A stretch of DNA of 58,726 nt from Candidatus Zixiibacteriota bacterium (GTDB taxonomy: Bacteria; Zixibacteria; MSB-5A5; GN15; FEB-12). The notes below the pieces were generated by a model that had not been told where the DNA came from, ran no database searches, and saw only the letters and a list, made by a program, of their open reading frames with translations. Both the position numbers and the translations under genes were made by a program. Positions 1 to 58,726 of this stretch are shown one piece after another. The DNA lies in contig CP070674.1 of assembly GCA_020351995.1 (NCBI GenBank), forward strand, positions 803,862 through 862,587, given 5' to 3'. The first letter of the stretch is position 1. Each line of letters starts with the position of its first letter.

Positions 1-407
1 AAATTGCGCGCCCGGAAAGCACGATATGACGCCGACGCCACGAAAAAGGCGAGAATCGAGAACATCGTGGCCGATAACGGGATGAACATATTAACATAGA
101 GCCAATCGAACGCCGTTCCCGGATCACGATAGTTCGACCCCTCAGCCAAACCGATAACAGTAATAAGGGCAAACGAGAGAATGATAACCGCGGAATAACC
201 CCAATCCTTTTTCTTTCCGATTACCTTCAGCGCGGATAGTTTTAGCAGGTTTAACGCACCCAGCACAATTGCGCAGGCCTGAATGATTGAGAACCAGTCG
301 GCAAACCAGCCATCCATACGGTAGAATGGCCAGTGAGGGATGAAATAACTGACTACAAAAGTAATCCCAACAATCGCCGTTATTAACAGAGGTACTTCTC
401 TACGCAT
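1..407 (-). CDS. Polytopic membrane protein, C-terminus cut off by window edge
   Basis: I translated the minus strand from an ATG at 407; the frame stays open to the left edge, giving about 135 residues of a truncated protein. It starts MRREVPLLITAIVGITFVVSYF and has about four hydrophobic segments: the start, a stretch around IIQACAIVLGALNLL, one around SAVIILSFALITVIGLAE, and a last one around MFSILAFFVAS. No known motif is visible. It begins 2 bases after the stop of the FN3/membrane gene at 410-1687, so the two are almost certainly co-transcribed, and no good Shine-Dalgarno precedes it, which suggests translational coupling. Function unknown; by context a membrane partner of the upstream protein. 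Confidence 0.75.
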   Translation of the reverse strand, partial: MRREVPLLITAIVGITFVVSYFIPHWPFYRMDGWFADWFSIIQACAIVLGALNLLKLSALKVIGKKKDWGYSAVIILSFALITVIGLAEGSNYRDPGTAFDWLYVNMFIPLSATMFSILAFFVASASYRAFRARN

Positions 408-409
408 AA

Positions 410-1687
410 TTACTTAACCAGAAACAAATTGGACAACTGCCACACCCCGAGGGACTCCAAGATAACACCCAGTATCAGGGCTGCCAGAATTACTCCCTTA
501 CCGATATCCTGCCCTTTAAGCGAGCCCAATAGCTTGGGCTCCTTCGACAGATAAGAGGATGCCGCAAATAGCTCCTCACCAATTAATGTATAGTCACAGG
601 CCGCCACAAAGAAAGGCAACTGAGCCGGCATGGCCGTACCCGCAATCTGAATTGCGCCAATAGAATTACCGGTTTCGGCCAGAATCAGGGATTCCGCGAA
701 GAACTGGCCCATGTAGAAGATTGTGGCTGGCTCTTCGCGCACGAACATCCCATCAACAGCCGCGGCATATCCAAACTGATCGTCCGTCAAGTAGTGAACC
801 TGATCCGGTTTGAAGGAATCGGGGCGACCGGCCTTCGAGTAGGCCTCCTTGACGACTTCTCTTCCGGTTACCATAACCAGCGACCGGCATACCGGAACGT
901 CCAGATAGGTTTCGTATTCCGCGGCCAATTCGGCCACGCGGCCAAGGATGGTCATCGAGGCAATGGTCTGCATGTTATCCATATCGCCGAGACCCGTAAT
1001 ATAGAAGATTTTCTTTCCCATTTCGGTAGCGCGACCCACCGCCTCATCGACCGCTTCCATACCGGCGATCCGGCGAATATACAGTTCCTTACCGGCTTTG
1101 GCCTGCTGAATAAAATAGACAATGAACAAACTCAGGAGCAAAACGGCCACCAACACATTTATCCGGCGCGTGTGGAACCACTGGGCCGATGAGACTACCG
1201 GCCCGGCCTGTTCGGAGTCGGAGACATATACCCTGGCATCCCCCATCTCGTCATCGACGCGATTGACGGCGCCTACTTTGTAAACATACTGCACTCCGTC
1301 AGTAGTATTGCCGTCCTCGTTGGAATACTCAGAATCGCCTGAGGGGACATCACCTACTTCAACAAATTCGCCTGGTTGCCCGCCATTATACTCGGCGCGA
1401 AATATCTTGTATCCCCTGACATTACCGCCCTCAAAGTCATCCGGGGAGGGATCCCAGGTCACGGTGATAGAACCACCGCCATCATCAGGCGTGTCTTCAG
1501 CGGCTAAATTAATGGGCGGAAGAGGGGTATTGATTTGAGCTAGAGTATCTATATCCAGGGAATCAGCGGGCAAAGGTAATTCCTGCTGGGCAAAAGCGTG
1601 GCTGCCGATGAGAAAAATTGCGACAATAACAGATGCGAGGTAAAGGCGCTTGAGCAGTGAAGGAGCGTTGAAGAGATCGATTTTCAA
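410..1687 (-). CDS. Membrane-anchored protein with extracytoplasmic FN3-like domain and cytoplasmic domain
   Basis: A 425-aa protein. Residues 1-34 form a signal peptide or first membrane segment ending in SHAFAQ. Residues about 55-160 look like one fibronectin type III domain (ITVTWDPSP, then GYKIFRAEY). A transmembrane helix follows at about 177-197 (VLVAVLLLSLFIVYFIQQ), then about 200 residues of soluble domain with no motif I know, and a last hydrophobic helix at the C-terminus (VILAALILGVILESLGVW). The start is a TTG at 1687 with GGGGA about 10 bases upstream; no ATG lies near enough to keep the signal peptide. I recall similar FN3-plus-membrane proteins in uncultivated FCB and Chloroflexi genomes (possibly DUF6754-type), which I cannot verify here. 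It precedes a second membrane gene and is divergent from the MutL operon. Confidence 0.8.
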   Translation of the reverse strand: MKIDLFNAPSLLKRLYLASVIVAIFLIGSHAFAQQELPLPADSLDIDTLAQINTPLPPINLAAEDTPDDGGGSITVTWDPSPDDFEGGNVRGYKIFRAEYNGGQPGEFVEVGDVPSGDSEYSNEDGNTTDGVQYVYKVGAVNRVDDEMGDARVYVSDSEQAGPVVSSAQWFHTRRINVLVAVLLLSLFIVYFIQQAKAGKELYIRRIAGMEAVDEAVGRATEMGKKIFYITGLGDMDNMQTIASMTILGRVAELAAEYETYLDVPVCRSLVMVTGREVVKEAYSKAGRPDSFKPDQVHYLTDDQFGYAAAVDGMFVREEPATIFYMGQFFAESLILAETGNSIGAIQIAGTAMPAQLPFFVAACDYTLIGEELFAASSYLSKEPKLLGSLKGQDIGKGVILAALILGVILESLGVWQLSNLFLVK

Positions 1688-2139
1688 ACTGTCTATCCCC
1701 GTTTCCTGATTCTAGTTGTCCGCCTCGTAATACTTCTAATAAACGCCTACAGATCTCGAAATATCCAAACCTTTTGTGTCATCCGCACAATTATTTGTCT
1801 TACTCTTGAGCCGGGATGAAACAATTTGGTGCCAATCTAAACCTACCCTTCGGGCAAGTCAAGCGAAAAAATCGGCACCGGCATCGATTCAATTACATAT
1901 CAACACCTTATATAACGCATTTGTAATACGAGGCTGTTTGGCAACCAGAGACTCACCTGAGTGCTAATTGTCGACTAAACCGCCCTCGATAACCCAAAAA
2001 CCCTCTTTACATTTGCAGGGGCATATATTATAATGGCAAACTTGGCGGGAAACCGCCGGAGTTTTTTGGTATCTCTTTACTACTGTGAGAGATAATGACA
2101 TAGAAAGCAACCGTAAATCCTATATAACGGGTATAATTG
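1688..2139. other. 452-base divergent spacer, no gene
   Basis: This gap lies between the minus-strand membrane genes and the plus-strand MutL operon. A 63-codon plus-strand frame at 1776-1967 has no Shine-Dalgarno or recognisable product, and I treat it as chance. The only clear signal is the sigma-70-like promoter at 2006-2034. I found no convincing promoter for the minus-strand genes and no riboswitch-like conserved element. Confidence 0.6.
2006..2034 (+). promoter_or_regulatory. Sigma-70-type promoter of the MutL operon
   Basis: TTTACA at 2006-2011, a 17-base spacer, and a perfect TATAAT at 2029-2034. Transcription should start near 2041, leaving a leader of about 100 bases before the ATG at 2140. 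Confidence 0.75.
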
Positions 2140-3990
2140 ATGGCGAAATTCGAAAACCCTGACGAAATCAAAGTAATCGTCGCAACTGATTGTGGATCCA
2201 CTACAACCAAAGCTATCCTGATAGAATACATCAACGGCGAGTACCGCTTGATAACCCGCGGCGAAGCCCCTACCACTGTGGAAGCACCCTTTGAAGACGT
2301 CACCATGGGAGTTTTGAATGCTGTGGCCGAGGTTGAGGAGCTCTCTGGTCGCAAGCTTCTGGATGAAAACGGCCGATTTATTTCACCTTGCCAGGGTGAT
2401 GTAGGCACCGATGTATTTATATCTACTTCTTCGGCAGGGGGTGGTCTGCAGATGATGGTGGCCGGAGTTGTGCGGTCCATGACCGCCGAATCAGCCGAGC
2501 GCGCAGCTCTTGGAGCCGGTGCCATTGTAATGGATGTTATAGCCTCCAATGATAAGCGCTTGCCCCATCAGCAGATTGAGCGTATCCGAGCGCTCCGTCC
2601 CGACATGATTCTCCTTTCAGGCGGTATTGATGGCGGTACCATGACGCACGTAGTAGAGATCGCTGAACTGATATCGGCGGCAGATCCTCGCCCGCGGCTG
2701 GGTTCCAGTTACAAACTGCCGATCATATATGCCGGTAACAAAGACGCTACCGGACCAGTCAAGGATGCCCTGATCGACAAGGTCGATCTTAAAACGGTGG
2801 AGAATCTCAGACCGGTACTGGAACGGGAAAATCTGGGCCCCGCCCGCGAGGAAATCCACGAACAGTTCATGGAGCACGTGATGGCGCAGGCACCGGGATA
2901 CAAGAAGTTGATGTCATGGGCCGACGCCCCGATTATGCCTACGCCCGGTGCTGTTGGGCTGATCATCCAGACGATCGCCGAGATCTACGGTATTGAGGCT
3001 CTCGGTGTTGATATCGGGGGTGCTACGACCGATGTATTTTCGGTGTTCCGTCCAGATGGAAAGACTCCGGTATTTAATCGCACGGTATCGGCCAACCTGG
3101 GTATGTCGTACTCCATCTCCAACGTGTTTGCCGAAGCCACCTTGCCCATGGTGATGCGCTGGGTGCCGTTCAAAATGGATGAGCGTGACCTTCGCAACCG
3201 GGTCAAGAACAAGATGATTCGTCCCACAACGATCCCGCAGTCGATGGAAGAACTCATTTTCGAGCAGGCCATCGCCAAGGAAGCTCTCCGGCTGGCTCTT
3301 ATCCAGCACAAGAGTTTCGCTACGGTGCTGAAGGGAATCCAACAGCAGCGTACTATTGCCGATGCTTTCGAACAGAGTACATCGGGAGCGACTATTGTTA
3401 ACATGATGTCGCTCGATATGCTGATCGGTTCCGGTGGTGTGCTCTCGCATGCCCCGCGTCGCCAGCAGTCGGCGCTGATGATGATCGATGCCTTTATGCC
3501 AGAGGGCGTTACCCGACTCGCCGTGGACTCAATATTCATGATGCCGCAGTTGGGGGTATTGACCGAGGTTCAGCCCAAGGCGGCCACCGAAGTGTTCGAA
3601 AAGGACTGTCTGATTCACCTCGGCACATGCATTGCTCCTTCCGGAACCTCGAAAAAGCCAGGACCCGTGCTCAAATACACCCTCGAGCTTCCGACCGGCG
3701 CCGTCTCAGGAACTCTCGAGCACCTGGAAATGAAACGTTTTGATCTGGGTGTTCAGGAGAACGGCCTACCCATGACCGCCAAAGCCACTTTTGAACCGGA
3801 GCGCGGATATGATGTAGGAGGCGGTAAAGGAAATAAGGTTACCAAGGTCATCCATGGCGGTGTTGTCGGCATCATTCTCGACGGTCGCGGTAGGCCCTTT
3901 GACCTCTCATCGCTTAGCGAAGACGAGCGCGTAACCTATCTTAAAAAGTGGATGACCGAGTTGAATATTTACCCTGCTGATAAATTGTGA
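2140..3990 (+). CDS. MutL-family (glutamate mutase L-like) ASKHA ATPase
   Basis: A 616-aa protein of the MutL family, named after the gene between the two glutamate mutase subunits in clostridia. It starts with a phosphate-1 loop typical of the actin/Hsp70/sugar kinase fold (ATDCGSTTTKAILIE, residues about 16-30) and has a second glycine-rich ATPase motif, GVDIGGATTDVFSVF, near residues 285-300. The family region DVFISTSSAGGGLQMMVAG lies at about 87-105. MutL-type proteins are thought to act as reactivases or chaperones for B12 mutases, but no glutamate mutase subunit gene is present here, so the substrate is unknown. I start at ATG 2140 rather than the TTG at 2137. The next gene overlaps or abuts the stop. 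Membrane and sandwich-hybrid partner genes suggest a role unrelated to glutamate fermentation. Confidence 0.85.
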   Translation: MAKFENPDEIKVIVATDCGSTTTKAILIEYINGEYRLITRGEAPTTVEAPFEDVTMGVLNAVAEVEELSGRKLLDENGRFISPCQGDVGTDVFISTSSAGGGLQMMVAGVVRSMTAESAERAALGAGAIVMDVIASNDKRLPHQQIERIRALRPDMILLSGGIDGGTMTHVVEIAELISAADPRPRLGSSYKLPIIYAGNKDATGPVKDALIDKVDLKTVENLRPVLERENLGPAREEIHEQFMEHVMAQAPGYKKLMSWADAPIMPTPGAVGLIIQTIAEIYGIEALGVDIGGATTDVFSVFRPDGKTPVFNRTVSANLGMSYSISNVFAEATLPMVMRWVPFKMDERDLRNRVKNKMIRPTTIPQSMEELIFEQAIAKEALRLALIQHKSFATVLKGIQQQRTIADAFEQSTSGATIVNMMSLDMLIGSGGVLSHAPRRQQSALMMIDAFMPEGVTRLAVDSIFMMPQLGVLTEVQPKAATEVFEKDCLIHLGTCIAPSGTSKKPGPVLKYTLELPTGAVSGTLEHLEMKRFDLGVQENGLPMTAKATFEPERGYDVGGGKGNKVTKVIHGGVVGIILDGRGRPFDLSSLSEDERVTYLKKWMTELNIYPADKL

Positions 3991-4007
3991 ACAAAGGCGG
4001 TTTGACA

Positions 4008-4766
4008 ATGCTCAAGTATAAAAATGCCATCCTTTTGATTATCGTTATTCTAACGCTGATTCCCGCGGGCTTGCAGGCGGCGACGTATGTCAGTCTCAGC
4101 GGTGAGTTTTACATAACCTACCCGGACGACTGGGAACAGGTCGACTATAACACCGTTGACCTTTTCCTGACTCGCAGTGGCGCCGACCAGTCGATGTATG
4201 ACTATGACGCTGTCTTCGCCCCCAAATCTTCCAGTCCCTTTTTCGTCGGCGATTACCTGATAATGACCGTCGAAAAAATGGGTGAGTTTTCCGCCCGCGG
4301 GAGAGACTCGGTTATACTGGAATTCAGCAAGACATTCAAGTCCGGAATTACCTATGTATCCAGTGAAAACCTTATCGCGGATCTGGAATCCGACGTCCCG
4401 GTATATGACCGCGAAGGCAAAATATTAAAGGTCGTCAGCGACGTATACCAGGGTCAGCAAATGCTCAAGAAGAACATGATTATGCTCAAGTTTTATGACA
4501 GGGGTATTGCCACGTTCTACTTTTACTCAACCGACTCACTATTCGAAAGCAGCCGCCAGACATTTGAGGATATCGTGGCCTCTTTTTCGACCGAGGATAT
4601 AGAATCGGCCATCCCGCGACAGGAAGTTGAGGTTGCCGACCTGGAAATGGATGCTGAAGGCAACATCAAGCAGGATAAGCCGAAGACGATACTTTATCTT
4701 AGCATCGCCGTATTTATCCTTCTGGTGCTGGTCAGCGTCTTCATCAGACTACAGCGAAAACAGTAG
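4008..4766 (+). CDS. Secreted protein with C-terminal membrane anchor, function unknown
   Basis: About 252 aa from ATG 4008, chosen over a GTG at 3987 because AAAGGCGG sits 8 bases ahead of it and the signal peptide (LLIIVILTLIPAGLQAA) then starts correctly. The mature part has an aromatic-rich start (SGEFYITYPDDWEQVDY) similar in style to the PsbP-like or photosystem-assembly-like fold found in many secreted proteins, which is only a weak resemblance. A single transmembrane helix near residues 225-247 ends in the positive tail RLQRKQ, so the bulk should face the periplasm and the tail the cytoplasm. Co-transcribed with the MutL gene and the KOW protein. Confidence 0.75.
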   Translation: MLKYKNAILLIIVILTLIPAGLQAATYVSLSGEFYITYPDDWEQVDYNTVDLFLTRSGADQSMYDYDAVFAPKSSSPFFVGDYLIMTVEKMGEFSARGRDSVILEFSKTFKSGITYVSSENLIADLESDVPVYDREGKILKVVSDVYQGQQMLKKNMIMLKFYDRGIATFYFYSTDSLFESSRQTFEDIVASFSTEDIESAIPRQEVEVADLEMDAEGNIKQDKPKTILYLSIAVFILLVLVSVFIRLQRKQ

Positions 4767-4789
4767 ATTTGATTTAGAAAGGCAAATTC

Positions 4790-5920
4790 ATGGCGCATGC
4801 GTATACACCGGGCCTGAAGGTCACCGAGAAACTGCTGGTAAGGAAACACCGAATCCTCCCCCTTAAGGGCGAGGTGATCGTAAAGGTCGGGGATCAGGTT
4901 AGCCCGGATGATGTCGTGGCCAGGACGCACCTTCCCGGGAATGTAGTCCCCCTCAATGTCGCCAACAAACTCGGTATACCCCCTGAGGACATGGGTGAAG
5001 TGATGGTAGTCAAAGAGGGTCAACCCATTAAGGACGGCGAGCCGATAGCAGTCAAGAAGGCGTTTATTAAGTGGTTTTCCAGCACCTGTACGGCTACCAT
5101 CGACGGAACACTTGAGTCTATATCCAGCGTGACGGGCCAGGTGCTGCAGCGAGGACATCCAATCCCGGTCGAAGTAACGGCATACCTTAAGGGCGAAGTT
5201 GTCGATGTCATCCCGGATGAAGGCGTGGTGGTCAGTTGCCAGGCGGCTTTCATTCAGGGAATTTTCGGTATCGGCGGGGAAGCTTCGGGCACCCTGCATA
5301 TTGCGGTACCCGACAACACCACCGTCCTGGAAGCCAACCTCATCGATGAGAACATGAAAGACCAGGTCATCGTAGGCGGATCATTGGTGACAGCCGATGC
5401 TATCAAGAAAGCGATCAAAGTCGGCGTTAAAGGTATCGTCATCGGCGGCTTTGACGATAAAGACCTTCGCGATTTTCTCGGATATGATATCGGGGTTGCC
5501 ATCACCGGCTCCGAGGAGATCGGTGTCACACTGGTGGTGACCGAAGGCTTCGGACAGATAAACATGGCCCAGAAAACCTTTGAGCTACTGAAGCGGAATC
5601 AGGGTGAGATGGTTTGTATCAACGGCGCCACGCAAATCAGGGCCGGCGTCATCAGGCCGGAAGTGGTGATTCCGATCCGGAGCGAGGGTGTTGCAGCCAG
5701 TCAGGAAGGCGAGGCTCAGATGGAAGGCCTGGCCATCGGCTCACCGGTTCGGGTGATCAGGCATCCTTATTTTGGCCGACTCGGTAAAGTCACTGACCTT
5801 CCGGCACCGCTTCACAAATTGGAGTCGGAGTCAAAAGCCCGAATTCTCGAAGTGGAGTTCGACAACGGCGAGCGCGCGATTGTACCTCGGGCCAACGTGG
5901 AAACGATTGAAAGCAAATAG
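4790..5920 (+). CDS. Barrel-sandwich-hybrid and KOW domain protein, function unknown
   Basis: A 376-aa soluble protein. The N-terminal third (LPLKGEVIVKVGDQVSPDDVV) looks like a barrel-sandwich hybrid of the kind seen in RnfC and lipoyl-like domains. The middle has short-chain motifs such as VGVKGIVIGGFDDKDLRDFL and ITGSEEIGVTLVVTEGFG. The C-terminal 70 residues are KOW-like (GSPVRVIRHPYFGRLGKVTD ... VEFDNGERAIVPRANVETIE). No signal peptide and no catalytic motif I know. The ATG at 4790 is preceded by AGAAAGG. It is the last gene of the MutL operon and is followed by a strong terminator. The sandwich hybrid might dock with a membrane complex; that is inference. Confidence 0.75.
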   Translation: MAHAYTPGLKVTEKLLVRKHRILPLKGEVIVKVGDQVSPDDVVARTHLPGNVVPLNVANKLGIPPEDMGEVMVVKEGQPIKDGEPIAVKKAFIKWFSSTCTATIDGTLESISSVTGQVLQRGHPIPVEVTAYLKGEVVDVIPDEGVVVSCQAAFIQGIFGIGGEASGTLHIAVPDNTTVLEANLIDENMKDQVIVGGSLVTADAIKKAIKVGVKGIVIGGFDDKDLRDFLGYDIGVAITGSEEIGVTLVVTEGFGQINMAQKTFELLKRNQGEMVCINGATQIRAGVIRPEVVIPIRSEGVAASQEGEAQMEGLAIGSPVRVIRHPYFGRLGKVTDLPAPLHKLESESKARILEVEFDNGERAIVPRANVETIESK

Positions 5921-5941
5921 AATTCGTACTAAAGGCCAAAA

Positions 5942-5971
5942 AAAACCTCCCGATTGAGATCGGGAGGTTTT
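5942..5971. terminator. Bidirectional Rho-independent terminator
   Basis: A perfect 13-base stem, AAAACCTCCCGAT with ATCGGGAGGTTTT, and a TGAG loop. The A-run on one side and T-run on the other let it stop both the MutL operon (plus) and the small lipoprotein gene (minus). Confidence 0.9.
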
Positions 5972-5988
5972 CTAAATTCTACTCCAGA

Positions 5989-6192
5989 TTACATGCTGTC
6001 CGTTGGCACTTCTACGGTATCAGCCGTAGCCGTATCCATGGCAGCCGAATCCATCCTCGTTGAGTCCATCTGTTCGGCCTGCTTCACTTCCACAGGCAAC
6101 TTATCCGTTTCCTCGGCCTCTTTCTTGCCACAGCCGTAGGCCATCGCCAGGACAAGCGATACGATAACCAGCAGCACGATAAGCTTTTTCAT
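5989..6192 (-). CDS. Small lipoprotein, function unknown
   Basis: A 67-aa lipoprotein: signal peptide MKKLIVLLVIVSLVLAMAYG, lipobox ending AYGC with the lipidated Cys at residue 21, then an acidic, Met/Thr/Asp-rich tail with short imperfect repeats of the form MDSxxMDT. Low-complexity tail and no known domain. A good Shine-Dalgarno (GGAAGG) is upstream of the ATG at 6192. It may hold a spacer or ion-binding role in the periplasm, but I cannot assign one. It lies alone between two plus-strand operons. Confidence 0.75.
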   Translation of the reverse strand: MKKLIVLLVIVSLVLAMAYGCGKKEAEETDKLPVEVKQAEQMDSTRMDSAAMDTATADTVEVPTDSM

Positions 6193-6312
6193 TCCTATTA
6201 CCTTCCCTTCCGTATCAGTTGGTTTATCGCGGTCAACAAAACCGATTGAGCAAATGTTGTCAAGTTTAATGTTTAAAGAATTCCCGGATTCACTGAAAGC
6301 GGTCTATTTTTG

Positions 6313-6341
6313 TTGACGGTTCAAGGGCTGGGGCATATTTT
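6313..6341 (+). promoter_or_regulatory. Putative promoter of the tol operon
   Basis: TTGACG at 6313-6318, a 17-base spacer and TATTTT at 6336-6341, giving a leader of about 70 bases to tolQ. A 12-base direct repeat AGTTTAATGTTT occurs near 6264 and again near 6368, flanking this promoter; its meaning is unknown. Confidence 0.55.
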
Positions 6342-6419
6342 TTCGCAACCTGCTTGGAAATATTGCAGTTTAATGTTTGCAACCCGTAACTTTTTATCGG
6401 AACCGGTGTAGAAAACAAT

Positions 6420-7136
6420 ATGGACCAAACACTTATAGCAAGTATCTTTTCTGGCTCGCTGTGGCAGATTATCAGTTCTACTTCCACTTTCGGCCTGTTC
6501 ATTTTGATCGTTTTGACGACTATGTCATTTGTCTCATGGGTAATAATTTTCCACAAATGGCGGCAATTCCGAGCTGTGGAAAAAGATAATAGCCGCTTTC
6601 AACACCATTTTGAGAGGGCGCGCCAACTCTCCGAATCGGTGGGTCAAGCCAAAGCCAGTTCGAATTCTCCCATATCTACAATTTTCCTATCCGGGTACAA
6701 CGAACTGGTGGAGCTCAAGGAACGGAAAAATCAGGGCGGGGCTCTGCAACAAACCGTAAAACCTCTGGACAACGACGATTATGAGATCGTCGAGATGGCC
6801 ATGGAACGTTCACTAACCGAGCAAATGGGGATTCTGGAAAGAAAAGTCATCTTTCTTGCCAGCACAGCTAATTCCGCTCCCTTTATGGGTCTTCTGGGAA
6901 CGGTGGTTGGAATCATGGATTCGTTCTGGGCCATTGGCGAACGGGGCTCGGCATCGCTGGCCGTTGTGGCTCCAGGCATTGCCGAAGCGTTGCTGGCCAC
7001 AATAGTCGGTCTCGGGGCTGCCATTCCGGCCGTGATTGCTTTCAACTGGGCCAATAACAAGTTGAAGTTTTTGAATGATTTTGCCGGTAACTTCATACTG
7101 GGCTTCATCGCCCAAGCAAAAAAGGAGGACCGGTAG
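6420..7136 (+). CDS. tolQ: TolQ/ExbB-type proton channel
   Basis: A 238-aa inner-membrane protein of the MotA/TolQ/ExbB family, which with TolR uses the proton gradient to energise envelope constriction and outer-membrane integrity. The first helix is at about 20-45 (STFGLFILIVLTTMSFVSWVIIFHKW), a long cytoplasmic loop follows, then the conserved pair of helices starting TANSAPFMGLLGTVVGIMDSFWAIG and VAPGIAEALLATIVGLGAAIPAVIAFNW. The GLLGTVVG and AEALLATIVGLGAAIPA motifs are family hallmarks. The stop TAG overlaps the GTG start of tolR by one base. Name chosen over exbB because tolB, pal and cpoB follow. Confidence 0.9.
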   Translation: MDQTLIASIFSGSLWQIISSTSTFGLFILIVLTTMSFVSWVIIFHKWRQFRAVEKDNSRFQHHFERARQLSESVGQAKASSNSPISTIFLSGYNELVELKERKNQGGALQQTVKPLDNDDYEIVEMAMERSLTEQMGILERKVIFLASTANSAPFMGLLGTVVGIMDSFWAIGERGSASLAVVAPGIAEALLATIVGLGAAIPAVIAFNWANNKLKFLNDFAGNFILGFIAQAKKEDR

Positions 7137-7570
7137 TGCCGCGAAGGCGACATCGTACATACCGGGCTTTGGCCGACATAAATATTGCCAATCTGGTCGA
7201 CGTGGTACTGGTACTGCTGATTATCTTTATGATATCAGCGCCGCTGCTCCAATCAGGGATCGAGGTTAATCTGCCCCAGACCAGAGCTGCCGCCATCAGC
7301 GAGCAGGCCGAGGGCGTGGTGGTCACAATCGACGAAAAGGGCGGAATATATATCAATGACGTCTGGTCTCGCCTGGAGAGCTTTGACGAAAACCTGCAGC
7401 GAGAAATGCGCACCAAGAACGCTTCCTCCGTGTATCTCCGTGCCGATTCCATGGTTCTCTACGGCACCGCTATTAATATCATAGGCCGCCTCAAGGAGCT
7501 TGGCATTGAGGAGATTGGCCTCGTTACCGCCCGGCAAGAGAAGGGTCGGGAACGTACCTCCCGAAAATAG
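7136..7570 (+). CDS. tolR: TolR/ExbD-type protein
   Basis: A 144-aa protein with one N-terminal helix (NLVDVVLVLLIIFMISAPLL) carrying the conserved channel Asp, followed by the periplasmic ExbD/TolR domain (VNLPQTRAAAISEQAEGVVVTI ends in the GIYIND strand, then VYLRADSMVLYGTAINIIG). It starts with GTG at 7136, overlapping the tolQ stop, behind AAAGGAGGA, so tolQ and tolR are translationally coupled. Works with TolQ as the stator of the Tol motor. Confidence 0.9.
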   Translation: MPRRRHRTYRALADINIANLVDVVLVLLIIFMISAPLLQSGIEVNLPQTRAAAISEQAEGVVVTIDEKGGIYINDVWSRLESFDENLQREMRTKNASSVYLRADSMVLYGTAINIIGRLKELGIEEIGLVTARQEKGRERTSRK

Positions 7571-7575
7571 AGGTC

Positions 7576-8274
7576 ATGAAACGGGAAATCGTATTCTCGC
7601 TCATATTGCATTTGGTGGTCTTCGCTCTAGCGGTCTTCTCCGCTCCGTTTGATAGCACGACACGCTTCGACCCGGGCGAGGTCATCAGGATCCGAGCGGT
7701 GTCTATGCCGGATTTTTCGCCGCCGTCCAGCGAGCCGGTGGCCATTGCTCCTCCAGTCGTGCCGCAAGCACTGCCGGAAGAGGTTCCCGAGATTCCCATA
7801 AGCGACCCAACGACCGTGACCGAATCCAAGGAGATCGAAAAACCAAAACCTCAACCTCAAAAACCGGCGAAGCCTGAAACTCAGCCTGCTGAGGCCGACG
7901 CGGGCGGCGACGGTAGCGGGAAAAAGGAGATCGATGTGGCGGGCAGCGGCCCGGGGTCGCCGTTTGCCGGAGCTACCATCGACAACGCCTCGTTCGATTA
8001 TCCTTACTGGTTCACACAGACATTTAACAAGCTCGCCGCCAATTTTCGAAACACCGTGGTCATTGATGGCCGGGTTGTCTGCGTCGTATATTTTCAGGTT
8101 CTTCGTTCCGGGAGGATGGTGGAGCTCAGAGTCGAACAGTCGTCGGGAATCCCCGCCTTCGACAGAGTCTGCCTCACCGCTGTAGAAAAATCCGCCCCAT
8201 TTCCGCCGCTTCCAAAAGACTTCCGCGATGAGATCATAGGCATCAGCGTACCGTTCACCAATAGTTCGAGGTAA
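7576..8274 (+). CDS. TolA/TonB-like periplasm-spanning protein
   Basis: A 232-aa protein with an N-terminal membrane anchor (VFSLILHLVVFALAVFSAPF), a proline/lysine/glutamate-rich stretch at about 50-110 (KPKPQPQKPAKPE) able to cross the periplasm, and a C-terminal TonB/TolA domain at about 145-230 (VYFQVLRSGRMVELRVEQSS, FDRVCLTAVEKSAPFPPLP). By position between tolR and tolB it fills the TolA slot, although the C-terminal domain resembles TonB as much as TolA. It starts 5 bases after tolR and should link the TolQR motor to Pal/TolB at the outer membrane. Confidence 0.85.
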   Translation: MKREIVFSLILHLVVFALAVFSAPFDSTTRFDPGEVIRIRAVSMPDFSPPSSEPVAIAPPVVPQALPEEVPEIPISDPTTVTESKEIEKPKPQPQKPAKPETQPAEADAGGDGSGKKEIDVAGSGPGSPFAGATIDNASFDYPYWFTQTFNKLAANFRNTVVIDGRVVCVVYFQVLRSGRMVELRVEQSSGIPAFDRVCLTAVEKSAPFPPLPKDFRDEIIGISVPFTNSSR

Positions 8275-8281
8275 AAGAATT

Positions 8282-9607
8282 ATGCGAAGACTATTGTTCC
8301 TGGCTTTTTTGCTTATTCCCATAGCGCTTTCTCCCGGCCTTAGGGCACAGGTCGATGACGACGACGTCCGCCGGTTTTACTTCGACACGATAAGTGGTGA
8401 GTACCAGGCCACACCGATTGGTGTCGATGATATGAAATACATCGGCAACCGTTACATAACACACGAAGACTCCGTCTTAATGTACTACACGACGCGAATA
8501 GTACAGAGTGATATCGATTTCTACGCCGATTTCGAACTTGTCCCGCTGGACAGCTTCTTTCTCAAGACCTATGAAATAAACGAGATGTCGGTACTCGGCT
8601 GGCGCAGGCTGGGCGCCGATTTGCTCGTCAAGCTGGAGGCTGAGTTTCCCGCCGACAAACTCCGGGTCAGGTGGCGGCTCTATGACACCATCAAGCAGCA
8701 GCAATTCGCCCGGGGAGTGCTCGAGCGGTCAAAGGTAGACTGGCGTATTCTGGGCCACGAAATATCCAACGCGGTAGTGCACACTCTCACCGGCGAGGCT
8801 GGCATTTTTCTCACCAAGATTGCCTATTGCAAAGAGGTCGGGGAAGGAAAAGAGATTTTTATCGCCGATTACGATGGGGCTAACGAGAAGCAGCTTACTT
8901 CAACCGAATCGATAAATATTTCGCCGTGCTTTTCCCCTGATAAGGATGAGCTTTACTTCACCAGCTACATGCGCGGTGACCCACAACTGTTCAAGGTGAA
9001 CATCAACAATCTGGAGATAACCCAGGTAGCCAAGTACGACGGCATTGTTGCTGCTCCGGCCATATCCCCGGACGGCAACAAGATCGCTTGTGTCCTGTCG
9101 AAGGACGGCAATTCCGAGATCTATGTATTGGATCTCAAGGGACGGGTTATTAAACGCCTGACACGCCATCAGGCCATTGACACGGCTCCAACCTGGTCGC
9201 CGGACGGCAGGATGATCGCGTTCTCCTCGGATCGCAGCGGTTCGCCCCAAATCTACCTGATGGACTCCGACGGTCTGAACGTCCAACGGTTGACCTACCA
9301 GGGCGGCTACAACGACTCTCCTATCTGGTCAAGCAGGGCGGACCGGATCACCTTTGTCAGCCGCACCAAGTACGGCCGATTCGACCTGGCTTCAATAGAT
9401 ACTTCCGGTATAGACTACCGGATAATGACCGAGGTCGGGCAAAACGAGAATCCTCACTTTTCCCCCGATGGGAAACACATTATCTTCTCTTCAACGAGGC
9501 TGGGGCCGCGAGATATCTTCACCATGGACATTACCGGACGGAACCAGAGCCGGCTGACACGCTCGGGCAGATGCTCCAACCCGGTCTGGGGGCCTGCAAG
9601 AAAGTAG
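8282..9607 (+). CDS. tolB: TolB periplasmic beta-propeller protein
   Basis: A 441-aa protein with a signal peptide (LLFLAFLLIPIALSPGLRAQ), an N-terminal alpha/beta domain (about 25-185), then a six-bladed PD40/WD40-like propeller. Repeats with the pattern SPDGxxIAFxSDRxGxxxIYxMD are clear, for example SPDGRMIAFSSDRSGSPQIY and SPDGKHIIFSSTRLGPRDIF. TolB binds Pal and the TolA arm in Gram-negative bacteria. Seven bases separate it from the TolA/TonB-like gene. A 207-base gap with its own promoter then separates it from pal. Confidence 0.9.
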   Translation: MRRLLFLAFLLIPIALSPGLRAQVDDDDVRRFYFDTISGEYQATPIGVDDMKYIGNRYITHEDSVLMYYTTRIVQSDIDFYADFELVPLDSFFLKTYEINEMSVLGWRRLGADLLVKLEAEFPADKLRVRWRLYDTIKQQQFARGVLERSKVDWRILGHEISNAVVHTLTGEAGIFLTKIAYCKEVGEGKEIFIADYDGANEKQLTSTESINISPCFSPDKDELYFTSYMRGDPQLFKVNINNLEITQVAKYDGIVAAPAISPDGNKIACVLSKDGNSEIYVLDLKGRVIKRLTRHQAIDTAPTWSPDGRMIAFSSDRSGSPQIYLMDSDGLNVQRLTYQGGYNDSPIWSSRADRITFVSRTKYGRFDLASIDTSGIDYRIMTEVGQNENPHFSPDGKHIIFSSTRLGPRDIFTMDITGRNQSRLTRSGRCSNPVWGPARK

Positions 9608-9719
9608 GTGGACCGCCCGGGGAGATTTTCAGGAAAAGAAATTGGGTTTTCGTCGGATCTCTCGCTTGGGGGTAGAATGTGAAAAGGGCGAGTACGAGCA
9701 AAAAAAAGCCTTTTTTATA

Positions 9720-9748
9720 TTGACCGTAAAATCGTCATAATTTAGATT
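9720..9748 (+). promoter_or_regulatory. Putative promoter of pal
   Basis: TTGACC at 9720-9725, 17 bases, TAGATT at 9743-9748. This would allow pal-cpoB to be expressed apart from the upstream tol genes; Pal is normally made in large excess. Confidence 0.5.
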
Positions 9749-9814
9749 GGCAAAACGATATAGGGATATATTGAGGAAACAAACATTTAACGTCCTTCCG
9801 GGAGGTTGATGATC

Positions 9815-10324
9815 ATGAAAAAAATGGCAGTTTTGATGCTGGTGGCCATGATAGCCGTTATTATCACGGGATGTCCTGAAAAACCACCACCGCCCCCGCC
9901 CGAAGAGCCTGTGGAAGTGGCTCCGCCGGTCGAGAAAGATACGACACCCGCTCCTGCACCACCACCTCCGAAACCAAAACTGACAGAACAGCAACTTCAG
10001 ACAGTATACTTCGATTTTGACAAATATAACCTGCGTCCGGATGCAAAGGCCAGTCTCGATGCCAACTTCGCCTTGCTGCAGGAATTCCCGGATGTGATTC
10101 TTAAGATTGAAGGACACTGCGACGAGCGCGGAACCATTGAATACAACCTTTCACTTGGTGAAAAGAGAGCCAAGGCCACCGTAGACTATCTGGTAGGATT
10201 GGGAATTGACCCGGGACGGATGTCGGCTATCAGCTACGGAAAGGAACGGCCGGTCGATCCAGGCCATGACGAAGTGGCCTGGGCCAAGAACAGACGGGCC
10301 GAGTTCCGTATCATTTCGCAATAA
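9815..10324 (+). CDS. pal: Peptidoglycan-associated lipoprotein Pal
   Basis: A 169-aa lipoprotein. I start at ATG 9815, 9 bases after GGGAGG, rather than TTG 9806, so the signal peptide reads MKKMAVLMLVAMIAVIITGC with the lipidated Cys at residue 20. A proline-rich linker follows (residues 24-60), then an OmpA-like peptidoglycan-binding domain with the hallmark VYFDFDKYNLRPDAKASLD, IEGHCDERGTIEYNLSLGEK and RAKATVDYL. The Asp and Arg that grip diaminopimelate are inside CDERG and the final NRRAEF motif. Anchors the outer membrane to the wall in partnership with TolB. Confidence 0.93.
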   Translation: MKKMAVLMLVAMIAVIITGCPEKPPPPPPEEPVEVAPPVEKDTTPAPAPPPPKPKLTEQQLQTVYFDFDKYNLRPDAKASLDANFALLQEFPDVILKIEGHCDERGTIEYNLSLGEKRAKATVDYLVGLGIDPGRMSAISYGKERPVDPGHDEVAWAKNRRAEFRIISQ

Positions 10325-10344
10325 ACGTCGCAAGGTGTTTACCT

Positions 10345-11148
10345 ATGCTGACTTTAAGAAATAAATACACGGCCGCCACATTAATTGTGGCGGTTATGTT
10401 TATGGGTCTCGGCCTGAGCGGCTGCTGCACCAAAAGGCAGTTGGACGAGCTCGGGGCCGAAGTGCGCGATTTGAAGACACAGAACCTGACAACTCAGCAG
10501 ATAGTGGCCAGAATGGATTCCACTATTGTGGCGGGGGCCGATGCCAATAACAAATTGCGCAACGATGTTTCCATAACAGTCAGTGACCTGCAGCGGCAGA
10601 TGGACATGTTGCTGGAAAACTACAATCAGCTTCTGGCGCAGATTCAGCAACTGAATCTGCAACCAGTAACCCATGTTATCCGAAGTTCTCCAGGAGCACA
10701 GGAGCCTACCTCGGCCACTGTCACCCAGGAGGAGCCCGGTACTCAAACTCAGGCGCCGGTTGAGCCTCCCAGAATCGACTGCGGCGCCGCTTACGATGAG
10801 TCATTCATCTTGGTCCGCCAGGGTGAGTATGATCGGGCCATCGAGAATTTCGATAACTACATTGCTCAGTGTCCCGGACACGAATCAGTGGAGTTCGCCT
10901 ATTATTGGCTCGGAGAGTGCTATTATGCCCAGGAGAAGTATGTCGACGCTATCAATATGTTCGAGTATTTGCTTGAGAACTACAAATCCTCGGTGAAAGC
11001 CAGCAGCGCTCTTTATAAGGTCGGGCGGTCCCAGCAGGAGCTCGGCAAGGTAGATCAGGCCAAGGCGACATATCAGCGTGTTATAGACGACTATCCCGGG
11101 TCGCTTGAAGACAGCCAGGCCAGGGAACGACTAAAAGATCTGCAATGA
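10345..11148 (+). CDS. cpoB: CpoB/YbgF-like lipoprotein with TPR repeats
   Basis: A 267-aa lipoprotein: signal peptide with lipobox LGLSGC near residue 27, a coiled-coil region at about 30-95 (LDELGAEVRDLKTQNLTTQQ), a Pro/Thr/Gln linker, and tetratricopeptide repeats at about 150-265 (YDESFILVRQGEYDRAIENF, AYYWLGECYYAQEKYVDAI, ALYKVGRSQQELGKVDQAKA). Family members close the tol operon and coordinate Tol with wall synthesis. E. coli CpoB is not a lipoprotein, while this one has a Cys right after the signal peptide. Its TGA overlaps the next ORF start by 4 bases. Confidence 0.85.
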   Translation: MLTLRNKYTAATLIVAVMFMGLGLSGCCTKRQLDELGAEVRDLKTQNLTTQQIVARMDSTIVAGADANNKLRNDVSITVSDLQRQMDMLLENYNQLLAQIQQLNLQPVTHVIRSSPGAQEPTSATVTQEEPGTQTQAPVEPPRIDCGAAYDESFILVRQGEYDRAIENFDNYIAQCPGHESVEFAYYWLGECYYAQEKYVDAINMFEYLLENYKSSVKASSALYKVGRSQQELGKVDQAKATYQRVIDDYPGSLEDSQARERLKDLQ

Positions 11149-11675
11149 CCGTCAATACGATAGGCTTAACGATATCTACCCCGACCGAACCCATTTTACC
11201 CGGTCGGGGTTTTTATCAGCTTGAAGAAGAAGCCCTTTTCATTCAGGTGGGCCCGTTCGTCAGCAGCAGAAGATTTTACTCCTACCTCGAAGGTACCGGT
11301 ATCTTGCTCCATTTCGACCGGCACGGTCGGCTAATATTCGTCGAGATCGAGATGGCTCGCAGACACTGGAGGTTAAACCCCCATTTGAAAGCCCCGACAG
11401 TCGTGGAGCCGGCCGACATTCGCTGGCTCAATTTCCGTAATTCGATTAAGCCCCCAAGAATCGAGACTAATGCCCGCCGAACGGTTGTAAAGCTCTCTTT
11501 CGAAGATACGGTTGAGGCCCGCAGTTACTATGCTGCCGATTCCGTAATAGTGCAATCGGATCCGTCGGACCGCCTTTGCGCCCTGTGGGTCACCGACATT
11601 ACCGATGATATCGCGGGGCAAGAGATCGGTTTTTTCCGAAAAAAATCCCGAGCAAAACAGTCCTATTATTCCTAA
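11145..11675 (+). CDS. Hypothetical protein coupled to cpoB; 5' end holds a terminator
   Basis: A 176-aa soluble protein with no motif I recognise. It begins at the ATG inside the ATGA overlap with cpoB, the usual sign of translational coupling. Residues about 22-75 (FYQLEEEALFIQVGPFVSSR ...) look like a real beta-rich domain, and the C-terminal part includes RTVVKLSFEDTVEARSYYAAD. Bases 11178-11214, coding for residues about 12-23, form a textbook intrinsic terminator, so either the gene is read only when the hairpin is bypassed or the true start lies downstream. No better start codon with a Shine-Dalgarno is visible. Confidence 0.6.
   Translation: MTVNTIGLTISTPTEPILPGRGFYQLEEEALFIQVGPFVSSRRFYSYLEGTGILLHFDRHGRLIFVEIEMARRHWRLNPHLKAPTVVEPADIRWLNFRNSIKPPRIETNARRTVVKLSFEDTVEARSYYAADSVIVQSDPSDRLCALWVTDITDDIAGQEIGFFRKKSRAKQSYYS
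11178..11214 (+). terminator. Intrinsic terminator inside the start of the hypothetical ORF
   Basis: A 10-base stem, ACCCCGACCG with CGGTCGGGGT, a 13-base loop, then TTTTT at 11210-11214. It lies 30 bases after the cpoB stop and probably ends most tol-pal transcripts. Because it overlaps an ORF start it could act as an attenuator. Confidence 0.8.
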
Positions 11676-11729
11676 CTTGTACAGCTAAATCCAATTTTAA
11701 TCTTGACTTTGTCCCTCAAAAGGCAAAAT

Positions 11730-11764
11730 ATTCCCTATTGTACCAACAGGTACATTTTGGGAAT
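11730..11764 (+). promoter_or_regulatory. Bipartite inverted repeat upstream of secreted-protein genes
   Basis: Inner half-sites TGTACC and GGTACA around AACA, and outer half-sites ATTCCC and GGGAAT. The outer pair is offset by one base, so the whole is an imperfect 35-base stem. It lies about 70 bases upstream of the sigma-54-like promoter, the usual distance for an enhancer-binding site; the role is inference. Confidence 0.4.
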
Positions 11765-11831
11765 GCTCGGAGGACTGACAAAAGATACTAACCGTTTGTT
11801 ACTTAATGGATTATTACCGCTTCTGGTTGAC

Positions 11832-11847
11832 TGGCACGAGTTTTGTA
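11832..11847 (+). promoter_or_regulatory. Putative sigma-54 (RpoN) promoter
   Basis: TGGCACGAGTTTTGTA matches the sigma-54 consensus TGGCACG-N4-TTGCW at all positions except one (the -12 GC is GT). The -24 GG and -12 G are 10 bases apart, as required. Predicted start near 11858, about 50 bases before the ATG at 11907, which has the strong Shine-Dalgarno ACGGAGG. Confidence 0.5.
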
Positions 11848-11906
11848 GCTACTCTTATCGAGTTCGATAACGAAGAACATTAAGCCTTATTTTACGGAGG
11901 TTAGAG

Positions 11907-12368
11907 ATGAAAAACGCAACAAGGCTTTTCACACTCATTACACTGGTTATCGCCAGCTTGTTCCTGTTTGGAACGGCTTACGCCAGTAATGGTCAGGGCC
12001 AGGGCGAAGGGTTCGTGGACCTGAATGGCGATGGCTTCAACGACAACGCGAACGCACCGGACGACGACGGCGACGGAATCCCGAACTGCATCGACGAGGA
12101 CTATGTTTCTGGGGACGGGGAAGGTTCAGCCAACAAGGGCGAAAACGCAAATGCCTACAGTTACAGCAATGCCAACGAGTATGCGGAGCAGCTGAAGAAC
12201 GACCATGAGCTTAAGTATTTGCTCTTTAACGTGCGCAAGGCTGAGTTCAAGGGAGAAGTTCCCGAAGTGCACGGCAGCTGGGGTGACTCCGGCGAGGCCA
12301 ACCTTAATCCGGAGTGGAGCGAAACAAGTGGTCCGGCACAAGACGTCGGCCACAAGGGCAATAAGTAA
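11907..12368 (+). CDS. Small secreted acidic protein with thrombospondin-3-like calcium repeats
   Basis: A 153-aa protein with a clear signal peptide (LFTLITLVIASLFLFGTAYAS). The mature part has Asp/Gly-rich calcium-binding repeats of the thrombospondin type 3 style (VDLNGDGFNDNANAPDDDGD, then GIPNCID). The remainder is polar, low in hydrophobics, with Asn/Ser/Tyr-rich sequence (ENANAYSYSNANEY), and ends GHKGNK. It is the first gene behind the sigma-54-like promoter and has a paralogue 45 bases downstream. Likely a surface or matrix calcium-binding protein; the exact role is unknown. Confidence 0.75.
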   Translation: MKNATRLFTLITLVIASLFLFGTAYASNGQGQGEGFVDLNGDGFNDNANAPDDDGDGIPNCIDEDYVSGDGEGSANKGENANAYSYSNANEYAEQLKNDHELKYLLFNVRKAEFKGEVPEVHGSWGDSGEANLNPEWSETSGPAQDVGHKGNK

Positions 12369-12412
12369 GTAGGTTAGAGAGAATCTGTTGTCAAAGCTGA
12401 TGGAGGTCTGAA

Positions 12413-12811
12413 ATGAAATTCTCAACCAGAATCCTGACTCTTCTGATTGCTGTTCTGTTTCTCTTTGGAACCGCCGTTTACGCCGGAAACGACAATGCTG
12501 AACGCACTGCTTTTGTCGACCTTAATGGTGACGGCATTAATGACAACATGAAAGACGGCAACGGTGACGGAATCCCGGATCGCCTGGAAGCTGATCTGGA
12601 AGCAGGCGATGACGGTAATACCTACATGAATGCAAGCCAGTCAAAGGAACAGGTTGCGGAACAATACCAGCTGACGTTCCACTGGCGCACCCACGAAATG
12701 TCCAAAGAGCTCTTCCAGTACCAGTATGGTGGTACTATCGGTGATGGGGGCCAAGTTAACCAGAACTCTTCCAATGGTTCTGGAGACACCGGTAACAAAG
12801 GCGGAAAATAA
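12413..12811 (+). CDS. Paralogue: small secreted acidic protein with calcium-binding repeats
   Basis: A 132-aa relative of the preceding gene: same signal peptide style (LTLLIAVLFLFGTAVYAG), same first repeat (FVDLNGDGINDNMKDGNGDG, IPDRLE), and a similar C-terminal tail (TGNKGGK, compared with GHKGNK). The middle differs. The shared ends with a divergent middle suggest tandem duplication followed by change. The ATG has GGAGG 9 bases upstream. Co-transcribed with the first copy; the two probably act together or in alternate forms. Confidence 0.75.
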   Translation: MKFSTRILTLLIAVLFLFGTAVYAGNDNAERTAFVDLNGDGINDNMKDGNGDGIPDRLEADLEAGDDGNTYMNASQSKEQVAEQYQLTFHWRTHEMSKELFQYQYGGTIGDGGQVNQNSSNGSGDTGNKGGK

Positions 12812-12834
12812 CCAGTGTCAGTTAGCAATTTGGG

Positions 12835-12856
12835 GATGGCGGCTTCGGCCGCCATC
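12835..12856 (+). terminator. Strong hairpin with TTCG tetraloop, no T-run
   Basis: Nine-base perfect stem GATGGCGGC / GCCGCCATC around TTCG, a very stable tetraloop. There is no U-tract, so it may stabilise the 3' end of the paired secreted-protein mRNA or act as a weak terminator; the barrel gene starts 36 bases later. Confidence 0.5.
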
Positions 12857-12891
12857 TTCGCATTAAGGTTCTTTTCAAATGGAAAATTGCG

Positions 12892-16070
<3,179 letters not shown>

Positions 16071-16161
16071 TTTTATACCCCCTGTTCTTTTATTTCGGAT
16101 AAAATGAACCGATGCACTACATATTGAATGTAGCTGTTGTCAAACAGAGGGTAAGTGCGAA

Positions 16162-17100
16162 ATGTCGCGTTATATGAAAAGATTTGTTTACGCCTCGCTG
16201 TTTTACCTCGGGCTGGCGGCGATTTTCGGAATTCTGGACGGCACCATCGACCTTGGCTATTTCGGAACCTTTGCTCATACCCACTTTAGCCTGCTGGGTT
16301 TTATGGCAATGATAGTCTTTGGAATCGGCTATTTCATTCTTCCCCGCTTTAACGGTACGGAACTTCGATATGAGAGCTGGGTCGCGGTACACTTTTGGCT
16401 GGCCAACGTCAGCCTGATCGGATTAGTTCTTTTTCGGGGCCTGGCGGTGGAAACCGGCAACTCAACCTATCATGGACTGTTCATTGCCTCAGCAGCAATC
16501 CAGGTGCTTTCAATATTTATGTTTGTGGTTAATATCTGGATATCGCTCACACCCGCGAAGAAGACAGCCGAAGTCCCGACCGCTGGTCAGCGGGGAGCAA
16601 CATCCAAACCGGGGTCATTTGCGGTCGGCGAGAAGCGTCTTACCGTGAATGCGGACTCCCCTATCGCTTCCCTGGTCGATGCCCTTCCTTCGCTAAAGGA
16701 TGTCCTGGTACAAAGCGGACTGACTCCGCTGGCGATGCCGGGCCATATTGACCGGGTCAGGGCTAACCGGGTGACTCTTGGAACCGCCGCACGCAATCAT
16801 GGGCTCGATCTGACTTCTGTCATAGCGGCCGTAACCACCGAACTCAAACGTAACGGCTTTTCCGTTGACAGTAACGGTGCCGGCTCCCTGTCCGCCGACA
16901 CCGGAAACCTGTCGGCATCAACCCTGATCGGCGAGGTGATTCGCGACTACCCCGAGACCAGGGCGGTATTTCTGAAGCATTTCGGTACGGGCTGTTTCGA
17001 TTGCCCGGGACAGGCCTATGAGTCAATTGATATGGCCTGCCGCATGCACGGCGTCGATACCCAGACCTTTCTCGATGAACTGATAGCGACGGTGCGTTAG
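16162..17100 (+). CDS. Oxidase-like membrane protein fused to two DUF1858 domains
   Basis: A 312-aa protein. Four transmembrane helices cover residues about 5-130. The second starts with HTHFSLLGFMAMIVFGIGYF followed by ILPR, and the third holds VHFWLANVSLIGLVLFRG; the His arrangement and the LPR end resemble subunit-I-like helices of heme-copper oxidases or NO reductases. A hydrophilic linker leads to two DUF1858 domains: the first (about 165-230) lacks the cysteines, the second (about 255-312) keeps FGTGCFDCPGQAYESI with the CxxC redox pair. DUF1858 is found near hybrid-cluster and nitrosative stress proteins. It may sense or handle NO or redox state; this is inference. GAGGG precedes the ATG. 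Confidence 0.75.
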   Translation: MSRYMKRFVYASLFYLGLAAIFGILDGTIDLGYFGTFAHTHFSLLGFMAMIVFGIGYFILPRFNGTELRYESWVAVHFWLANVSLIGLVLFRGLAVETGNSTYHGLFIASAAIQVLSIFMFVVNIWISLTPAKKTAEVPTAGQRGATSKPGSFAVGEKRLTVNADSPIASLVDALPSLKDVLVQSGLTPLAMPGHIDRVRANRVTLGTAARNHGLDLTSVIAAVTTELKRNGFSVDSNGAGSLSADTGNLSASTLIGEVIRDYPETRAVFLKHFGTGCFDCPGQAYESIDMACRMHGVDTQTFLDELIATVR

Positions 17101-17110
17101 GCACCGTCGC
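17086..17110. terminator. Hairpin with stop codon in its loop, shared by convergent genes
   Basis: Perfect 10-base stem GCGACGGTGC / GCACCGTCGC; the loop GTTAG contains the TAG of the DUF1858 gene. It lies between convergent genes and can act on both strands. No long U-tract, so efficiency is uncertain. Confidence 0.55.
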
Positions 17111-17127
17111 CGAAAATTGTCGTTCGC

Positions 17128-17718
17128 CTATAGCCGGTCGATCTTTCTCTCGAGGTCTTTCAGGGCACGGGCCAAACGATCAACCTTTTTCTCCAGCTTC
17201 TTCAAATCAGCCTGCTTGGCAACGTTGATGGATTTGATGATCCTGTGGAATTCCTTCGAGGTCTTGTCGGCCCCTTTTGACACCCGCTCCCTCAGTTGGG
17301 CGGTGGATTTCTCCGCTTTTTCCAGCAGTTCCATAACCGCTTTCTTGCGGTCCGATTTGTCCAACTCGCCTTTCTTGATCAATTCATCGATAACCTTTTC
17401 GGCCTTGGCTTTGGTTACCTGAATGGCGCCGATGGACGCCAGTACCGTGTTCTTGAGTACGGACATGGACTTGTCACCTCCTATTGTGATTATTCTGCGA
17501 AACAGTTCCTTGGATTCTTTGATTTCGTCCCAGGAGGACGCCTCGGATAACATGACCTTGCCCAGAACGGTCAGGGTGATGTCTTTTCCGGAGGCGTTGT
17601 CAATAACCTTGACGTCGGCGCCGCCCTTTACCATGGCGGCCAGGTCCGCCTGGGTTATGGTCCGGCTTTCCTCGCAGTCGTACAGACGCCTGTTTCTATG
17701 CCTCTTGATAATTCTCAT
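17128..17718 (-). CDS. PhaR-like regulator fused to phasin-like coiled coil
   Basis: A 196-aa protein. The first 60 residues match the PHB/PHA accumulation regulator N-domain (MRIIKRHRNRRLYDCEESRT, ITQADLAAMVKGG), used by PhaR to bind polyhydroxyalkanoate and DNA. From about residue 85 it is a long Lys/Glu-rich helix, coiled coil at the end (LKKLEKKVDRLARALKDLER), like PhaF/PhaI-type granule-associated proteins. No PHA synthase or depolymerase is in the window. It has a perfect sigma-70 promoter with the start codon 8 bases after the -10, and a dyad between -35 and -10, suggesting autorepression. It is a lone gene facing the DUF1858 gene. Confidence 0.8.
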   Translation of the reverse strand: MRIIKRHRNRRLYDCEESRTITQADLAAMVKGGADVKVIDNASGKDITLTVLGKVMLSEASSWDEIKESKELFRRIITIGGDKSMSVLKNTVLASIGAIQVTKAKAEKVIDELIKKGELDKSDRKKAVMELLEKAEKSTAQLRERVSKGADKTSKEFHRIIKSINVAKQADLKKLEKKVDRLARALKDLERKIDRL

Positions 17719-17726
17719 ACACCATT

Positions 17727-17755
17727 ATTATAGTGCACTGCACCATAAATGTCAA
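17727..17755 (-). promoter_or_regulatory. Perfect consensus sigma-70 promoter of the PhaR-like gene
   Basis: On the minus strand: TTGACA (17750-17755), exactly 17 bases, TATAAT (17727-17732). The ATG follows after only 8 bases, AATGGTGT, which is not a Shine-Dalgarno. Expected transcript start is at or just before the ATG. Confidence 0.85.
17733..17743 (-). promoter_or_regulatory. Dyad operator between -35 and -10
   Basis: GTGCA-C-TGCAC, a 5-1-5 inverted repeat filling the promoter spacer next to the -10 box. PhaR proteins are known to bind TGC-rich dyads at their own and phasin promoters, so autorepression is a reasonable guess. Confidence 0.45.
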
Positions 17756-17794
17756 ACAAAAAAGCGGGAGATGTTGCCGTCGCATTGGTGGGCA

Positions 17795-18196
17795 CTAGTG
17801 TTTGCCGGTTGACATCAGTACGATACTGACGATTTCGAGGAGTCTTTCGCAGGAAAACGGCTTCTTGATAAACATGTCGCCACCCGACTTGAAGGAGCGG
17901 CCCATATCATCGGAGCGGTCTTTGCCCGTAAGGAAGATGATCGGCACGTTGGAGAATTCCGGGTCCTGTTTTAGGGCCTGACAGATATCGTAGCCGTCGA
18001 CGCCCGGCATCATTATGTCCAGCAGAATGACATCGGGTTTGAAGGTCCGGGCCTTTTCAATGGCCTTACCTGGCTCGTTTTCGATTTGAACCTTGAATCC
18101 GTTTTCTGTCAAGAACGTTTCGACGATTTCTGTAATTTCCGGTTCGTCATCGACGACCAGAATTTTGGCGGTGGTGATGTCGATCTTATAAGACAT
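17795..18196 (-). CDS. Stand-alone response-regulator receiver domain
   Basis: A 133-aa CheY-like protein with only a receiver domain. Acidic pocket VVDDEPE at about 13-19, phosphoacceptor Asp in VILLDIMMPGVDGYD at about residue 60, conserved Thr in IFLTGKD, and Lys in IKKPF. No output domain, so it must act through partners such as a kinase or by protein contact; no histidine kinase is in the window. It lies 76 bases upstream of the PhaR-like gene on the same strand, but that gene has its own promoter. No Shine-Dalgarno is clear upstream of the ATG. Confidence 0.9.
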   Translation of the reverse strand: MSYKIDITTAKILVVDDEPEITEIVETFLTENGFKVQIENEPGKAIEKARTFKPDVILLDIMMPGVDGYDICQALKQDPEFSNVPIIFLTGKDRSDDMGRSFKSGGDMFIKKPFSCERLLEIVSIVLMSTGKH

Positions 18197-18395
18197 GCTA
18201 GCTCGGTTTTTGAATGTTCTTTATCGTGCTAAGTCTGTATTAATTGTCGGATTAACGCCTGAAAACTTAACTCGGCTCCGTAAGCAACACGCAAGTCCGG
18301 GCCCGACTCCCCCGTTTCCGATAAACCCTTGCTAATCAGGCCGTTGGCAGCCGAATAATACCCGGGTTGGCCCTACTTCGGCACGCTTATTTTAA

Positions 18396-18424
18396 TTGCC
18401 ATGTTCGGGGTGGATGGCTATCCT
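18396..18424 (+). promoter_or_regulatory. Promoter of smpB, close to the start codon
   Basis: TTGCCA at 18396-18401, 17 bases, TATCCT at 18419-18424. The -10 ends 8 bases before ATG 18433 and there is no Shine-Dalgarno next to that codon, so the mRNA is probably leaderless or nearly so. Confidence 0.55.
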
Positions 18425-18432
18425 ATCCAGTG

Positions 18433-18897
18433 ATGAAAGAGACTGATAACATTAAGGTTATAACCCGTAACCGCAAAGCTCGACACGATTACCAGATTCG
18501 GGATACTATCGAGGCCGGTATTGAACTACTCGGGACCGAGGTTAAGTCGGTGCGGGAAGGGAAAATAAACATTTCCGACGCCTACGCTATCGTGGACAAC
18601 GGCCAGGTTTTCCTCAAGAACCTGCATATCTCTCCCTATCGAATGGATTCCGGCGAGGGGCACGATCCGCTCAGGGTGCGGAGGTTGCTATTGCACAAGA
18701 AGGAGATTCGGAAACTGTTTGTGCAAATAGAGCAGCGCGGCATGACTCTGATACCGCTCACTATCTACTTCAAGGGGAAAGTAGCCAAGATCGAACTGGC
18801 GGTGGCCGTAGGACGTAAAAAGTATGATAAGCGACAGGCTATTGCCAAAAGTGAAGCCGACAAACGAATTAAGAGGGCCATGAAGAAAGATTACTGA
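18433..18897 (+). CDS. smpB: SsrA-binding protein SmpB
   Basis: A 154-aa RNA-binding protein that delivers tmRNA to stalled ribosomes for trans-translation. Family motifs: ITRNRKARHDYQIRDTIEAG, LLGTEVKSVREGKINISDAY, and a basic C-terminal tail (RKKYDKRQAIAKSEADKRI, KRAMKKDY). I start at ATG 18433 rather than the far upstream TTG at 18367, because homologues are about 150-160 residues and begin just before the ITxNRKA strand. The TGA ends 2 bases before the amidase ATG, so it heads an operon with amiC, murI and rdgB. The tmRNA gene itself is not in the window. Confidence 0.95.
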   Translation: MKETDNIKVITRNRKARHDYQIRDTIEAGIELLGTEVKSVREGKINISDAYAIVDNGQVFLKNLHISPYRMDSGEGHDPLRVRRLLLHKKEIRKLFVQIEQRGMTLIPLTIYFKGKVAKIELAVAVGRKKYDKRQAIAKSEADKRIKRAMKKDY

Positions 18898-18899
18898 AG

Positions 18900-20408
18900 A
18901 TGACCAATATATCCCGCCTCCTTTGTTTCGCCATAGTCATAGTAGCCGCGTTGCTGACGGTCACCGGAACCGCCCCGGCCAAAGAGGTTAAGGTAAGCAT
19001 CAGCGGCAGCACAGAAAAGATCAGTGCTTTCGAAGACAGAGAGATTACTTATCTCTCATTTTCGGGTCTGGCCGACATAATCGGGGGCAGTGTCGACTGG
19101 CAAATTGTCGGTCACCAGATTACCTATGTTCGGGATACCAATCGATTCATGTTCGTCATCGGCTCGCCTTTTTTCAAAAGGAACGACAGCCTGTTCAACA
19201 TGACTTACCCGGCAGAATTCAGCGACGGACTCCTGTACTTGCCGGCTGAGACATTTATTCCTTTTTTGAATCAGGTCTTCCATCAGAAAATTACCTGGAA
19301 CAAAGATTCGGAAACGGTGCGGGTTGACTCCGAGTACTTCAACGTAACCGACCTGAGTATTTCCCCCAAGGCAAACGGGCTACTGGTGGAGATCTTCTTG
19401 ACTGGTGCACTGCCTTACGATGTCTACGTCACAGAGGGAAACTGGGTCAACATATCTATCCGCGACGGAAAGCTGAATATCCCGAGAATCGAGTCACGCC
19501 GGGATTCGCGCTATATGTATCAGCTTAAGACGCACCAGCAGAATGAAACCGGCCAGGTCTCGTTTCGTTTAAGGCGCAAAATTGACAGGTGGACACACCG
19601 CCTCGAGGATAACCCACCACGCATCCAGATATCGTTTGCTGACGTTAATTTCGACCTCGAGCCATCAGATACGACCCCGAAGATCGGACCCGATGATAAG
19701 ATCGATGTCATCGTAATTGACCCCGGACACGGCGGTTCTCATTATGGCGCTATCGGGCCAAAAGGCACCCGGGAGAAGGACGTGGCGCTGGACATCGCCA
19801 AGGAGCTGGCCAAACTGATTCGAAAGGACAAGCAGTTCAAGGTTGTTATGACGCGCGACCGCGACAAGACCGTCACCTTGCAGGAAAGAGCCAACGTTGC
19901 CAATAAGGCCCAGTGTGATCTGTTTATCTCGATACACGCAAACTCATCCCTGAAAAAACACGTTCGCGGATGGAACGTGTTCTTCCTTGCCACCGCCAAA
20001 AACGATTCGGCCCGTGCCGTAGCTCAGTTTGAAAACAGCGCTTTTTTCAAAGACCAGATGGGAACCAGGCCGGAGAAAGATCCAAACAACGGTTCGAGCT
20101 ATGATGATCCTATCCTGACAATTCTCAACGAAATGATAATGACCGAATTCCAGGCGGAATCGCATGATTTCGCCATGATGACCGACAAAGAGTTTCGGCG
20201 AAAGGTCAAAACTCCCGCCCGCGGTGTTGATCAGGCAGGCTTCTATGTACTCAACATGATCTTCGCACCCTCGATATTAGTGGAGGCGGGATTCATATCC
20301 AATAGATCCGAGGAAAAACTGCTCAAGAACAGAGACTACCAGAGATCGGTCGCCAAAGCTATCTATGACGCTGTCAAAAGATTTAAGGCTAAATACGAAA
20401 GTCGGTAG
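18900..20408 (+). CDS. N-acetylmuramoyl-L-alanine amidase (Amidase_3)
   Basis: A 502-aa secreted cell-wall hydrolase. Signal peptide to about residue 26 (VIVAALLTVTGTAPAKE), then a copper-amine-oxidase N-like domain (about 30-135), an AMIN-like beta domain (about 140-235), and a C-terminal Amidase_3 domain beginning KIDVIVIDPGHGG. Zinc ligands: His in DPGHGG, Glu in EKDVALD, His in FISIHANSS; the catalytic Glu is in ILVEAGFISN. It removes stem peptides from glycan strands, usually during cell separation. Translation starts 2 bases after smpB, and murI follows 8 bases later. Confidence 0.92.
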   Translation: MTNISRLLCFAIVIVAALLTVTGTAPAKEVKVSISGSTEKISAFEDREITYLSFSGLADIIGGSVDWQIVGHQITYVRDTNRFMFVIGSPFFKRNDSLFNMTYPAEFSDGLLYLPAETFIPFLNQVFHQKITWNKDSETVRVDSEYFNVTDLSISPKANGLLVEIFLTGALPYDVYVTEGNWVNISIRDGKLNIPRIESRRDSRYMYQLKTHQQNETGQVSFRLRRKIDRWTHRLEDNPPRIQISFADVNFDLEPSDTTPKIGPDDKIDVIVIDPGHGGSHYGAIGPKGTREKDVALDIAKELAKLIRKDKQFKVVMTRDRDKTVTLQERANVANKAQCDLFISIHANSSLKKHVRGWNVFFLATAKNDSARAVAQFENSAFFKDQMGTRPEKDPNNGSSYDDPILTILNEMIMTEFQAESHDFAMMTDKEFRRKVKTPARGVDQAGFYVLNMIFAPSILVEAGFISNRSEEKLLKNRDYQRSVAKAIYDAVKRFKAKYESR

Positions 20409-20416
20409 GTTTAACT

Positions 20417-21259
20417 ATGAGTGAATCGCCATTAACAGGTCGCGAAGCTGCGGTCGGTGTTTTTGACTCCGGTGTCGGCGGGCTAACGGTACTCAAAGAG
20501 ATTTTCAAGATTCTCCCCTTCGAGAACTGTGTTTATTTTGGTGATGTCGGCCGGACACCATATGGCGGAAGGTCCAAAGACATCATCACTCAATTTACCA
20601 GACAGGATATCGCCTTTCTGGTTGAACAGAAGGTCAAGTTTATTGTGTGCGCATGCAACACGGCTTCATCCGTCGCGCTGGAAGACATCAAGGGCGATTA
20701 TCCGGTCGAGATGGTCGGTGTGATAGAACCGGGCGCCCGGGCTGCCGCCGAGCGGACAAAGACCGGCAAAATCGGGATCATAGGAACCCACGCAACCATA
20801 AGCTCAGACGCGTACGCCAAATGCATCCATGACATAGACTCCAGGTTGAAAGTCTTTTCGCTGGCCTGTCCCCTCTTTGTGCCTCTTGCCGAGGAAGGTT
20901 ATATTGACAAGGAGGCTACCTACCTCATCGCGGTGGATTATCTTCAGACGATGAAGGATGTCGAGATCGACACGCTGGTTTTGGGCTGTACCCACTATCC
21001 GCTTCTGAAACATGTGATCGGCGACGTAATGGGTGACAACGTCACACTTATCGACAGTGGCGAGGAAACGGCCCGGGCCACCCGGGATATTCTTTCAGAC
21101 ACGAATCTGCTTAACCCGGCCGCATCGCAGACACCATGCCCGGAAGGCGAACAGAAGTATTTTGTCAGCGATGTGCCCGAGCGATTTTCCGGCGTAGCAT
21201 CACGTTTTCTTGGCCGGGAGGTCAGCCGTATCACAAGGATCGATATAAGTCAGTATTGA
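20417..21259 (+). CDS. murI: Glutamate racemase MurI
   Basis: A 280-aa cytoplasmic, cofactor-free enzyme making D-glutamate for peptidoglycan. Typical start GVFDSGVGGLTVLKEI, first catalytic Cys in CACNTASSVALE (about residue 78), second in LVLGCTHYPLL (about residue 192), and the substrate loop FGDVGRTPYGGRS. Length is normal for the family. Part of the smpB-amidase-murI-rdgB operon, which is consistent with wall synthesis and turnover being co-regulated. Confidence 0.95.
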   Translation: MSESPLTGREAAVGVFDSGVGGLTVLKEIFKILPFENCVYFGDVGRTPYGGRSKDIITQFTRQDIAFLVEQKVKFIVCACNTASSVALEDIKGDYPVEMVGVIEPGARAAAERTKTGKIGIIGTHATISSDAYAKCIHDIDSRLKVFSLACPLFVPLAEEGYIDKEATYLIAVDYLQTMKDVEIDTLVLGCTHYPLLKHVIGDVMGDNVTLIDSGEETARATRDILSDTNLLNPAASQTPCPEGEQKYFVSDVPERFSGVASRFLGREVSRITRIDISQY

Positions 21260-21271
21260 GGCATTCAATGC

Positions 21272-21880
21272 ATGCAGCTCGTACTAGCCACAAATAACGA
21301 AGACAAGATCCGGGAAATGAGAAATCTTCTCGATGATCTTCCGGTAACTATCATGACCCGCGATGATTTCCTGGAGTTTCCAGACGTCGAAGAAACCGGA
21401 ACCACGTTCGAGGAAAACGCCGTTCTCAAAGCTAAAGCCATTGCCGAATTCTGCGACCTGCCGGCTGTTGCCGATGACAGCGGTCTGGAGGTTGATGCTC
21501 TTGAAGGGGCGCCGGGCATCTATTCGTCGCGGTACGCCGGCGAGAATGTAACATACGCCGATAATAACCGAAAGCTTCTGAAGGCGCTTGAAGGAGTTCC
21601 GCACGAGAAGCGTACGGCCCGTTTTCGGTGCGTAATGGCAATCTGCTGGGGCAGCGATGACATCGAGGTCGTGGAAGGTACTGCCGAAGGCTACATCACC
21701 GAAGACCTGGTCGGCAATTCAGGCTTCGGCTACGACCCGGTCTTCTTCTATCCGCCGGCCGGGATTCGTTTCTCAGAGATGACGCTGGAGGAGAAAAATC
21801 TCGTTTCCCATCGGGGTAAGGCCCTGGAGGAAGTCCGGGCGGTCGTGATTGCCCGGCTCAACAAATCGCGCGGGGTTTAA
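21272..21880 (+). CDS. rdgB: XTP/dITP pyrophosphatase RdgB (HAM1 family)
   Basis: A 202-aa nucleotide-sanitising enzyme that hydrolyses XTP, ITP and dITP to monophosphates. Hallmarks: LVLATNNEDKIREMRNLL at the N-terminus, TFEENAVLKAKAIAEFCDLP, VADDSGLEVDALEGAPGIYS, GFGYDPVFFYPP and LVSHRGKALEEV. Follows murI after 12 bases, the common murI-rdgB pairing. Its TAA overlaps by 3 bases the stop of the GNAT gene on the other strand, so the two operons are convergent with no spacer. Confidence 0.95.
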   Translation: MQLVLATNNEDKIREMRNLLDDLPVTIMTRDDFLEFPDVEETGTTFEENAVLKAKAIAEFCDLPAVADDSGLEVDALEGAPGIYSSRYAGENVTYADNNRKLLKALEGVPHEKRTARFRCVMAICWGSDDIEVVEGTAEGYITEDLVGNSGFGYDPVFFYPPAGIRFSEMTLEEKNLVSHRGKALEEVRAVVIARLNKSRGV

Positions 21881-22350
21881 GTCTCCGTCAGACCCCTCTC
21901 AAAATAGGTCGCCCCATCGATAGGGTTATCATAATAAGCGGTCGTTTCCGCAAATCCAAGCGAACGATATAGACTGAGTGCTTCGGTCATTGTCTCAATC
22001 GTATCGAGCAGCATTTTCCTGTAACCCGATTCACGAGCTTCGCTGATGAGTTTCTCGGCTAATGCCCGGCCAATCCCTTTTCCCCTGAATTGCGGTTTGA
22101 CCCACAGCCGCTTCATCTCACAGGCCTCACTGTCGTGCTTGCGTAGGGCCACACATCCGGCCACCTCACCTTCCCAGCGGGCCAGCAAAAGTCGACCCTC
22201 GGGCGGACCGTACTGTCCGGGCAGTTCATTGAGGTCTCGGTCAAAATGCTGGAAATCCAGCTCGAATCCTAGAGTCTCGGCATACTCCAGAAAAAGAGAT
22301 CGGACGATTTTCATCTCAGCATCGGTGGTGGCTTGTGATATGTGCAGCAT
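21877..22350 (-). CDS. GNAT-family N-acetyltransferase
   Basis: A 157-aa acetyltransferase. The acetyl-CoA P-loop (RGKGIGRALAEKLI, about residues 89-102) and the preceding strand CEMKRLWVKPQF are clear, and the C-terminal strand follows after LYRSLGFAETTAYYD. Substrate cannot be told from sequence. It is about half identical in motif order to the next gene upstream and probably arose by tandem duplication. No Shine-Dalgarno precedes the ATG, so it is likely translated on the same mRNA as the upstream copy, 25 bases away. Confidence 0.88.
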   Translation of the reverse strand: MLHISQATTDAEMKIVRSLFLEYAETLGFELDFQHFDRDLNELPGQYGPPEGRLLLARWEGEVAGCVALRKHDSEACEMKRLWVKPQFRGKGIGRALAEKLISEARESGYRKMLLDTIETMTEALSLYRSLGFAETTAYYDNPIDGATYFERGLTET

Positions 22351-22375
22351 AGGGTAAGAACTCGGTCGCGGTGAT

Positions 22376-22837
22376 CTAGAGGATCAGTTCCATGTGAATA
22401 ACCTCATCGCCTCCTTGCTTGTTAACGCCCGTACGCTTGAATCCCAGAAGCTGATAAATAGAGATTGCCCGTTCCATAAGCGGAATGGTTTCAAGAATCA
22501 TTTTCGTGTAGCCCATTTTGCGAGCCTGCTTGATGATCTCCTCGGCGAGATTCCAGCCGATGTTTTTACCCCGGTACTTCTCCCTGACCCAAAGGCGACG
22601 CATCTCGCACATGCCGTCCTTAACTTTGCGCAAGGCCACGCATCCGGCCGGCTTGTCCTCATAGTAGGCCAGCAGCAGGCAGCCGTCGGGGAGAGCGTAC
22701 TCGCCCGGCAGGCCATCGAGTTCCTTTTCGAATTCGTCAAAACAGGTTCGGTAGTTGAGCCACCGAGCATATTCCAGAAACAGTGACCGGGTGGTCGTAA
22801 TCTGGGCTTTTGTGGATGCTACTTTGAACTCAATCAT
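22376..22837 (-). CDS. GNAT-family N-acetyltransferase (tandem paralogue)
   Basis: A 153-aa paralogue of the downstream gene. Shared blocks include RSLFLEYARWLNYRT, LPGEYALPDGCLLLA, AGCVALRK and MRRLWVREKYRGKNIGWNLA, the last being the acetyl-CoA loop. Here the loop reads RGKNIG instead of RGKGIG, which is tolerated in the family. Its promoter (22845-22873) places the -10 element 7 bases before the ATG. Substrate unknown. Confidence 0.88.
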   Translation of the reverse strand: MIEFKVASTKAQITTTRSLFLEYARWLNYRTCFDEFEKELDGLPGEYALPDGCLLLAYYEDKPAGCVALRKVKDGMCEMRRLWVREKYRGKNIGWNLAEEIIKQARKMGYTKMILETIPLMERAISIYQLLGFKRTGVNKQGGDEVIHMELIL

Positions 22838-22844
22838 CTGCCTA

Positions 22845-22873
22845 TAGATACGTCCCGGGGCGCTTTTTGTCTA
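22845..22873 (-). promoter_or_regulatory. Promoter of the GNAT pair, close to the start codon
   Basis: Minus strand: TAGACA (22868-22873), 17 bases, TATCTA (22845-22850), then 7 bases to the ATG at 22837. No strong Shine-Dalgarno. Lies directly downstream of the terminator at 22878-22906. Confidence 0.5.
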
Positions 22874-22877
22874 TACT

Positions 22878-22906
22878 AAAAAAAGCGGTGAATCCGAAGA
22901 TTCACC
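22878..22906 (-). terminator. Intrinsic terminator of the cargo-PorV-dehydrogenase operon
   Basis: Minus strand: an 8-base stem GGTGAATC / GATTCACC with a TTCG loop, then GC and a run of seven T. It lies 38 bases past the dehydrogenase stop. Confidence 0.9.
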
Positions 22907-22943
22907 ACCTTAATTGTCGCGATAAGTTTTTCCGGGGTGGAAG

Positions 22944-24062
22944 CTACAACTCAGATGCCACAGCGTTGGCGACGTCCAGCGTGCTGCTGTTGCCGCCCAT
23001 GTCGTACGTGCGGACCTTGCCTTCCCTGATGACTTTGGCAATAGCGCCTTCGAGCGAAGCGGCCTTATCCGTCTCGCCCAGCCAATCCAGCATCATCCTG
23101 GTTGTAAGAAGCATGGCCATCGGGTTGACCTTGTACTTACCGGCATACTTGGGGGCGCTTCCGTGGGTCGGCTCGAAAACCGCGTAGTTGTCTCCGATAT
23201 TGCCCGACGAGGCAAAGCCGAGCCCCCCTACAAGCTGGGCGCACAAGTCGGAAACGATATCACCAAACATGTTGGAGGTAGCCAGAACCGAATAGTCCTG
23301 CGGGTTTTTCACCAACCACATGCACATGGCATCGATATTGGTTTCCCAGAGTTCTATGCCGGGATAGTTTTTAGCCACCTCACGCGCAGTGCGAATCATC
23401 AGTCCCGAAGTTTCACGGATGACATTGGGTTTCTCGACCACTGTAACGGTCTTATAACCGTGCTTTTTGGCGTACTCAAAGGCATCGCTAACGATATTAC
23501 GGCACCCGTTGCGAGTATTTACGCGGAGCGATACCGCGATATCATCGCCTGCCGTTGAATCGAAGCGAGCCATCTTCTTGTGGTGTTTCTTGACCGCCTG
23601 TCTTACTTCATCAGGCAGGGGATGAAATTCAATCCCAACGTAAAGGTCCTCGGTGTTCTCTCGGAAGACGACGATATCTATGTCGTCCCGGTAATTCAGA
23701 GGGTTACCGGCATAAGCTTTACACGGCCGAAGGTTGGTGCGGAGGTTGAATTCCTGCCGCAGCCTGACAATCGGTGAAGAATATACCAGGCCTTTGCCCT
23801 GTAACTCGGGAATGAGTTCCCGTTCGGCCTCTTCCTTCGGTTTCGAGGTGATTGCCCCGAACAGGGCGCAGTCAGTGTTCTTTAGTAAATCAATCGTGCG
23901 ATCGGGGAGGGGGTTGGCCTCGGTGCGCCAGAACTCCCAGCCGATCTCACCGTGAGTGTATTCCGCGTCAAGCGCCAGCTTGTCCAGAACAATCCTGGCG
24001 GCTTCCATCACATCGTTGCCCACTCCATCTCCGGGCAGCCACGCGATCTTGTACTTGGCCAT
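22944..24062 (-). CDS. Isocitrate/isopropylmalate-family dehydrogenase
   Basis: A 372-aa decarboxylating dehydrogenase. Opening motif AWLPGDGVGNDVMEAAR, substrate region LVYSSPIVRLRQEFNLRTNL, the FRENTEDLYVGIEF block, and the nucleotide loop HGSAPKYAGKYKVNPMAM. That loop has the Lys-Tyr pair which marks NADP-type isocitrate dehydrogenases, but the position matching E. coli Arg395 is Gly, so cofactor choice is open. Isocitrate is the more likely substrate; isopropylmalate or homoisocitrate cannot be excluded. It is the last gene of an operon otherwise coding for secretion-related proteins, which looks accidental. AGGAG precedes the ATG. Confidence 0.85.
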   Translation of the reverse strand: MAKYKIAWLPGDGVGNDVMEAARIVLDKLALDAEYTHGEIGWEFWRTEANPLPDRTIDLLKNTDCALFGAITSKPKEEAERELIPELQGKGLVYSSPIVRLRQEFNLRTNLRPCKAYAGNPLNYRDDIDIVVFRENTEDLYVGIEFHPLPDEVRQAVKKHHKKMARFDSTAGDDIAVSLRVNTRNGCRNIVSDAFEYAKKHGYKTVTVVEKPNVIRETSGLMIRTAREVAKNYPGIELWETNIDAMCMWLVKNPQDYSVLATSNMFGDIVSDLCAQLVGGLGFASSGNIGDNYAVFEPTHGSAPKYAGKYKVNPMAMLLTTRMMLDWLGETDKAASLEGAIAKVIREGKVRTYDMGGNSSTLDVANAVASEL

Positions 24063-24080
24063 ACGAATTAACTCCTACTC

Positions 24081-24983
24081 CTACAATCTAACGGTAAAGT
24101 TGAATAAGTGCGAAGTTCCCAAATCGTTACTATACGGGACAAAAGCGTAATCCACCGCAATATTGCGCTTGGTGAATGACACCCCGGCCGTGATATTCTT
24201 GCTGTCATAGTTGAACATGTATCCGGCGCGGACGTCGAACATCTCGTGGACCTCGGCTTCCGCCCCCAGATGAAGGTGAACGTCATCGTCCAGGATCACG
24301 ATATCAGCCACGCCGAGATAGCGGTCGTAACGGTAAGACGCTCCAGCAGTATAGGTCGTGGGCAGTGATATCTCTCGCGAACCCTCGACACCTGACTTCG
24401 ACAGACTGAAGGCGCTTCCCAGATTCGTCACCGACGCGCCCAGGGCCAGGTTTTTCTCGGGTAAATACAGTGCACCGAGATCAATATTGAATGCGGTCCC
24501 GCGCCAGGCCTCTATCTTTTCGATAAACCAGCCGACCGACAATCCCAGGTTCAGTTTGTCAGTTACCCGATATGACACCCCACTCTTCATTGAAATGTCA
24601 TGGGCATCGAAGTAATTCTCCGGCTCTTCGGTGGGAAACATCCGCTGCTCGATCTCATCGACCACGGCAAAACGCAGACCGCCATGGAGGAACACTCGTC
24701 TTGAGAGACTTTTTACGAAGAAGCCCGATTCCAGCCGGACGTTTTCCCAGTAAGATGTATGCCCGAAGGAGATAGTGAATCCGGCCAGGTCCGTTATTGA
24801 GGCCGGATTGTAGCCCGGGGCGTTTGGGTCATTAACAACGGTCACGAACGCCGTTCCCATACCTGCTGGTCGCGCGCCATGCTCAACTTTCATCAGAGCC
24901 AGACCGTCGTCGCTGAAGGCGTGACTGATGACCAGAACCGAAAGGATAAAGCCGAAAACCGAGAGCCGGACGATTTTTCTCAT
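24081..24983 (-). CDS. PorV/PorQ-family outer-membrane protein
   Basis: A 300-aa beta-barrel-type protein with a signal peptide and the family opening MKVEHGARPAGMGTAFVTV followed by DPNAPGYNPASITDL. The strands alternate hydrophobic and polar residues up to the end HLFNFTVRL. PorV and PorQ shuttle T9SS substrates at the outer membrane; related proteins are found next to large cargo proteins in FCB lineages. It follows a second PorV-like gene by 12 bases and sits downstream of a T9SS-type cargo gene. A T9SS sorting role is inferred from this order. Confidence 0.8.
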   Translation of the reverse strand: MRKIVRLSVFGFILSVLVISHAFSDDGLALMKVEHGARPAGMGTAFVTVVNDPNAPGYNPASITDLAGFTISFGHTSYWENVRLESGFFVKSLSRRVFLHGGLRFAVVDEIEQRMFPTEEPENYFDAHDISMKSGVSYRVTDKLNLGLSVGWFIEKIEAWRGTAFNIDLGALYLPEKNLALGASVTNLGSAFSLSKSGVEGSREISLPTTYTAGASYRYDRYLGVADIVILDDDVHLHLGAEAEVHEMFDVRAGYMFNYDSKNITAGVSFTKRNIAVDYAFVPYSNDLGTSHLFNFTVRL

Positions 24984-24995
24984 TGTGCCGCTTCC

Positions 24996-25979
24996 TTAGA
25001 ACAATAGGTCAAAAGAGAAAATATGTTCAGAGCCTTCATCGGCCCTGTCCGTAGAAAAGGCATAATCAATGGCTAATGTCAGATTCGTAAACTCGAAGAC
25101 GTAACCGGTACCGGCCGTCAACTGCTTGTCCGAATACCCGGCGCGCAATGCTAACTCGGGAGACACGAAATACTCGGCACCACCGTGAATTTCGAAGCGC
25201 TCTTTAACGTCACCGAGCACGTCGGATGTAAGCAACAACTTGCGTTTCAGGAACCGAGCCGACCCTCCGAGACCTATCTGTATCGGCACCAGGTCGTCCT
25301 GCTCTACCGGAAGGTAGCTCGTATAATGCTTGATGAGGTACTTCTCGTTGTTCCAGCGGTACTTGGCACCGAAATTACGCGCCACCAGCCCCACCGTGAT
25401 ATCCTGAACCGGCATCAAGTCGCGTCTTTCACGGGCCACTAACTGGCTGAGATGAAACATCAGACCCACATCAAGCGATACTGAAAATGAGGTCATCTCG
25501 GCAAAGGACGAGTGAAGATAACTACCCTTGAAGCCAGCCGAGAAGAAGTTCTCAAAGCGTTTGGCGAACATAACCGTGAATTCATGATTATGATGTGCCA
25601 GTTCGAATCCGAGCAGATCACCGTCAGAATTGCGGGCCTCCACCGATCCGCTCCCCGCATACCGCCAGCCGAAACCAAGTGCGGAATTTCGAGCGGTCGG
25701 GACAACCAGCGAGACAAAGCTCAGGGTACGGTCAAGGTCCATGAGACGGTAAGAAGAGGAAAACAGGGCTTTTCGCAAAGTGGCCAGTCCAGCGGGATTG
25801 TAGAGGGCGCCCGCTCCGTCATTCGACAGAGAAATATAAGCGCCACCCAGAGCGGCGGGACGGGCCCCGATCGGCACCTGCAGGAAAGGCGCGGCGAACC
25901 CACCGGCGCCATCCTCGCCGGCTACCGTTGACACACCACCGAGGATCAGAACCAATAAAAGTATAAATATCCGGTACAT
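24996..25979 (-). CDS. PorV/PorQ-family outer-membrane protein
   Basis: A 327-aa paralogue of the next gene. After the signal peptide (IFILLLVLILGGVSTVAG) comes FLQVPIGARPAALGGAYISL and SNDGAGALYNPAGLATL, the family signature. The terminal strand ends EHIFSFDLLF. Two ATGs lie in tandem behind AAGGAGG; the second (25979) has the better spacing of 5 bases. The cargo gene stop is only 10 bases upstream, so cargo and carrier are made from one mRNA. Confidence 0.8.
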   Translation of the reverse strand: MYRIFILLLVLILGGVSTVAGEDGAGGFAAPFLQVPIGARPAALGGAYISLSNDGAGALYNPAGLATLRKALFSSSYRLMDLDRTLSFVSLVVPTARNSALGFGWRYAGSGSVEARNSDGDLLGFELAHHNHEFTVMFAKRFENFFSAGFKGSYLHSSFAEMTSFSVSLDVGLMFHLSQLVARERRDLMPVQDITVGLVARNFGAKYRWNNEKYLIKHYTSYLPVEQDDLVPIQIGLGGSARFLKRKLLLTSDVLGDVKERFEIHGGAEYFVSPELALRAGYSDKQLTAGTGYVFEFTNLTLAIDYAFSTDRADEGSEHIFSFDLLF

Positions 25980-25989
25980 CATCGCCTCC

Positions 25990-28602
25990 TTACGGTATCA
26001 CCGCCAGCTTGCCCCACCGGACCTGGCCCGTGGAGAATTCTATTTTAAAGTAGTAGATGCCCACCGCGACCTCTTCGCCCTTGCCGTTTCGGCCGTCCCA
26101 GGTTGGTCGTCCTCCGCCTACCGTGGGATATATACCGGGCTCGAACCGTTCGTTGTCGGCAACACGCCGTACGAGATTCATGGCGAAGTCGTAGACTTCG
26201 ATTGTCACATCGGTCGGTTCTTCAACCACGAAGTGGAAATCTATGGCGAGGTCGATGGTATGGCTGTAGGGTACCGGGAAGGCGTACACTTCCTCGACCG
26301 GATCCTGTACAAAATAAGGCTGCTGAAGGTCGTAATTATTCAGGTCAACCCGAACGGTTCGATCCGAGGTGCCGACCCAGAGGTAGTCTCCCACAACCGC
26401 GACAGCATACACCGGTGAACCTTCAAGAACCAGAGGGGCACCGGCACTGTTCACGAGGTCGAGGGTATGCCAATCGCCCAGGTTCGCAATAAGACTGTCA
26501 CTGCTGGCATAAATGAGCCCTTCGCTGGTTGCCGCGAAAACGGTATCTCCATTGAACGCGAAATTCCAGGCAAAATCGTCGTAAACGGCATCCCAGTTAT
26601 AGATATAAATCGTATCTTCGCCAATTACCACACCCAGCGGGTCGGTAATCTCTCGTATGGCCATATCGATCCGCCCCACCGAGATACCGAAGGAGCCAAA
26701 GTCGGCCGGGCGATTGGAAATCCAGACTCGCGCCAGAGTATCGGGCATATACTGCACGCCGATTTCCGGAATGAAATTGCCCAACAAACCTTCTATAGCA
26801 TAGGTGTAATGCAGGACCGCGTCGGCTTTCAGGGTATCGGTATTCGTACGGTGAATGTCATAGGTCTCGCCCCGATCGAAAGACACCGCATAACCGTCGT
26901 TGGTGGCAATGAACACCGTATCATCCAGTACCTCCATAGCGGTGAGGGTATCACTGATCAGTGAATCGACAACGACATTGCCACTGTACTCTCTTATGCG
27001 TACAATCCAATCATCGAGACGACCCGGGTTGGTGCCGTCAGGTGAGAACCTGATACCCTCTTCCCCGACCACAAAAGCGGTATCACCGAAGAACGCGAAA
27101 TCGTAGGTAACGGCCGTTACCTGAAGGGAATCGAAGGTAACCCCTCCGTCAGCAGAGCGTCCCACCATCGGTGTTCCGTTCAAGGTCAGCGGTCGATGGG
27201 CCGTCCAGATAACGTCAACACCACCGAAAATCTGTGTCTTTACCCTTACTATTCTGGCTGAACTGGATTCGGTTTCCGGGAAAACTGTAAAGAGCGAGTC
27301 GTCGATCGTGCCCATAGGACTTAGGAAAAGATTCACGAGTCCCGAATCGGTGCCCAGTCTGAGCGTGTCGCCCCAGGCATTGAGGGCATGGACGACGTTA
27401 CGCCGGTTGGCAGGATCGCTGCCATCGAAAACTACCGGCGTCCAGGTTGTTCCGGTGTCGTCAGTAACCCACAGCCCGGCTTCTTCCGCCGCCAGATAGA
27501 GCCGATCGCCCATGGCGGCAAAGTCGAGAATCCTTTTATTTATACCGGTCTGGTCGAATGAAGTCGAAGCGGTGAAAGTCTCACCAAAATCCTCAGAAAC
27601 CGCTAGACCGGTACCGCTGCTGTCGAGAGGGTTGATTGTCCCGGCGAACAATTTCCCGCCGAAATCTATCAGCGAAATTACCGATTGACCGGGCAGACCG
27701 TCGCTTTCAAAGCGCGAGATAAACGGGCCGCCAGTCTTGGTGGCCCGGCTGAATCCCGCTTCGCCACCAAAGTACACGAAATTGCTGTCATCACAACCTT
27801 CGCAGGGACAGGTATCACAAAAAACAACACGGCTGATCCATTCCGAAAATACCTTCTCGCGCGGCGGGGCGAATACGTACTGGAAAAAACCGCCGGCCGT
27901 GCCCACCCACATAAATAGCGAGTCGGCGTGTGAGGTATCGGCCGCGCAGGAGAAATTGCGATTTCTCAGCGACGGAACCACGTCAGGGATTGAAAACTGA
28001 ACTGAGTCGGCAGCCGTCGGATATATACGTCGCCAATTCATGCCACCATCCCGCGAGGCCAGAAAACCGCCGGCGAATGCCGTGAAAAAGAGCCAGTCAT
28101 CATCGGGATCATTCTCGTCAAAGTGTCCCGTAATCTCAAATATGGTCCTGTCGACGCCCCACACGTACGGAATATTCAGTCCATCGGAACCGAAGTTTAT
28201 CCGGGTCCAATCTTCACCGTCGTTATCCGAAAACTGAATACCGTCAGACAAAGAATAAAGACGCTCACCGGCCATTTCCTCGTGGGAGGTCGCGACCCAG
28301 ATGCGATTATCACCAGCCCCGGCGGGAATAGACAGAATAGCCGAAGCGCTGGTGCCCACGAGTCCGTTACTTGCATCATAAGAGTACCAGGTATCACCGT
28401 TGTCATAAGTGATCATGACCCCTTCGCCGGTTACGCACCAGACCGCGCCGTTGTGCTCGGTGATGTCAAATACGGCGTTACTCATGTACCCGCTGTCCGG
28501 AAGAGCAAAGCTTGTTGCCGGTCCGGCCTGAGCTAACAGCGGCAGAAACGCAGCTACAGCGATCGCCGTGAGGACTTTTCGATAAAGGTTCTGTTTTATC
28601 AC
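25990..28602 (-). CDS. Large secreted beta-propeller protein with T9SS-type C-terminal domain
   Basis: An 870-aa exported protein. I start at GTG 28602 because GGAG lies 6 bases upstream and the signal peptide (VLTAIAVAAFLPLLAQA) then begins properly, not at 28650. The body has sialidase/photosynthesis-type propeller repeats, each with a turn such as ITYDNGDTWYSYD, SDNDGEDWTRI, SEDFGETFTAS, TDDTGTTWTPV. The last about 90 residues form a FlgD-Ig-like/T9SS domain (YAFPVPYSHTIDLAIDF, VGIYYFKIEF) that lacks a clear NPFNP box. First gene of an operon with two PorV-like carriers. It is probably surface-displayed or released; what the propeller binds is unknown. Confidence 0.8.
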   Translation of the reverse strand: MIKQNLYRKVLTAIAVAAFLPLLAQAGPATSFALPDSGYMSNAVFDITEHNGAVWCVTGEGVMITYDNGDTWYSYDASNGLVGTSASAILSIPAGAGDNRIWVATSHEEMAGERLYSLSDGIQFSDNDGEDWTRINFGSDGLNIPYVWGVDRTIFEITGHFDENDPDDDWLFFTAFAGGFLASRDGGMNWRRIYPTAADSVQFSIPDVVPSLRNRNFSCAADTSHADSLFMWVGTAGGFFQYVFAPPREKVFSEWISRVVFCDTCPCEGCDDSNFVYFGGEAGFSRATKTGGPFISRFESDGLPGQSVISLIDFGGKLFAGTINPLDSSGTGLAVSEDFGETFTASTSFDQTGINKRILDFAAMGDRLYLAAEEAGLWVTDDTGTTWTPVVFDGSDPANRRNVVHALNAWGDTLRLGTDSGLVNLFLSPMGTIDDSLFTVFPETESSSARIVRVKTQIFGGVDVIWTAHRPLTLNGTPMVGRSADGGVTFDSLQVTAVTYDFAFFGDTAFVVGEEGIRFSPDGTNPGRLDDWIVRIREYSGNVVVDSLISDTLTAMEVLDDTVFIATNDGYAVSFDRGETYDIHRTNTDTLKADAVLHYTYAIEGLLGNFIPEIGVQYMPDTLARVWISNRPADFGSFGISVGRIDMAIREITDPLGVVIGEDTIYIYNWDAVYDDFAWNFAFNGDTVFAATSEGLIYASSDSLIANLGDWHTLDLVNSAGAPLVLEGSPVYAVAVVGDYLWVGTSDRTVRVDLNNYDLQQPYFVQDPVEEVYAFPVPYSHTIDLAIDFHFVVEEPTDVTIEVYDFAMNLVRRVADNERFEPGIYPTVGGGRPTWDGRNGKGEEVAVGIYYFKIEFSTGQVRWGKLAVIP

Positions 28603-28818
28603 ACCAAACTCCAAAAAACAACCGTAGCGGCCCGATGCCTCAAGCCGCACAGCGTAGATGAAAATTCCTATCTTATGTACCAGTCAGTTTTCAATATCCT
28701 GCTTGCTAATTTAGGGACGAAAATACCCAAAAAGACGGGTAATAGCAAGACAATTAAGAGCTTTCATATGATCCCGTCGCTGCTTATAAACTTAGATATG
28801 GCAGGTAGTTCCAGAGTA

Positions 28819-30228
28819 TCAGCGGGCCAGGCTTTTTTCGAAAGTTATGACATTCATGATGGAATCGACATAGAAGTAGTGCTCGGGATGAAAAGGCACG
28901 TAAACAAGCCCAATGTCTTCGGGGACGAAAGCGGCTGGTTCCGACGCGGTTTTCCGCTCTCCGGAGAAACCCTGGCGATATATGATGACTTCCGTCATCA
29001 TGGTAGCCTCATCAGGGCTTACGGTCACCGGTAGGAATCGGTCATCAAGTTTGTCCAGAGACTCGAGCTCCAGCTGAGGAATCGCCGCTGACATTCTTTT
29101 GGTGAGCCTGAACAGGGCATCGAAATTCTGCGATTTAAAAGCAGGGATTATAAGACGATCGGAGCGGTGGATTCCCCCGAACATCTTCTGCAACTGAGCA
29201 ACCCTGTCTTCCGGCACCCTGAGCGACCAAAAAGGAAACATGGGATCCTGATTCTTCTCGGACACCACAGCGGCGTGAAGTTCGCTGACCACCTCCCTGT
29301 TATGGCAGAGAACGATAAGCTCGTGGCAGTTACGGCAGATATACACGTAAGACTGTCTGGCGGGTAAATCTACGCCGCAGGTCGGACAGCGATGGTGCTC
29401 CACCGTAAGAGCACCGAATTCTACCGTTGGGGCTTCCGGATATTCGAACTGGCTTTCGCTGTCAACAGCGGTAACATGATCCAATACCCGGCCCGACACA
29501 CCGTCAACAACGTAGCGATTGAATCCCCCCTGGCTATATGACTCCATGACCAGGTAAGGAAAATACACAAGCGAGGCTTTCGGGTGAAAAAGCTCGGTCA
29601 CGTTAGAGCCAATATCCGACAGGTCAATATCAGAGATTACCCCGACATTCATAAGCAGGGCCGAGCGCACATCCTCCCACGATGAAAGGACCGGAAAAGA
29701 GTCGAACTCCTCTTGAACGTTTTCTCGGGCGAAAGGCACCATCTTGATATACTCAGTACGCATACCTATCGAAGCCGGAATGCCTTCGAAGGGAACACCT
29801 GCCGCCCGGGTCGTCGTATAGGGTGACAGGCTAATTTCGGTCCTGTCATGGGACACGGTCACCGCGTCATTGTACTCACCTTCTTCCATGACCACTTTTT
29901 CATAAACCTTGTTCCGCAACCGGAACAGGATAGCGTCGACCTTCCAATACGGATAGTAGAGTTGTTTGAGATGCATGCCGGAACCGGTAAGCGGCAAGCC
30001 TTGCTGTTTAAGATATCGGTCTATGCTGAAACGGGCCTCTCTCCGCTCGATTCCAGCCGGAATGAGAAAGGCGCTGGGGACTTCCGGCAGAATTACCCGG
30101 TGTACCGAGCTGCAGTGGTCACACCGCAAAACGAAGAAATCGGACTCCAGATTGAGTGCGCTCCCGCAGCCCGGACAGGTTACCTCAACATAAAAGCCGC
30201 TCTTAGGTGTTGCTGTCGTCGTTGCCAT
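28819..30228 (-). CDS. Double zinc-ribbon protein, partner of SPFH protein
   Basis: A 469-aa cytoplasmic protein. The N-terminus holds a zinc ribbon ([11 protein letters not shown] ... [11 protein letters not shown], residues about 16-42), and a second lies at about 300-330 ([11 protein letters not shown] ... [11 protein letters not shown]). The rest is mixed alpha/beta with no motif I know. Its start lies 26 bases inside the end of the SPFH gene, so the two are read as one unit. The pairing suggests they work in one assembly, perhaps at the membrane. Function unknown. Confidence 0.75.
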
Positions 30229-31336
30229 TTACTGCTTTCCCGCATTCGCCGCAGAACTTCGAGCCCGGGATAAGTTGCGCTGAGCAGTGCGGGCATGTCG
30301 GTTTAGTGTCCAGTTTGTACCCGCAATTGAGGCAGAAATTCGCTTCCGTCGGCAGACTGCTTTGACACGACGGACACACGTTCTGCGTAATCATCTGGTG
30401 CCCGCAGCGGTAGCAGAAGCGCGACTGCTCCGGAGTATCACTGTGGCATTTGGGACAGGTCACGGTAGCCACCGGCTCCCGTTTGAGTTCCTGCTGATCG
30501 GGAGCGAAAACCTTGTTCATCATTCCGGGAACCATCAGACCAACACCGGCGCCAACGCCAATGCCTGCCCCGGCACCGGCCGTTCCCCCGGGCGCGCCCA
30601 ATCCTTTGGCCATCTCGAATTTCAAGAATTTATCCAGATCACCAACAGCTTCCATCCCTGCCCGCTTGTCGATCAACTTGCCGACTTCATCGGGGGGAGT
30701 GATGGATGATATGTAAAAATCAACAAGCTCGAGCCCGTACTTGTCGAACTCGTTTTTCACGCTCTCCTTAAACTGCTCGGCCAGCTCGGTGTATATAGCC
30801 GGAAGATCAAGAATCGATTCGAGATTCTCGCCAAGCATGTCGTTAAGCCTGGCAATGATCACATCCCTCAGGTAATCCTGAATATCAGCCGTCGTGTAGC
30901 GAGACTGACGACCAACAATTGAATTCAAAAATAGTACCGGCTCTTTAATACGCATGGTGAAGGCACCGTGCCCGCGGAGCCTGATCAGGCCGAGTTTGCT
31001 GTCCTGAAACGTCACGGGATGTTTAGTACCCCACTTTAGGTCGGTAAAGACCTTCAGGTTCACGAAGTACACCTCGGCCCGGAAGGGCGAGTTGAAGCCA
31101 AACGGGAAAGCCAATAGCCGGGTAAGTATCGGGATATTCAAGGTCGAGAGAGTATGCCTTCCACAGGTAAAGGAGTCAGCGACATGGCCATCTTTGAAAA
31201 ACATGGCCATCTGGCTGTCCCGGACAATCAACTGGGCGCCAAGTTTGAAATCGGCGGATCCGGTTTGCGGAATCCGATGAATCATCTCATCGCCGGTCGG
31301 GTCAATCCATTCGATTACCTCAATTAATAATGACAT
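30203..31336 (-). CDS. SPFH-domain protein with C-terminal zinc ribbons
   Basis: A 377-aa protein. I begin at ATG 31336, behind the strong AGGAGA, not at 31426. Residues about 20-260 are an SPFH/band-7-like domain of the YdjI/virion-core-like kind ([54 protein letters not shown]). A Gly/Ala-rich hydrophobic stretch follows ([17 protein letters not shown]), then three zinc ribbons with CxxC pairs (CPKCHS...CYRCGH, CPSCQS...CLNCGY, CPHCSA...CGECGK). Proteins of this shape form oligomeric assemblies on membranes. Role here unknown; translated together with the double zinc-ribbon gene. Confidence 0.85.
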
Positions 31337-31484
31337 GATTTCTCCTGTACGTGATAATTCGATGTTTTCTTTTATTTTCGTCAGTTGGCTCAAATTCTTA
31401 ATCTCGCACAGCAAGGGTGTCCGCACCCGATCATAACCAAAGATAATGGATTGCGTAGTGGGCTGTTACGGGACCAAAAATAAT

Positions 31485-31513
31485 TTGACACTTTCGGCCC
31501 CCAGCCGTATATA
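31485..31513 (+). promoter_or_regulatory. Promoter of the PKD lipoprotein gene
   Basis: TTGACA at 31485-31490, 17 bases, TATATA at 31508-31513, with a 45-base leader. Divergent from the SPFH gene; no equally clear promoter is seen for the latter. A small GGGTG/CACCC hairpin lies at 31415-31428. Confidence 0.65.
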
Positions 31514-31558
31514 AGCTATTAAACTGACTCCACCTGAATCGAGAGGATCCCGAATTAC

Positions 31559-32986
31559 ATGAACATAAAGAGATTTCTGCTCCTCGCCGTGCTTTCGATA
31601 GTTGTCGTCGCGCTGGCTCAAATTGGCTGTGATGAACTCATCACCGAGCGCATAACAATAATCGAAGCCGGCCATCCAATAGCCGATTTCGGCCTGCTTG
31701 ATCCTGCTGATGGTTTTTGCTGTGTTCCTTGTGTGGCGGTCTTCTCCGACCTTTCGGACGGTCCGCGCCAGATTTATCAATGGAATTTCGGCGATGACAG
31801 TATCCTGGTCGAAACTCTCCCGCCCGATTTGTCCGACTATACGGCCCCTGTTCATACTTATCTCGAACCCGGCATATATACGGTCACCCTTACCATCAAA
31901 GACACGACCCTGGACGGGCAGGACACCGAGATTCATGAGCGCTTTATATATGTCGGTACCGTGGCAACCGGATTCTCCGCCAATCCGAGCAGCGCCTGTG
32001 TTGGAGAAGAGGTTGAATTTATCCTGGATGAATATAATATTCAAAATTCCTATGAATGGGACTTTGGCGATGGCAGCGACCCTGTCATCGGTCTGAATCC
32101 CACTCATGTGTACGATGCCGAAGGCACCTATACGGTGAAACTTGAGGCCACCGATGACTGCGGGACCGATTCTATGAAAGTCGACGTGGCAGTCGGTCAG
32201 TGCCCGGAGGTGGCTTTCGGCGCAGATATCAATACGGGCTGTCTGCCCCTCGAAGTAACTTTCACCAACTCAACTCAGTGGTTGGGCAAAGAGTTTGTCT
32301 CCCGCTTATGGGAGTTTGGCGACGGCAATACCTCGACCGAGCGGGATCCGGTTTACAGCTACACCACGGGGGGCGAATACGACGTCACCCTGACTGTCAC
32401 CACCTCCGGTGGCACATCGTCTGAAACAAAGCTGAACTTCATCATCCCTGTAGATAGTACCGCAGCTGAGTTTGACATTGAAGGAAACCAGACGTTCTGC
32501 TTCTCCCTCACACAGGATTTTCAGGTCAATTTCATCAACCAGTCAGCCGGTACTCTTGATAGTGTGAGATGGTATTTCGGCGATGGTGGTACCGATATTT
32601 CCACCGACCCGGTTTACATATATACCGTACCGGGCATTTACGATGTGACCCTGATGGCCTATGGTCTGTGCGGTGACAGCACTATCGTTAAAGAGGGTTT
32701 TATAATCCTGGCCGATGACATTATATCCGACAATCTTCAACTGGATACCCAGCTGGTCGTCGGCGACGGCACCGCACCAAGCAGTTATAGAATCTCCGAT
32801 ATCACCACAACAGAGATTATCACCGGTCGAACCTGGTACCTCGATGACGTAGAAGTCGGGGCCAACGTGACTGAGATAACCCTGGTATTTGCCGATCCGA
32901 ACACTTATACCGTCAGAATGGTAGCCAGTAATGACTGCGGCGAGGCCGAGACATCGATTGACATTATAATCGGGTCGCCGCCATAA
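31559..32986 (+). CDS. PKD-repeat surface lipoprotein
   Basis: A 475-aa lipoprotein with signal peptide LLLAVLSIVVVALAQIGC, lipidated at Cys 23-24. It carries about five PKD/Ig-like domains with the marker WxFGDG (YQWNFGDDS, YEWDFGDGSDP, RLWEFGDGNTS, VRWYFGDGGTD) and the following YxxPGxYTVTL strand. Such repeats usually act as extracellular spacers or adhesive modules. Cys pairs occur inside several domains, consistent with disulphides in the periplasm or outside. It stands alone with its own promoter and terminator, so no partner is suggested. Confidence 0.85.
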   Translation: MNIKRFLLLAVLSIVVVALAQIGCDELITERITIIEAGHPIADFGLLDPADGFCCVPCVAVFSDLSDGPRQIYQWNFGDDSILVETLPPDLSDYTAPVHTYLEPGIYTVTLTIKDTTLDGQDTEIHERFIYVGTVATGFSANPSSACVGEEVEFILDEYNIQNSYEWDFGDGSDPVIGLNPTHVYDAEGTYTVKLEATDDCGTDSMKVDVAVGQCPEVAFGADINTGCLPLEVTFTNSTQWLGKEFVSRLWEFGDGNTSTERDPVYSYTTGGEYDVTLTVTTSGGTSSETKLNFIIPVDSTAAEFDIEGNQTFCFSLTQDFQVNFINQSAGTLDSVRWYFGDGGTDISTDPVYIYTVPGIYDVTLMAYGLCGDSTIVKEGFIILADDIISDNLQLDTQLVVGDGTAPSSYRISDITTTEIITGRTWYLDDVEVGANVTEITLVFADPNTYTVRMVASNDCGEAETSIDIIIGSPP

Positions 32987-33007
32987 TCCCGATATCTACC
33001 GATAATG

Positions 33008-33037
33008 AAAAGGCCCGCTGTACGGCGGGCCTTTTTT
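33008..33037. terminator. Bidirectional intrinsic terminator
   Basis: GGCCCGC / GCGGGCC stem with flanking AAAA and TTTTTT. It ends the PKD gene on the plus strand and etfA on the minus strand. Confidence 0.9.
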
Positions 33038-33055
33038 CCTTATTTCAACAGACTT

Positions 33056-34018
33056 TCACGAGAGTTCGGCCTTGAACTTCTCGGTGAGAGCCGGAACGAT
33101 TTCAAAAGCATCACCGACAATACCGTAAGTGGCGATATTGAAAATCGGTGCGTCCTTATCCTTGTTGACAGCCACGATTGTCTTCGAGGTCTGCATACCA
33201 ACCAGATGCTGAATAGCCCCGGAAATTCCGATAGCGATATACAGTTTGGGGTTGACCGTCTTGCCCGTCTGCCCGACCTGATTTGAGTATTCGGTCCAAC
33301 CGGCATCGACAATAGCGCGCGAGGCGCCGAAAGCACCCTTGAGGACATTGGCCAGGTCTTTTACCATCGGAATATTCTCCGTTCCTTTGATACCCCGACC
33401 GGCGGACACGATAACATCGGCTTCCGTAAGATTAACCGACCCGGCTGACTCGGCCTTTACCTCTTTAATAGTCATGTTTGATGTCAAGAGAGCCTCGTCA
33501 ACGGATTCCTGGACAACTTCACCCGCACCATCTTTAGACTCGGGATAGATTTTCATCCGGATGGTCACAAAAAACGGTTTGCTGCTATCGGCGTTGGCGA
33601 CCTGTGCTATTACTGAACCTCCATAGCTCGGCCGCGTGGCCGTGAGACTGTCGCCGTTCTGGCTGATAGCAGTGACATCGGAGGCCATCGGAGCATCCAT
33701 CGCCGCCGCCAGGCGTCCGAACAGGGCTTTGCCGTAGAACGAAGCCGGTCCAAGGACAACATTCGGAGAGTACTTGGCTATCAGGCTGGACAGTACCTTT
33801 ACGTAAACATCATCGTTATAGTGCTTCAACTGCGGATGGGACACGACCAGAACGTTACCGCCACCGCGAGAGGCAAGCTCGGAGGCAAGAGAGGAGGCAT
33901 CTTCGGCCAGAATCGCGGTATAGATTTCGCCGCCTAAGGATTTGGCGGCCTCGATGAGTTCGTAAGAGCCTGCCAGGAGTTTTCCGTCTTTCTGCAGAGC
34001 TACCGTAAATATTTTCAT
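33056..34018 (-). CDS. etfA: Electron transfer flavoprotein alpha subunit
   Basis: A 320-aa flavoprotein subunit. N-terminal nucleotide-binding-like domain (residues 1-190), then the FAD domain with VSAGRGIKGTENIPMVKDL, GASRAIVDAGW, QVGQTGKTVNPKLYIAIGIS, GAIQHLVGM and ATYGIVGDAFEIVPAL. EtfA works only as a heterodimer with EtfB, passing electrons from acyl-CoA dehydrogenases to a quinone reductase or bifurcating partner. EtfB normally sits directly upstream, but here the upstream 499 bases contain no gene, so the partner must be elsewhere or lost. The Shine-Dalgarno is weak (AAGG). Confidence 0.93.
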   Translation of the reverse strand: MKIFTVALQKDGKLLAGSYELIEAAKSLGGEIYTAILAEDASSLASELASRGGGNVLVVSHPQLKHYNDDVYVKVLSSLIAKYSPNVVLGPASFYGKALFGRLAAAMDAPMASDVTAISQNGDSLTATRPSYGGSVIAQVANADSSKPFFVTIRMKIYPESKDGAGEVVQESVDEALLTSNMTIKEVKAESAGSVNLTEADVIVSAGRGIKGTENIPMVKDLANVLKGAFGASRAIVDAGWTEYSNQVGQTGKTVNPKLYIAIGISGAIQHLVGMQTSKTIVAVNKDKDAPIFNIATYGIVGDAFEIVPALTEKFKAELS

Positions 34019-34517
34019 CTCAATACCTTATCTATAATCCGGGTTGTTTTTTTAACTTCGGTGAATATACAGAAGGCGTAGGCAGATGGCAATAATTTTG
34101 AGGCTCAACCAAGGGTTTTTCATACGGGTTTGGGTTCGTTTTGTTATTTTTTGTTTCCGCATCGATCCCGACCAAGACCGAATTTCAAAGAACCCCCGTC
34201 AGTCCCCCTTATCAAGGGGAGGAAAAGAGGCCCTTCGACGATGTAACGGACAGGGCCATATGGTGCTACGGGAGTTTGGGTTCGTTTCGTCGTTTTTTAA
34301 ATCCACCAATGTCTCGCCTTCCGAGGCTGGTGGTCATTTCTGACCGCCTCCTCTAATGTGGGGCAGGTTAGAGGAATCTGCCGCAAACTTGTCGAAAAAG
34401 TGTTTCAGCAGGTCCTACGCGGAATGCTGGATTGTCAAAAGAAAAGCAGGCCGGGCCATTTGGCCCAGCCTACTAAAACCGGGGTCACATATGAATGACC
34501 AAAATATTGTTCGCACC
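34019..34517. repeat. Structured repeat-bearing spacer, no gene
   Basis: About 500 bases without a supported gene. It contains a 24-base direct repeat, starting TTTGGGTTCGTTT, at 34129-34152 and 34275-34298 (about 21 of 24 match); CCCCTT-ATC-AAGGGG near 34205; a compound hairpin GAGGC...GGTCA-TTTC-TGACC-GCCTC at 34323-34350; CCTCTAA...TTAGAGG at 34349-34374; and the terminator at 34437-34470. It looks like a dispersed intergenic repeat element, possibly REP- or MITE-like. No transposase is present. Confidence 0.5.
34437..34470 (-). terminator. Terminator of the 1067-aa secreted protein gene
   Basis: Minus strand: GGCTGGGCCA / TGGCCCGGCC with one mismatch, then TGCTTTTCTTTTGAC. It lies about 48 bases after the stop. 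Confidence 0.7.
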
Positions 34518-37500
34518 CTATTTGAGCATAAGCATTGTTTTGGTGGCAACCTCGTCACCAGCCTCCAGTCGATAGAAATAGACGCCAGATGCGACCCTGT
34601 CGCCATTTGCGTTGTCGCCGTACCATTCGACGGTATGCACACCAGCGGGCATGTTGTCGACGTTGATCAATTCCTTCACCTGCTGGCCAAGAATATTATA
34701 GACGCGGAGCTTCACTGCACCTGGCCGCGTCAAGGTGAGGGTAATAATTGTGGATGGGTTGAAGGGGTTGGGATAATTCTGGCTCAGTGTAAACGATGGT
34801 GCCACATCGGCGGGGCCCTTGGCCGGTTCGCCCGGCGTCAGGGAACGGAAGATAGCGTCGAGAAGTTCCCGGGCCGACTCAGGCTGCATATACCACAGAC
34901 TGAACCCAAACAGATATGTCTCCGCTTCGGCGGTGAGTGTCTTGACTCCGACGGGGTCACCTTCTACCCAAGAAGTTGTCGGATAAAGGGACCGATACAC
35001 GTGGCTTATGCGGCCGCGGTCATTGACATCGAAAGTGGCGACACTTGGAGGAGTCTCAGTCTCCCACCAACATTCGACAACATCACTGAAGGTGCTGCGC
35101 GTCTGGTCATAGCCGACGGCAGGGAGTGATGGAATTGCCGGTTCTGCTTCGCTAAATCCGAAACAGGTGTCCGGAGAGGATCCGCACCACCCTGTATAAG
35201 GGTAGAAGCCTATGCCGTAATAGAACAATTGATCTACGCCGAAAAATCTCTGCACGAAATCATAATCCAGAGGATACCACTTTGCCTCCCACCTGATCTC
35301 AGGTATGAAACCTTCCAGACCGCCGCAATAAATCAACTTACCGCCCGAAACCAGGTAATTGGTGACGCACGCAGTTTTGGTTTCAAAGCCCTCTGTAAAG
35401 AACGGGTACCAGTTGTCTTCGTTAATAATCAGCCACTTGTAGTTGGTGAGGTCGCGCCAATCGATGCACGCGGAGAGATCGCTCCGGCAATCGTACTTGG
35501 CCGCCGTGTCGGTGACACTGTAGATAGCGTAGGTGTATCCTTCAAGGATGTTCTCAAAGAAGGCGCGAACGGAATCCGGACGTGCCCAGTTAGTCGGCAA
35601 ATTGGTGAGTACGAGCACGTCCTTTTCGAAACCCCCGATGGCACAACTATGAGCAACATCGGAGAAGCGGCTCTCACAGCCGTCTTTATCCACGGCCGTG
35701 ATTATGTAACAGGCGCCGTCGAGCGGCGCAGTATCGACAAACTCGTACACATTTCCTTCCACCACCGCGTATGTATCCATGGCGTAGAAGTAGTATGTTA
35801 CGCCATCGATGACGATTATGTCTTTAGGCGGTATGATGTCGGCAAACTCCCCGCGGTCATAGAACGGATAGTACTTATCCTGCAGTGTCGTGGTGTCATC
35901 GAAACGATACACATTGTAATGGTCCACGCTGACACCATTGGGTCGCGACCAGCTGATGATTGGGAACTGCTGGCAGCCTTGCGGACTCTCGGAGGTGCAG
36001 TCCGGGTTGAATGTCACAACCGACGCGTCGATGCCGGGCGAAGATTGATTTCGGCAGTCTATCACTACCGGCACACTCAAGTCACCTGAAGCGGAGGACG
36101 TCCGATGGGCGACCGAGGCAAAGTACACACGGCCCGGATTGAGTTTATCGAAGGTGAAGTCATTCTCAGTTCCTATAGACGTGTATAACTCGTATTCGGG
36201 CGCAATCCATGGTGGCACCACGCCCGGGTAGGGAATTTCCTCCTCGGGGATTTCTGCCAGAAAGATGTCATGACCGGCGATATTATCGAACGCCCACGGA
36301 TCCCATTCAATTATCGCCGAGTTGTGGTCCTGACCAGCTAGACCGAGGCCGATTGGAGGCAGTGCGGGGTCCAGCAATTGACCGGCTTTCTGCAAGGCCA
36401 GTCCGGCTCTATCAATCAAGTTATCAAAGTTCAGACCGGCCAGGAAGTCGTCCGGAAAATCGGGCAACAGTGTCCCGTTAGAGGGTACAACGTGTATGTC
36501 TTCGCCGGAGATCATAGCCAATAGCAGCCGTAGATCTTCGCCCGGGGCAAGGTTGAACGGTCCCCAGGACAAGAGGAATTTGGTGTCCCCTCCATCGGCA
36601 AGAGCTGCCGCGATATCCTGGTTAGGATAAAGCCACTGAGGGTCATCTTCCTCGATAGCGGCAGTATAGATCTGGTCGTAATCCCACTCATCGTGGCTCA
36701 GAATATAGTACTTGTTGATGTCACCTTCAGGAGTACCAAGGCCGCCGGTGCCAAAATCGAAAAATGGGTCGTCCGGGGTGCCTTTCTGACGCGGCCCGAA
36801 ATCACGCGAGGCCACGGGGTCGCTGACCCACCAGTTAAAGTTTTCCCTGGTGACGGCACGCGACGAGGCCAGCAGCTTAACCGCAAAACATTTCCGAAGA
36901 CTGGTATTGGGATCGAATGCTCCCAGCTCAGGATCACCATCATTGTCAATTACGTAAGCGATTTCCTGGTCCGGCAGCGAGCCGGCCAGATCATCGGTGA
37001 ATCCACCGGATACGTAATCCAAGTTAACATCGGCTTCGGCATAGATTCCAACATATGCATCCTCGATTAACTGATCACCAATGTTTGTCATGGCGACATC
37101 ATAGAGAATAAAATCTTGATAATCATCGCTCGTCCATGCGTGGCTTCTATTCGCAATTTTCAGCTTGAGCGGAATATGCGGTCTGCCGAGCCACCAGTCA
37201 TATGGGACGCCTTCCGTCATTGTGTCAGAAAATATAGCCCGCATAGAATAGTCAGTATCGTACTCAAACGGCATTATGGAACCTTGATCTCGAAAACGAG
37301 GCGGATAATACTCAGCTCCCCATTGGGACCACCCGTCATTTCCAGTAGAGACCAGGGTGTCGCCGTTTACAATGCCTCCGATCCAAAAAGCTCCGGCCAA
37401 CAGATACTCTTGCCCATGGCCGGGTGGCGATTCGAACCGTACTGGGGGCCACGATTGTACAGTATAGTGCCATAAATCCCAGTTGAGTCCGAATACGCCA

Positions 37501-37721
37501 AAGCAGTCGAAAGCAGCGTTGATCATGCCGGTCTGCTGCACGCCATAGAAGGTGGGCCAGTCAATTATGGGATCGAAGCCTGCGCTCACAGATATGGTAG
37601 GATTTTGGTCCGGGGCACGGCGGACCTCAGACGAATGGAGCATGTCGCGAGACCAGCCGGGCGATACCAATATCAGTAAAGCCAGGAGGCTCACACCCGT
37701 TACGAAACGATTTGAAATCAT
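34518..37721 (-). CDS. Large secreted protein with NPFNP T9SS/FlgD-like C-terminal domain
   Basis: A 1067-aa protein with a signal peptide (VTGVSLLALLILVSPGWS). The N-terminal half is a long region I cannot assign; it includes many Asp/Gly loops and aromatic patches. FN3-like strands occur near 490-560 and 580-700. The C-terminus (SFTLSQNYPNPFNPSTIITL, then VYNILGQQVKEL ... ASGVYFYRLEAGD) is the classic sorting/anchoring domain. The leader has GGGAGGG upstream of the ATG and a very good promoter. It is a lone gene. Probably secreted and cleaved or anchored at the cell surface; function unknown. Confidence 0.8.
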   Translation of the reverse strand: MISNRFVTGVSLLALLILVSPGWSRDMLHSSEVRRAPDQNPTISVSAGFDPIIDWPTFYGVQQTGMINAAFDCFGVFGLNWDLWHYTVQSWPPVRFESPPGHGQEYLLAGAFWIGGIVNGDTLVSTGNDGWSQWGAEYYPPRFRDQGSIMPFEYDTDYSMRAIFSDTMTEGVPYDWWLGRPHIPLKLKIANRSHAWTSDDYQDFILYDVAMTNIGDQLIEDAYVGIYAEADVNLDYVSGGFTDDLAGSLPDQEIAYVIDNDGDPELGAFDPNTSLRKCFAVKLLASSRAVTRENFNWWVSDPVASRDFGPRQKGTPDDPFFDFGTGGLGTPEGDINKYYILSHDEWDYDQIYTAAIEEDDPQWLYPNQDIAAALADGGDTKFLLSWGPFNLAPGEDLRLLLAMISGEDIHVVPSNGTLLPDFPDDFLAGLNFDNLIDRAGLALQKAGQLLDPALPPIGLGLAGQDHNSAIIEWDPWAFDNIAGHDIFLAEIPEEEIPYPGVVPPWIAPEYELYTSIGTENDFTFDKLNPGRVYFASVAHRTSSASGDLSVPVVIDCRNQSSPGIDASVVTFNPDCTSESPQGCQQFPIISWSRPNGVSVDHYNVYRFDDTTTLQDKYYPFYDRGEFADIIPPKDIIVIDGVTYYFYAMDTYAVVEGNVYEFVDTAPLDGACYIITAVDKDGCESRFSDVAHSCAIGGFEKDVLVLTNLPTNWARPDSVRAFFENILEGYTYAIYSVTDTAAKYDCRSDLSACIDWRDLTNYKWLIINEDNWYPFFTEGFETKTACVTNYLVSGGKLIYCGGLEGFIPEIRWEAKWYPLDYDFVQRFFGVDQLFYYGIGFYPYTGWCGSSPDTCFGFSEAEPAIPSLPAVGYDQTRSTFSDVVECWWETETPPSVATFDVNDRGRISHVYRSLYPTTSWVEGDPVGVKTLTAEAETYLFGFSLWYMQPESARELLDAIFRSLTPGEPAKGPADVAPSFTLSQNYPNPFNPSTIITLTLTRPGAVKLRVYNILGQQVKELINVDNMPAGVHTVEWYGDNANGDRVASGVYFYRLEAGDEVATKTMLMLK

Positions 37722-37787
37722 AAATCCCTCCCGGGGGTGTCAGATTTTCAGGTAAGGTGAGTACCACGGTGTCTGGGTAACCTTAGT

Positions 37788-37816
37788 ATTATAATAAACT
37801 TATACTTACCGATCAA
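37788..37816 (-). promoter_or_regulatory. Promoter of the 1067-aa protein gene
   Basis: Minus strand: TTGATC (37811-37816), 17 bases, perfect TATAAT (37788-37793). Leader of about 60 bases with a strong Shine-Dalgarno. Confidence 0.75.
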
Positions 37817-37823
37817 GTCGATA

Positions 37824-37910
37824 GTTCCCAGCAGCCTCTAAAGAACTTCGTGCTGGTGGGTATTCCAGACCGGTATCGGAGGTCGGGTTCGAATCCCATC
37901 GGGAGCGGCA
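37824..37910 (+). tRNA. Degenerate tRNA-like element, not a confident tRNA
   Basis: The 3' part has the T-loop box GGTTCGAATCC and ends CGGGAGCGGCA, reading like a T-arm, acceptor strand and discriminator with a changed CCA. The 5' GTTCCCA can pair with CGGGAGC except for one position. The span of 87 bases fits a tRNA with a long variable arm. However, the T-stem has two mismatches, no D-loop GG is visible, and no anticodon loop is clear. A competing hairpin (CCAGCA / TGCTGG) is strong. Possibly a decayed tRNA or an integration remnant. Confidence 0.2.
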
Positions 37911-37929
37911 CATGGACAGACCCAGCTTA

Positions 37930-38895
37930 TTAACGCAGTAGGTGTTCGCGGAAAATAGCCTCGATATTCGCCAATGTGTTGACCTGGAAAAGTTTTGGGC
38001 GGAGGATGGTGGCGTTGTGGAAACCAGTGACGTACCAGCCCAGATAGCGCCGCATCATCTTTATTCCACGCTCTTCCCCGTAATACTCAGCCATCAATCG
38101 GGCGTGCTCCAGGGCCAGTTCAATCTTATCCTTGGTCGTTGGCTCGGGCAATTTCTCGCCAGTATTTAAATAGTGATTTATGTGTTTGAATATAAGCGGA
38201 TTTTTCATCGCCGCCCGGCCAATCATCACAGCATCGCAACCCGTTTCATCAAACATGCGGCGAGCATCTTCGGGAGTATTGATATCACCATTGCCAATGA
38301 CCGCGATATCTACCGAGTCCTTCAGATTCTTGATAGCCGACCAGTCGGCTCTTCCGGAAAAGGCTCCCGCCCGGCTTCGGGCATGAAGGGTAATTGCGCC
38401 GGCTCCCGCTTTCTGCGCGATCTGCCCGGCCTGAATATAGACGGGGTTGGCGTCATCCCAGCCGGTCCGCATCTTGATTGTCACCGGTATCCCTGCGGCT
38501 CCTTCGACAGTGGCTTCGATGATGTCCCGCGTCAGGTCCATATCCTTGAGCACAGCCGCACCACCGTTTTTGTTGACTACTTTCTTAACGGGGCAACCGA
38601 AATTTATATCGATTACATCGGGGCCGTATTTTTCCACCGCGATTTGCGCGGCCTGTCTCATAACCTCCGGATTTGCCCCAAATAGCTGAATGGCAATCGG
38701 TTTCTCGTCGGGCCCGAACTCCATCATCGACAGAGTCTTCTGCTGATTTCGGATAATGCCTTCAGAGGATACCATTTCCGTATATGTCAAAGCCGCTCCT
38801 GCCTTTATGGCCAGGACCCGAAAAGGGCGGTTTGAGACCCCGGCTAAGGGCGCTAACAGCACACCTTTATGGCAGTTTAAGTTTCCTATCCTCAT
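37930..38895 (-). CDS. dusB: tRNA-dihydrouridine synthase (DusB-like)
   Basis: A 321-aa flavoenzyme that reduces uridine to dihydrouridine in tRNA D-loops. The first residues LLAPLAGVSNRPFRVLAIKA hold the FMN-binding start, the catalytic Cys is in INFGCPVKKVVNKNGG, and the FMN loops include TIKMRTGWDD and VIGNGDINTPEDA. The C-terminal helical domain recognises tRNA. The ATG at 38895 has no Shine-Dalgarno and lies 6 bases after the -10 box. Monocistronic, divergent from the FHA operon, and next to the tRNA-like element. Confidence 0.93.
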   Translation of the reverse strand: MRIGNLNCHKGVLLAPLAGVSNRPFRVLAIKAGAALTYTEMVSSEGIIRNQQKTLSMMEFGPDEKPIAIQLFGANPEVMRQAAQIAVEKYGPDVIDINFGCPVKKVVNKNGGAAVLKDMDLTRDIIEATVEGAAGIPVTIKMRTGWDDANPVYIQAGQIAQKAGAGAITLHARSRAGAFSGRADWSAIKNLKDSVDIAVIGNGDINTPEDARRMFDETGCDAVMIGRAAMKNPLIFKHINHYLNTGEKLPEPTTKDKIELALEHARLMAEYYGEERGIKMMRRYLGWYVTGFHNATILRPKLFQVNTLANIEAIFREHLLR

Positions 38896-38901
38896 GCCGA
38901 T

Positions 38902-38930
38902 AATATAATTAAGCCGAAACCGACCTACAA
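38902..38930 (-). promoter_or_regulatory. Promoter of dusB, close to the start codon
   Basis: Minus strand: TTGTAG (38925-38930), 17 bases, TATATT (38902-38907), 6 bases, ATG. Leaderless transcript expected. Confidence 0.55.
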
Positions 38931-39019
38931 GGAATTCAGGCGTAGGCGGCCCTTCGGCGCTGCAATTACATATTAATAGGAAGAACGAGAGTTATTAACA
39001 GATATCGAAAGGGTCGACC

Positions 39020-39715
39020 ATGGCCGAGATAGTTGTGAAATTCGATGATAAGGTCATCGAACGGATCGTAACAGAGAAGAAGCGTCTGAGTATCGGACGC
39101 ACGAAGGACAACGACATCGTCCTGGAAAATCGGGGGGTTTCCCGCAAGCACGCTCTTATCGAGTTCAATGACAAGGCCGCCATCGTTATCGACAATGAAT
39201 CACTCAACGGGACTTTCGTCAACAACCGGAAGATTACCGAGGAAGTTCTGCGTGATGATGATGTTATCACGATTGGCAAGTACTCTCTGATATACCACAG
39301 CGAGAGCAGCCAGGAGCATGACACCGGCGCTGATTTTGACGGCACCATGATTCTCAATACCAAACGCCAGAAAAAATTACTTGAAAACGACCGCAAGGAG
39401 AAGGAGATTGTCTCCAGATATGGCGGCTCGGTATTGCTTGGTGAAGACAATGCCGAATTCTCAGAATTCAAACTGGACCGTGATGTGGTCACGATTGGCA
39501 AGGCCAAGTTTGTGCATATCAAGGCCAAGGGTTTTTGGATCTCACCGATCCAGGCGAAAATCGCCAAGGAGAACAACTGTCACGTTTTGACCAACCTTGG
39601 CAAGAAAGGCAAAACCCTGGTTAACGGCGAGCCGGTAACCATGTGTAATCTGAAGAACGGAGATCTTGTCACTGTAGGCCGTACAACATTCAAGTTTGTA
39701 GAGGGAACTGGATAA
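39020..39715 (+). CDS. Protein with two FHA domains
   Basis: A 231-aa cytoplasmic protein. The first FHA domain (about 1-100) keeps the phosphothreonine-binding residues: GR in LSIGRTKDNDIVL, S and RKHA in GVSRKHALIEF, and N in NGTFVNN. The second (about 135-230) has the same fold pattern (VVTIGKAKFVHIKAK, KTLVNGEPV, GDLVTVGRTTFKFV) but lacks the Arg/Ser pair, so it is probably a non-binding copy. FHA domains read phosphothreonine. The next two genes code for a phosphatase-like enzyme and a kinase, so it probably receives the kinase signal. The Shine-Dalgarno is AAAGGG. Confidence 0.88.
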   Translation: MAEIVVKFDDKVIERIVTEKKRLSIGRTKDNDIVLENRGVSRKHALIEFNDKAAIVIDNESLNGTFVNNRKITEEVLRDDDVITIGKYSLIYHSESSQEHDTGADFDGTMILNTKRQKKLLENDRKEKEIVSRYGGSVLLGEDNAEFSEFKLDRDVVTIGKAKFVHIKAKGFWISPIQAKIAKENNCHVLTNLGKKGKTLVNGEPVTMCNLKNGDLVTVGRTTFKFVEGTG

Positions 39716-40444
39716 ATGAAACTCGCCTTGATATCTGACATCCATGGCAATCTAGAGGCACTAGTTTCGGTTCTAAAGCATGTCGAGAAGCAGAATGTTG
39801 ATGAGATTCACTGTCTGGGTGATGTAATCGGCTACGGCAGCGATCCCAGCGGCTGCCTGGAGTTGGTCGACAAGAGCTGTACTGTCAAGCTCATGGGCAA
39901 CCATGAGTACGCCGCGCTTGGGCTGGAAGATACCGACGATTACAATCCGGCGGCCCAGAAGTCGGCGATCTGGACCAGGTCTCAATTGTCGGACAAGGAA
40001 AAGGCCGTAATAGCGGAATTTCAGATGTCCCATGTTCTCAAGGATATGTTCCTGGTCCATGCCTCGCCGTTTGAACCGGAAGACTGGCACTATGTATTGA
40101 ACGCGGAAGCGGCGCTGGAAGCGTTCGAGCATCTGGATGAGAGAATTTGTTTTCTTGGGCATTCGCACGTCCCGCAGATTTACGCTGAACGCGAGGATGA
40201 CCTTCCCCGCTGCCAGACCGGTCATGATTTTCAGCCGGATGAAGAGAGCCGGTACCTGATCAATGTAGGCTCAGTCGGACAACCGCGAGATAATGATCCT
40301 CGCGCCTGTTACGTGACCTTTGACACTAATGAATACGAAGTGCTTTACCACAGGTCCGAGTACGATATAGAAACCGCCCAGGGCAAGATGGTTCAGGCCA
40401 ACCTGCCACGGATGCTGATTGCCCGGCTAGCCATGGGAAGATAG
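39716..40444 (+). CDS. Calcineurin-like metallophosphoesterase
   Basis: A 242-aa enzyme. Metal-binding motifs in order: DIHGNLEAL (D-x-H), GDVIGYG (GD), GNHEYAA (GNHE), VHASPFEP, and GHSHVPQ (GHxH). This set is found in phosphodiesterases and in some protein-phosphatase relatives. It starts at the base after the FHA stop and is followed 12 bases later by the kinase, so it may remove phosphates set by the kinase, or act as a nucleotide phosphodiesterase. Substrate not shown by sequence. Confidence 0.88.
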   Translation: MKLALISDIHGNLEALVSVLKHVEKQNVDEIHCLGDVIGYGSDPSGCLELVDKSCTVKLMGNHEYAALGLEDTDDYNPAAQKSAIWTRSQLSDKEKAVIAEFQMSHVLKDMFLVHASPFEPEDWHYVLNAEAALEAFEHLDERICFLGHSHVPQIYAEREDDLPRCQTGHDFQPDEESRYLINVGSVGQPRDNDPRACYVTFDTNEYEVLYHRSEYDIETAQGKMVQANLPRMLIARLAMGR

Positions 40445-40456
40445 ATCGAGGTCGCT

Positions 40457-42964
40457 ATGAACAAATACGCTTCATATATCCTGTACATGCTGATTTCGAT
40501 ACTCGTCGCTCTTCTGTTCGTAAATGGCTTTGCCCCCCTGGACGGCCTTCAGCGTTCGCTCAACGATTTCTTTTGCAGGTTTACGGCGGGCGACGGCGCC
40601 AGGCCCAACGTGGCTTTCGTCTCTATCGACAGCCGGGCGCAGGAGGAGTACGGTCAATGGCCATGGAACCACGATCTGATCGCGGACTTGCTGGCGGCCA
40701 CGGCGACCGGTGAGCCCAAGGCTATAATCGTGGATTTCGTGATATCGGAAGATGCCCGTCAGGACTCGGCGGATTTCACCGATATCTTAGCCGGTCAGTT
40801 GACCTGGATCGACAATGTCGTAATGCCTTACGATGTCGCCCTGGCTACATTCAGAAGCAATAAGACCTATACCCCCAAGCATCTGTTCGATTTCTCGGTG
40901 GCGGTAGATAATCCGCTGGGATTGATGGATGAGGATGCCAGTCTTCAGGTGAGAAAGGTTTTCCTCCCGGCGGAGAAGATCCTTGAAAGCGATCCGTACC
41001 TAGGCTATGACTATACCATGCCCGACGAAGACAAGGTACTGAGGCATCAGTCCATGGTAATGAACTACGCGGGTTACTATTATCCGTCGTTGGCTCTTCT
41101 GGGCGCCGCTGTCTATCTTGACGTCTCCCCGGCAGACATTAAGGTGATCGAAAAGAACGAGATTCAGGTCGGCACCAAAAGGCGCATTCCTATTAACGAT
41201 AAATCAGAGTACCTGATAAGCTTTTCCACGGAGGGTTCTTTTCAGAAGTTCTCCGCGGCCGATGTTCTGGCCGAGGGTTTCGATCTGAATCGCCTGAAGA
41301 ACAAAGTAGTCATTGTTGATTTTGAGGACTTCTCTTCAACCCAACAGTTCCGAACACCAGTCCACGGCCAGGCCAAGAAATCGCTTATAACGGCCAGTGT
41401 GGCAGAGAACATCGTCAATGACAATATCCTCACCCCCAAAACGGATATGACGCTGATCGGTCTCCTGCTCATTTTCGCCCTTGGCGGTATCTGTGCTTTT
41501 GTGCTTCCGCAGTTGTCCCTGCTTTATCGACTCATAGTCCTGGGGGCGGCCCTGGTGATAATGGCCAACATAAACTACTTCCTGTTCAGTTCTTTCAAGG
41601 TAATCGTCGATATGGTCTACTACGGCACAGAACTGATTCTTTTCATGTTGGCCTCTCCCGTACTGGATTCAGAATTTGTCAAAGGCATAACCGTGGATAA
41701 GAAGAAAAAAGCCCGTTCGGGCGTGCCGACCGTCAAGTTTGACTCCGAAACGGACAAGGATGACCGGCCGTCAGCAGTGCGTGAGATTATCTCGAGTCCG
41801 ACGGACCCCGAGAATCAGAAGACGACCGCGATTGACGGCGATGAACCCGAATTCCCGGCTGACCACCAGGCAATAAATATCGATGGTGATCCCGAAGAGA
41901 CGATTATAGCCGGCGATTCCGGTGAAGTCGAACATGAACCTGAAGAAGCGGCTCTGAGCCAGATCGATTCCGGTCCTGTCGATACCAAGGACACCGGCGA
42001 CACCGAGATTCCAGGCACCGGTCCGGAGATCATATCGGCAGGTGATTCACAGGGTCACAGCACCGCTGAGTCAGCGGGAATCACCCGGGCCGGCGAGAGC
42101 GGTTCTATCACCGGTGGCTTAGGCGGAGCTATGGATATAAAGAGTCTCGGTCGCTATCAGATAACGGGTACGCTTGGCAAGGGCGCAATGGGTCATGTTT
42201 ACAAGGGGATTGACCCCGCTATCAACCGGCCGGTGGCGCTCAAGACAATCCGCCTGGATTTCGTCAATGACCCGGATGAAATGGCCGAGCTCAAAGAACG
42301 CCTGTTCCGCGAGGCCCAGGCCGCCGGTAAGTTATCTCATCCCAATATCGTGACAATATATGATGTTGGTTCGGAGGGACACCTTCAGTACATCGCCATG
42401 GAATATCTTGAAGGACAGACTCTTGATGAGATGATTAAGAAGAAGACGAAATTCAATTATAAGATAATCGCGAAGATAATCATTCAGATTTGCAGCGCTC
42501 TGGAGTACGCGCACGAGGAAGGAATTGTCCACCGTGATATAAAGCCGGCCAACATCATGGTTTTGAAGGACTATCGAATCAAGGTTATGGATTACGGTAT
42601 CGCGCGAATCGACTCCAACTCCATGACCAAGACCGGGATCGCTATGGGAACCCCGAATTACATTTCGCCCGAGCAGTTGCGCGGTTTGCCGGTCGATTCG
42701 AGAGCGGATATCTTTTCGCTCGGCGTGGTATTCTACGAGATGCTTGTTGGACGCCGTCCTTTCCGGGGCGAGAATATCACTTCACTGATATATTCGACGC
42801 TCAATCACGAGCCGGAGAAACCATCAAATGTCAATCCTCAGATTCCGCTTCTGTTCGATCACATTATTGACAAGGCTCTGAGAAAGGTCCCGCAGGAGCG
42901 GTATCAAAAGGCCAGCGAGATGACAGCGGACCTGAATGAATTCGTGGCGTCATTTGTGAGTTAG
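40457..42964 (+). CDS. CHASE2-sensor serine/threonine protein kinase
   Basis: An 835-aa membrane receptor kinase. A first helix (YILYMLISILVALLFVNGF) leads to an extracytoplasmic CHASE2 sensor domain (about 30-330, with VAFVSIDSRAQEEYGQWPWN). Three further helices lie at about 335-420. An acidic, disordered linker (about 425-560) leads to a Hanks-type kinase at about 562-830: glycine loop TLGKGAMGHVYKG, ATP Lys in VALKTI (about 594), catalytic loop HRDIKPANIM (about 691), APE-like SPEQL. The magnesium motif is DYG instead of DFG. With the FHA and phosphoesterase genes it forms a signalling unit. GAGGTCGCT precedes the ATG. Confidence 0.92.
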   Translation: MNKYASYILYMLISILVALLFVNGFAPLDGLQRSLNDFFCRFTAGDGARPNVAFVSIDSRAQEEYGQWPWNHDLIADLLAATATGEPKAIIVDFVISEDARQDSADFTDILAGQLTWIDNVVMPYDVALATFRSNKTYTPKHLFDFSVAVDNPLGLMDEDASLQVRKVFLPAEKILESDPYLGYDYTMPDEDKVLRHQSMVMNYAGYYYPSLALLGAAVYLDVSPADIKVIEKNEIQVGTKRRIPINDKSEYLISFSTEGSFQKFSAADVLAEGFDLNRLKNKVVIVDFEDFSSTQQFRTPVHGQAKKSLITASVAENIVNDNILTPKTDMTLIGLLLIFALGGICAFVLPQLSLLYRLIVLGAALVIMANINYFLFSSFKVIVDMVYYGTELILFMLASPVLDSEFVKGITVDKKKKARSGVPTVKFDSETDKDDRPSAVREIISSPTDPENQKTTAIDGDEPEFPADHQAINIDGDPEETIIAGDSGEVEHEPEEAALSQIDSGPVDTKDTGDTEIPGTGPEIISAGDSQGHSTAESAGITRAGESGSITGGLGGAMDIKSLGRYQITGTLGKGAMGHVYKGIDPAINRPVALKTIRLDFVNDPDEMAELKERLFREAQAAGKLSHPNIVTIYDVGSEGHLQYIAMEYLEGQTLDEMIKKKTKFNYKIIAKIIIQICSALEYAHEEGIVHRDIKPANIMVLKDYRIKVMDYGIARIDSNSMTKTGIAMGTPNYISPEQLRGLPVDSRADIFSLGVVFYEMLVGRRPFRGENITSLIYSTLNHEPEKPSNVNPQIPLLFDHIIDKALRKVPQERYQKASEMTADLNEFVASFVS

Positions 42965-42986
42965 TGAGCCCGGAGCATAGCTAGAG

Positions 42987-43016
42987 AAAGCCGCTGCCTT
43001 ACAGGCAGCGGCTTTT
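42987..43016. terminator. Bidirectional intrinsic terminator
   Basis: AAAGCCGCTGCC / GGCAGCGGCTTT stem with a TTACA loop and TTTT on the plus side. It ends the kinase operon and the minus-strand 11-gene operon. Confidence 0.9.
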
Positions 43017-43073
43017 CCTTTTGCTCGGGGCTGCAATTTAATGCCGCGGCGAGTCACCTGGACAAACCGCGGG

Positions 43074-43541
43074 CTATTTCTTCTTTTCGTCTGAAAGGAT
43101 ATCTTCAGCAAGCGACAGGGCCACCCCGGATAGCATCACCTCGACGCCCAGTTGAGTGAAATCAGATGAAATCAGCCCCTTGTTAAGGGCGGCATAAAGT
43201 GAACAGGAGGCGCCCCTCTCGACGACCAGGCCGGACAACCGATCTCCCGATTCGGACACGAAGGTTACCTCACCCAACTCTCCCGAAATGACATAACCGG
43301 TACAGTTGTGAAGCTGAAGATGGGAATTACCGGTATAAACCACTACCAGCATACCCCTGGTCTTGCCGAAACTGGTTTCGGGGAAGATTTCCAGTGAGAG
43401 GGTCCGCCGTTCCTCATGGTTAATGAGCTTTAAACGAAACTTATCCGGATCTTCAGCAATCTTGTCGGCGCCGAGAACTCCGCCTATTTTCTCAGCTTCT
43501 TCTTTGCTGAATCTTTTCCCGTTGGCGTGTTTTTTTTCCAT
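43074..43541 (-). CDS. Hypothetical protein at the end of the large operon
   Basis: A 155-aa soluble protein with no known motif. A basic N-terminus (MEKKHANGKRFSKEEAEKIG) is followed by beta-rich sequence (RTLSLEIFPETSFGKTRGML, VVVYTGNSHLQLHNC) and a helical end (LSGVALSLAEDILSDEKKK). No Shine-Dalgarno is visible and the gap to tatA is 21 bases, so it is probably expressed as the last gene of the operon. Function unknown. Confidence 0.65.
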   Translation of the reverse strand: MEKKHANGKRFSKEEAEKIGGVLGADKIAEDPDKFRLKLINHEERRTLSLEIFPETSFGKTRGMLVVVYTGNSHLQLHNCTGYVISGELGEVTFVSESGDRLSGLVVERGASCSLYAALNKGLISSDFTQLGVEVMLSGVALSLAEDILSDEKKK

Positions 43542-43562
43542 ACTGTCGGAAATCTGATTTAT

Positions 43563-43775
43563 CTAACCGTTTTTATTCTCTGTATCGTTCTTCTTTTCGG
43601 AAGGTGGCTCTTTCATCGAGCCTTTAATCTCGTTCGTCGTATCTTTCATAGCGCTACGAAACTCCCGAATACCTTTGCCCAAGCCCTGTGCAATATCGGG
43701 CAGGCGCTTGGCCCCGAACAACAGCAAAATCACCAAAAAGACGATCAGTAATTCCCAGGGACCCATTCCAAACAT
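43563..43775 (-). CDS. tatA: TatA/TatB-type twin-arginine translocase subunit
   Basis: A 70-aa protein: one transmembrane helix (WELLIVFLVILLLFGAKRLP), the Phe-Gly hinge in LFGAKRLP, an amphipathic helix (IAQGLGKGIREFRSAMKDTT), and an acidic/basic tail. TatA forms the pore used to export folded proteins with twin-arginine signals. TatC is not in the window. The upstream ribosome-binding site is almost the full anti-Shine-Dalgarno complement (CCAGGAGGTG), consistent with the high amount of TatA cells need. Confidence 0.92.
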   Translation of the reverse strand: MFGMGPWELLIVFLVILLLFGAKRLPDIAQGLGKGIREFRSAMKDTTNEIKGSMKEPPSEKKNDTENKNG

Positions 43776-43804
43776 AATTACACCTCCTGGTGTTGTAGTC
43801 TAAT

Positions 43805-44071
43805 CTAAATATACCACCATCTAAAATAGATGATAACAAGCAAAACAACCAACATCGACATAAAGTTTATCTTAAGTTTCAATCCGAACGTGAAAGAAAT
43901 GGCATAAAAATCGACCTTCACGGTATCGAAACCTATAACAATCGCCTTGGTAAAAACCGTTTTGGCCGCACCGGCCGGCAGAAAGGTACCGATAATATCC
44001 CCTATGAGTCCCCCGATTACGGCACCGAGCAACAGGGCGACAATTATGAATGTCAGCTCACGCTTTTTCAA
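43805..44071 (-). CDS. Small membrane protein, DUF4321-like
   Basis: An 88-aa protein with two to three hydrophobic segments: LTFIIVALLLGAVIGGLIGD near the start, an amphipathic middle (AKTVFTKAIVIGFDTVKVD), and a C-terminal helix (MLVVLLVIIYFRWWYI). It resembles DUF4321 proteins of FCB and firmicute genomes, which also sit near tatA and purine genes. Starts 2 bases after purQ. Function unknown. Confidence 0.75.
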   Translation of the reverse strand: MKKRELTFIIVALLLGAVIGGLIGDIIGTFLPAGAAKTVFTKAIVIGFDTVKVDFYAISFTFGLKLKINFMSMLVVLLVIIYFRWWYI

Positions 44072-44073
44072 TT

Positions 44074-44781
44074 CTAACTCACGAGTTTAAGTTTCGAAAC
44101 AGTCGAACGCAATGACTCGAAGACCTTCAAGCCGTCAATCGAACCCAGAATGTCCTCGACGGCTCGTTCGGGATGCGGCATCATGCCCAGGACGTTTCCT
44201 TCCCGGTTGATGACGCCGGCGATATTATTGATCGAGCCGTTTGGATTGGCCTCGGCCGTAATCCGGCCGCCCCGGTCAACGTATCTGAATACCACCTGGT
44301 CCCTGTCTTCGAGCTGCTTGATATCGCCGTCGAAATTGTAGTAGCTCCCCTCGCCGTGGGCGATAGGTATTTTCAAAATGTCGCCTTTTCGTCCGGCATT
44401 GGAGAAACTGGTGGTATCATTTTCTATTCTGAGATACACGAATTTGCAGCTAAAGCGAAGGTGACTGTTTCGGATAAGGGCGCCCGGCAGCAGCCCGCAC
44501 TCGGTAAGCACCTGAAACCCGTTGCAGATACCGATGACCAGTCCCCCGGAGCGCGCGAAACCAATGACCTTATCCATAATCGGTGAGAACCGGGCAATGG
44601 CCCCGGCTCTGAGATAGTCCCCGTAAGAAAACCCGCCGGGAAGAATAACAACGTCACAGCCAGCCAGATCCTCTGACTTATGCCACAGAAACTCGACATC
44701 CTCTTTGAGGATGTGTTTGACGGCAGCGTAGGCGTCGTAATCGCAATTGGCGCCGGGGAATGTTACCACCCCAAACTTCAT
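44074..44781 (-). CDS. purQ: Phosphoribosylformylglycinamidine synthase subunit PurQ
   Basis: A 235-aa class I glutamine amidotransferase that feeds ammonia to PurL in step four of purine synthesis. Catalytic Cys in [19 protein letters not shown] (about residue 86), oxyanion loop [18 protein letters not shown], and the His-Glu pair in [11 protein letters not shown]. Start overlaps the purS stop (ATGA). PurL, the large partner, is not in this window. Confidence 0.95.
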
Positions 44782-45029
44782 CCCTTTTTCTCCACCGAGA
44801 AATTCTCAATTACCGGGTTGCTCAGCAATTTGGAGCAGACCTCGTCGATCTGACGGTCGATCTCGGCGCCGTTGGCGTTTATTTCCAGTTCGAAGAATTT
44901 ACCCGACCGAACCGACAGGAAATCCTTATATCCCATCTGCATGAGGGCTTTATGTATAGTCACACCCTGTGGGTCGAGCACGCCGTCTTTCAGTCTGACG
45001 TAGACAATCGCTTTTTTCTTGTCACCCAT
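44778..45029 (-). CDS. purS: Phosphoribosylformylglycinamidine synthase subunit PurS
   Basis: An 83-aa bridging subunit that docks PurQ to PurL. I start at ATG 45029 behind GAGGAAT, since this gives the normal size and the opening KKKAIVYVRLKDGVLDPQG. Other family pieces are MGYKDFLSVRSGKFFELEI and KLLSNPVIENFSV. Its start lies inside the end of pssA by 8 bases, and its end overlaps purQ. Confidence 0.93.
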   Translation of the reverse strand: MGDKKKAIVYVRLKDGVLDPQGVTIHKALMQMGYKDFLSVRSGKFFELEINANGAEIDRQIDEVCSKLLSNPVIENFSVEKKG

Positions 45030-45795
45030 TCTTATTCCTCGTGTCGTTTTTCCTGCGGCCATACTGTCGGCCGGTAACTTTACCTACGCCAAGGTGAAAC
45101 AGTCTGAACATCTCCCTTGCCATCCCGAACAATATATACAAAGCAAAAAACGGAAACAACAACAGTCTTGGCTGAAAAATGACCACCACTCCGGCGGCGA
45201 CCAGTATCACCAGTTTGAGGCGGTTATGCGGCGTGTCAAAGTTGTCCGGGAAACTATCATATTGAACCTGGGAAACCATCAGAAAAGCAAACAGGATGAT
45301 CATAGAGACCAGCCATTCGCCGTACTGAAGTTCGCCCCACAGGTGATAGGAGAATATGATGAAAGCCACAAGGGTAACGGCGGCTGCCGGGACCGGCAGG
45401 CCCAGGAAGTCTTTCTTTTCTTCGGTTTCGGCCATAAGATTGAACCGGGCCAGGCGGTAGGCAGCGGCCATTATGTACACGATAGAAATCACCCAGCCCC
45501 ATTTCCCAAGGCTGTTGAGCTTGATGCTGTAAACCAGAGTAGCCGGGGCCACGCCGAAGGAGAGGAAGTCGGCCAGCGAGTCGAGTTCGACACCAAACGG
45601 GGAGGCCCCTCCGCTGAGGCGAGCGACCTTGCCATCGAGGGCATCAAGAAACCCGGCCAGGATGATAAACCAGCAGGCAGTGGTTATGTTGCCTTCAAAG
45701 GCCGAAAGTATCGCCAGGAAGCCACAGACAACATTGCCCATGGTAAACGTTCCCGGAAACACACCCCTATATTTGGATATTCTTTCCCCTGGCAT
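45022..45795 (-). CDS. pssA: CDP-diacylglycerol-serine phosphatidyltransferase PssA
   Basis: A 257-aa polytopic membrane enzyme making phosphatidylserine. The CDP-alcohol phosphotransferase motif is complete: DALDGKVARLSGGASPFGVE followed by LDSLADFLSFG, with all four Asp residues. I start at ATG 45795, since AGGAGA lies just ahead of it; the upstream TTG at 45807 would be inside that ribosome site. Overlaps the end of psd by 29 bases, so the two steps of phosphatidylethanolamine synthesis are coupled. A 286-codon frame on the other strand is a shadow. Confidence 0.93.
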   Translation of the reverse strand: MPGERISKYRGVFPGTFTMGNVVCGFLAILSAFEGNITTACWFIILAGFLDALDGKVARLSGGASPFGVELDSLADFLSFGVAPATLVYSIKLNSLGKWGWVISIVYIMAAAYRLARFNLMAETEEKKDFLGLPVPAAAVTLVAFIIFSYHLWGELQYGEWLVSMIILFAFLMVSQVQYDSFPDNFDTPHNRLKLVILVAAGVVVIFQPRLLLFPFFALYILFGMAREMFRLFHLGVGKVTGRQYGRRKNDTRNKNG

Positions 45796-46471
45796 TGCTC
45801 TCCTCAATTGGGTTATCGTTTTCTGGAGGCAGGTAGCCGATCTGGCTCTTACCTCCGGCCACGTGCTGGCCTAATTTGACCCGAACGTCACTCTCAGCCG
45901 GAAAGATCAATTCGGCTCGCGAACCAAACCTGATTATTCCGAACCTGTCACCGGCGCTCACCTCATCCCCCGCTTCCAGCCTGCACACGATTCGGCGGGC
46001 AATCAGACCGGCAATCTGCTTGAATATAATCTTGTGACCACGGGATGCCGTCATGCCGATTTCGGTCTGTTCGTTAAGATGCGATGCTTTGTCCTTGAAA
46101 GCGGCGAAAAACTTACCCGGATTGTAGCTTACATAATCAATTCTGCCCGAGGCCGGTACCCGATTGACATGGACATCAAAAATCGACAGGAAGATTGATA
46201 CTTTGACGGCGGGACCGCCAATATATGGGTGGTCGGGGATACTCTCGACGGCAATGACGCGGCCATCGGCCGGCGCCACCAGGCACCCGTCAGATGCAGT
46301 TATCTTCCGCACGGGATCCCGAAAGAAGAAGATCGAAAAGACCGTCAGCAGACCAAACACCAGGCTCAGCACAAGAGCCGAGCGACTGTCATACCGGGTT
46401 GCCACCACCACAAGACCGGCAGTAATTACAAGACCAATGACTATAATGTGGAGACCTTCGCGTGCTATCAT
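45767..46471 (-). CDS. psd: Phosphatidylserine decarboxylase, short type
   Basis: A 234-aa enzyme converting phosphatidylserine to phosphatidylethanolamine. It has an N-terminal membrane pair (LHIIVIGLVITAGLVVVAT, LVLSLVFGLLTVFSIFFFRD), the substrate region VAPADGRVIAVE and HVNRVPASGRID, and the self-cleavage motif FGSRAELIFP, where the Ser becomes the pyruvoyl group. Short archaeal-type length. Its ATG overlaps the stop of purB by 4 bases. Confidence 0.93.
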   Translation of the reverse strand: MIAREGLHIIVIGLVITAGLVVVATRYDSRSALVLSLVFGLLTVFSIFFFRDPVRKITASDGCLVAPADGRVIAVESIPDHPYIGGPAVKVSIFLSIFDVHVNRVPASGRIDYVSYNPGKFFAAFKDKASHLNEQTEIGMTASRGHKIIFKQIAGLIARRIVCRLEAGDEVSAGDRFGIIRFGSRAELIFPAESDVRVKLGQHVAGGKSQIGYLPPENDNPIEESNARGKNIQI

Positions 46472-47763
46472 CGACCAAAGACACGTTTAAAGATTTTGCC
46501 GACATTCTTGGTGTAATACCGCAAATCGAAGCAATCATCGATATCGGCTTCAGACAAATGCTTGCGAATTTCCCGGTCCTGCTTGACCAGTTCGCGAAAA
46601 GGACCTCTCCCCTGATGAGCGGCCATGGCGTTACGTTGTACCATCCTGTAGGCCTTATCGCGTGATCCGACAGGGCCGGTAAGTTTCAGCAGAAGGCGCT
46701 GGGAGAAGACGACTCCGCCACGGTGGAAGATGTTTTCTATCATTCGTTTTTCGTTTACGACCAATCCTTTGAGAAGTTCGTTGAATTTCTGCAGGCCGTA
46801 ATCGATGACAATGGTGGCGTCGGGAATAATTACTCTCTCGACAGAAGAGTGCGCAATGTCACGCTCGTGCCACAGCGGAATATTCTCCATGGCCGACATG
46901 GCATAGCCGCGAAGCATCCGGGCAATTCCGGTTATGCGTTCGGCGGTAATCGGATTCTTCTTGTGCGGCATCGCCGAGGATCCCTTCTGGCCTTTGGTGA
47001 ACCCCTCGGCCATCTCGCCGATCTCACTTCTTTGAAGGTTACGAATCTCGGTAGCGAACTTCTCCAGCGACGAAGCCAGCAACGCCAGAGCGGTAATATA
47101 GTGAGCATGCCGATCACGCTGAACCACCTGCGTGCTTACCTCCGCCGGACGCAATCCCAGCCGGCGACACACGGTAGTCTCTATTTTCGGGTCAAGGTTG
47201 GCGAAATTCCCGACCGCACCTGACATTTTGCCAACCGAAACAGCCTGAGTGGCGGCCTTGAAACGCTCCTGAGCCCGACTCAGCTCTGTATACCAGACCG
47301 CAAACTTGAGTCCGACAGTGGTGGGTTCCGCCAGAATGCCGTGTGTTCGCCCCATGCACGGCATCATCATATACCGCCTGGCCAGCGTTTTTATCTGTCT
47401 GAGAGCATGGCCGATCTTCTTATCAATTATCCCGGCTGCTTGCTTCATCAGCAGTGATAGCGAGGTGTCCAGCATATCCGAGGAAGTCATGCCGAAGTGA
47501 AGATACCTGGCGTCATCACCCACGTACTCGGAGACCGAGGTCAGAAAGGCGATGACATCATGGTTTACTTCCTGTTCTATTTCGTTGATGCGGGCGACGT
47601 CGAAGCGGGCCTTCTTCTTGATAGCCTGGTACGCTTTCACGGGTATGATCTTGTATTCGGCCATGGCCCTGGCCGCCTCAAGCTCAACCTTTAGCCAGGT
47701 ACGGAATTTATTCTCTTCCGACCACAGCTCCCCCATTTCCTTGAGCGTATAGCGTGAGATCAT
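46468..47763 (-). CDS. purB: Adenylosuccinate lyase PurB
   Basis: A 431-aa enzyme acting twice in purine synthesis (SAICAR to AICAR; adenylosuccinate to AMP). Superfamily signature GSSAMPHKKNPITAERI near residue 260, plus LHFGMTSSDMLDTSLSLLMK and MPCMGRTHGILAEPTTVGLK with the catalytic His. Normal length. It abuts tal and overlaps psd, in one transcript with purS and purQ. Confidence 0.96.
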   Translation of the reverse strand: MISRYTLKEMGELWSEENKFRTWLKVELEAARAMAEYKIIPVKAYQAIKKKARFDVARINEIEQEVNHDVIAFLTSVSEYVGDDARYLHFGMTSSDMLDTSLSLLMKQAAGIIDKKIGHALRQIKTLARRYMMMPCMGRTHGILAEPTTVGLKFAVWYTELSRAQERFKAATQAVSVGKMSGAVGNFANLDPKIETTVCRRLGLRPAEVSTQVVQRDRHAHYITALALLASSLEKFATEIRNLQRSEIGEMAEGFTKGQKGSSAMPHKKNPITAERITGIARMLRGYAMSAMENIPLWHERDIAHSSVERVIIPDATIVIDYGLQKFNELLKGLVVNEKRMIENIFHRGGVVFSQRLLLKLTGPVGSRDKAYRMVQRNAMAAHQGRGPFRELVKQDREIRKHLSEADIDDCFDLRYYTKNVGKIFKRVFGR

Positions 47764-48410
47764 TAGCCTTTATTCGCTTTCCTATAATCGGCGATAAATT
47801 TCTCCAACCCGATGTCGGTCAGGGGGTGTTTTATCAGGTTCTTGATGACCTTGAATGGCATGGTGATAACGTCGGCGCCAATGATGGCGGCTTCGACCAC
47901 GTGCATGGGATGCCTGACCGAGGCTACCAGCACCTCGGTATTGAAATTGTAGTTGTGATAAATGGTCACGATCTGGCCTATGAGTTCCATCCCGTCGGTT
48001 GAGATATCATCGAGACGACCAATAAACGGTGATACGTAGGTTGCCCCCGCCTTGGCGACCAGTATGGCCTGAGTCGGACTGAACACAAGCGTAGCGTTGG
48101 TCATGATACCGCGGCTGGTAAGAGTCTTTATGGCCCGCAGGCCTTCAAGGATGGTGGGAATCTTGATTACGATATTATCGGCAATCTTAGCCAGTTCTTC
48201 AGCTTCCTTTACCATACCATCGTGATCAGTCGCGATAACCTCAGCCGAGACCGGCCCGCTAACGACCTGGCAGATTTCCTTGAGAAGCTCGCGGTAAGGA
48301 GTAGTTTCCTTTGCGGCCAACGACGGGTTCGTGGTCACGCCATCGAGCACTCCCATCGCCGCAGCTTCTTTTATTTCATCGACATTGGCGGTATCAATGA
48401 AGAATTTCAT
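47763..48410 (-). CDS. tal: Transaldolase / fructose-6-phosphate aldolase type
   Basis: A 215-aa small-type transaldolase linking the pentose phosphate path to glycolysis. Start [20 protein letters not shown] and [12 protein letters not shown], Schiff-base Lys in NIVIKIPT (about residue 85), and [19 protein letters not shown]. Small transaldolases and fructose-6-phosphate aldolases cannot be separated by eye; transaldolase is the safer call. Placed between truA and purB, with 6 and 0 bases of spacing. Confidence 0.92.
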
Positions 48411-48416
48411 ATCCGA

Positions 48417-49181
48417 TTATCCTTTGTTGTAGCCTACCGAAACCAGGTATAACCCCTGGGCCGGAGCGGTGAACTCTACCCTTTCCGTTGCTGAAGATTT
48501 TATAATATCGCCAAACCGCTCTAAAGTCAAGTTTAGCTTATTCTTATCCTGTTGAACGGTGGCCAGATTGACCATGGCTCCGACCAGCGAGCGTATCATG
48601 CTATGCAGGAAACGGTTGCCTCGAATCTCGAACACCAGCAACGGTCCGATCCGCCGCCACAGAGCCGACTCGATAAGGCAGATGTTGTTCTCTTTGCGTG
48701 AGGAGACAACGCAGAAAGGGGCAAAATCGTGCTCGCCGACAATCATCCCGGCCGCCAGCTTAAGCAGGTCGTAGTTGATGGGTCGCGTATATTCCCAGCG
48801 ATAGGCAAAATAAAGGGCCGACTTCTCCAGTCCAATCAGGTACCGATATCTCTTGAAAAGAGCGTCCCGACGAGCATCAAACTCCAGCGGAACCGCCGCT
48901 GAGTCGAGAACGCGAATATCATCGGGCAAGTAGTAATTAAGGGCGTCCCGGTAGCGTTCCGGTTCAAGGTGATGCTCTATTACGAAGTTGGCAACCTGCC
49001 CCAGGGCGTGGACCCCGGCATCGGTGCGTCCCGCTCCCGTCACTTTAACGTCCCGACCGGTGGTCTTGTGGATAGCAGCTTTGATCTCGTCCTGCACGGT
49101 TTTGGGACCGGACTGAGACTGCCAGCCGCAGTACTGGGTGCCCTGATATTGTATGGTAAGTTTGATGTTTCTGCGATCCAT
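48417..49181 (-). CDS. truA: tRNA pseudouridine synthase TruA
   Basis: A 254-aa enzyme making pseudouridine at positions 38-40 of tRNA anticodon stems. Catalytic Asp in TGAGRTDAGVHALGQVANF (about residue 52), plus YQGTQYCGWQSQ, RRDALFKRYRYLIG and GNRFLHSMIRSLVGAMV. Normal length. Starts 3 bases after ecfT. Its pairing with ecfT is seen in many bacteria. Confidence 0.95.
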   Translation of the reverse strand: MDRRNIKLTIQYQGTQYCGWQSQSGPKTVQDEIKAAIHKTTGRDVKVTGAGRTDAGVHALGQVANFVIEHHLEPERYRDALNYYLPDDIRVLDSAAVPLEFDARRDALFKRYRYLIGLEKSALYFAYRWEYTRPINYDLLKLAAGMIVGEHDFAPFCVVSSRKENNICLIESALWRRIGPLLVFEIRGNRFLHSMIRSLVGAMVNLATVQQDKNKLNLTLERFGDIIKSSATERVEFTAPAQGLYLVSVGYNKG

Positions 49182-49184
49182 GCG

Positions 49185-49988
49185 TTACCGGGTAAAATGG
49201 AATAAAACGAAAATTGAGGCTGATGAGGCCGCCGCGAACAGCCACTCACGGACTCCGAACCGACTTCGAGAATAAAAACTTCTCTCCCGCCGGCTGCTGT
49301 AACCCCTGGCTTCAATGGCCAGCGCCAGCTCATCGGCTCTCTGAATAGCAGCCACAAAGACGGGAATTATTATGCTACCGGTCTTCTTGATTCGGTTGAC
49401 CAAGGAACCCGAAAAATTGACACCGCGGATAAGTTGGGCGTTTTTTATGGTCGCAAACTCATCGTACAGAATGGGAATAAACCTCAGGGCAATAAACAGT
49501 ATTAGTGCCAGGTCATAGACCGGTACTTTGAGTTTACACAGCGGCCGCAGCAGCTTGGTCATGGCGTCACCAAGTTCCGAGGGGGAGTTGGTCAGGGTAA
49601 CCAGAAAAGCTACTGATATAAAGATAACCAGACGGAGTGAGTAAAACACGGCCATCTCTACCGCGCCCCGGGTGACTTTGAAACCGAACAGGTTCAGCAG
49701 AACTTCGGTATCCCGGGCAGAAAACAGTAAATGATAAACACAGGTGATTACCACGAGAATAACAACCGGCCTGAAATTGTTGATTAGTGTTCTGCTGCCG
49801 ACCCCCGAGAGAACAAGTGCCAGTATCAGTGAAGCCAGAATGGCCAGATAGAAGACAAGCGAACCGGTTAGCACGGCCAAAACCAGCACCAGCGAAATGG
49901 GAATGATTTTAGCCCGTGCGTCCAGATGATGCAGAAAGGAGTCGAGAGGGCGATATTGCCCCAACAGTATCGGCTTATTTCTGAACAT
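49185..49988 (-). CDS. ecfT: ECF transporter transmembrane subunit EcfT
   Basis: A 267-aa inner-membrane protein with about five helices, the T component of energy-coupling-factor vitamin or metal importers. The two coupling helices each carry a short motif near the C-terminal half: AQLIRGV (an IRG variant of the usual ARG) and LAIEARGYSS. The opening SFLHHLDARAKIIPISLVLV is the CbiQ-type start. No EcfA ATPase or S component is in the window, so these must be encoded elsewhere. First gene of an 11-gene operon; promoter at 50012-50040, AGGAATT before the ATG. Confidence 0.9.
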   Translation of the reverse strand: MFRNKPILLGQYRPLDSFLHHLDARAKIIPISLVLVLAVLTGSLVFYLAILASLILALVLSGVGSRTLINNFRPVVILVVITCVYHLLFSARDTEVLLNLFGFKVTRGAVEMAVFYSLRLVIFISVAFLVTLTNSPSELGDAMTKLLRPLCKLKVPVYDLALILFIALRFIPILYDEFATIKNAQLIRGVNFSGSLVNRIKKTGSIIIPVFVAAIQRADELALAIEARGYSSRRERSFYSRSRFGVREWLFAAASSASIFVLFHFTR

Positions 49989-50011
49989 AATTCCTCGTTA
50001 TCCGAGTGAAC

Positions 50012-50040
50012 AATATAGAATAGTTGAAAACGGCTGTCAA
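50012..50040 (-). promoter_or_regulatory. Promoter of the 11-gene ecfT operon
   Basis: Minus strand: perfect TTGACA (50035-50040), 17 bases, TATATT (50012-50017). The -35 box overlaps the last codons of the FeoB-associated gene. It separates the operon from the iron genes. Confidence 0.8.
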
Positions 50041-50210
50041 ACTGAGGTTGAGCGAGGAGATTTTCGGTTTTTCTGAGTGAGCGTGGATAACGCCTCACAT
50101 GACTTGCATCCGGATCGGGCTTTCCGTCGGCCCCACAAATGAACCACTACGTAAACACCGGCTATCACTGAGGCGGCACCGACGATTATATGCTGGAAAA
50201 TTAGCGACAT
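50037..50210 (-). CDS. FeoB-associated Cys-rich membrane peptide
   Basis: A 57-aa protein I read from ATG 50210, which overlaps the last base of the feoB stop. It has one transmembrane helix (IIVGAASVIAGVYVVVHLWG), then a basic turn and a CKSC pair (GCKSC). This matches the small FeoB-associated cysteine-rich proteins found behind feoB in many bacteria, which may help FeoB assembly or metal release. The tail is basic (TQKNRKSPRSTSV). Confidence 0.8.
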   Translation of the reverse strand: MSLIFQHIIVGAASVIAGVYVVVHLWGRRKARSGCKSCEALSTLTQKNRKSPRSTSV

Positions 50211-52627
50211 TAGAAGCCGGCTCCTCTCATTATCTGGAAGGAAGTGAAGGCAAACAAGTAAGCCAGGGCTGTCATGTAGACAAAAGTGGCAACAGAGTAT
50301 ATCCAGCTGGCGGTTTCCTGCCGGATGGTTACCAGAGTGGCTCCACACTGGCAACATAGCGCGAAGAATACCATAATGGATATTGCCACGGCTGGTGAAA
50401 AAACAGCCTTACCCTTGTCCGGGCCGTCTTCCCAGACAGCGTTGCGCATCTTTTCAATCAGAGAAGATGACTGTACCTCGATTTCCGTACCGAGGTTGTA
50501 TATCGTGCCGAGCGTGGCTATTATTACCTCGCGGGCGGGAAAAGCCGCCAGAACCGATACTGTTATTTTCCAGTCCCAGCCAAGCGGTTCGAACAGCGGT
50601 TCGATCTGACGGCCGACTATTCCCAGGAAGGACCCCCTGATATGGGCACCCGCTTTTTCGTTGGCAATCCGGGTGATGGACTGGTTGTGGTCGAGCATCA
50701 GATATCGCGCCCGATAAAGGGTTTCAACGAGCTCCGGGAACGAAGAGTATTCGGCAATCAACTCGGTCCGTATGCCTTCCAATTGGGTGAAATCCAAGGC
50801 GCGGTCAAAACTTTCAGTGATATGCTCCGCTGCCGAACCCACCTCCGGTGACTGGCCGGTCGTGAGGGCGTCAATCCGGGAGGCCAACAAAGCCTGTGAC
50901 CGGGCGAAGTTTGATATGGCCTCGGCTTTCCTAATGTTGAATTCGTGGGTGACATCAGCCGAGCGCGGATAATAGCTCAGAGCCCAGATTATCACGGTTA
51001 TGGCCAGTATGATTGTCCCGGCCCGCAGAAGAAATGATTTCAGCCGATTTAAAACCCGGATGCCAATCGAGCGCAAAGTGGGCAGCTTGTAGGTGGGCAT
51101 CTCCATCATGAAAGTACCGCGCTCGGTTTTGAGAAAGGTCTTTTTCAGAATGTAGGATACTACCACCGCCGTGGCGATTCCCAGCAGGTACAACATCGTG
51201 AGAACCAGCCCCTGCAGATTGAATATGCCCAGATAGGTTTTATACGGAATGAAGGCGGCTATCATAATAGCGTACACCGGAAGTCTGGCCGAGCAGGTCA
51301 TAAGAGGAGCCACCATGATAGTTATCAGCCTCAGTTTTCGGTCCTCAATCGTGCGGGTGGCCATAATACCGGGGACGGCGCAGGCAAAAGACGACAGCAT
51401 CGGTATAAATGACTTACCGGACAGACCACACCAGCGAAACATTCTATCGACCAGAAAGGCGGCTCTGGGCATAAAGCCGGAATCCTCCAGGATAGCAATG
51501 AAAATGAATAGAATCGCGATTTGAGGAATAAAAATCAGGACCGATCCTACACCGCCGATCACCCCATCGGTGAGCAGGGACCGCAGCGGTCCATCAACCA
51601 TAGTGGCCTCCACGCCGCCTGCAAGCCATGAGAAGGCGCCGTCTATTGCGTCCATAAGCGGAGCGGCCCAGCTGAAAATCGATTGGAATACGAGGACCAT
51701 GAGAAGCACCAGGACAACCGGACCAAGCAGGGGATGTAATAGATATTTGTCGATCTTCTCCGACACTGTTGTTTGAGCCGATTCGCTTTTTCGGACCACA
51801 AGTCGGTGAAGCTCTTCGGCTCGGTACGTCAGCGCGCCGGTTTCGGCAGTGACGAGTGAGCCGAATTTATCCCTGATCCGGCGACGTCCCTGTTCAATCC
51901 ACGGGATCACCCGCCGGCCTTCGTCACGGACATACTGTTTTTCGGCCTGACCGTTTTCATCAAATATGACACGAAGATATTGAGCGCGCGAGCGCCGGTG
52001 GTCGGAGCATTGTTCGACAAGAGTTTGCATTACTTCTTCGGTCGTGCTGTCAAAAATCCGCGTTACCCCGGTGAATGACCGATCGATAGCATTGGCCGTT
52101 TCTCTCTTGAGCTTGTCGATACCCTTTCGTCGATTGCCTATCACCGGAACGACAGGGATACCACCCAGGGCTCGGGAAAGTCTCTTGAAATTGATCCTGA
52201 TACCGCCCTGCTGTGCCAGGTCAATCATGTTTACGGCTACTACGGTCGGACAGCCTATCTGCAGGATTTGAAGTAACAGATAAAAGCCACGTTCCAATTG
52301 AGTAGCGTCGATGACACAAATTATCGCATCGGGAGGCCGCTGGCCGTCAAACTCGCCGAAAAGTACCGCGGCGGCGATATATTCGTCCGGGGTAAACGCG
52401 GATAACGAATAAGAACCCGGAATATCGACCAGGGTGAGTTTCTGACCCGGATTCAGGTCGGATTCGAAGCGACCGGTCACTTTCTCAACGGTTACGCCGG
52501 GATAGTTTCCAACCTGCTGGTTCAGCCCGGTGATGGCATTGAAGATGGTTGTCTTGCCGCTATTAGGATTACCACAAATAGCCACCACCCCTGAGCGCTG
52601 CGTGCTCTTTCCTGAAGTGACTGTCAT
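50210..52627 (-). CDS. feoB: Ferrous iron transporter FeoB
   Basis: An 805-aa inner-membrane protein importing Fe(II). N-terminal G domain: P-loop GNPNSGKTTIFN, switch region QQVGNYPGVTVEKVTG, DIPGSYSLSAF, and VNMIDLA. A helical GDI-like linker follows (about 170-270), then about eight to ten transmembrane helices with two gate regions (FMPRAAFLVDRMFRWCGLSG, and AAFPAREVIIATLGTIYNLG). An inserted hydrophilic stretch of about 110 residues lies between helices near 580-690. Preceded by feoA after 16 bases. Confidence 0.95.
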   Translation of the reverse strand: MTVTSGKSTQRSGVVAICGNPNSGKTTIFNAITGLNQQVGNYPGVTVEKVTGRFESDLNPGQKLTLVDIPGSYSLSAFTPDEYIAAAVLFGEFDGQRPPDAIICVIDATQLERGFYLLLQILQIGCPTVVAVNMIDLAQQGGIRINFKRLSRALGGIPVVPVIGNRRKGIDKLKRETANAIDRSFTGVTRIFDSTTEEVMQTLVEQCSDHRRSRAQYLRVIFDENGQAEKQYVRDEGRRVIPWIEQGRRRIRDKFGSLVTAETGALTYRAEELHRLVVRKSESAQTTVSEKIDKYLLHPLLGPVVLVLLMVLVFQSIFSWAAPLMDAIDGAFSWLAGGVEATMVDGPLRSLLTDGVIGGVGSVLIFIPQIAILFIFIAILEDSGFMPRAAFLVDRMFRWCGLSGKSFIPMLSSFACAVPGIMATRTIEDRKLRLITIMVAPLMTCSARLPVYAIMIAAFIPYKTYLGIFNLQGLVLTMLYLLGIATAVVVSYILKKTFLKTERGTFMMEMPTYKLPTLRSIGIRVLNRLKSFLLRAGTIILAITVIIWALSYYPRSADVTHEFNIRKAEAISNFARSQALLASRIDALTTGQSPEVGSAAEHITESFDRALDFTQLEGIRTELIAEYSSFPELVETLYRARYLMLDHNQSITRIANEKAGAHIRGSFLGIVGRQIEPLFEPLGWDWKITVSVLAAFPAREVIIATLGTIYNLGTEIEVQSSSLIEKMRNAVWEDGPDKGKAVFSPAVAISIMVFFALCCQCGATLVTIRQETASWIYSVATFVYMTALAYLFAFTSFQIMRGAGF

Positions 52628-52643
52628 GCGGAGTTTGTCCGAA

Positions 52644-52874
52644 CTATTTATCGAGTTTAACGGTAACCAGAGAGGCCTCAGAGTGTCTCAAGGACAGACA
52701 GCAAGAGCCCACCTGAACCTCCATCGGATCACGCAGGGGCGCGTTTCTCAGGTAGACCACGGTTCGACCCGGTACTATACCCAGTTCGAGCAATCGACGC
52801 GCAATCTTTGAGTCCCGGGTGAATCCTATTACTGTCCCACGCTGGCCCGGAAGCATTTTACTCAATGGAGTCAT
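52644..52874 (-). CDS. feoA: Ferrous iron transport accessory protein FeoA
   Basis: A 76-aa SH3-like protein that binds and modulates FeoB. Typical motifs: GQRGTVIGFTRDSKIARRLL, LGIVPGRTVVYLRNAPLRDP. It lies between fur (69 bases upstream) and feoB (16 bases downstream), in one iron-regulated operon. Confidence 0.92.
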   Translation of the reverse strand: MTPLSKMLPGQRGTVIGFTRDSKIARRLLELGIVPGRTVVYLRNAPLRDPMEVQVGSCCLSLRHSEASLVTVKLDK

Positions 52875-52943
52875 CGGTTGAATCCTTCACCTGATATTTC
52901 TCTGACCTGAACGTCTTAGCATCCAACCTCTCGTCAACGCAGG

Positions 52944-53369
52944 CTACTGACCGTTTCCCTCGACTTTACCATGACACCCGTCACACACTCCCTGCACCTC
53001 GATCTTGAAACTGTCCGGAGTAAAGCCACGACTGTTGGCGGCCTGAGCTAACAGTCCTACCAACTGTTCAACATTGATCTCTGTTACGCCCTTGCAGACA
53101 GTGCAGAACAAGTGTCCATGCGGAACCTTGGTGATCCGATCGTAACGGGTAATACCGTCACCGATGTTCACCTCTTCAGCGAGCCCCACTTTACAGATAA
53201 GCTTCAAATTGCGCCACACGGTGGCGTACCCGATGGAGTTGTCCTGCTGACGAACTCGATCATAAAGTTCGTCCACCGAGACATGCTCATCGAGCTCAAA
53301 AAAGGAACGGAAGATCAGTTCCCGTTGCGGCGTCATCTTGAAACCTTTGGTCTTCAAAAATTCTTTCAT
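52944..53369 (-). CDS. fur: Fur-family metal-responsive repressor
   Basis: A 141-aa regulator with an N-terminal winged helix (residues 5-80: TPQRELIFRSFFELDEHVSV, GYATVWRNLKLICK) and a C-terminal metal-binding dimer domain. It has the His-rich site in KVPHGHLFCTVCKGVTEIN and two CxxC pairs (CTVC, CDGC) which hold structural zinc. It probably represses the feo genes and itself when iron is enough. The -10 region is directly followed by a Fur box. AGGAAGA lies before the ATG. Confidence 0.92.
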   Translation of the reverse strand: MKEFLKTKGFKMTPQRELIFRSFFELDEHVSVDELYDRVRQQDNSIGYATVWRNLKLICKVGLAEEVNIGDGITRYDRITKVPHGHLFCTVCKGVTEINVEQLVGLLAQAANSRGFTPDSFKIEVQGVCDGCHGKVEGNGQ

Positions 53370-53390
53370 AAGAATCTTCCTATCGCCAAA

Positions 53391-53411
53391 TGAAAACGAT
53401 TTTCATTTTCA
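53391..53411 (-). promoter_or_regulatory. Fur box over the fur-feoAB start region
   Basis: TGAAAACGATTTTCA at 53391-53405 (plus-strand reading) is a 7-1-7 dyad like the classic Fur site TGATAAT-N-ATTATCA, with 6 of 7 paired positions. A further TTTTCA overlaps it, allowing two overlapping dimers. It covers the predicted start of transcription. Confidence 0.8.
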
Positions 53412-53439
53412 AATCTATCAATACTCATCGGAAAGTCAA
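53412..53439 (-). promoter_or_regulatory. Promoter of fur-feoA-feoB
   Basis: Minus strand: TTGACT (53434-53439), 16 bases, TAGATT (53412-53417). The Fur box touches the -10 on its downstream side, so Fur would block RNA polymerase. Confidence 0.65.
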
Positions 53440-53599
53440 GCGAATTTTGTAGCAAGTAAAGTCTTATTTCGCCCGGACCGGGGTCAAAGAGGGTTTTTGA
53501 CTCGTAAGGGTTATATGCTTGTCTTACAACGATTAAGGCTGTGTAGCGGAGTGTTTTGACGCTCGTTTTTCTGGTGGCTCTGGCTGCCTGGTCCGTCCA

Positions 53600-56497
53600 C
53601 TACTTAACCAGCAGCATTTTTCGACTCTGCGACGTCGATTCACCTGAGAGGCGGCAGAGATAAATGCCACTGGCGACCCGGTCACCGTGTTCGTTGGTAC
53701 CATCCCACTGGAAGCGATGGAGTCCGACTGACAGATTGCCGCTGTAAACCGTACGGACTTTCTGTCCCAGGACGTTCACAATATCCAGTGATACGTGGCC
53801 GGCCTGAAATACCGAGAAGCTGATAGTCGTGACGGGATTGAACGGATTGGGAAAATTCTGGTACAGCCTCACATCATCGGGAAGAGAATCCTTCCCGGCT
53901 CCTTCGAGACTTGCCATAAACTCGAACTTCGATCGGGCTTTTGCGACGTTGTGATAGAGATCATCAAGGCTGTAACCAACGACAACCGCGAAAACGATTT
54001 CGGCGGTCTGGCGGGGCTCGACCAGGAGCGGAACCGATGAGGCCATGAACATGAGGTCACCCGACAGACTTTCGTCAACCGCGTTGGAATTATCGGACAG
54101 CATGGTGTGCAGTTGAGACTCGGTAAAACCTGTCTTGACCTGGTCATTGAGCATATTGCTGAAACAGGAGGTATTCTTTATGCCGACGACGCCCACGTAT
54201 CTGCCAGTACCGTCGGTCTGATACAGAAGTGCGCTAGTGTTATCAAGAACGGTCTCGTCATTGGATGACATATCGAGATCCACGAAGAGTCCCAGTCTCA
54301 GGTCAAAGATCCGCTGAAGGGAGTTGTTGGTCAGCCTGTACTCGAGCATTATGTATCCCTGTTCATCAATGTCATCGAAGTGGACTGTTTCCTGGGTAAC
54401 GCTGACATTGAGGATTCCTGAGGCATCGGTAAATGTGGCCATTCGGTGCGTACCGGCATCGGGTCCGAGCCACTCATCTGTCAAAGACCTTACCGGCGCA
54501 AAATCAGATACCTTCATCTGTCCCTGCTCATCGCGGATGGCTGTCACCAGTTGATCTGCAGTTGTAGCAAGCACTAATCCGGCTTCATACATCACATTGT
54601 CGTTGTCGTCGACACACAAGCCGTCCCCATCCACGTCATAGATCGAACCGGGGGCGAACCCGAACTGACCGAAATCAGAGACGGTCAAACGTATTCGGCT
54701 ATTGTCATGTGTGGCTATTTCACCGCGGGGGGGTATGCCGACAGTGAGTATGAAGTCGAGCGTGTCGATAAAGCCGGCGTCCGTCGCCGATAGACCCAGC
54801 TTGAAGGGTATGGGCTGTCCGTTGTAGAGTCCGGTGGACAGATAAAGATCGAACGGCAAAGCGTTTGTCGCGACGGTCCCGCCCGGTCCGAACTCAAACA
54901 CGGCGGTAGAGTTACCTGTCACTACGCCGTCGTCGCAGGTCGCCACGACAGTTCCAGTGGCTGATTCAAGACCGGGTATACTGCTGCTGAGAGTAAGCTG
55001 AAGCTCGAATTCTTCTCCCGGATCGGCGATCCCGTCGCCGGAAACAGAATAAGCGACGACCTTCAGTTCCTCGGAATTAGGGGCGGGAATGTAATCCAGG
55101 ACGCGCGCGGCGTTGACGAATCCGTGGCCGTATGTATTATCCTCGCCGGATACGCCCAGATCAACCGCCGCCATAAGGTACGCGTTCTTGATTTGCTCCA
55201 CTGTCACATTGGGGTTGTACTGGCGGATCAGGGCGACCAGGCCGGCAAGATAAGGGGCGGCCTGGGATGTTCCCGACATCAGCACGTATCCGCCCCCTTT
55301 TGTCGATGAGCGGATATTAACACCGGGCGCCACAACCTCGGGCTTGATTTGCGTATTGTCACACGAGGAAGGTCCCCGGCTGGAGAATTCTGCGATCGTC
55401 AGCGTGTTGTCCACTGCACCGACCGCGAAGGCGTTGATTGGAGTCGAGGCCCGGTCAGCCGGATGGCGGATGGTCTGCGGGTCGGGACCCTCGTTCCCGG
55501 CCGAAAAGATCGTGACAATACCGGCCGCCTCTACATAGTCAATCATACCCCAGAAAGTGTTATCGCAGGGTGTGAAAAGGCCTTTGGGAAAACCCCAACT
55601 GTTCAAGATAACATCGGGAACGTCGTCAGTGGTGTTTTCATCCCCGTCGGGGTTAAGAGACCATTGAAAGGCCTCAATGATGTCGCTGATCGTTAGACTG
55701 AGGGTTCTCCCCACGTCGATAATGCCGGCGGTGATCCATTCAGCTTCCGGCGCCACACCGAAACTGTCGGCATCGGTTGAGCCCAGCATAATACCCATGG
55801 TGTGCGTTCCGTGACCAACGGGGTCGTACGGAACGGCATCCGGGGCGATCTTGGAGAACCACGAGGCTGTTAGAGGGGCGTGATTGCCGCGCCACTTCGA
55901 GGCCAAGGCGGGATGACTATGTTCCACACCCGTGTCGAATGAACATACCAGCCGTCCCTTCCCATTCAGCCCCTGCTTCCAGAGTTCCGGCACACCCAGT
56001 AGCACGAGCTCGGTGGACACCGCGGCGGTTGAAGTTGTCACAACGGAGGATATCTTCGCCGGCGGTTCATAGGTTGCGGCGACATTCTCGACGATCAGTT
56101 TGACACCGTCGAATTCGGAGAGAGTTTCAATCGCGGACAGCGGCAGTGTTGCTCGAACGGCAGGTATAATCCAATGCTCAGTAATGGTGCCTGTGGCATG
56201 GGCGGCCAGAAAACCCAGAATCGCGGATTTGTTCGGGGCGCTATAGGACCTGAGGCGGCTTACGACACTCTTGATGCGCTGGCCGCGAGTCAGCTCAGTC
56301 ATTCGCGAAAGACCAAGAGCGTCTTTTCTGACGTCATCATCGTCAAGAAAAATAACTACTTCAACAGTGGAGTCGGACCCGGCCGCGACCGCTTTCTGTA
56401 AACCGGGCGACAGATTAGACGCGTGAGCCGACGGCAACATGGCCAAAATCAGCGACACCGTCATAACTACCAGTATGTTTATCCTGCGGGGTAACAT
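53600..56497 (-). CDS. Secreted subtilisin-like protease with T9SS/FlgD-like C-terminal domain
   Basis: A 965-aa S8 protease. Signal peptide to about 26, then an inhibitor_I9-like propeptide (about 45-145), then the catalytic domain: Asp188 in SFDTGVEHSHP, His229 in GHGTHTMG, oxyanion Asn about 335 in SAGNEGP, Ser411 in SGTSQAAPYLAG. A long beta-rich region follows, and a C-terminal sorting domain (YQNFPNPFNPVTTISFSV ... ASGIYLCRLSGES). GGAGAG is upstream of the ATG. Likely released or held on the surface to degrade proteins. Substrates unknown. A lone gene with no obvious terminator. Confidence 0.92.
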   Translation of the reverse strand: MLPRRINILVVMTVSLILAMLPSAHASNLSPGLQKAVAAGSDSTVEVVIFLDDDDVRKDALGLSRMTELTRGQRIKSVVSRLRSYSAPNKSAILGFLAAHATGTITEHWIIPAVRATLPLSAIETLSEFDGVKLIVENVAATYEPPAKISSVVTTSTAAVSTELVLLGVPELWKQGLNGKGRLVCSFDTGVEHSHPALASKWRGNHAPLTASWFSKIAPDAVPYDPVGHGTHTMGIMLGSTDADSFGVAPEAEWITAGIIDVGRTLSLTISDIIEAFQWSLNPDGDENTTDDVPDVILNSWGFPKGLFTPCDNTFWGMIDYVEAAGIVTIFSAGNEGPDPQTIRHPADRASTPINAFAVGAVDNTLTIAEFSSRGPSSCDNTQIKPEVVAPGVNIRSSTKGGGYVLMSGTSQAAPYLAGLVALIRQYNPNVTVEQIKNAYLMAAVDLGVSGEDNTYGHGFVNAARVLDYIPAPNSEELKVVAYSVSGDGIADPGEEFELQLTLSSSIPGLESATGTVVATCDDGVVTGNSTAVFEFGPGGTVATNALPFDLYLSTGLYNGQPIPFKLGLSATDAGFIDTLDFILTVGIPPRGEIATHDNSRIRLTVSDFGQFGFAPGSIYDVDGDGLCVDDNDNVMYEAGLVLATTADQLVTAIRDEQGQMKVSDFAPVRSLTDEWLGPDAGTHRMATFTDASGILNVSVTQETVHFDDIDEQGYIMLEYRLTNNSLQRIFDLRLGLFVDLDMSSNDETVLDNTSALLYQTDGTGRYVGVVGIKNTSCFSNMLNDQVKTGFTESQLHTMLSDNSNAVDESLSGDLMFMASSVPLLVEPRQTAEIVFAVVVGYSLDDLYHNVAKARSKFEFMASLEGAGKDSLPDDVRLYQNFPNPFNPVTTISFSVFQAGHVSLDIVNVLGQKVRTVYSGNLSVGLHRFQWDGTNEHGDRVASGIYLCRLSGESTSQSRKMLLVK

Positions 56498-56756
56498 TGT
56501 CTCTCCAGCAATCGAACTCCAGACCCCTATCGAGCAACCAATATGCCCCCACTCGTGCCGGCACGCGACAGACCAATCGCAGCATATAACTTATTGTTAT
56601 ATAGATACTTAGGCTGACGTACGCAGTTCGGTTGAGGACAAAGAACTAAGCACTTTTTTGCAGATGGTGCAAAGGTTAGCAACAAATCGGTTAGTAGCCG
56701 GCGGCCTAGGAAAATTGTTGAAGTCTCAGTGACCCGGTTTATCTATATTGAAAGGC
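56498..56756. other. 259-base divergent spacer
   Basis: Between the protease (minus) and the glycosyltransferase (plus). It holds an AT-rich inverted repeat, ATATAAC-TTATT-GTTATAT (about 56583-56601), and a TATATT box at 56744-56749. No further gene is seen. Confidence 0.5.
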
Positions 56757-58726
56757 ATGAGGTCAAAGGCAAATCGGTTCATCCGGGAGAACTCGGGATT
56801 ACTCCTGATAATTGGACTGGCATTGATTATCAGGCTCTGGTATCTGATAATCTATCAGGGTATGCCGGTTTGGGATCAGTTGACGGTAGACAATTACTAC
56901 CACCATAACTGGGCTCTCGACCTTGCCGCCGGCAACATCTTCGGCGATACGACCTATTTCCGAGCGCCATTTTATGTATACTGCCTGGGGCTGCTCTATG
57001 CCCTGTTGGGATCGTCGCTTTGGATTGGTCGCCTGTTCGGCCTGGCCATCGGGGTGGGGTCAATAGTGATGACTTATCGTATCGGTAAGAAGGTGTTCGA
57101 CCATAAGACCGGACTGATTGCCGCGGCCATCCACTCTCTTTATCCCGTACTCATCTACTTCGAAAGTGAATTATTGCTCGATCCGTTGTTCACGTTATTG
57201 CTACAATGGGCTGTATGGCGCACCTTGATCTGGTGGGATTCCAGAAAGACATCTGATATCTTCGTAGCCGGGTTGGTGGTAGGGCTGACCGCAATTACAC
57301 GCCCCACCGCTCTGATACTACTGCCACTGGTGGCGTTAATAGTATTGACCACAGTGGTGCGATTCCGGGCGGCCATCTCGCGTCTGGCTGTCCTCACGCT
57401 CGGCACGGCGCTGGTGGTCTTGCCGATAACCGTAAGAAATATCATATTGGCCGGTGACCCGGTCCTGATAGCCTCGCAAGGTGGCATAAACCTCTACCTG
57501 GGCAATAACCACGCTGCCGATGGGGTGTCGGCCATCATGCCCGAGCCAATGGGATTCAACTGGAGAATCAATCAGGTCACGCACCTCGCCGAGCGGGAGT
57601 TGGGGCGCAGCTTGAAGCCGGGCGAGGTATCGTCGTTCTGGCTTGATAAATCCGTGGACTGGATCCTCAGTAATCCCGACAAGTTTCTGGGCCTGTATAT
57701 GAAGAAACTGTACTGGAATTTTTCAGATCGAGAGGTCTCGAATAACCGAAACCTGGGGGTCTTCTTCCACAGGATTGGGCTTCTGCGGCTGAATCCACTC
57801 TCGTTCGGGATACTCTTCGCCCTGACCGTCACTGGAACTCTGATTTGCTATCCCTTCAACAGGAAAGGGGCTTTCCTGTTCGCACTGGTAATGTCATATT
57901 CTGTGGTATCGGCGGTCTTCTTCTTCAGCAGCCGCTTTCGCCTGCCTCTACTTCCTTTCTACATCATCCTGTCGTCGGGTGCTCTGTGCTGGTTCACGGC
58001 AAAGATAATTGAGAACGTCCGAAAGGCGATATGGCCGCTCGGCGTGGCTGTGATAGCGGGCCTGTTTTCCTTTTATCCGATAGTCCGGCTTCCGGCAGGC
58101 GATCCATCTCAGCATCTGATATCCGAAGGCCTGTATTTCATGTCGGTCGAGGACTACCGTCAGGCTCTGGATTCATTCTTCGCCGCCCGGAAGATTGACC
58201 CGGCTTTTCCGGAAACCCATTTAAATATCGGGGCCGCTTACTTGCGACTGGGACAACTTGACTCCGCCGAATACTACTTCACCGAGGAAATACGCCTCAA
58301 TCCGGACCGGGCCAAGGCGAACATCAACCTGGCTTCGGTGAATTTACTGCGGGGTGATTTATCGGAGGCAATCCACGAGGCGAACCTCGCCGTCCGATTG
58401 CGCCCGTATGACCCGATAGCGAACATGGCCCTTATCAGGACCCTGTTCGCTGATTCGCAGCTGGCTGATGGGGCGCTATCAGACAGCATTGCGGTCGCGG
58501 CAGTTCGCACACATTATAACATTTACCTTCTCAATGATGTTGGGGCACATCTGGCCGCGGCAGGAAATCTGGACCGTGCCGGCGAGATTCTCGAGTGGGC
58601 GGTTGCATCCAGGCCTCCTCCGGTCGAAACAGACGACTTCGCTTTTGAGCGCAAATTCGTCAACAGCAAGGCCAACTGGAAAAAAGAGAAAGCGGAAGCA
58701 TTCTATCAGCTTGGATACATCAACGG
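56757..58726 (+). CDS. GT39-like membrane glycosyltransferase with TPR tail, C-terminus cut off
   Basis: I translated this frame from ATG 56757; it is open to the right edge (656 codons). The first 90 residues hold a membrane helix and the catalytic-loop type region of the PMT/ArnT superfamily (NYYHHNWALDLAAGNIFGDT, YFRAPFYVYCLGLLYALLG). About ten more helices follow to residue 450, including VVGLTAITRPTALILLPLVA. From residue about 452 there are tetratricopeptide repeats (YFMSVEDYRQALDSFFAARK, LNIGAAYLRLGQLDSAEYY, LAVRLRP), probably in the periplasm. It should move a lipid-linked sugar onto an unknown acceptor. A TATATT box lies 7 bases before the ATG; GAAAGG is close. Confidence 0.8.
   Translation, partial: MRSKANRFIRENSGLLLIIGLALIIRLWYLIIYQGMPVWDQLTVDNYYHHNWALDLAAGNIFGDTTYFRAPFYVYCLGLLYALLGSSLWIGRLFGLAIGVGSIVMTYRIGKKVFDHKTGLIAAAIHSLYPVLIYFESELLLDPLFTLLLQWAVWRTLIWWDSRKTSDIFVAGLVVGLTAITRPTALILLPLVALIVLTTVVRFRAAISRLAVLTLGTALVVLPITVRNIILAGDPVLIASQGGINLYLGNNHAADGVSAIMPEPMGFNWRINQVTHLAERELGRSLKPGEVSSFWLDKSVDWILSNPDKFLGLYMKKLYWNFSDREVSNNRNLGVFFHRIGLLRLNPLSFGILFALTVTGTLICYPFNRKGAFLFALVMSYSVVSAVFFFSSRFRLPLLPFYIILSSGALCWFTAKIIENVRKAIWPLGVAVIAGLFSFYPIVRLPAGDPSQHLISEGLYFMSVEDYRQALDSFFAARKIDPAFPETHLNIGAAYLRLGQLDSAEYYFTEEIRLNPDRAKANINLASVNLLRGDLSEAIHEANLAVRLRPYDPIANMALIRTLFADSQLADGALSDSIAVAAVRTHYNIYLLNDVGAHLAAAGNLDRAGEILEWAVASRPPPVETDDFAFERKFVNSKANWKKEKAEAFYQLGYIN

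Follow-up and report, generated by a model that had tools for sequence, protein, structure and literature searches.

Several described systems resemble the regulatory arrangement reported here. The closest is the proteobacterial PrsK/PrsR PEP-CTERM regulon, a sigma-54 regulon of PEP-CTERM proteins that was found by phylogenetic matching (PMC1569441); an RpoN-dependent PEP-CTERM gene is required for floc formation (PMC9850573). For VnfA, AnfA and NifA, sites of the forms GTAC-N6-GTAC, TAC-N6-GTA and TGT-N10-ACA have been described, with many VnfA promoters carrying two such sites (PMC7294313, PMC9542535). More generally, sigma-54 has been proposed as a controller of the bacterial exterior (PMC3162934), in a text that mentions neither Bacteroidetes nor Ignavibacter. 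A search covering part of the journal literature found no publication on Zixibacteria and sigma-54.

The window, meaning the whole stretch of DNA analyzed here, comprises 58,726 nt of Candidatus Zixiibacteriota bacterium (G000; GCA_020351995.1, CP070674.1 [C1], C1:803862-862587), whose genome is a single contig of 3.6 Mb. It carries an operon, A1-A2-OMP1, that is very probably one target of a dedicated two-component sigma-54 regulon. The regulon is new, while its type (sigma-54 with a dedicated enhancer-binding protein [EBP]) is already known. Shared with PrsK/PrsR are a histidine kinase and NtrC-type EBP, an upstream motif combined with a sigma-54 site, a scattered set of exported-protein genes, and the same sort of phylogenetic matching by which the regulon was recognized. 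The operator differs, however, and the targets lack a PEP-CTERM tail. The candidate EBP and kinase scored 385.9 versus a cut-off of 502.6 bits (TIGR02915) and 79.6 versus a cut-off of 300 bits (TIGR02916), respectively, which places the pair outside PrsK/PrsR. An exosortase gene is present in the genome in one copy (Exosortase_EpsH, C1:3145565-3146299), ∼12 kb from rpoN.

The enteric ZraSR and AtoSC systems have the same domain plan and, of all named relatives, score best for the EBP and kinase, but their targets belong to families unrelated to those found here, and the scores (ZraR, 414.7 versus a cut-off of 760; AtoC, 422.1 versus a cut-off of 714) do not support membership. The geometry of the VnfA, AnfA and NifA sites is that of the dyad described below; unlike those activators, the candidate EBP has a receiver domain and a partner histidine kinase, and its predicted targets are exported proteins. 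Its NifA score of 363.7 (cut-off, 528.85), together with the receiver domain, excludes it from that family. The synthesis in PMC3162934 fits the present targets, all of which are exported or outer-membrane proteins, although their families are unnamed in Pfam and NCBIfam.

A predicted sigma-54 promoter with tandem upstream dyads

The sigma-54 −24/−12 element TGGCACGAGTTTTGTA (TGGCACG-AGTT-TTGTA) lies on the forward strand at window positions 11832 to 11847. Its single departure from TGGCACG-N4-TTGCW is a T for C at −12, and the GG-N10-GT arrangement at 11833 to 11846 has the spacing of a sigma-54 promoter. No other site in the window has 0 or 1 mismatch to the consensus. With an approximate weight matrix, good for ranking only, the element scored 16.9 out of 19.3, and 0.03 such sites were expected in the shuffled window; weaker matches occurred at chance level (score of ≥10, 15 found versus 14.4 expected). 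The near-full −24/−12 fit claimed in the preliminary description was therefore confirmed at exactly these coordinates, whereas its statement that all other promoters in the window are sigma-70-like holds solely insofar as the window contains no other good sigma-54 site. It had also made its case depend on rpoN, which is present in the genome as a single copy (Sigma54_DBD, E = 1e−58) alongside ∼21 strong EBP genes.

Counting consensus matches across the whole genome was uninformative on its own (≤1 mismatch, 48 matches versus 57 with the reversed control), so that conservation alone separates signal from noise. Among homologues, the best sigma-54 site was found 57 to 64 nt 5′ of the ATG in eight of the closest and 44 to 73 nt in five more. 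An alignment of four genus members retained TGTACC-N4-GGTACA, TGTCCC...AGGCA, TGGCA...TTTG and the ribosome-binding site amid otherwise diverged DNA. The transcription start is predicted near 11858, and the ribosome-binding site, CGGAGG (11895 to 11900, forward strand), is conserved in the genus as ACGGAGGT. Elsewhere in the genome, intergenic sigma-54-like sites were observed upstream of an Hsp20-like gene (L056; C1:681093), a flagellar basal-body-like gene (L061; C1:282546) and two paralogous lipoprotein-like genes (L080/L085; C1:1724954 and 1858523).

Upstream of the promoter, the predicted main activator dyad TGTACCAACAGGTACA (TGTACC-AACA-GGTACA; 11739 to 11754) is a perfect 5-N6-5 inverted repeat with its center 85 bp and its end 77 bp from the −24 element. 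A bipartite inverted repeat had been described here at a distance of 70 bases; the TGTACC-N4-GGTACA core proved real and conserved, but the distance required correction to 77 bp, measured from the end, and the outer arms ATTCCC...GGGAAT (11730 to 11764) lack conservation among relatives. The longer palindrome spanning 11730 to 11764 was accordingly dropped as an operator, as relatives conserve the core only. Thirteen homologous promoters, including that in the window, carry the dyad with 0 or 1 mismatch, and one more has two mismatches. Its center lies 83 to 87 bp from the −24 element in these promoters, and 115 to 117 bp in some. Motif and dyad are thus both retained upstream of homologues with fixed spacing, as the preliminary description had asked to see.

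A weaker, distal dyad-like activator site, TGTCCCTCAAAAGGCA (11710 to 11725, forward strand), precedes the main dyad by 29 bp and is kept in genus members. Among 61 promoters, a second dyad stood 28 to 29 bp upstream of the first in 23 and 21 to 23 bp upstream in 14, with few at other offsets. Overall, dyad distances to the −24 element were mostly 82 to 87 bp, with a few of 93, 103 to 108 and 115 to 117 bp, a distribution suggestive of helical phasing.

The A1-A2-OMP1 operon

The operon is preceded directly by a Tol-Pal-type cluster (window 6420-11148; TolQ, TolR, TonB/TolA-like, TolB, OmpA/Pal and a TPR protein) and followed directly by ligA (flanking span, window 14058-16070). The order of preceding open reading frame, A genes, OMP1 and ligA is retained among genus members and in part of the family.

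A1 (11907 to 12368, forward strand) encodes a predicted secreted, acidic protein of 153 amino acids with two DxDGDG-type stretches, and A2 (12413 to 12811, forward strand) encodes a secreted paralogue of 132 amino acids. Both have signal-peptide-like N termini, DxNGDG/DxDGDG stretches, and FVDLNGDGFNDN and DGDGIPN motifs. No Pfam, NCBIfam or PDB family was found for either protein; among 22 members of the set to which they belong (class A, see below), none exceeded the cut-off of any Pfam family, and no PDB relatives were found. The earlier reading of A1 and A2 as paired secreted calcium-repeat proteins thus stands for the signal-like N termini and the DxNGDG/DxDGDG stretches, but not for family assignment: resemblance to calcium-binding repeat proteins (EF-hand, TSP3, dockerin) consists of the DxDGDG motifs, with no match to a curated family, and that A1 and A2 might bind calcium is a guess from these motifs. 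Nor is the unit a two-gene pair, as first described; both genes are there, but a third, conserved gene, OMP1 (12892 to 13986, forward strand), comes next.

OMP1 adjoins class A genes across relatives. Its structural model has 16 strands (pLDDT, 85.6), and the predicted closed barrel of amphipathic strands, together with a signal peptide, indicates an outer-membrane beta-barrel. A fold search returned 398 PDB matches at an E value of ≤0.001, those listed being mostly porins and exporters. Likeness to OmpG, CymA, OccK and AlgE reached TM scores of about 0.4 to 0.54; because porin and exporter folds are matched at this same level, the model fits a pore and an exporter alike.

Between A2 and OMP1 lies a strong predicted hairpin, GATGGCGG-CTTCGG-CCGCCATC (12835 to 12856, forward strand). 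Of 17 homologous gaps between small-protein and barrel genes, 16 folded into a hairpin; the sequences were unrelated and variable, with a T-run in some. OMP1 genes lack a sigma-54 site of their own, and partial termination at the hairpin is therefore likely. The hairpin is probably an attenuator or a 3′-end stabilizer.

Target genes within the order

A regulon pattern combining dyad and promoter, GTACC-N4-GGTAC-N(72-102)-GGCA-N6-TTG, was searched for in 288 genomes. It was present in 65, nearly all from three families of the order and mostly with one or two occurrences per genome; the reversed control gave three matches in total. One or two promoters are marked in this way in the majority of the order's genomes. 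The same candidate switch, with a matching kinase-EBP pair, is thus found again in dozens of relatives.

Genes downstream of the pattern fall into three classes. Class A is the window operon type, with small secreted DxDGDG proteins and the barrel OMP1. Class B is a lipoprotein of ∼385 amino acids (FGGYTATDE...; C1:3272040-3273188 in G000), for which no convincing PDB fold match was found. Class C comprises a secreted helical protein of ∼350 amino acids followed by a second predicted outer-membrane protein, OMP2 (C1:2949279-2951628 in G000); OMP1 and OMP2 showed no likeness by BLAST, and class C was searched for in viral contigs without a match. A sigma-54 score of ≥11 was obtained for 12 of 18 class B and 6 of 14 class C genes versus 7 of 383 control genes of the same loci, and a dyad with ≤1 mismatch preceded 17 of 18 and 12 of 14, respectively. 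Because the class B and C loci were partly fetched through the pattern, these two fractions characterize the set and cannot serve as independent evidence.

Some class A paralogues are without the site although the candidate regulator EBP (see below) is encoded in the genome (L046, L050, L052 and L054, plus one in G000). The G000 paralogue at C1:637849-638319 (L105 7850-8320) lacks a dyad and any evident sigma-54 site, and is nearer the order consensus than A1. At C1:1361286-1361591 (L149 5287-5592), a perfect dyad and a sigma-54 site, at a distance of 117, stand before only a secreted-looking frame of ∼30 amino acids. This frame may be a target that has decayed or is very small, and the gene for a small DGDG protein, with another dyad, lies just upstream of it.

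Every target is an exported protein, which makes a surface or biofilm role plausible, and because the products are all exported and the small ones acidic, the response would most likely remodel the cell surface or matrix and might involve binding of divalent cations. The main competing view keeps the same regulator and promoter but assigns them to a ZraSR/ZraP-like response to envelope or metal stress, and it is a serious, if less favored, possibility. Of the named relatives, ZraR/ZraS and AtoC/AtoS score highest for the EBP and kinase, the targets are all envelope proteins, and periplasm-directed helical proteins are among them; in one genome (G019; L170 2400-2570), a dyad and sigma-54 site precede the gene for a secreted protein with the Spy/CpxP-like stretch GLSEQQVEQ. 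The scores to the ZraR and ZraS models nevertheless fall far under their cut-offs, and class C has no match to the ZraP family. A surface or matrix program remains the preferred reading of the response.

A candidate kinase-EBP pair

A histidine kinase and NtrC-type EBP pair is encoded outside the window at C1:2946455-2949113 (the EBP itself at C1:2947785-2949113), with class C directly behind it; in f1 and f4 family relatives, the pair likewise stands directly before class C wherever the fetched locus extends there. The EBP exceeds the cut-offs for Response_reg, Sigma54_activat and HTH_8, and a HisKA/HATPase_c gene lies directly 5′, giving the full plan of a two-component EBP of the NtrC type (receiver, sigma-54 AAA+ domain, Fis-type helix-turn-helix and adjacent kinase). 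This pair is the probable regulator of the window operon, acting in trans.

Orthologues of the EBP were found in 57 of 146 genomes, solely in families f1, f2 and f4. Both EBP and pattern were present in 52 of these genomes, the EBP only in 5, the pattern only in 11, and neither in 78 (P = 1e−22; inside the order alone, P = 6e−7), with the qualifications that the P values ignore shared ancestry and that several of the 16 discordant genomes are incomplete, which blurs the counts. In genus g4 (G006, G034, G044 and G048), rpoN is retained and the EBP orthologue is absent, and the class A genes (L045, L040, L043 and L037) have neither dyad nor sigma-54 site. This joint absence supports the pairing of EBP and dyad and may reflect a single evolutionary event. 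One of these genomes, G048 (L193, QQUK01000376.1, Calditrichaeota bacterium CLD4), belongs to the same family as G000 in the taxonomy used, so that the name Calditrichaeota may be out of date. The recognition helix reads LKI[TS]RRRLYSRMK in nearly all orthologues, and RRRLYSRMK was invariant in those read.

As the genome encodes ∼21 strong EBPs, the dyad might instead be read by another of them, the pair beside class C being just a neighbor or itself regulated, and eight genomes of the order do carry the pattern with no detected orthologue of the candidate. This is improbable given how closely the pair is linked, in many genomes, to a target that bears the dyad, the co-occurrence of EBP and pattern, their joint loss in g4 and the invariant recognition helix. 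It is very improbable that the operon is simply transcribed constitutively from sigma-70, with the −24/−12 match and dyad arising by chance or serving another purpose, as site, dyad and spacing are conserved across species with controls, and the weak sigma-70-like site at 11703 to 11732 is one of a number of such sites about equal to that expected by chance.

Separate sigma-54 control of the unit, as the preliminary description had suggested, is thus supported by rpoN, the EBPs, the conserved site and dyad, and the probable cognate pair. Genome comparison demonstrates the predicted promoter and dyad, their conserved spacing, the target set and the co-occurrence with the kinase-EBP pair. From the dedicated regulon so delineated, we infer phosphorylation, binding, looping, attenuation and function as follows. 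The membrane histidine kinase would phosphorylate the jointly encoded enhancer-binding response regulator, which, once activated, would bind dyads of the TGTACC-N4-GGTACA type, arranged in tandem at a 29-bp interval some 85 bp 5′ of the −24 element, and reach RNA polymerase-sigma-54 through DNA looping, leading to open-complex formation. The same EBP would activate the ∼385-amino-acid lipoprotein gene and, beside its own gene, those for the secreted helical protein and second predicted outer-membrane protein. The hairpin 3′ of the small-protein genes probably keeps barrel output below that of the secreted proteins.

A sister version in other phyla

A scan of 84,980 genomes, for which the class A alignment served as the query, identified relatives in Ignavibacteria, Chlorobi, Calditrichaeota, KSB1, Neomarinimicrobiota, Krumholzibacteriia and others. 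Most of these loci (L190-L222) have a strong sigma-54 site, chiefly 30 to 80 nt 5′ of the ATG. An EBP-like gene lies within 4 kb in 20 of 35 loci, usually with a kinase, and one further locus has a kinase alone; by our estimate, roughly 5% would have an EBP this near by chance at about 20 EBPs per genome. The dyad in these loci is TCGAC-N6-GTCGA (21 pairs at a spacing of 6 versus 0.2 expected, with hardly any at other spacings), and the EBP recognition helix is of the ERNLRYK type, unlike RRRLYSR. TCGAC-N6-GTCGA and TGTAC-N6-GTACA share a common 5-N6-5 plan, and the difference in helix would account for the difference in operator. Kinase-EBP sigma-54 control of small secreted DGDG proteins seems somewhat more apt to be an old, general trait of the Bacteroidota/Zixibacteria supergroup than not, one whose DNA code would have switched between lineages, from one to the other of TCGAC-N6-GTCGA (ERNLRYK) and TGTAC-N6-GTACA (RRRLYSR), with the 5-N6-5 plan kept.

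For the Zixibacteria, a largely uncultivated phylum with almost no experimental work, these data supply a regulator, an operator and a defined set of targets, and they flag unannotated families of exported proteins under dedicated sigma-54 control in several phyla. Because helix and operator differ in step while the geometry stays constant, EBP-DNA recognition can be tested directly. Cultured relatives that carry the TCGAC version (e.g., Chlorobi, Ignavibacteria and Calditrichaeota) could show the signal and the role of the system.
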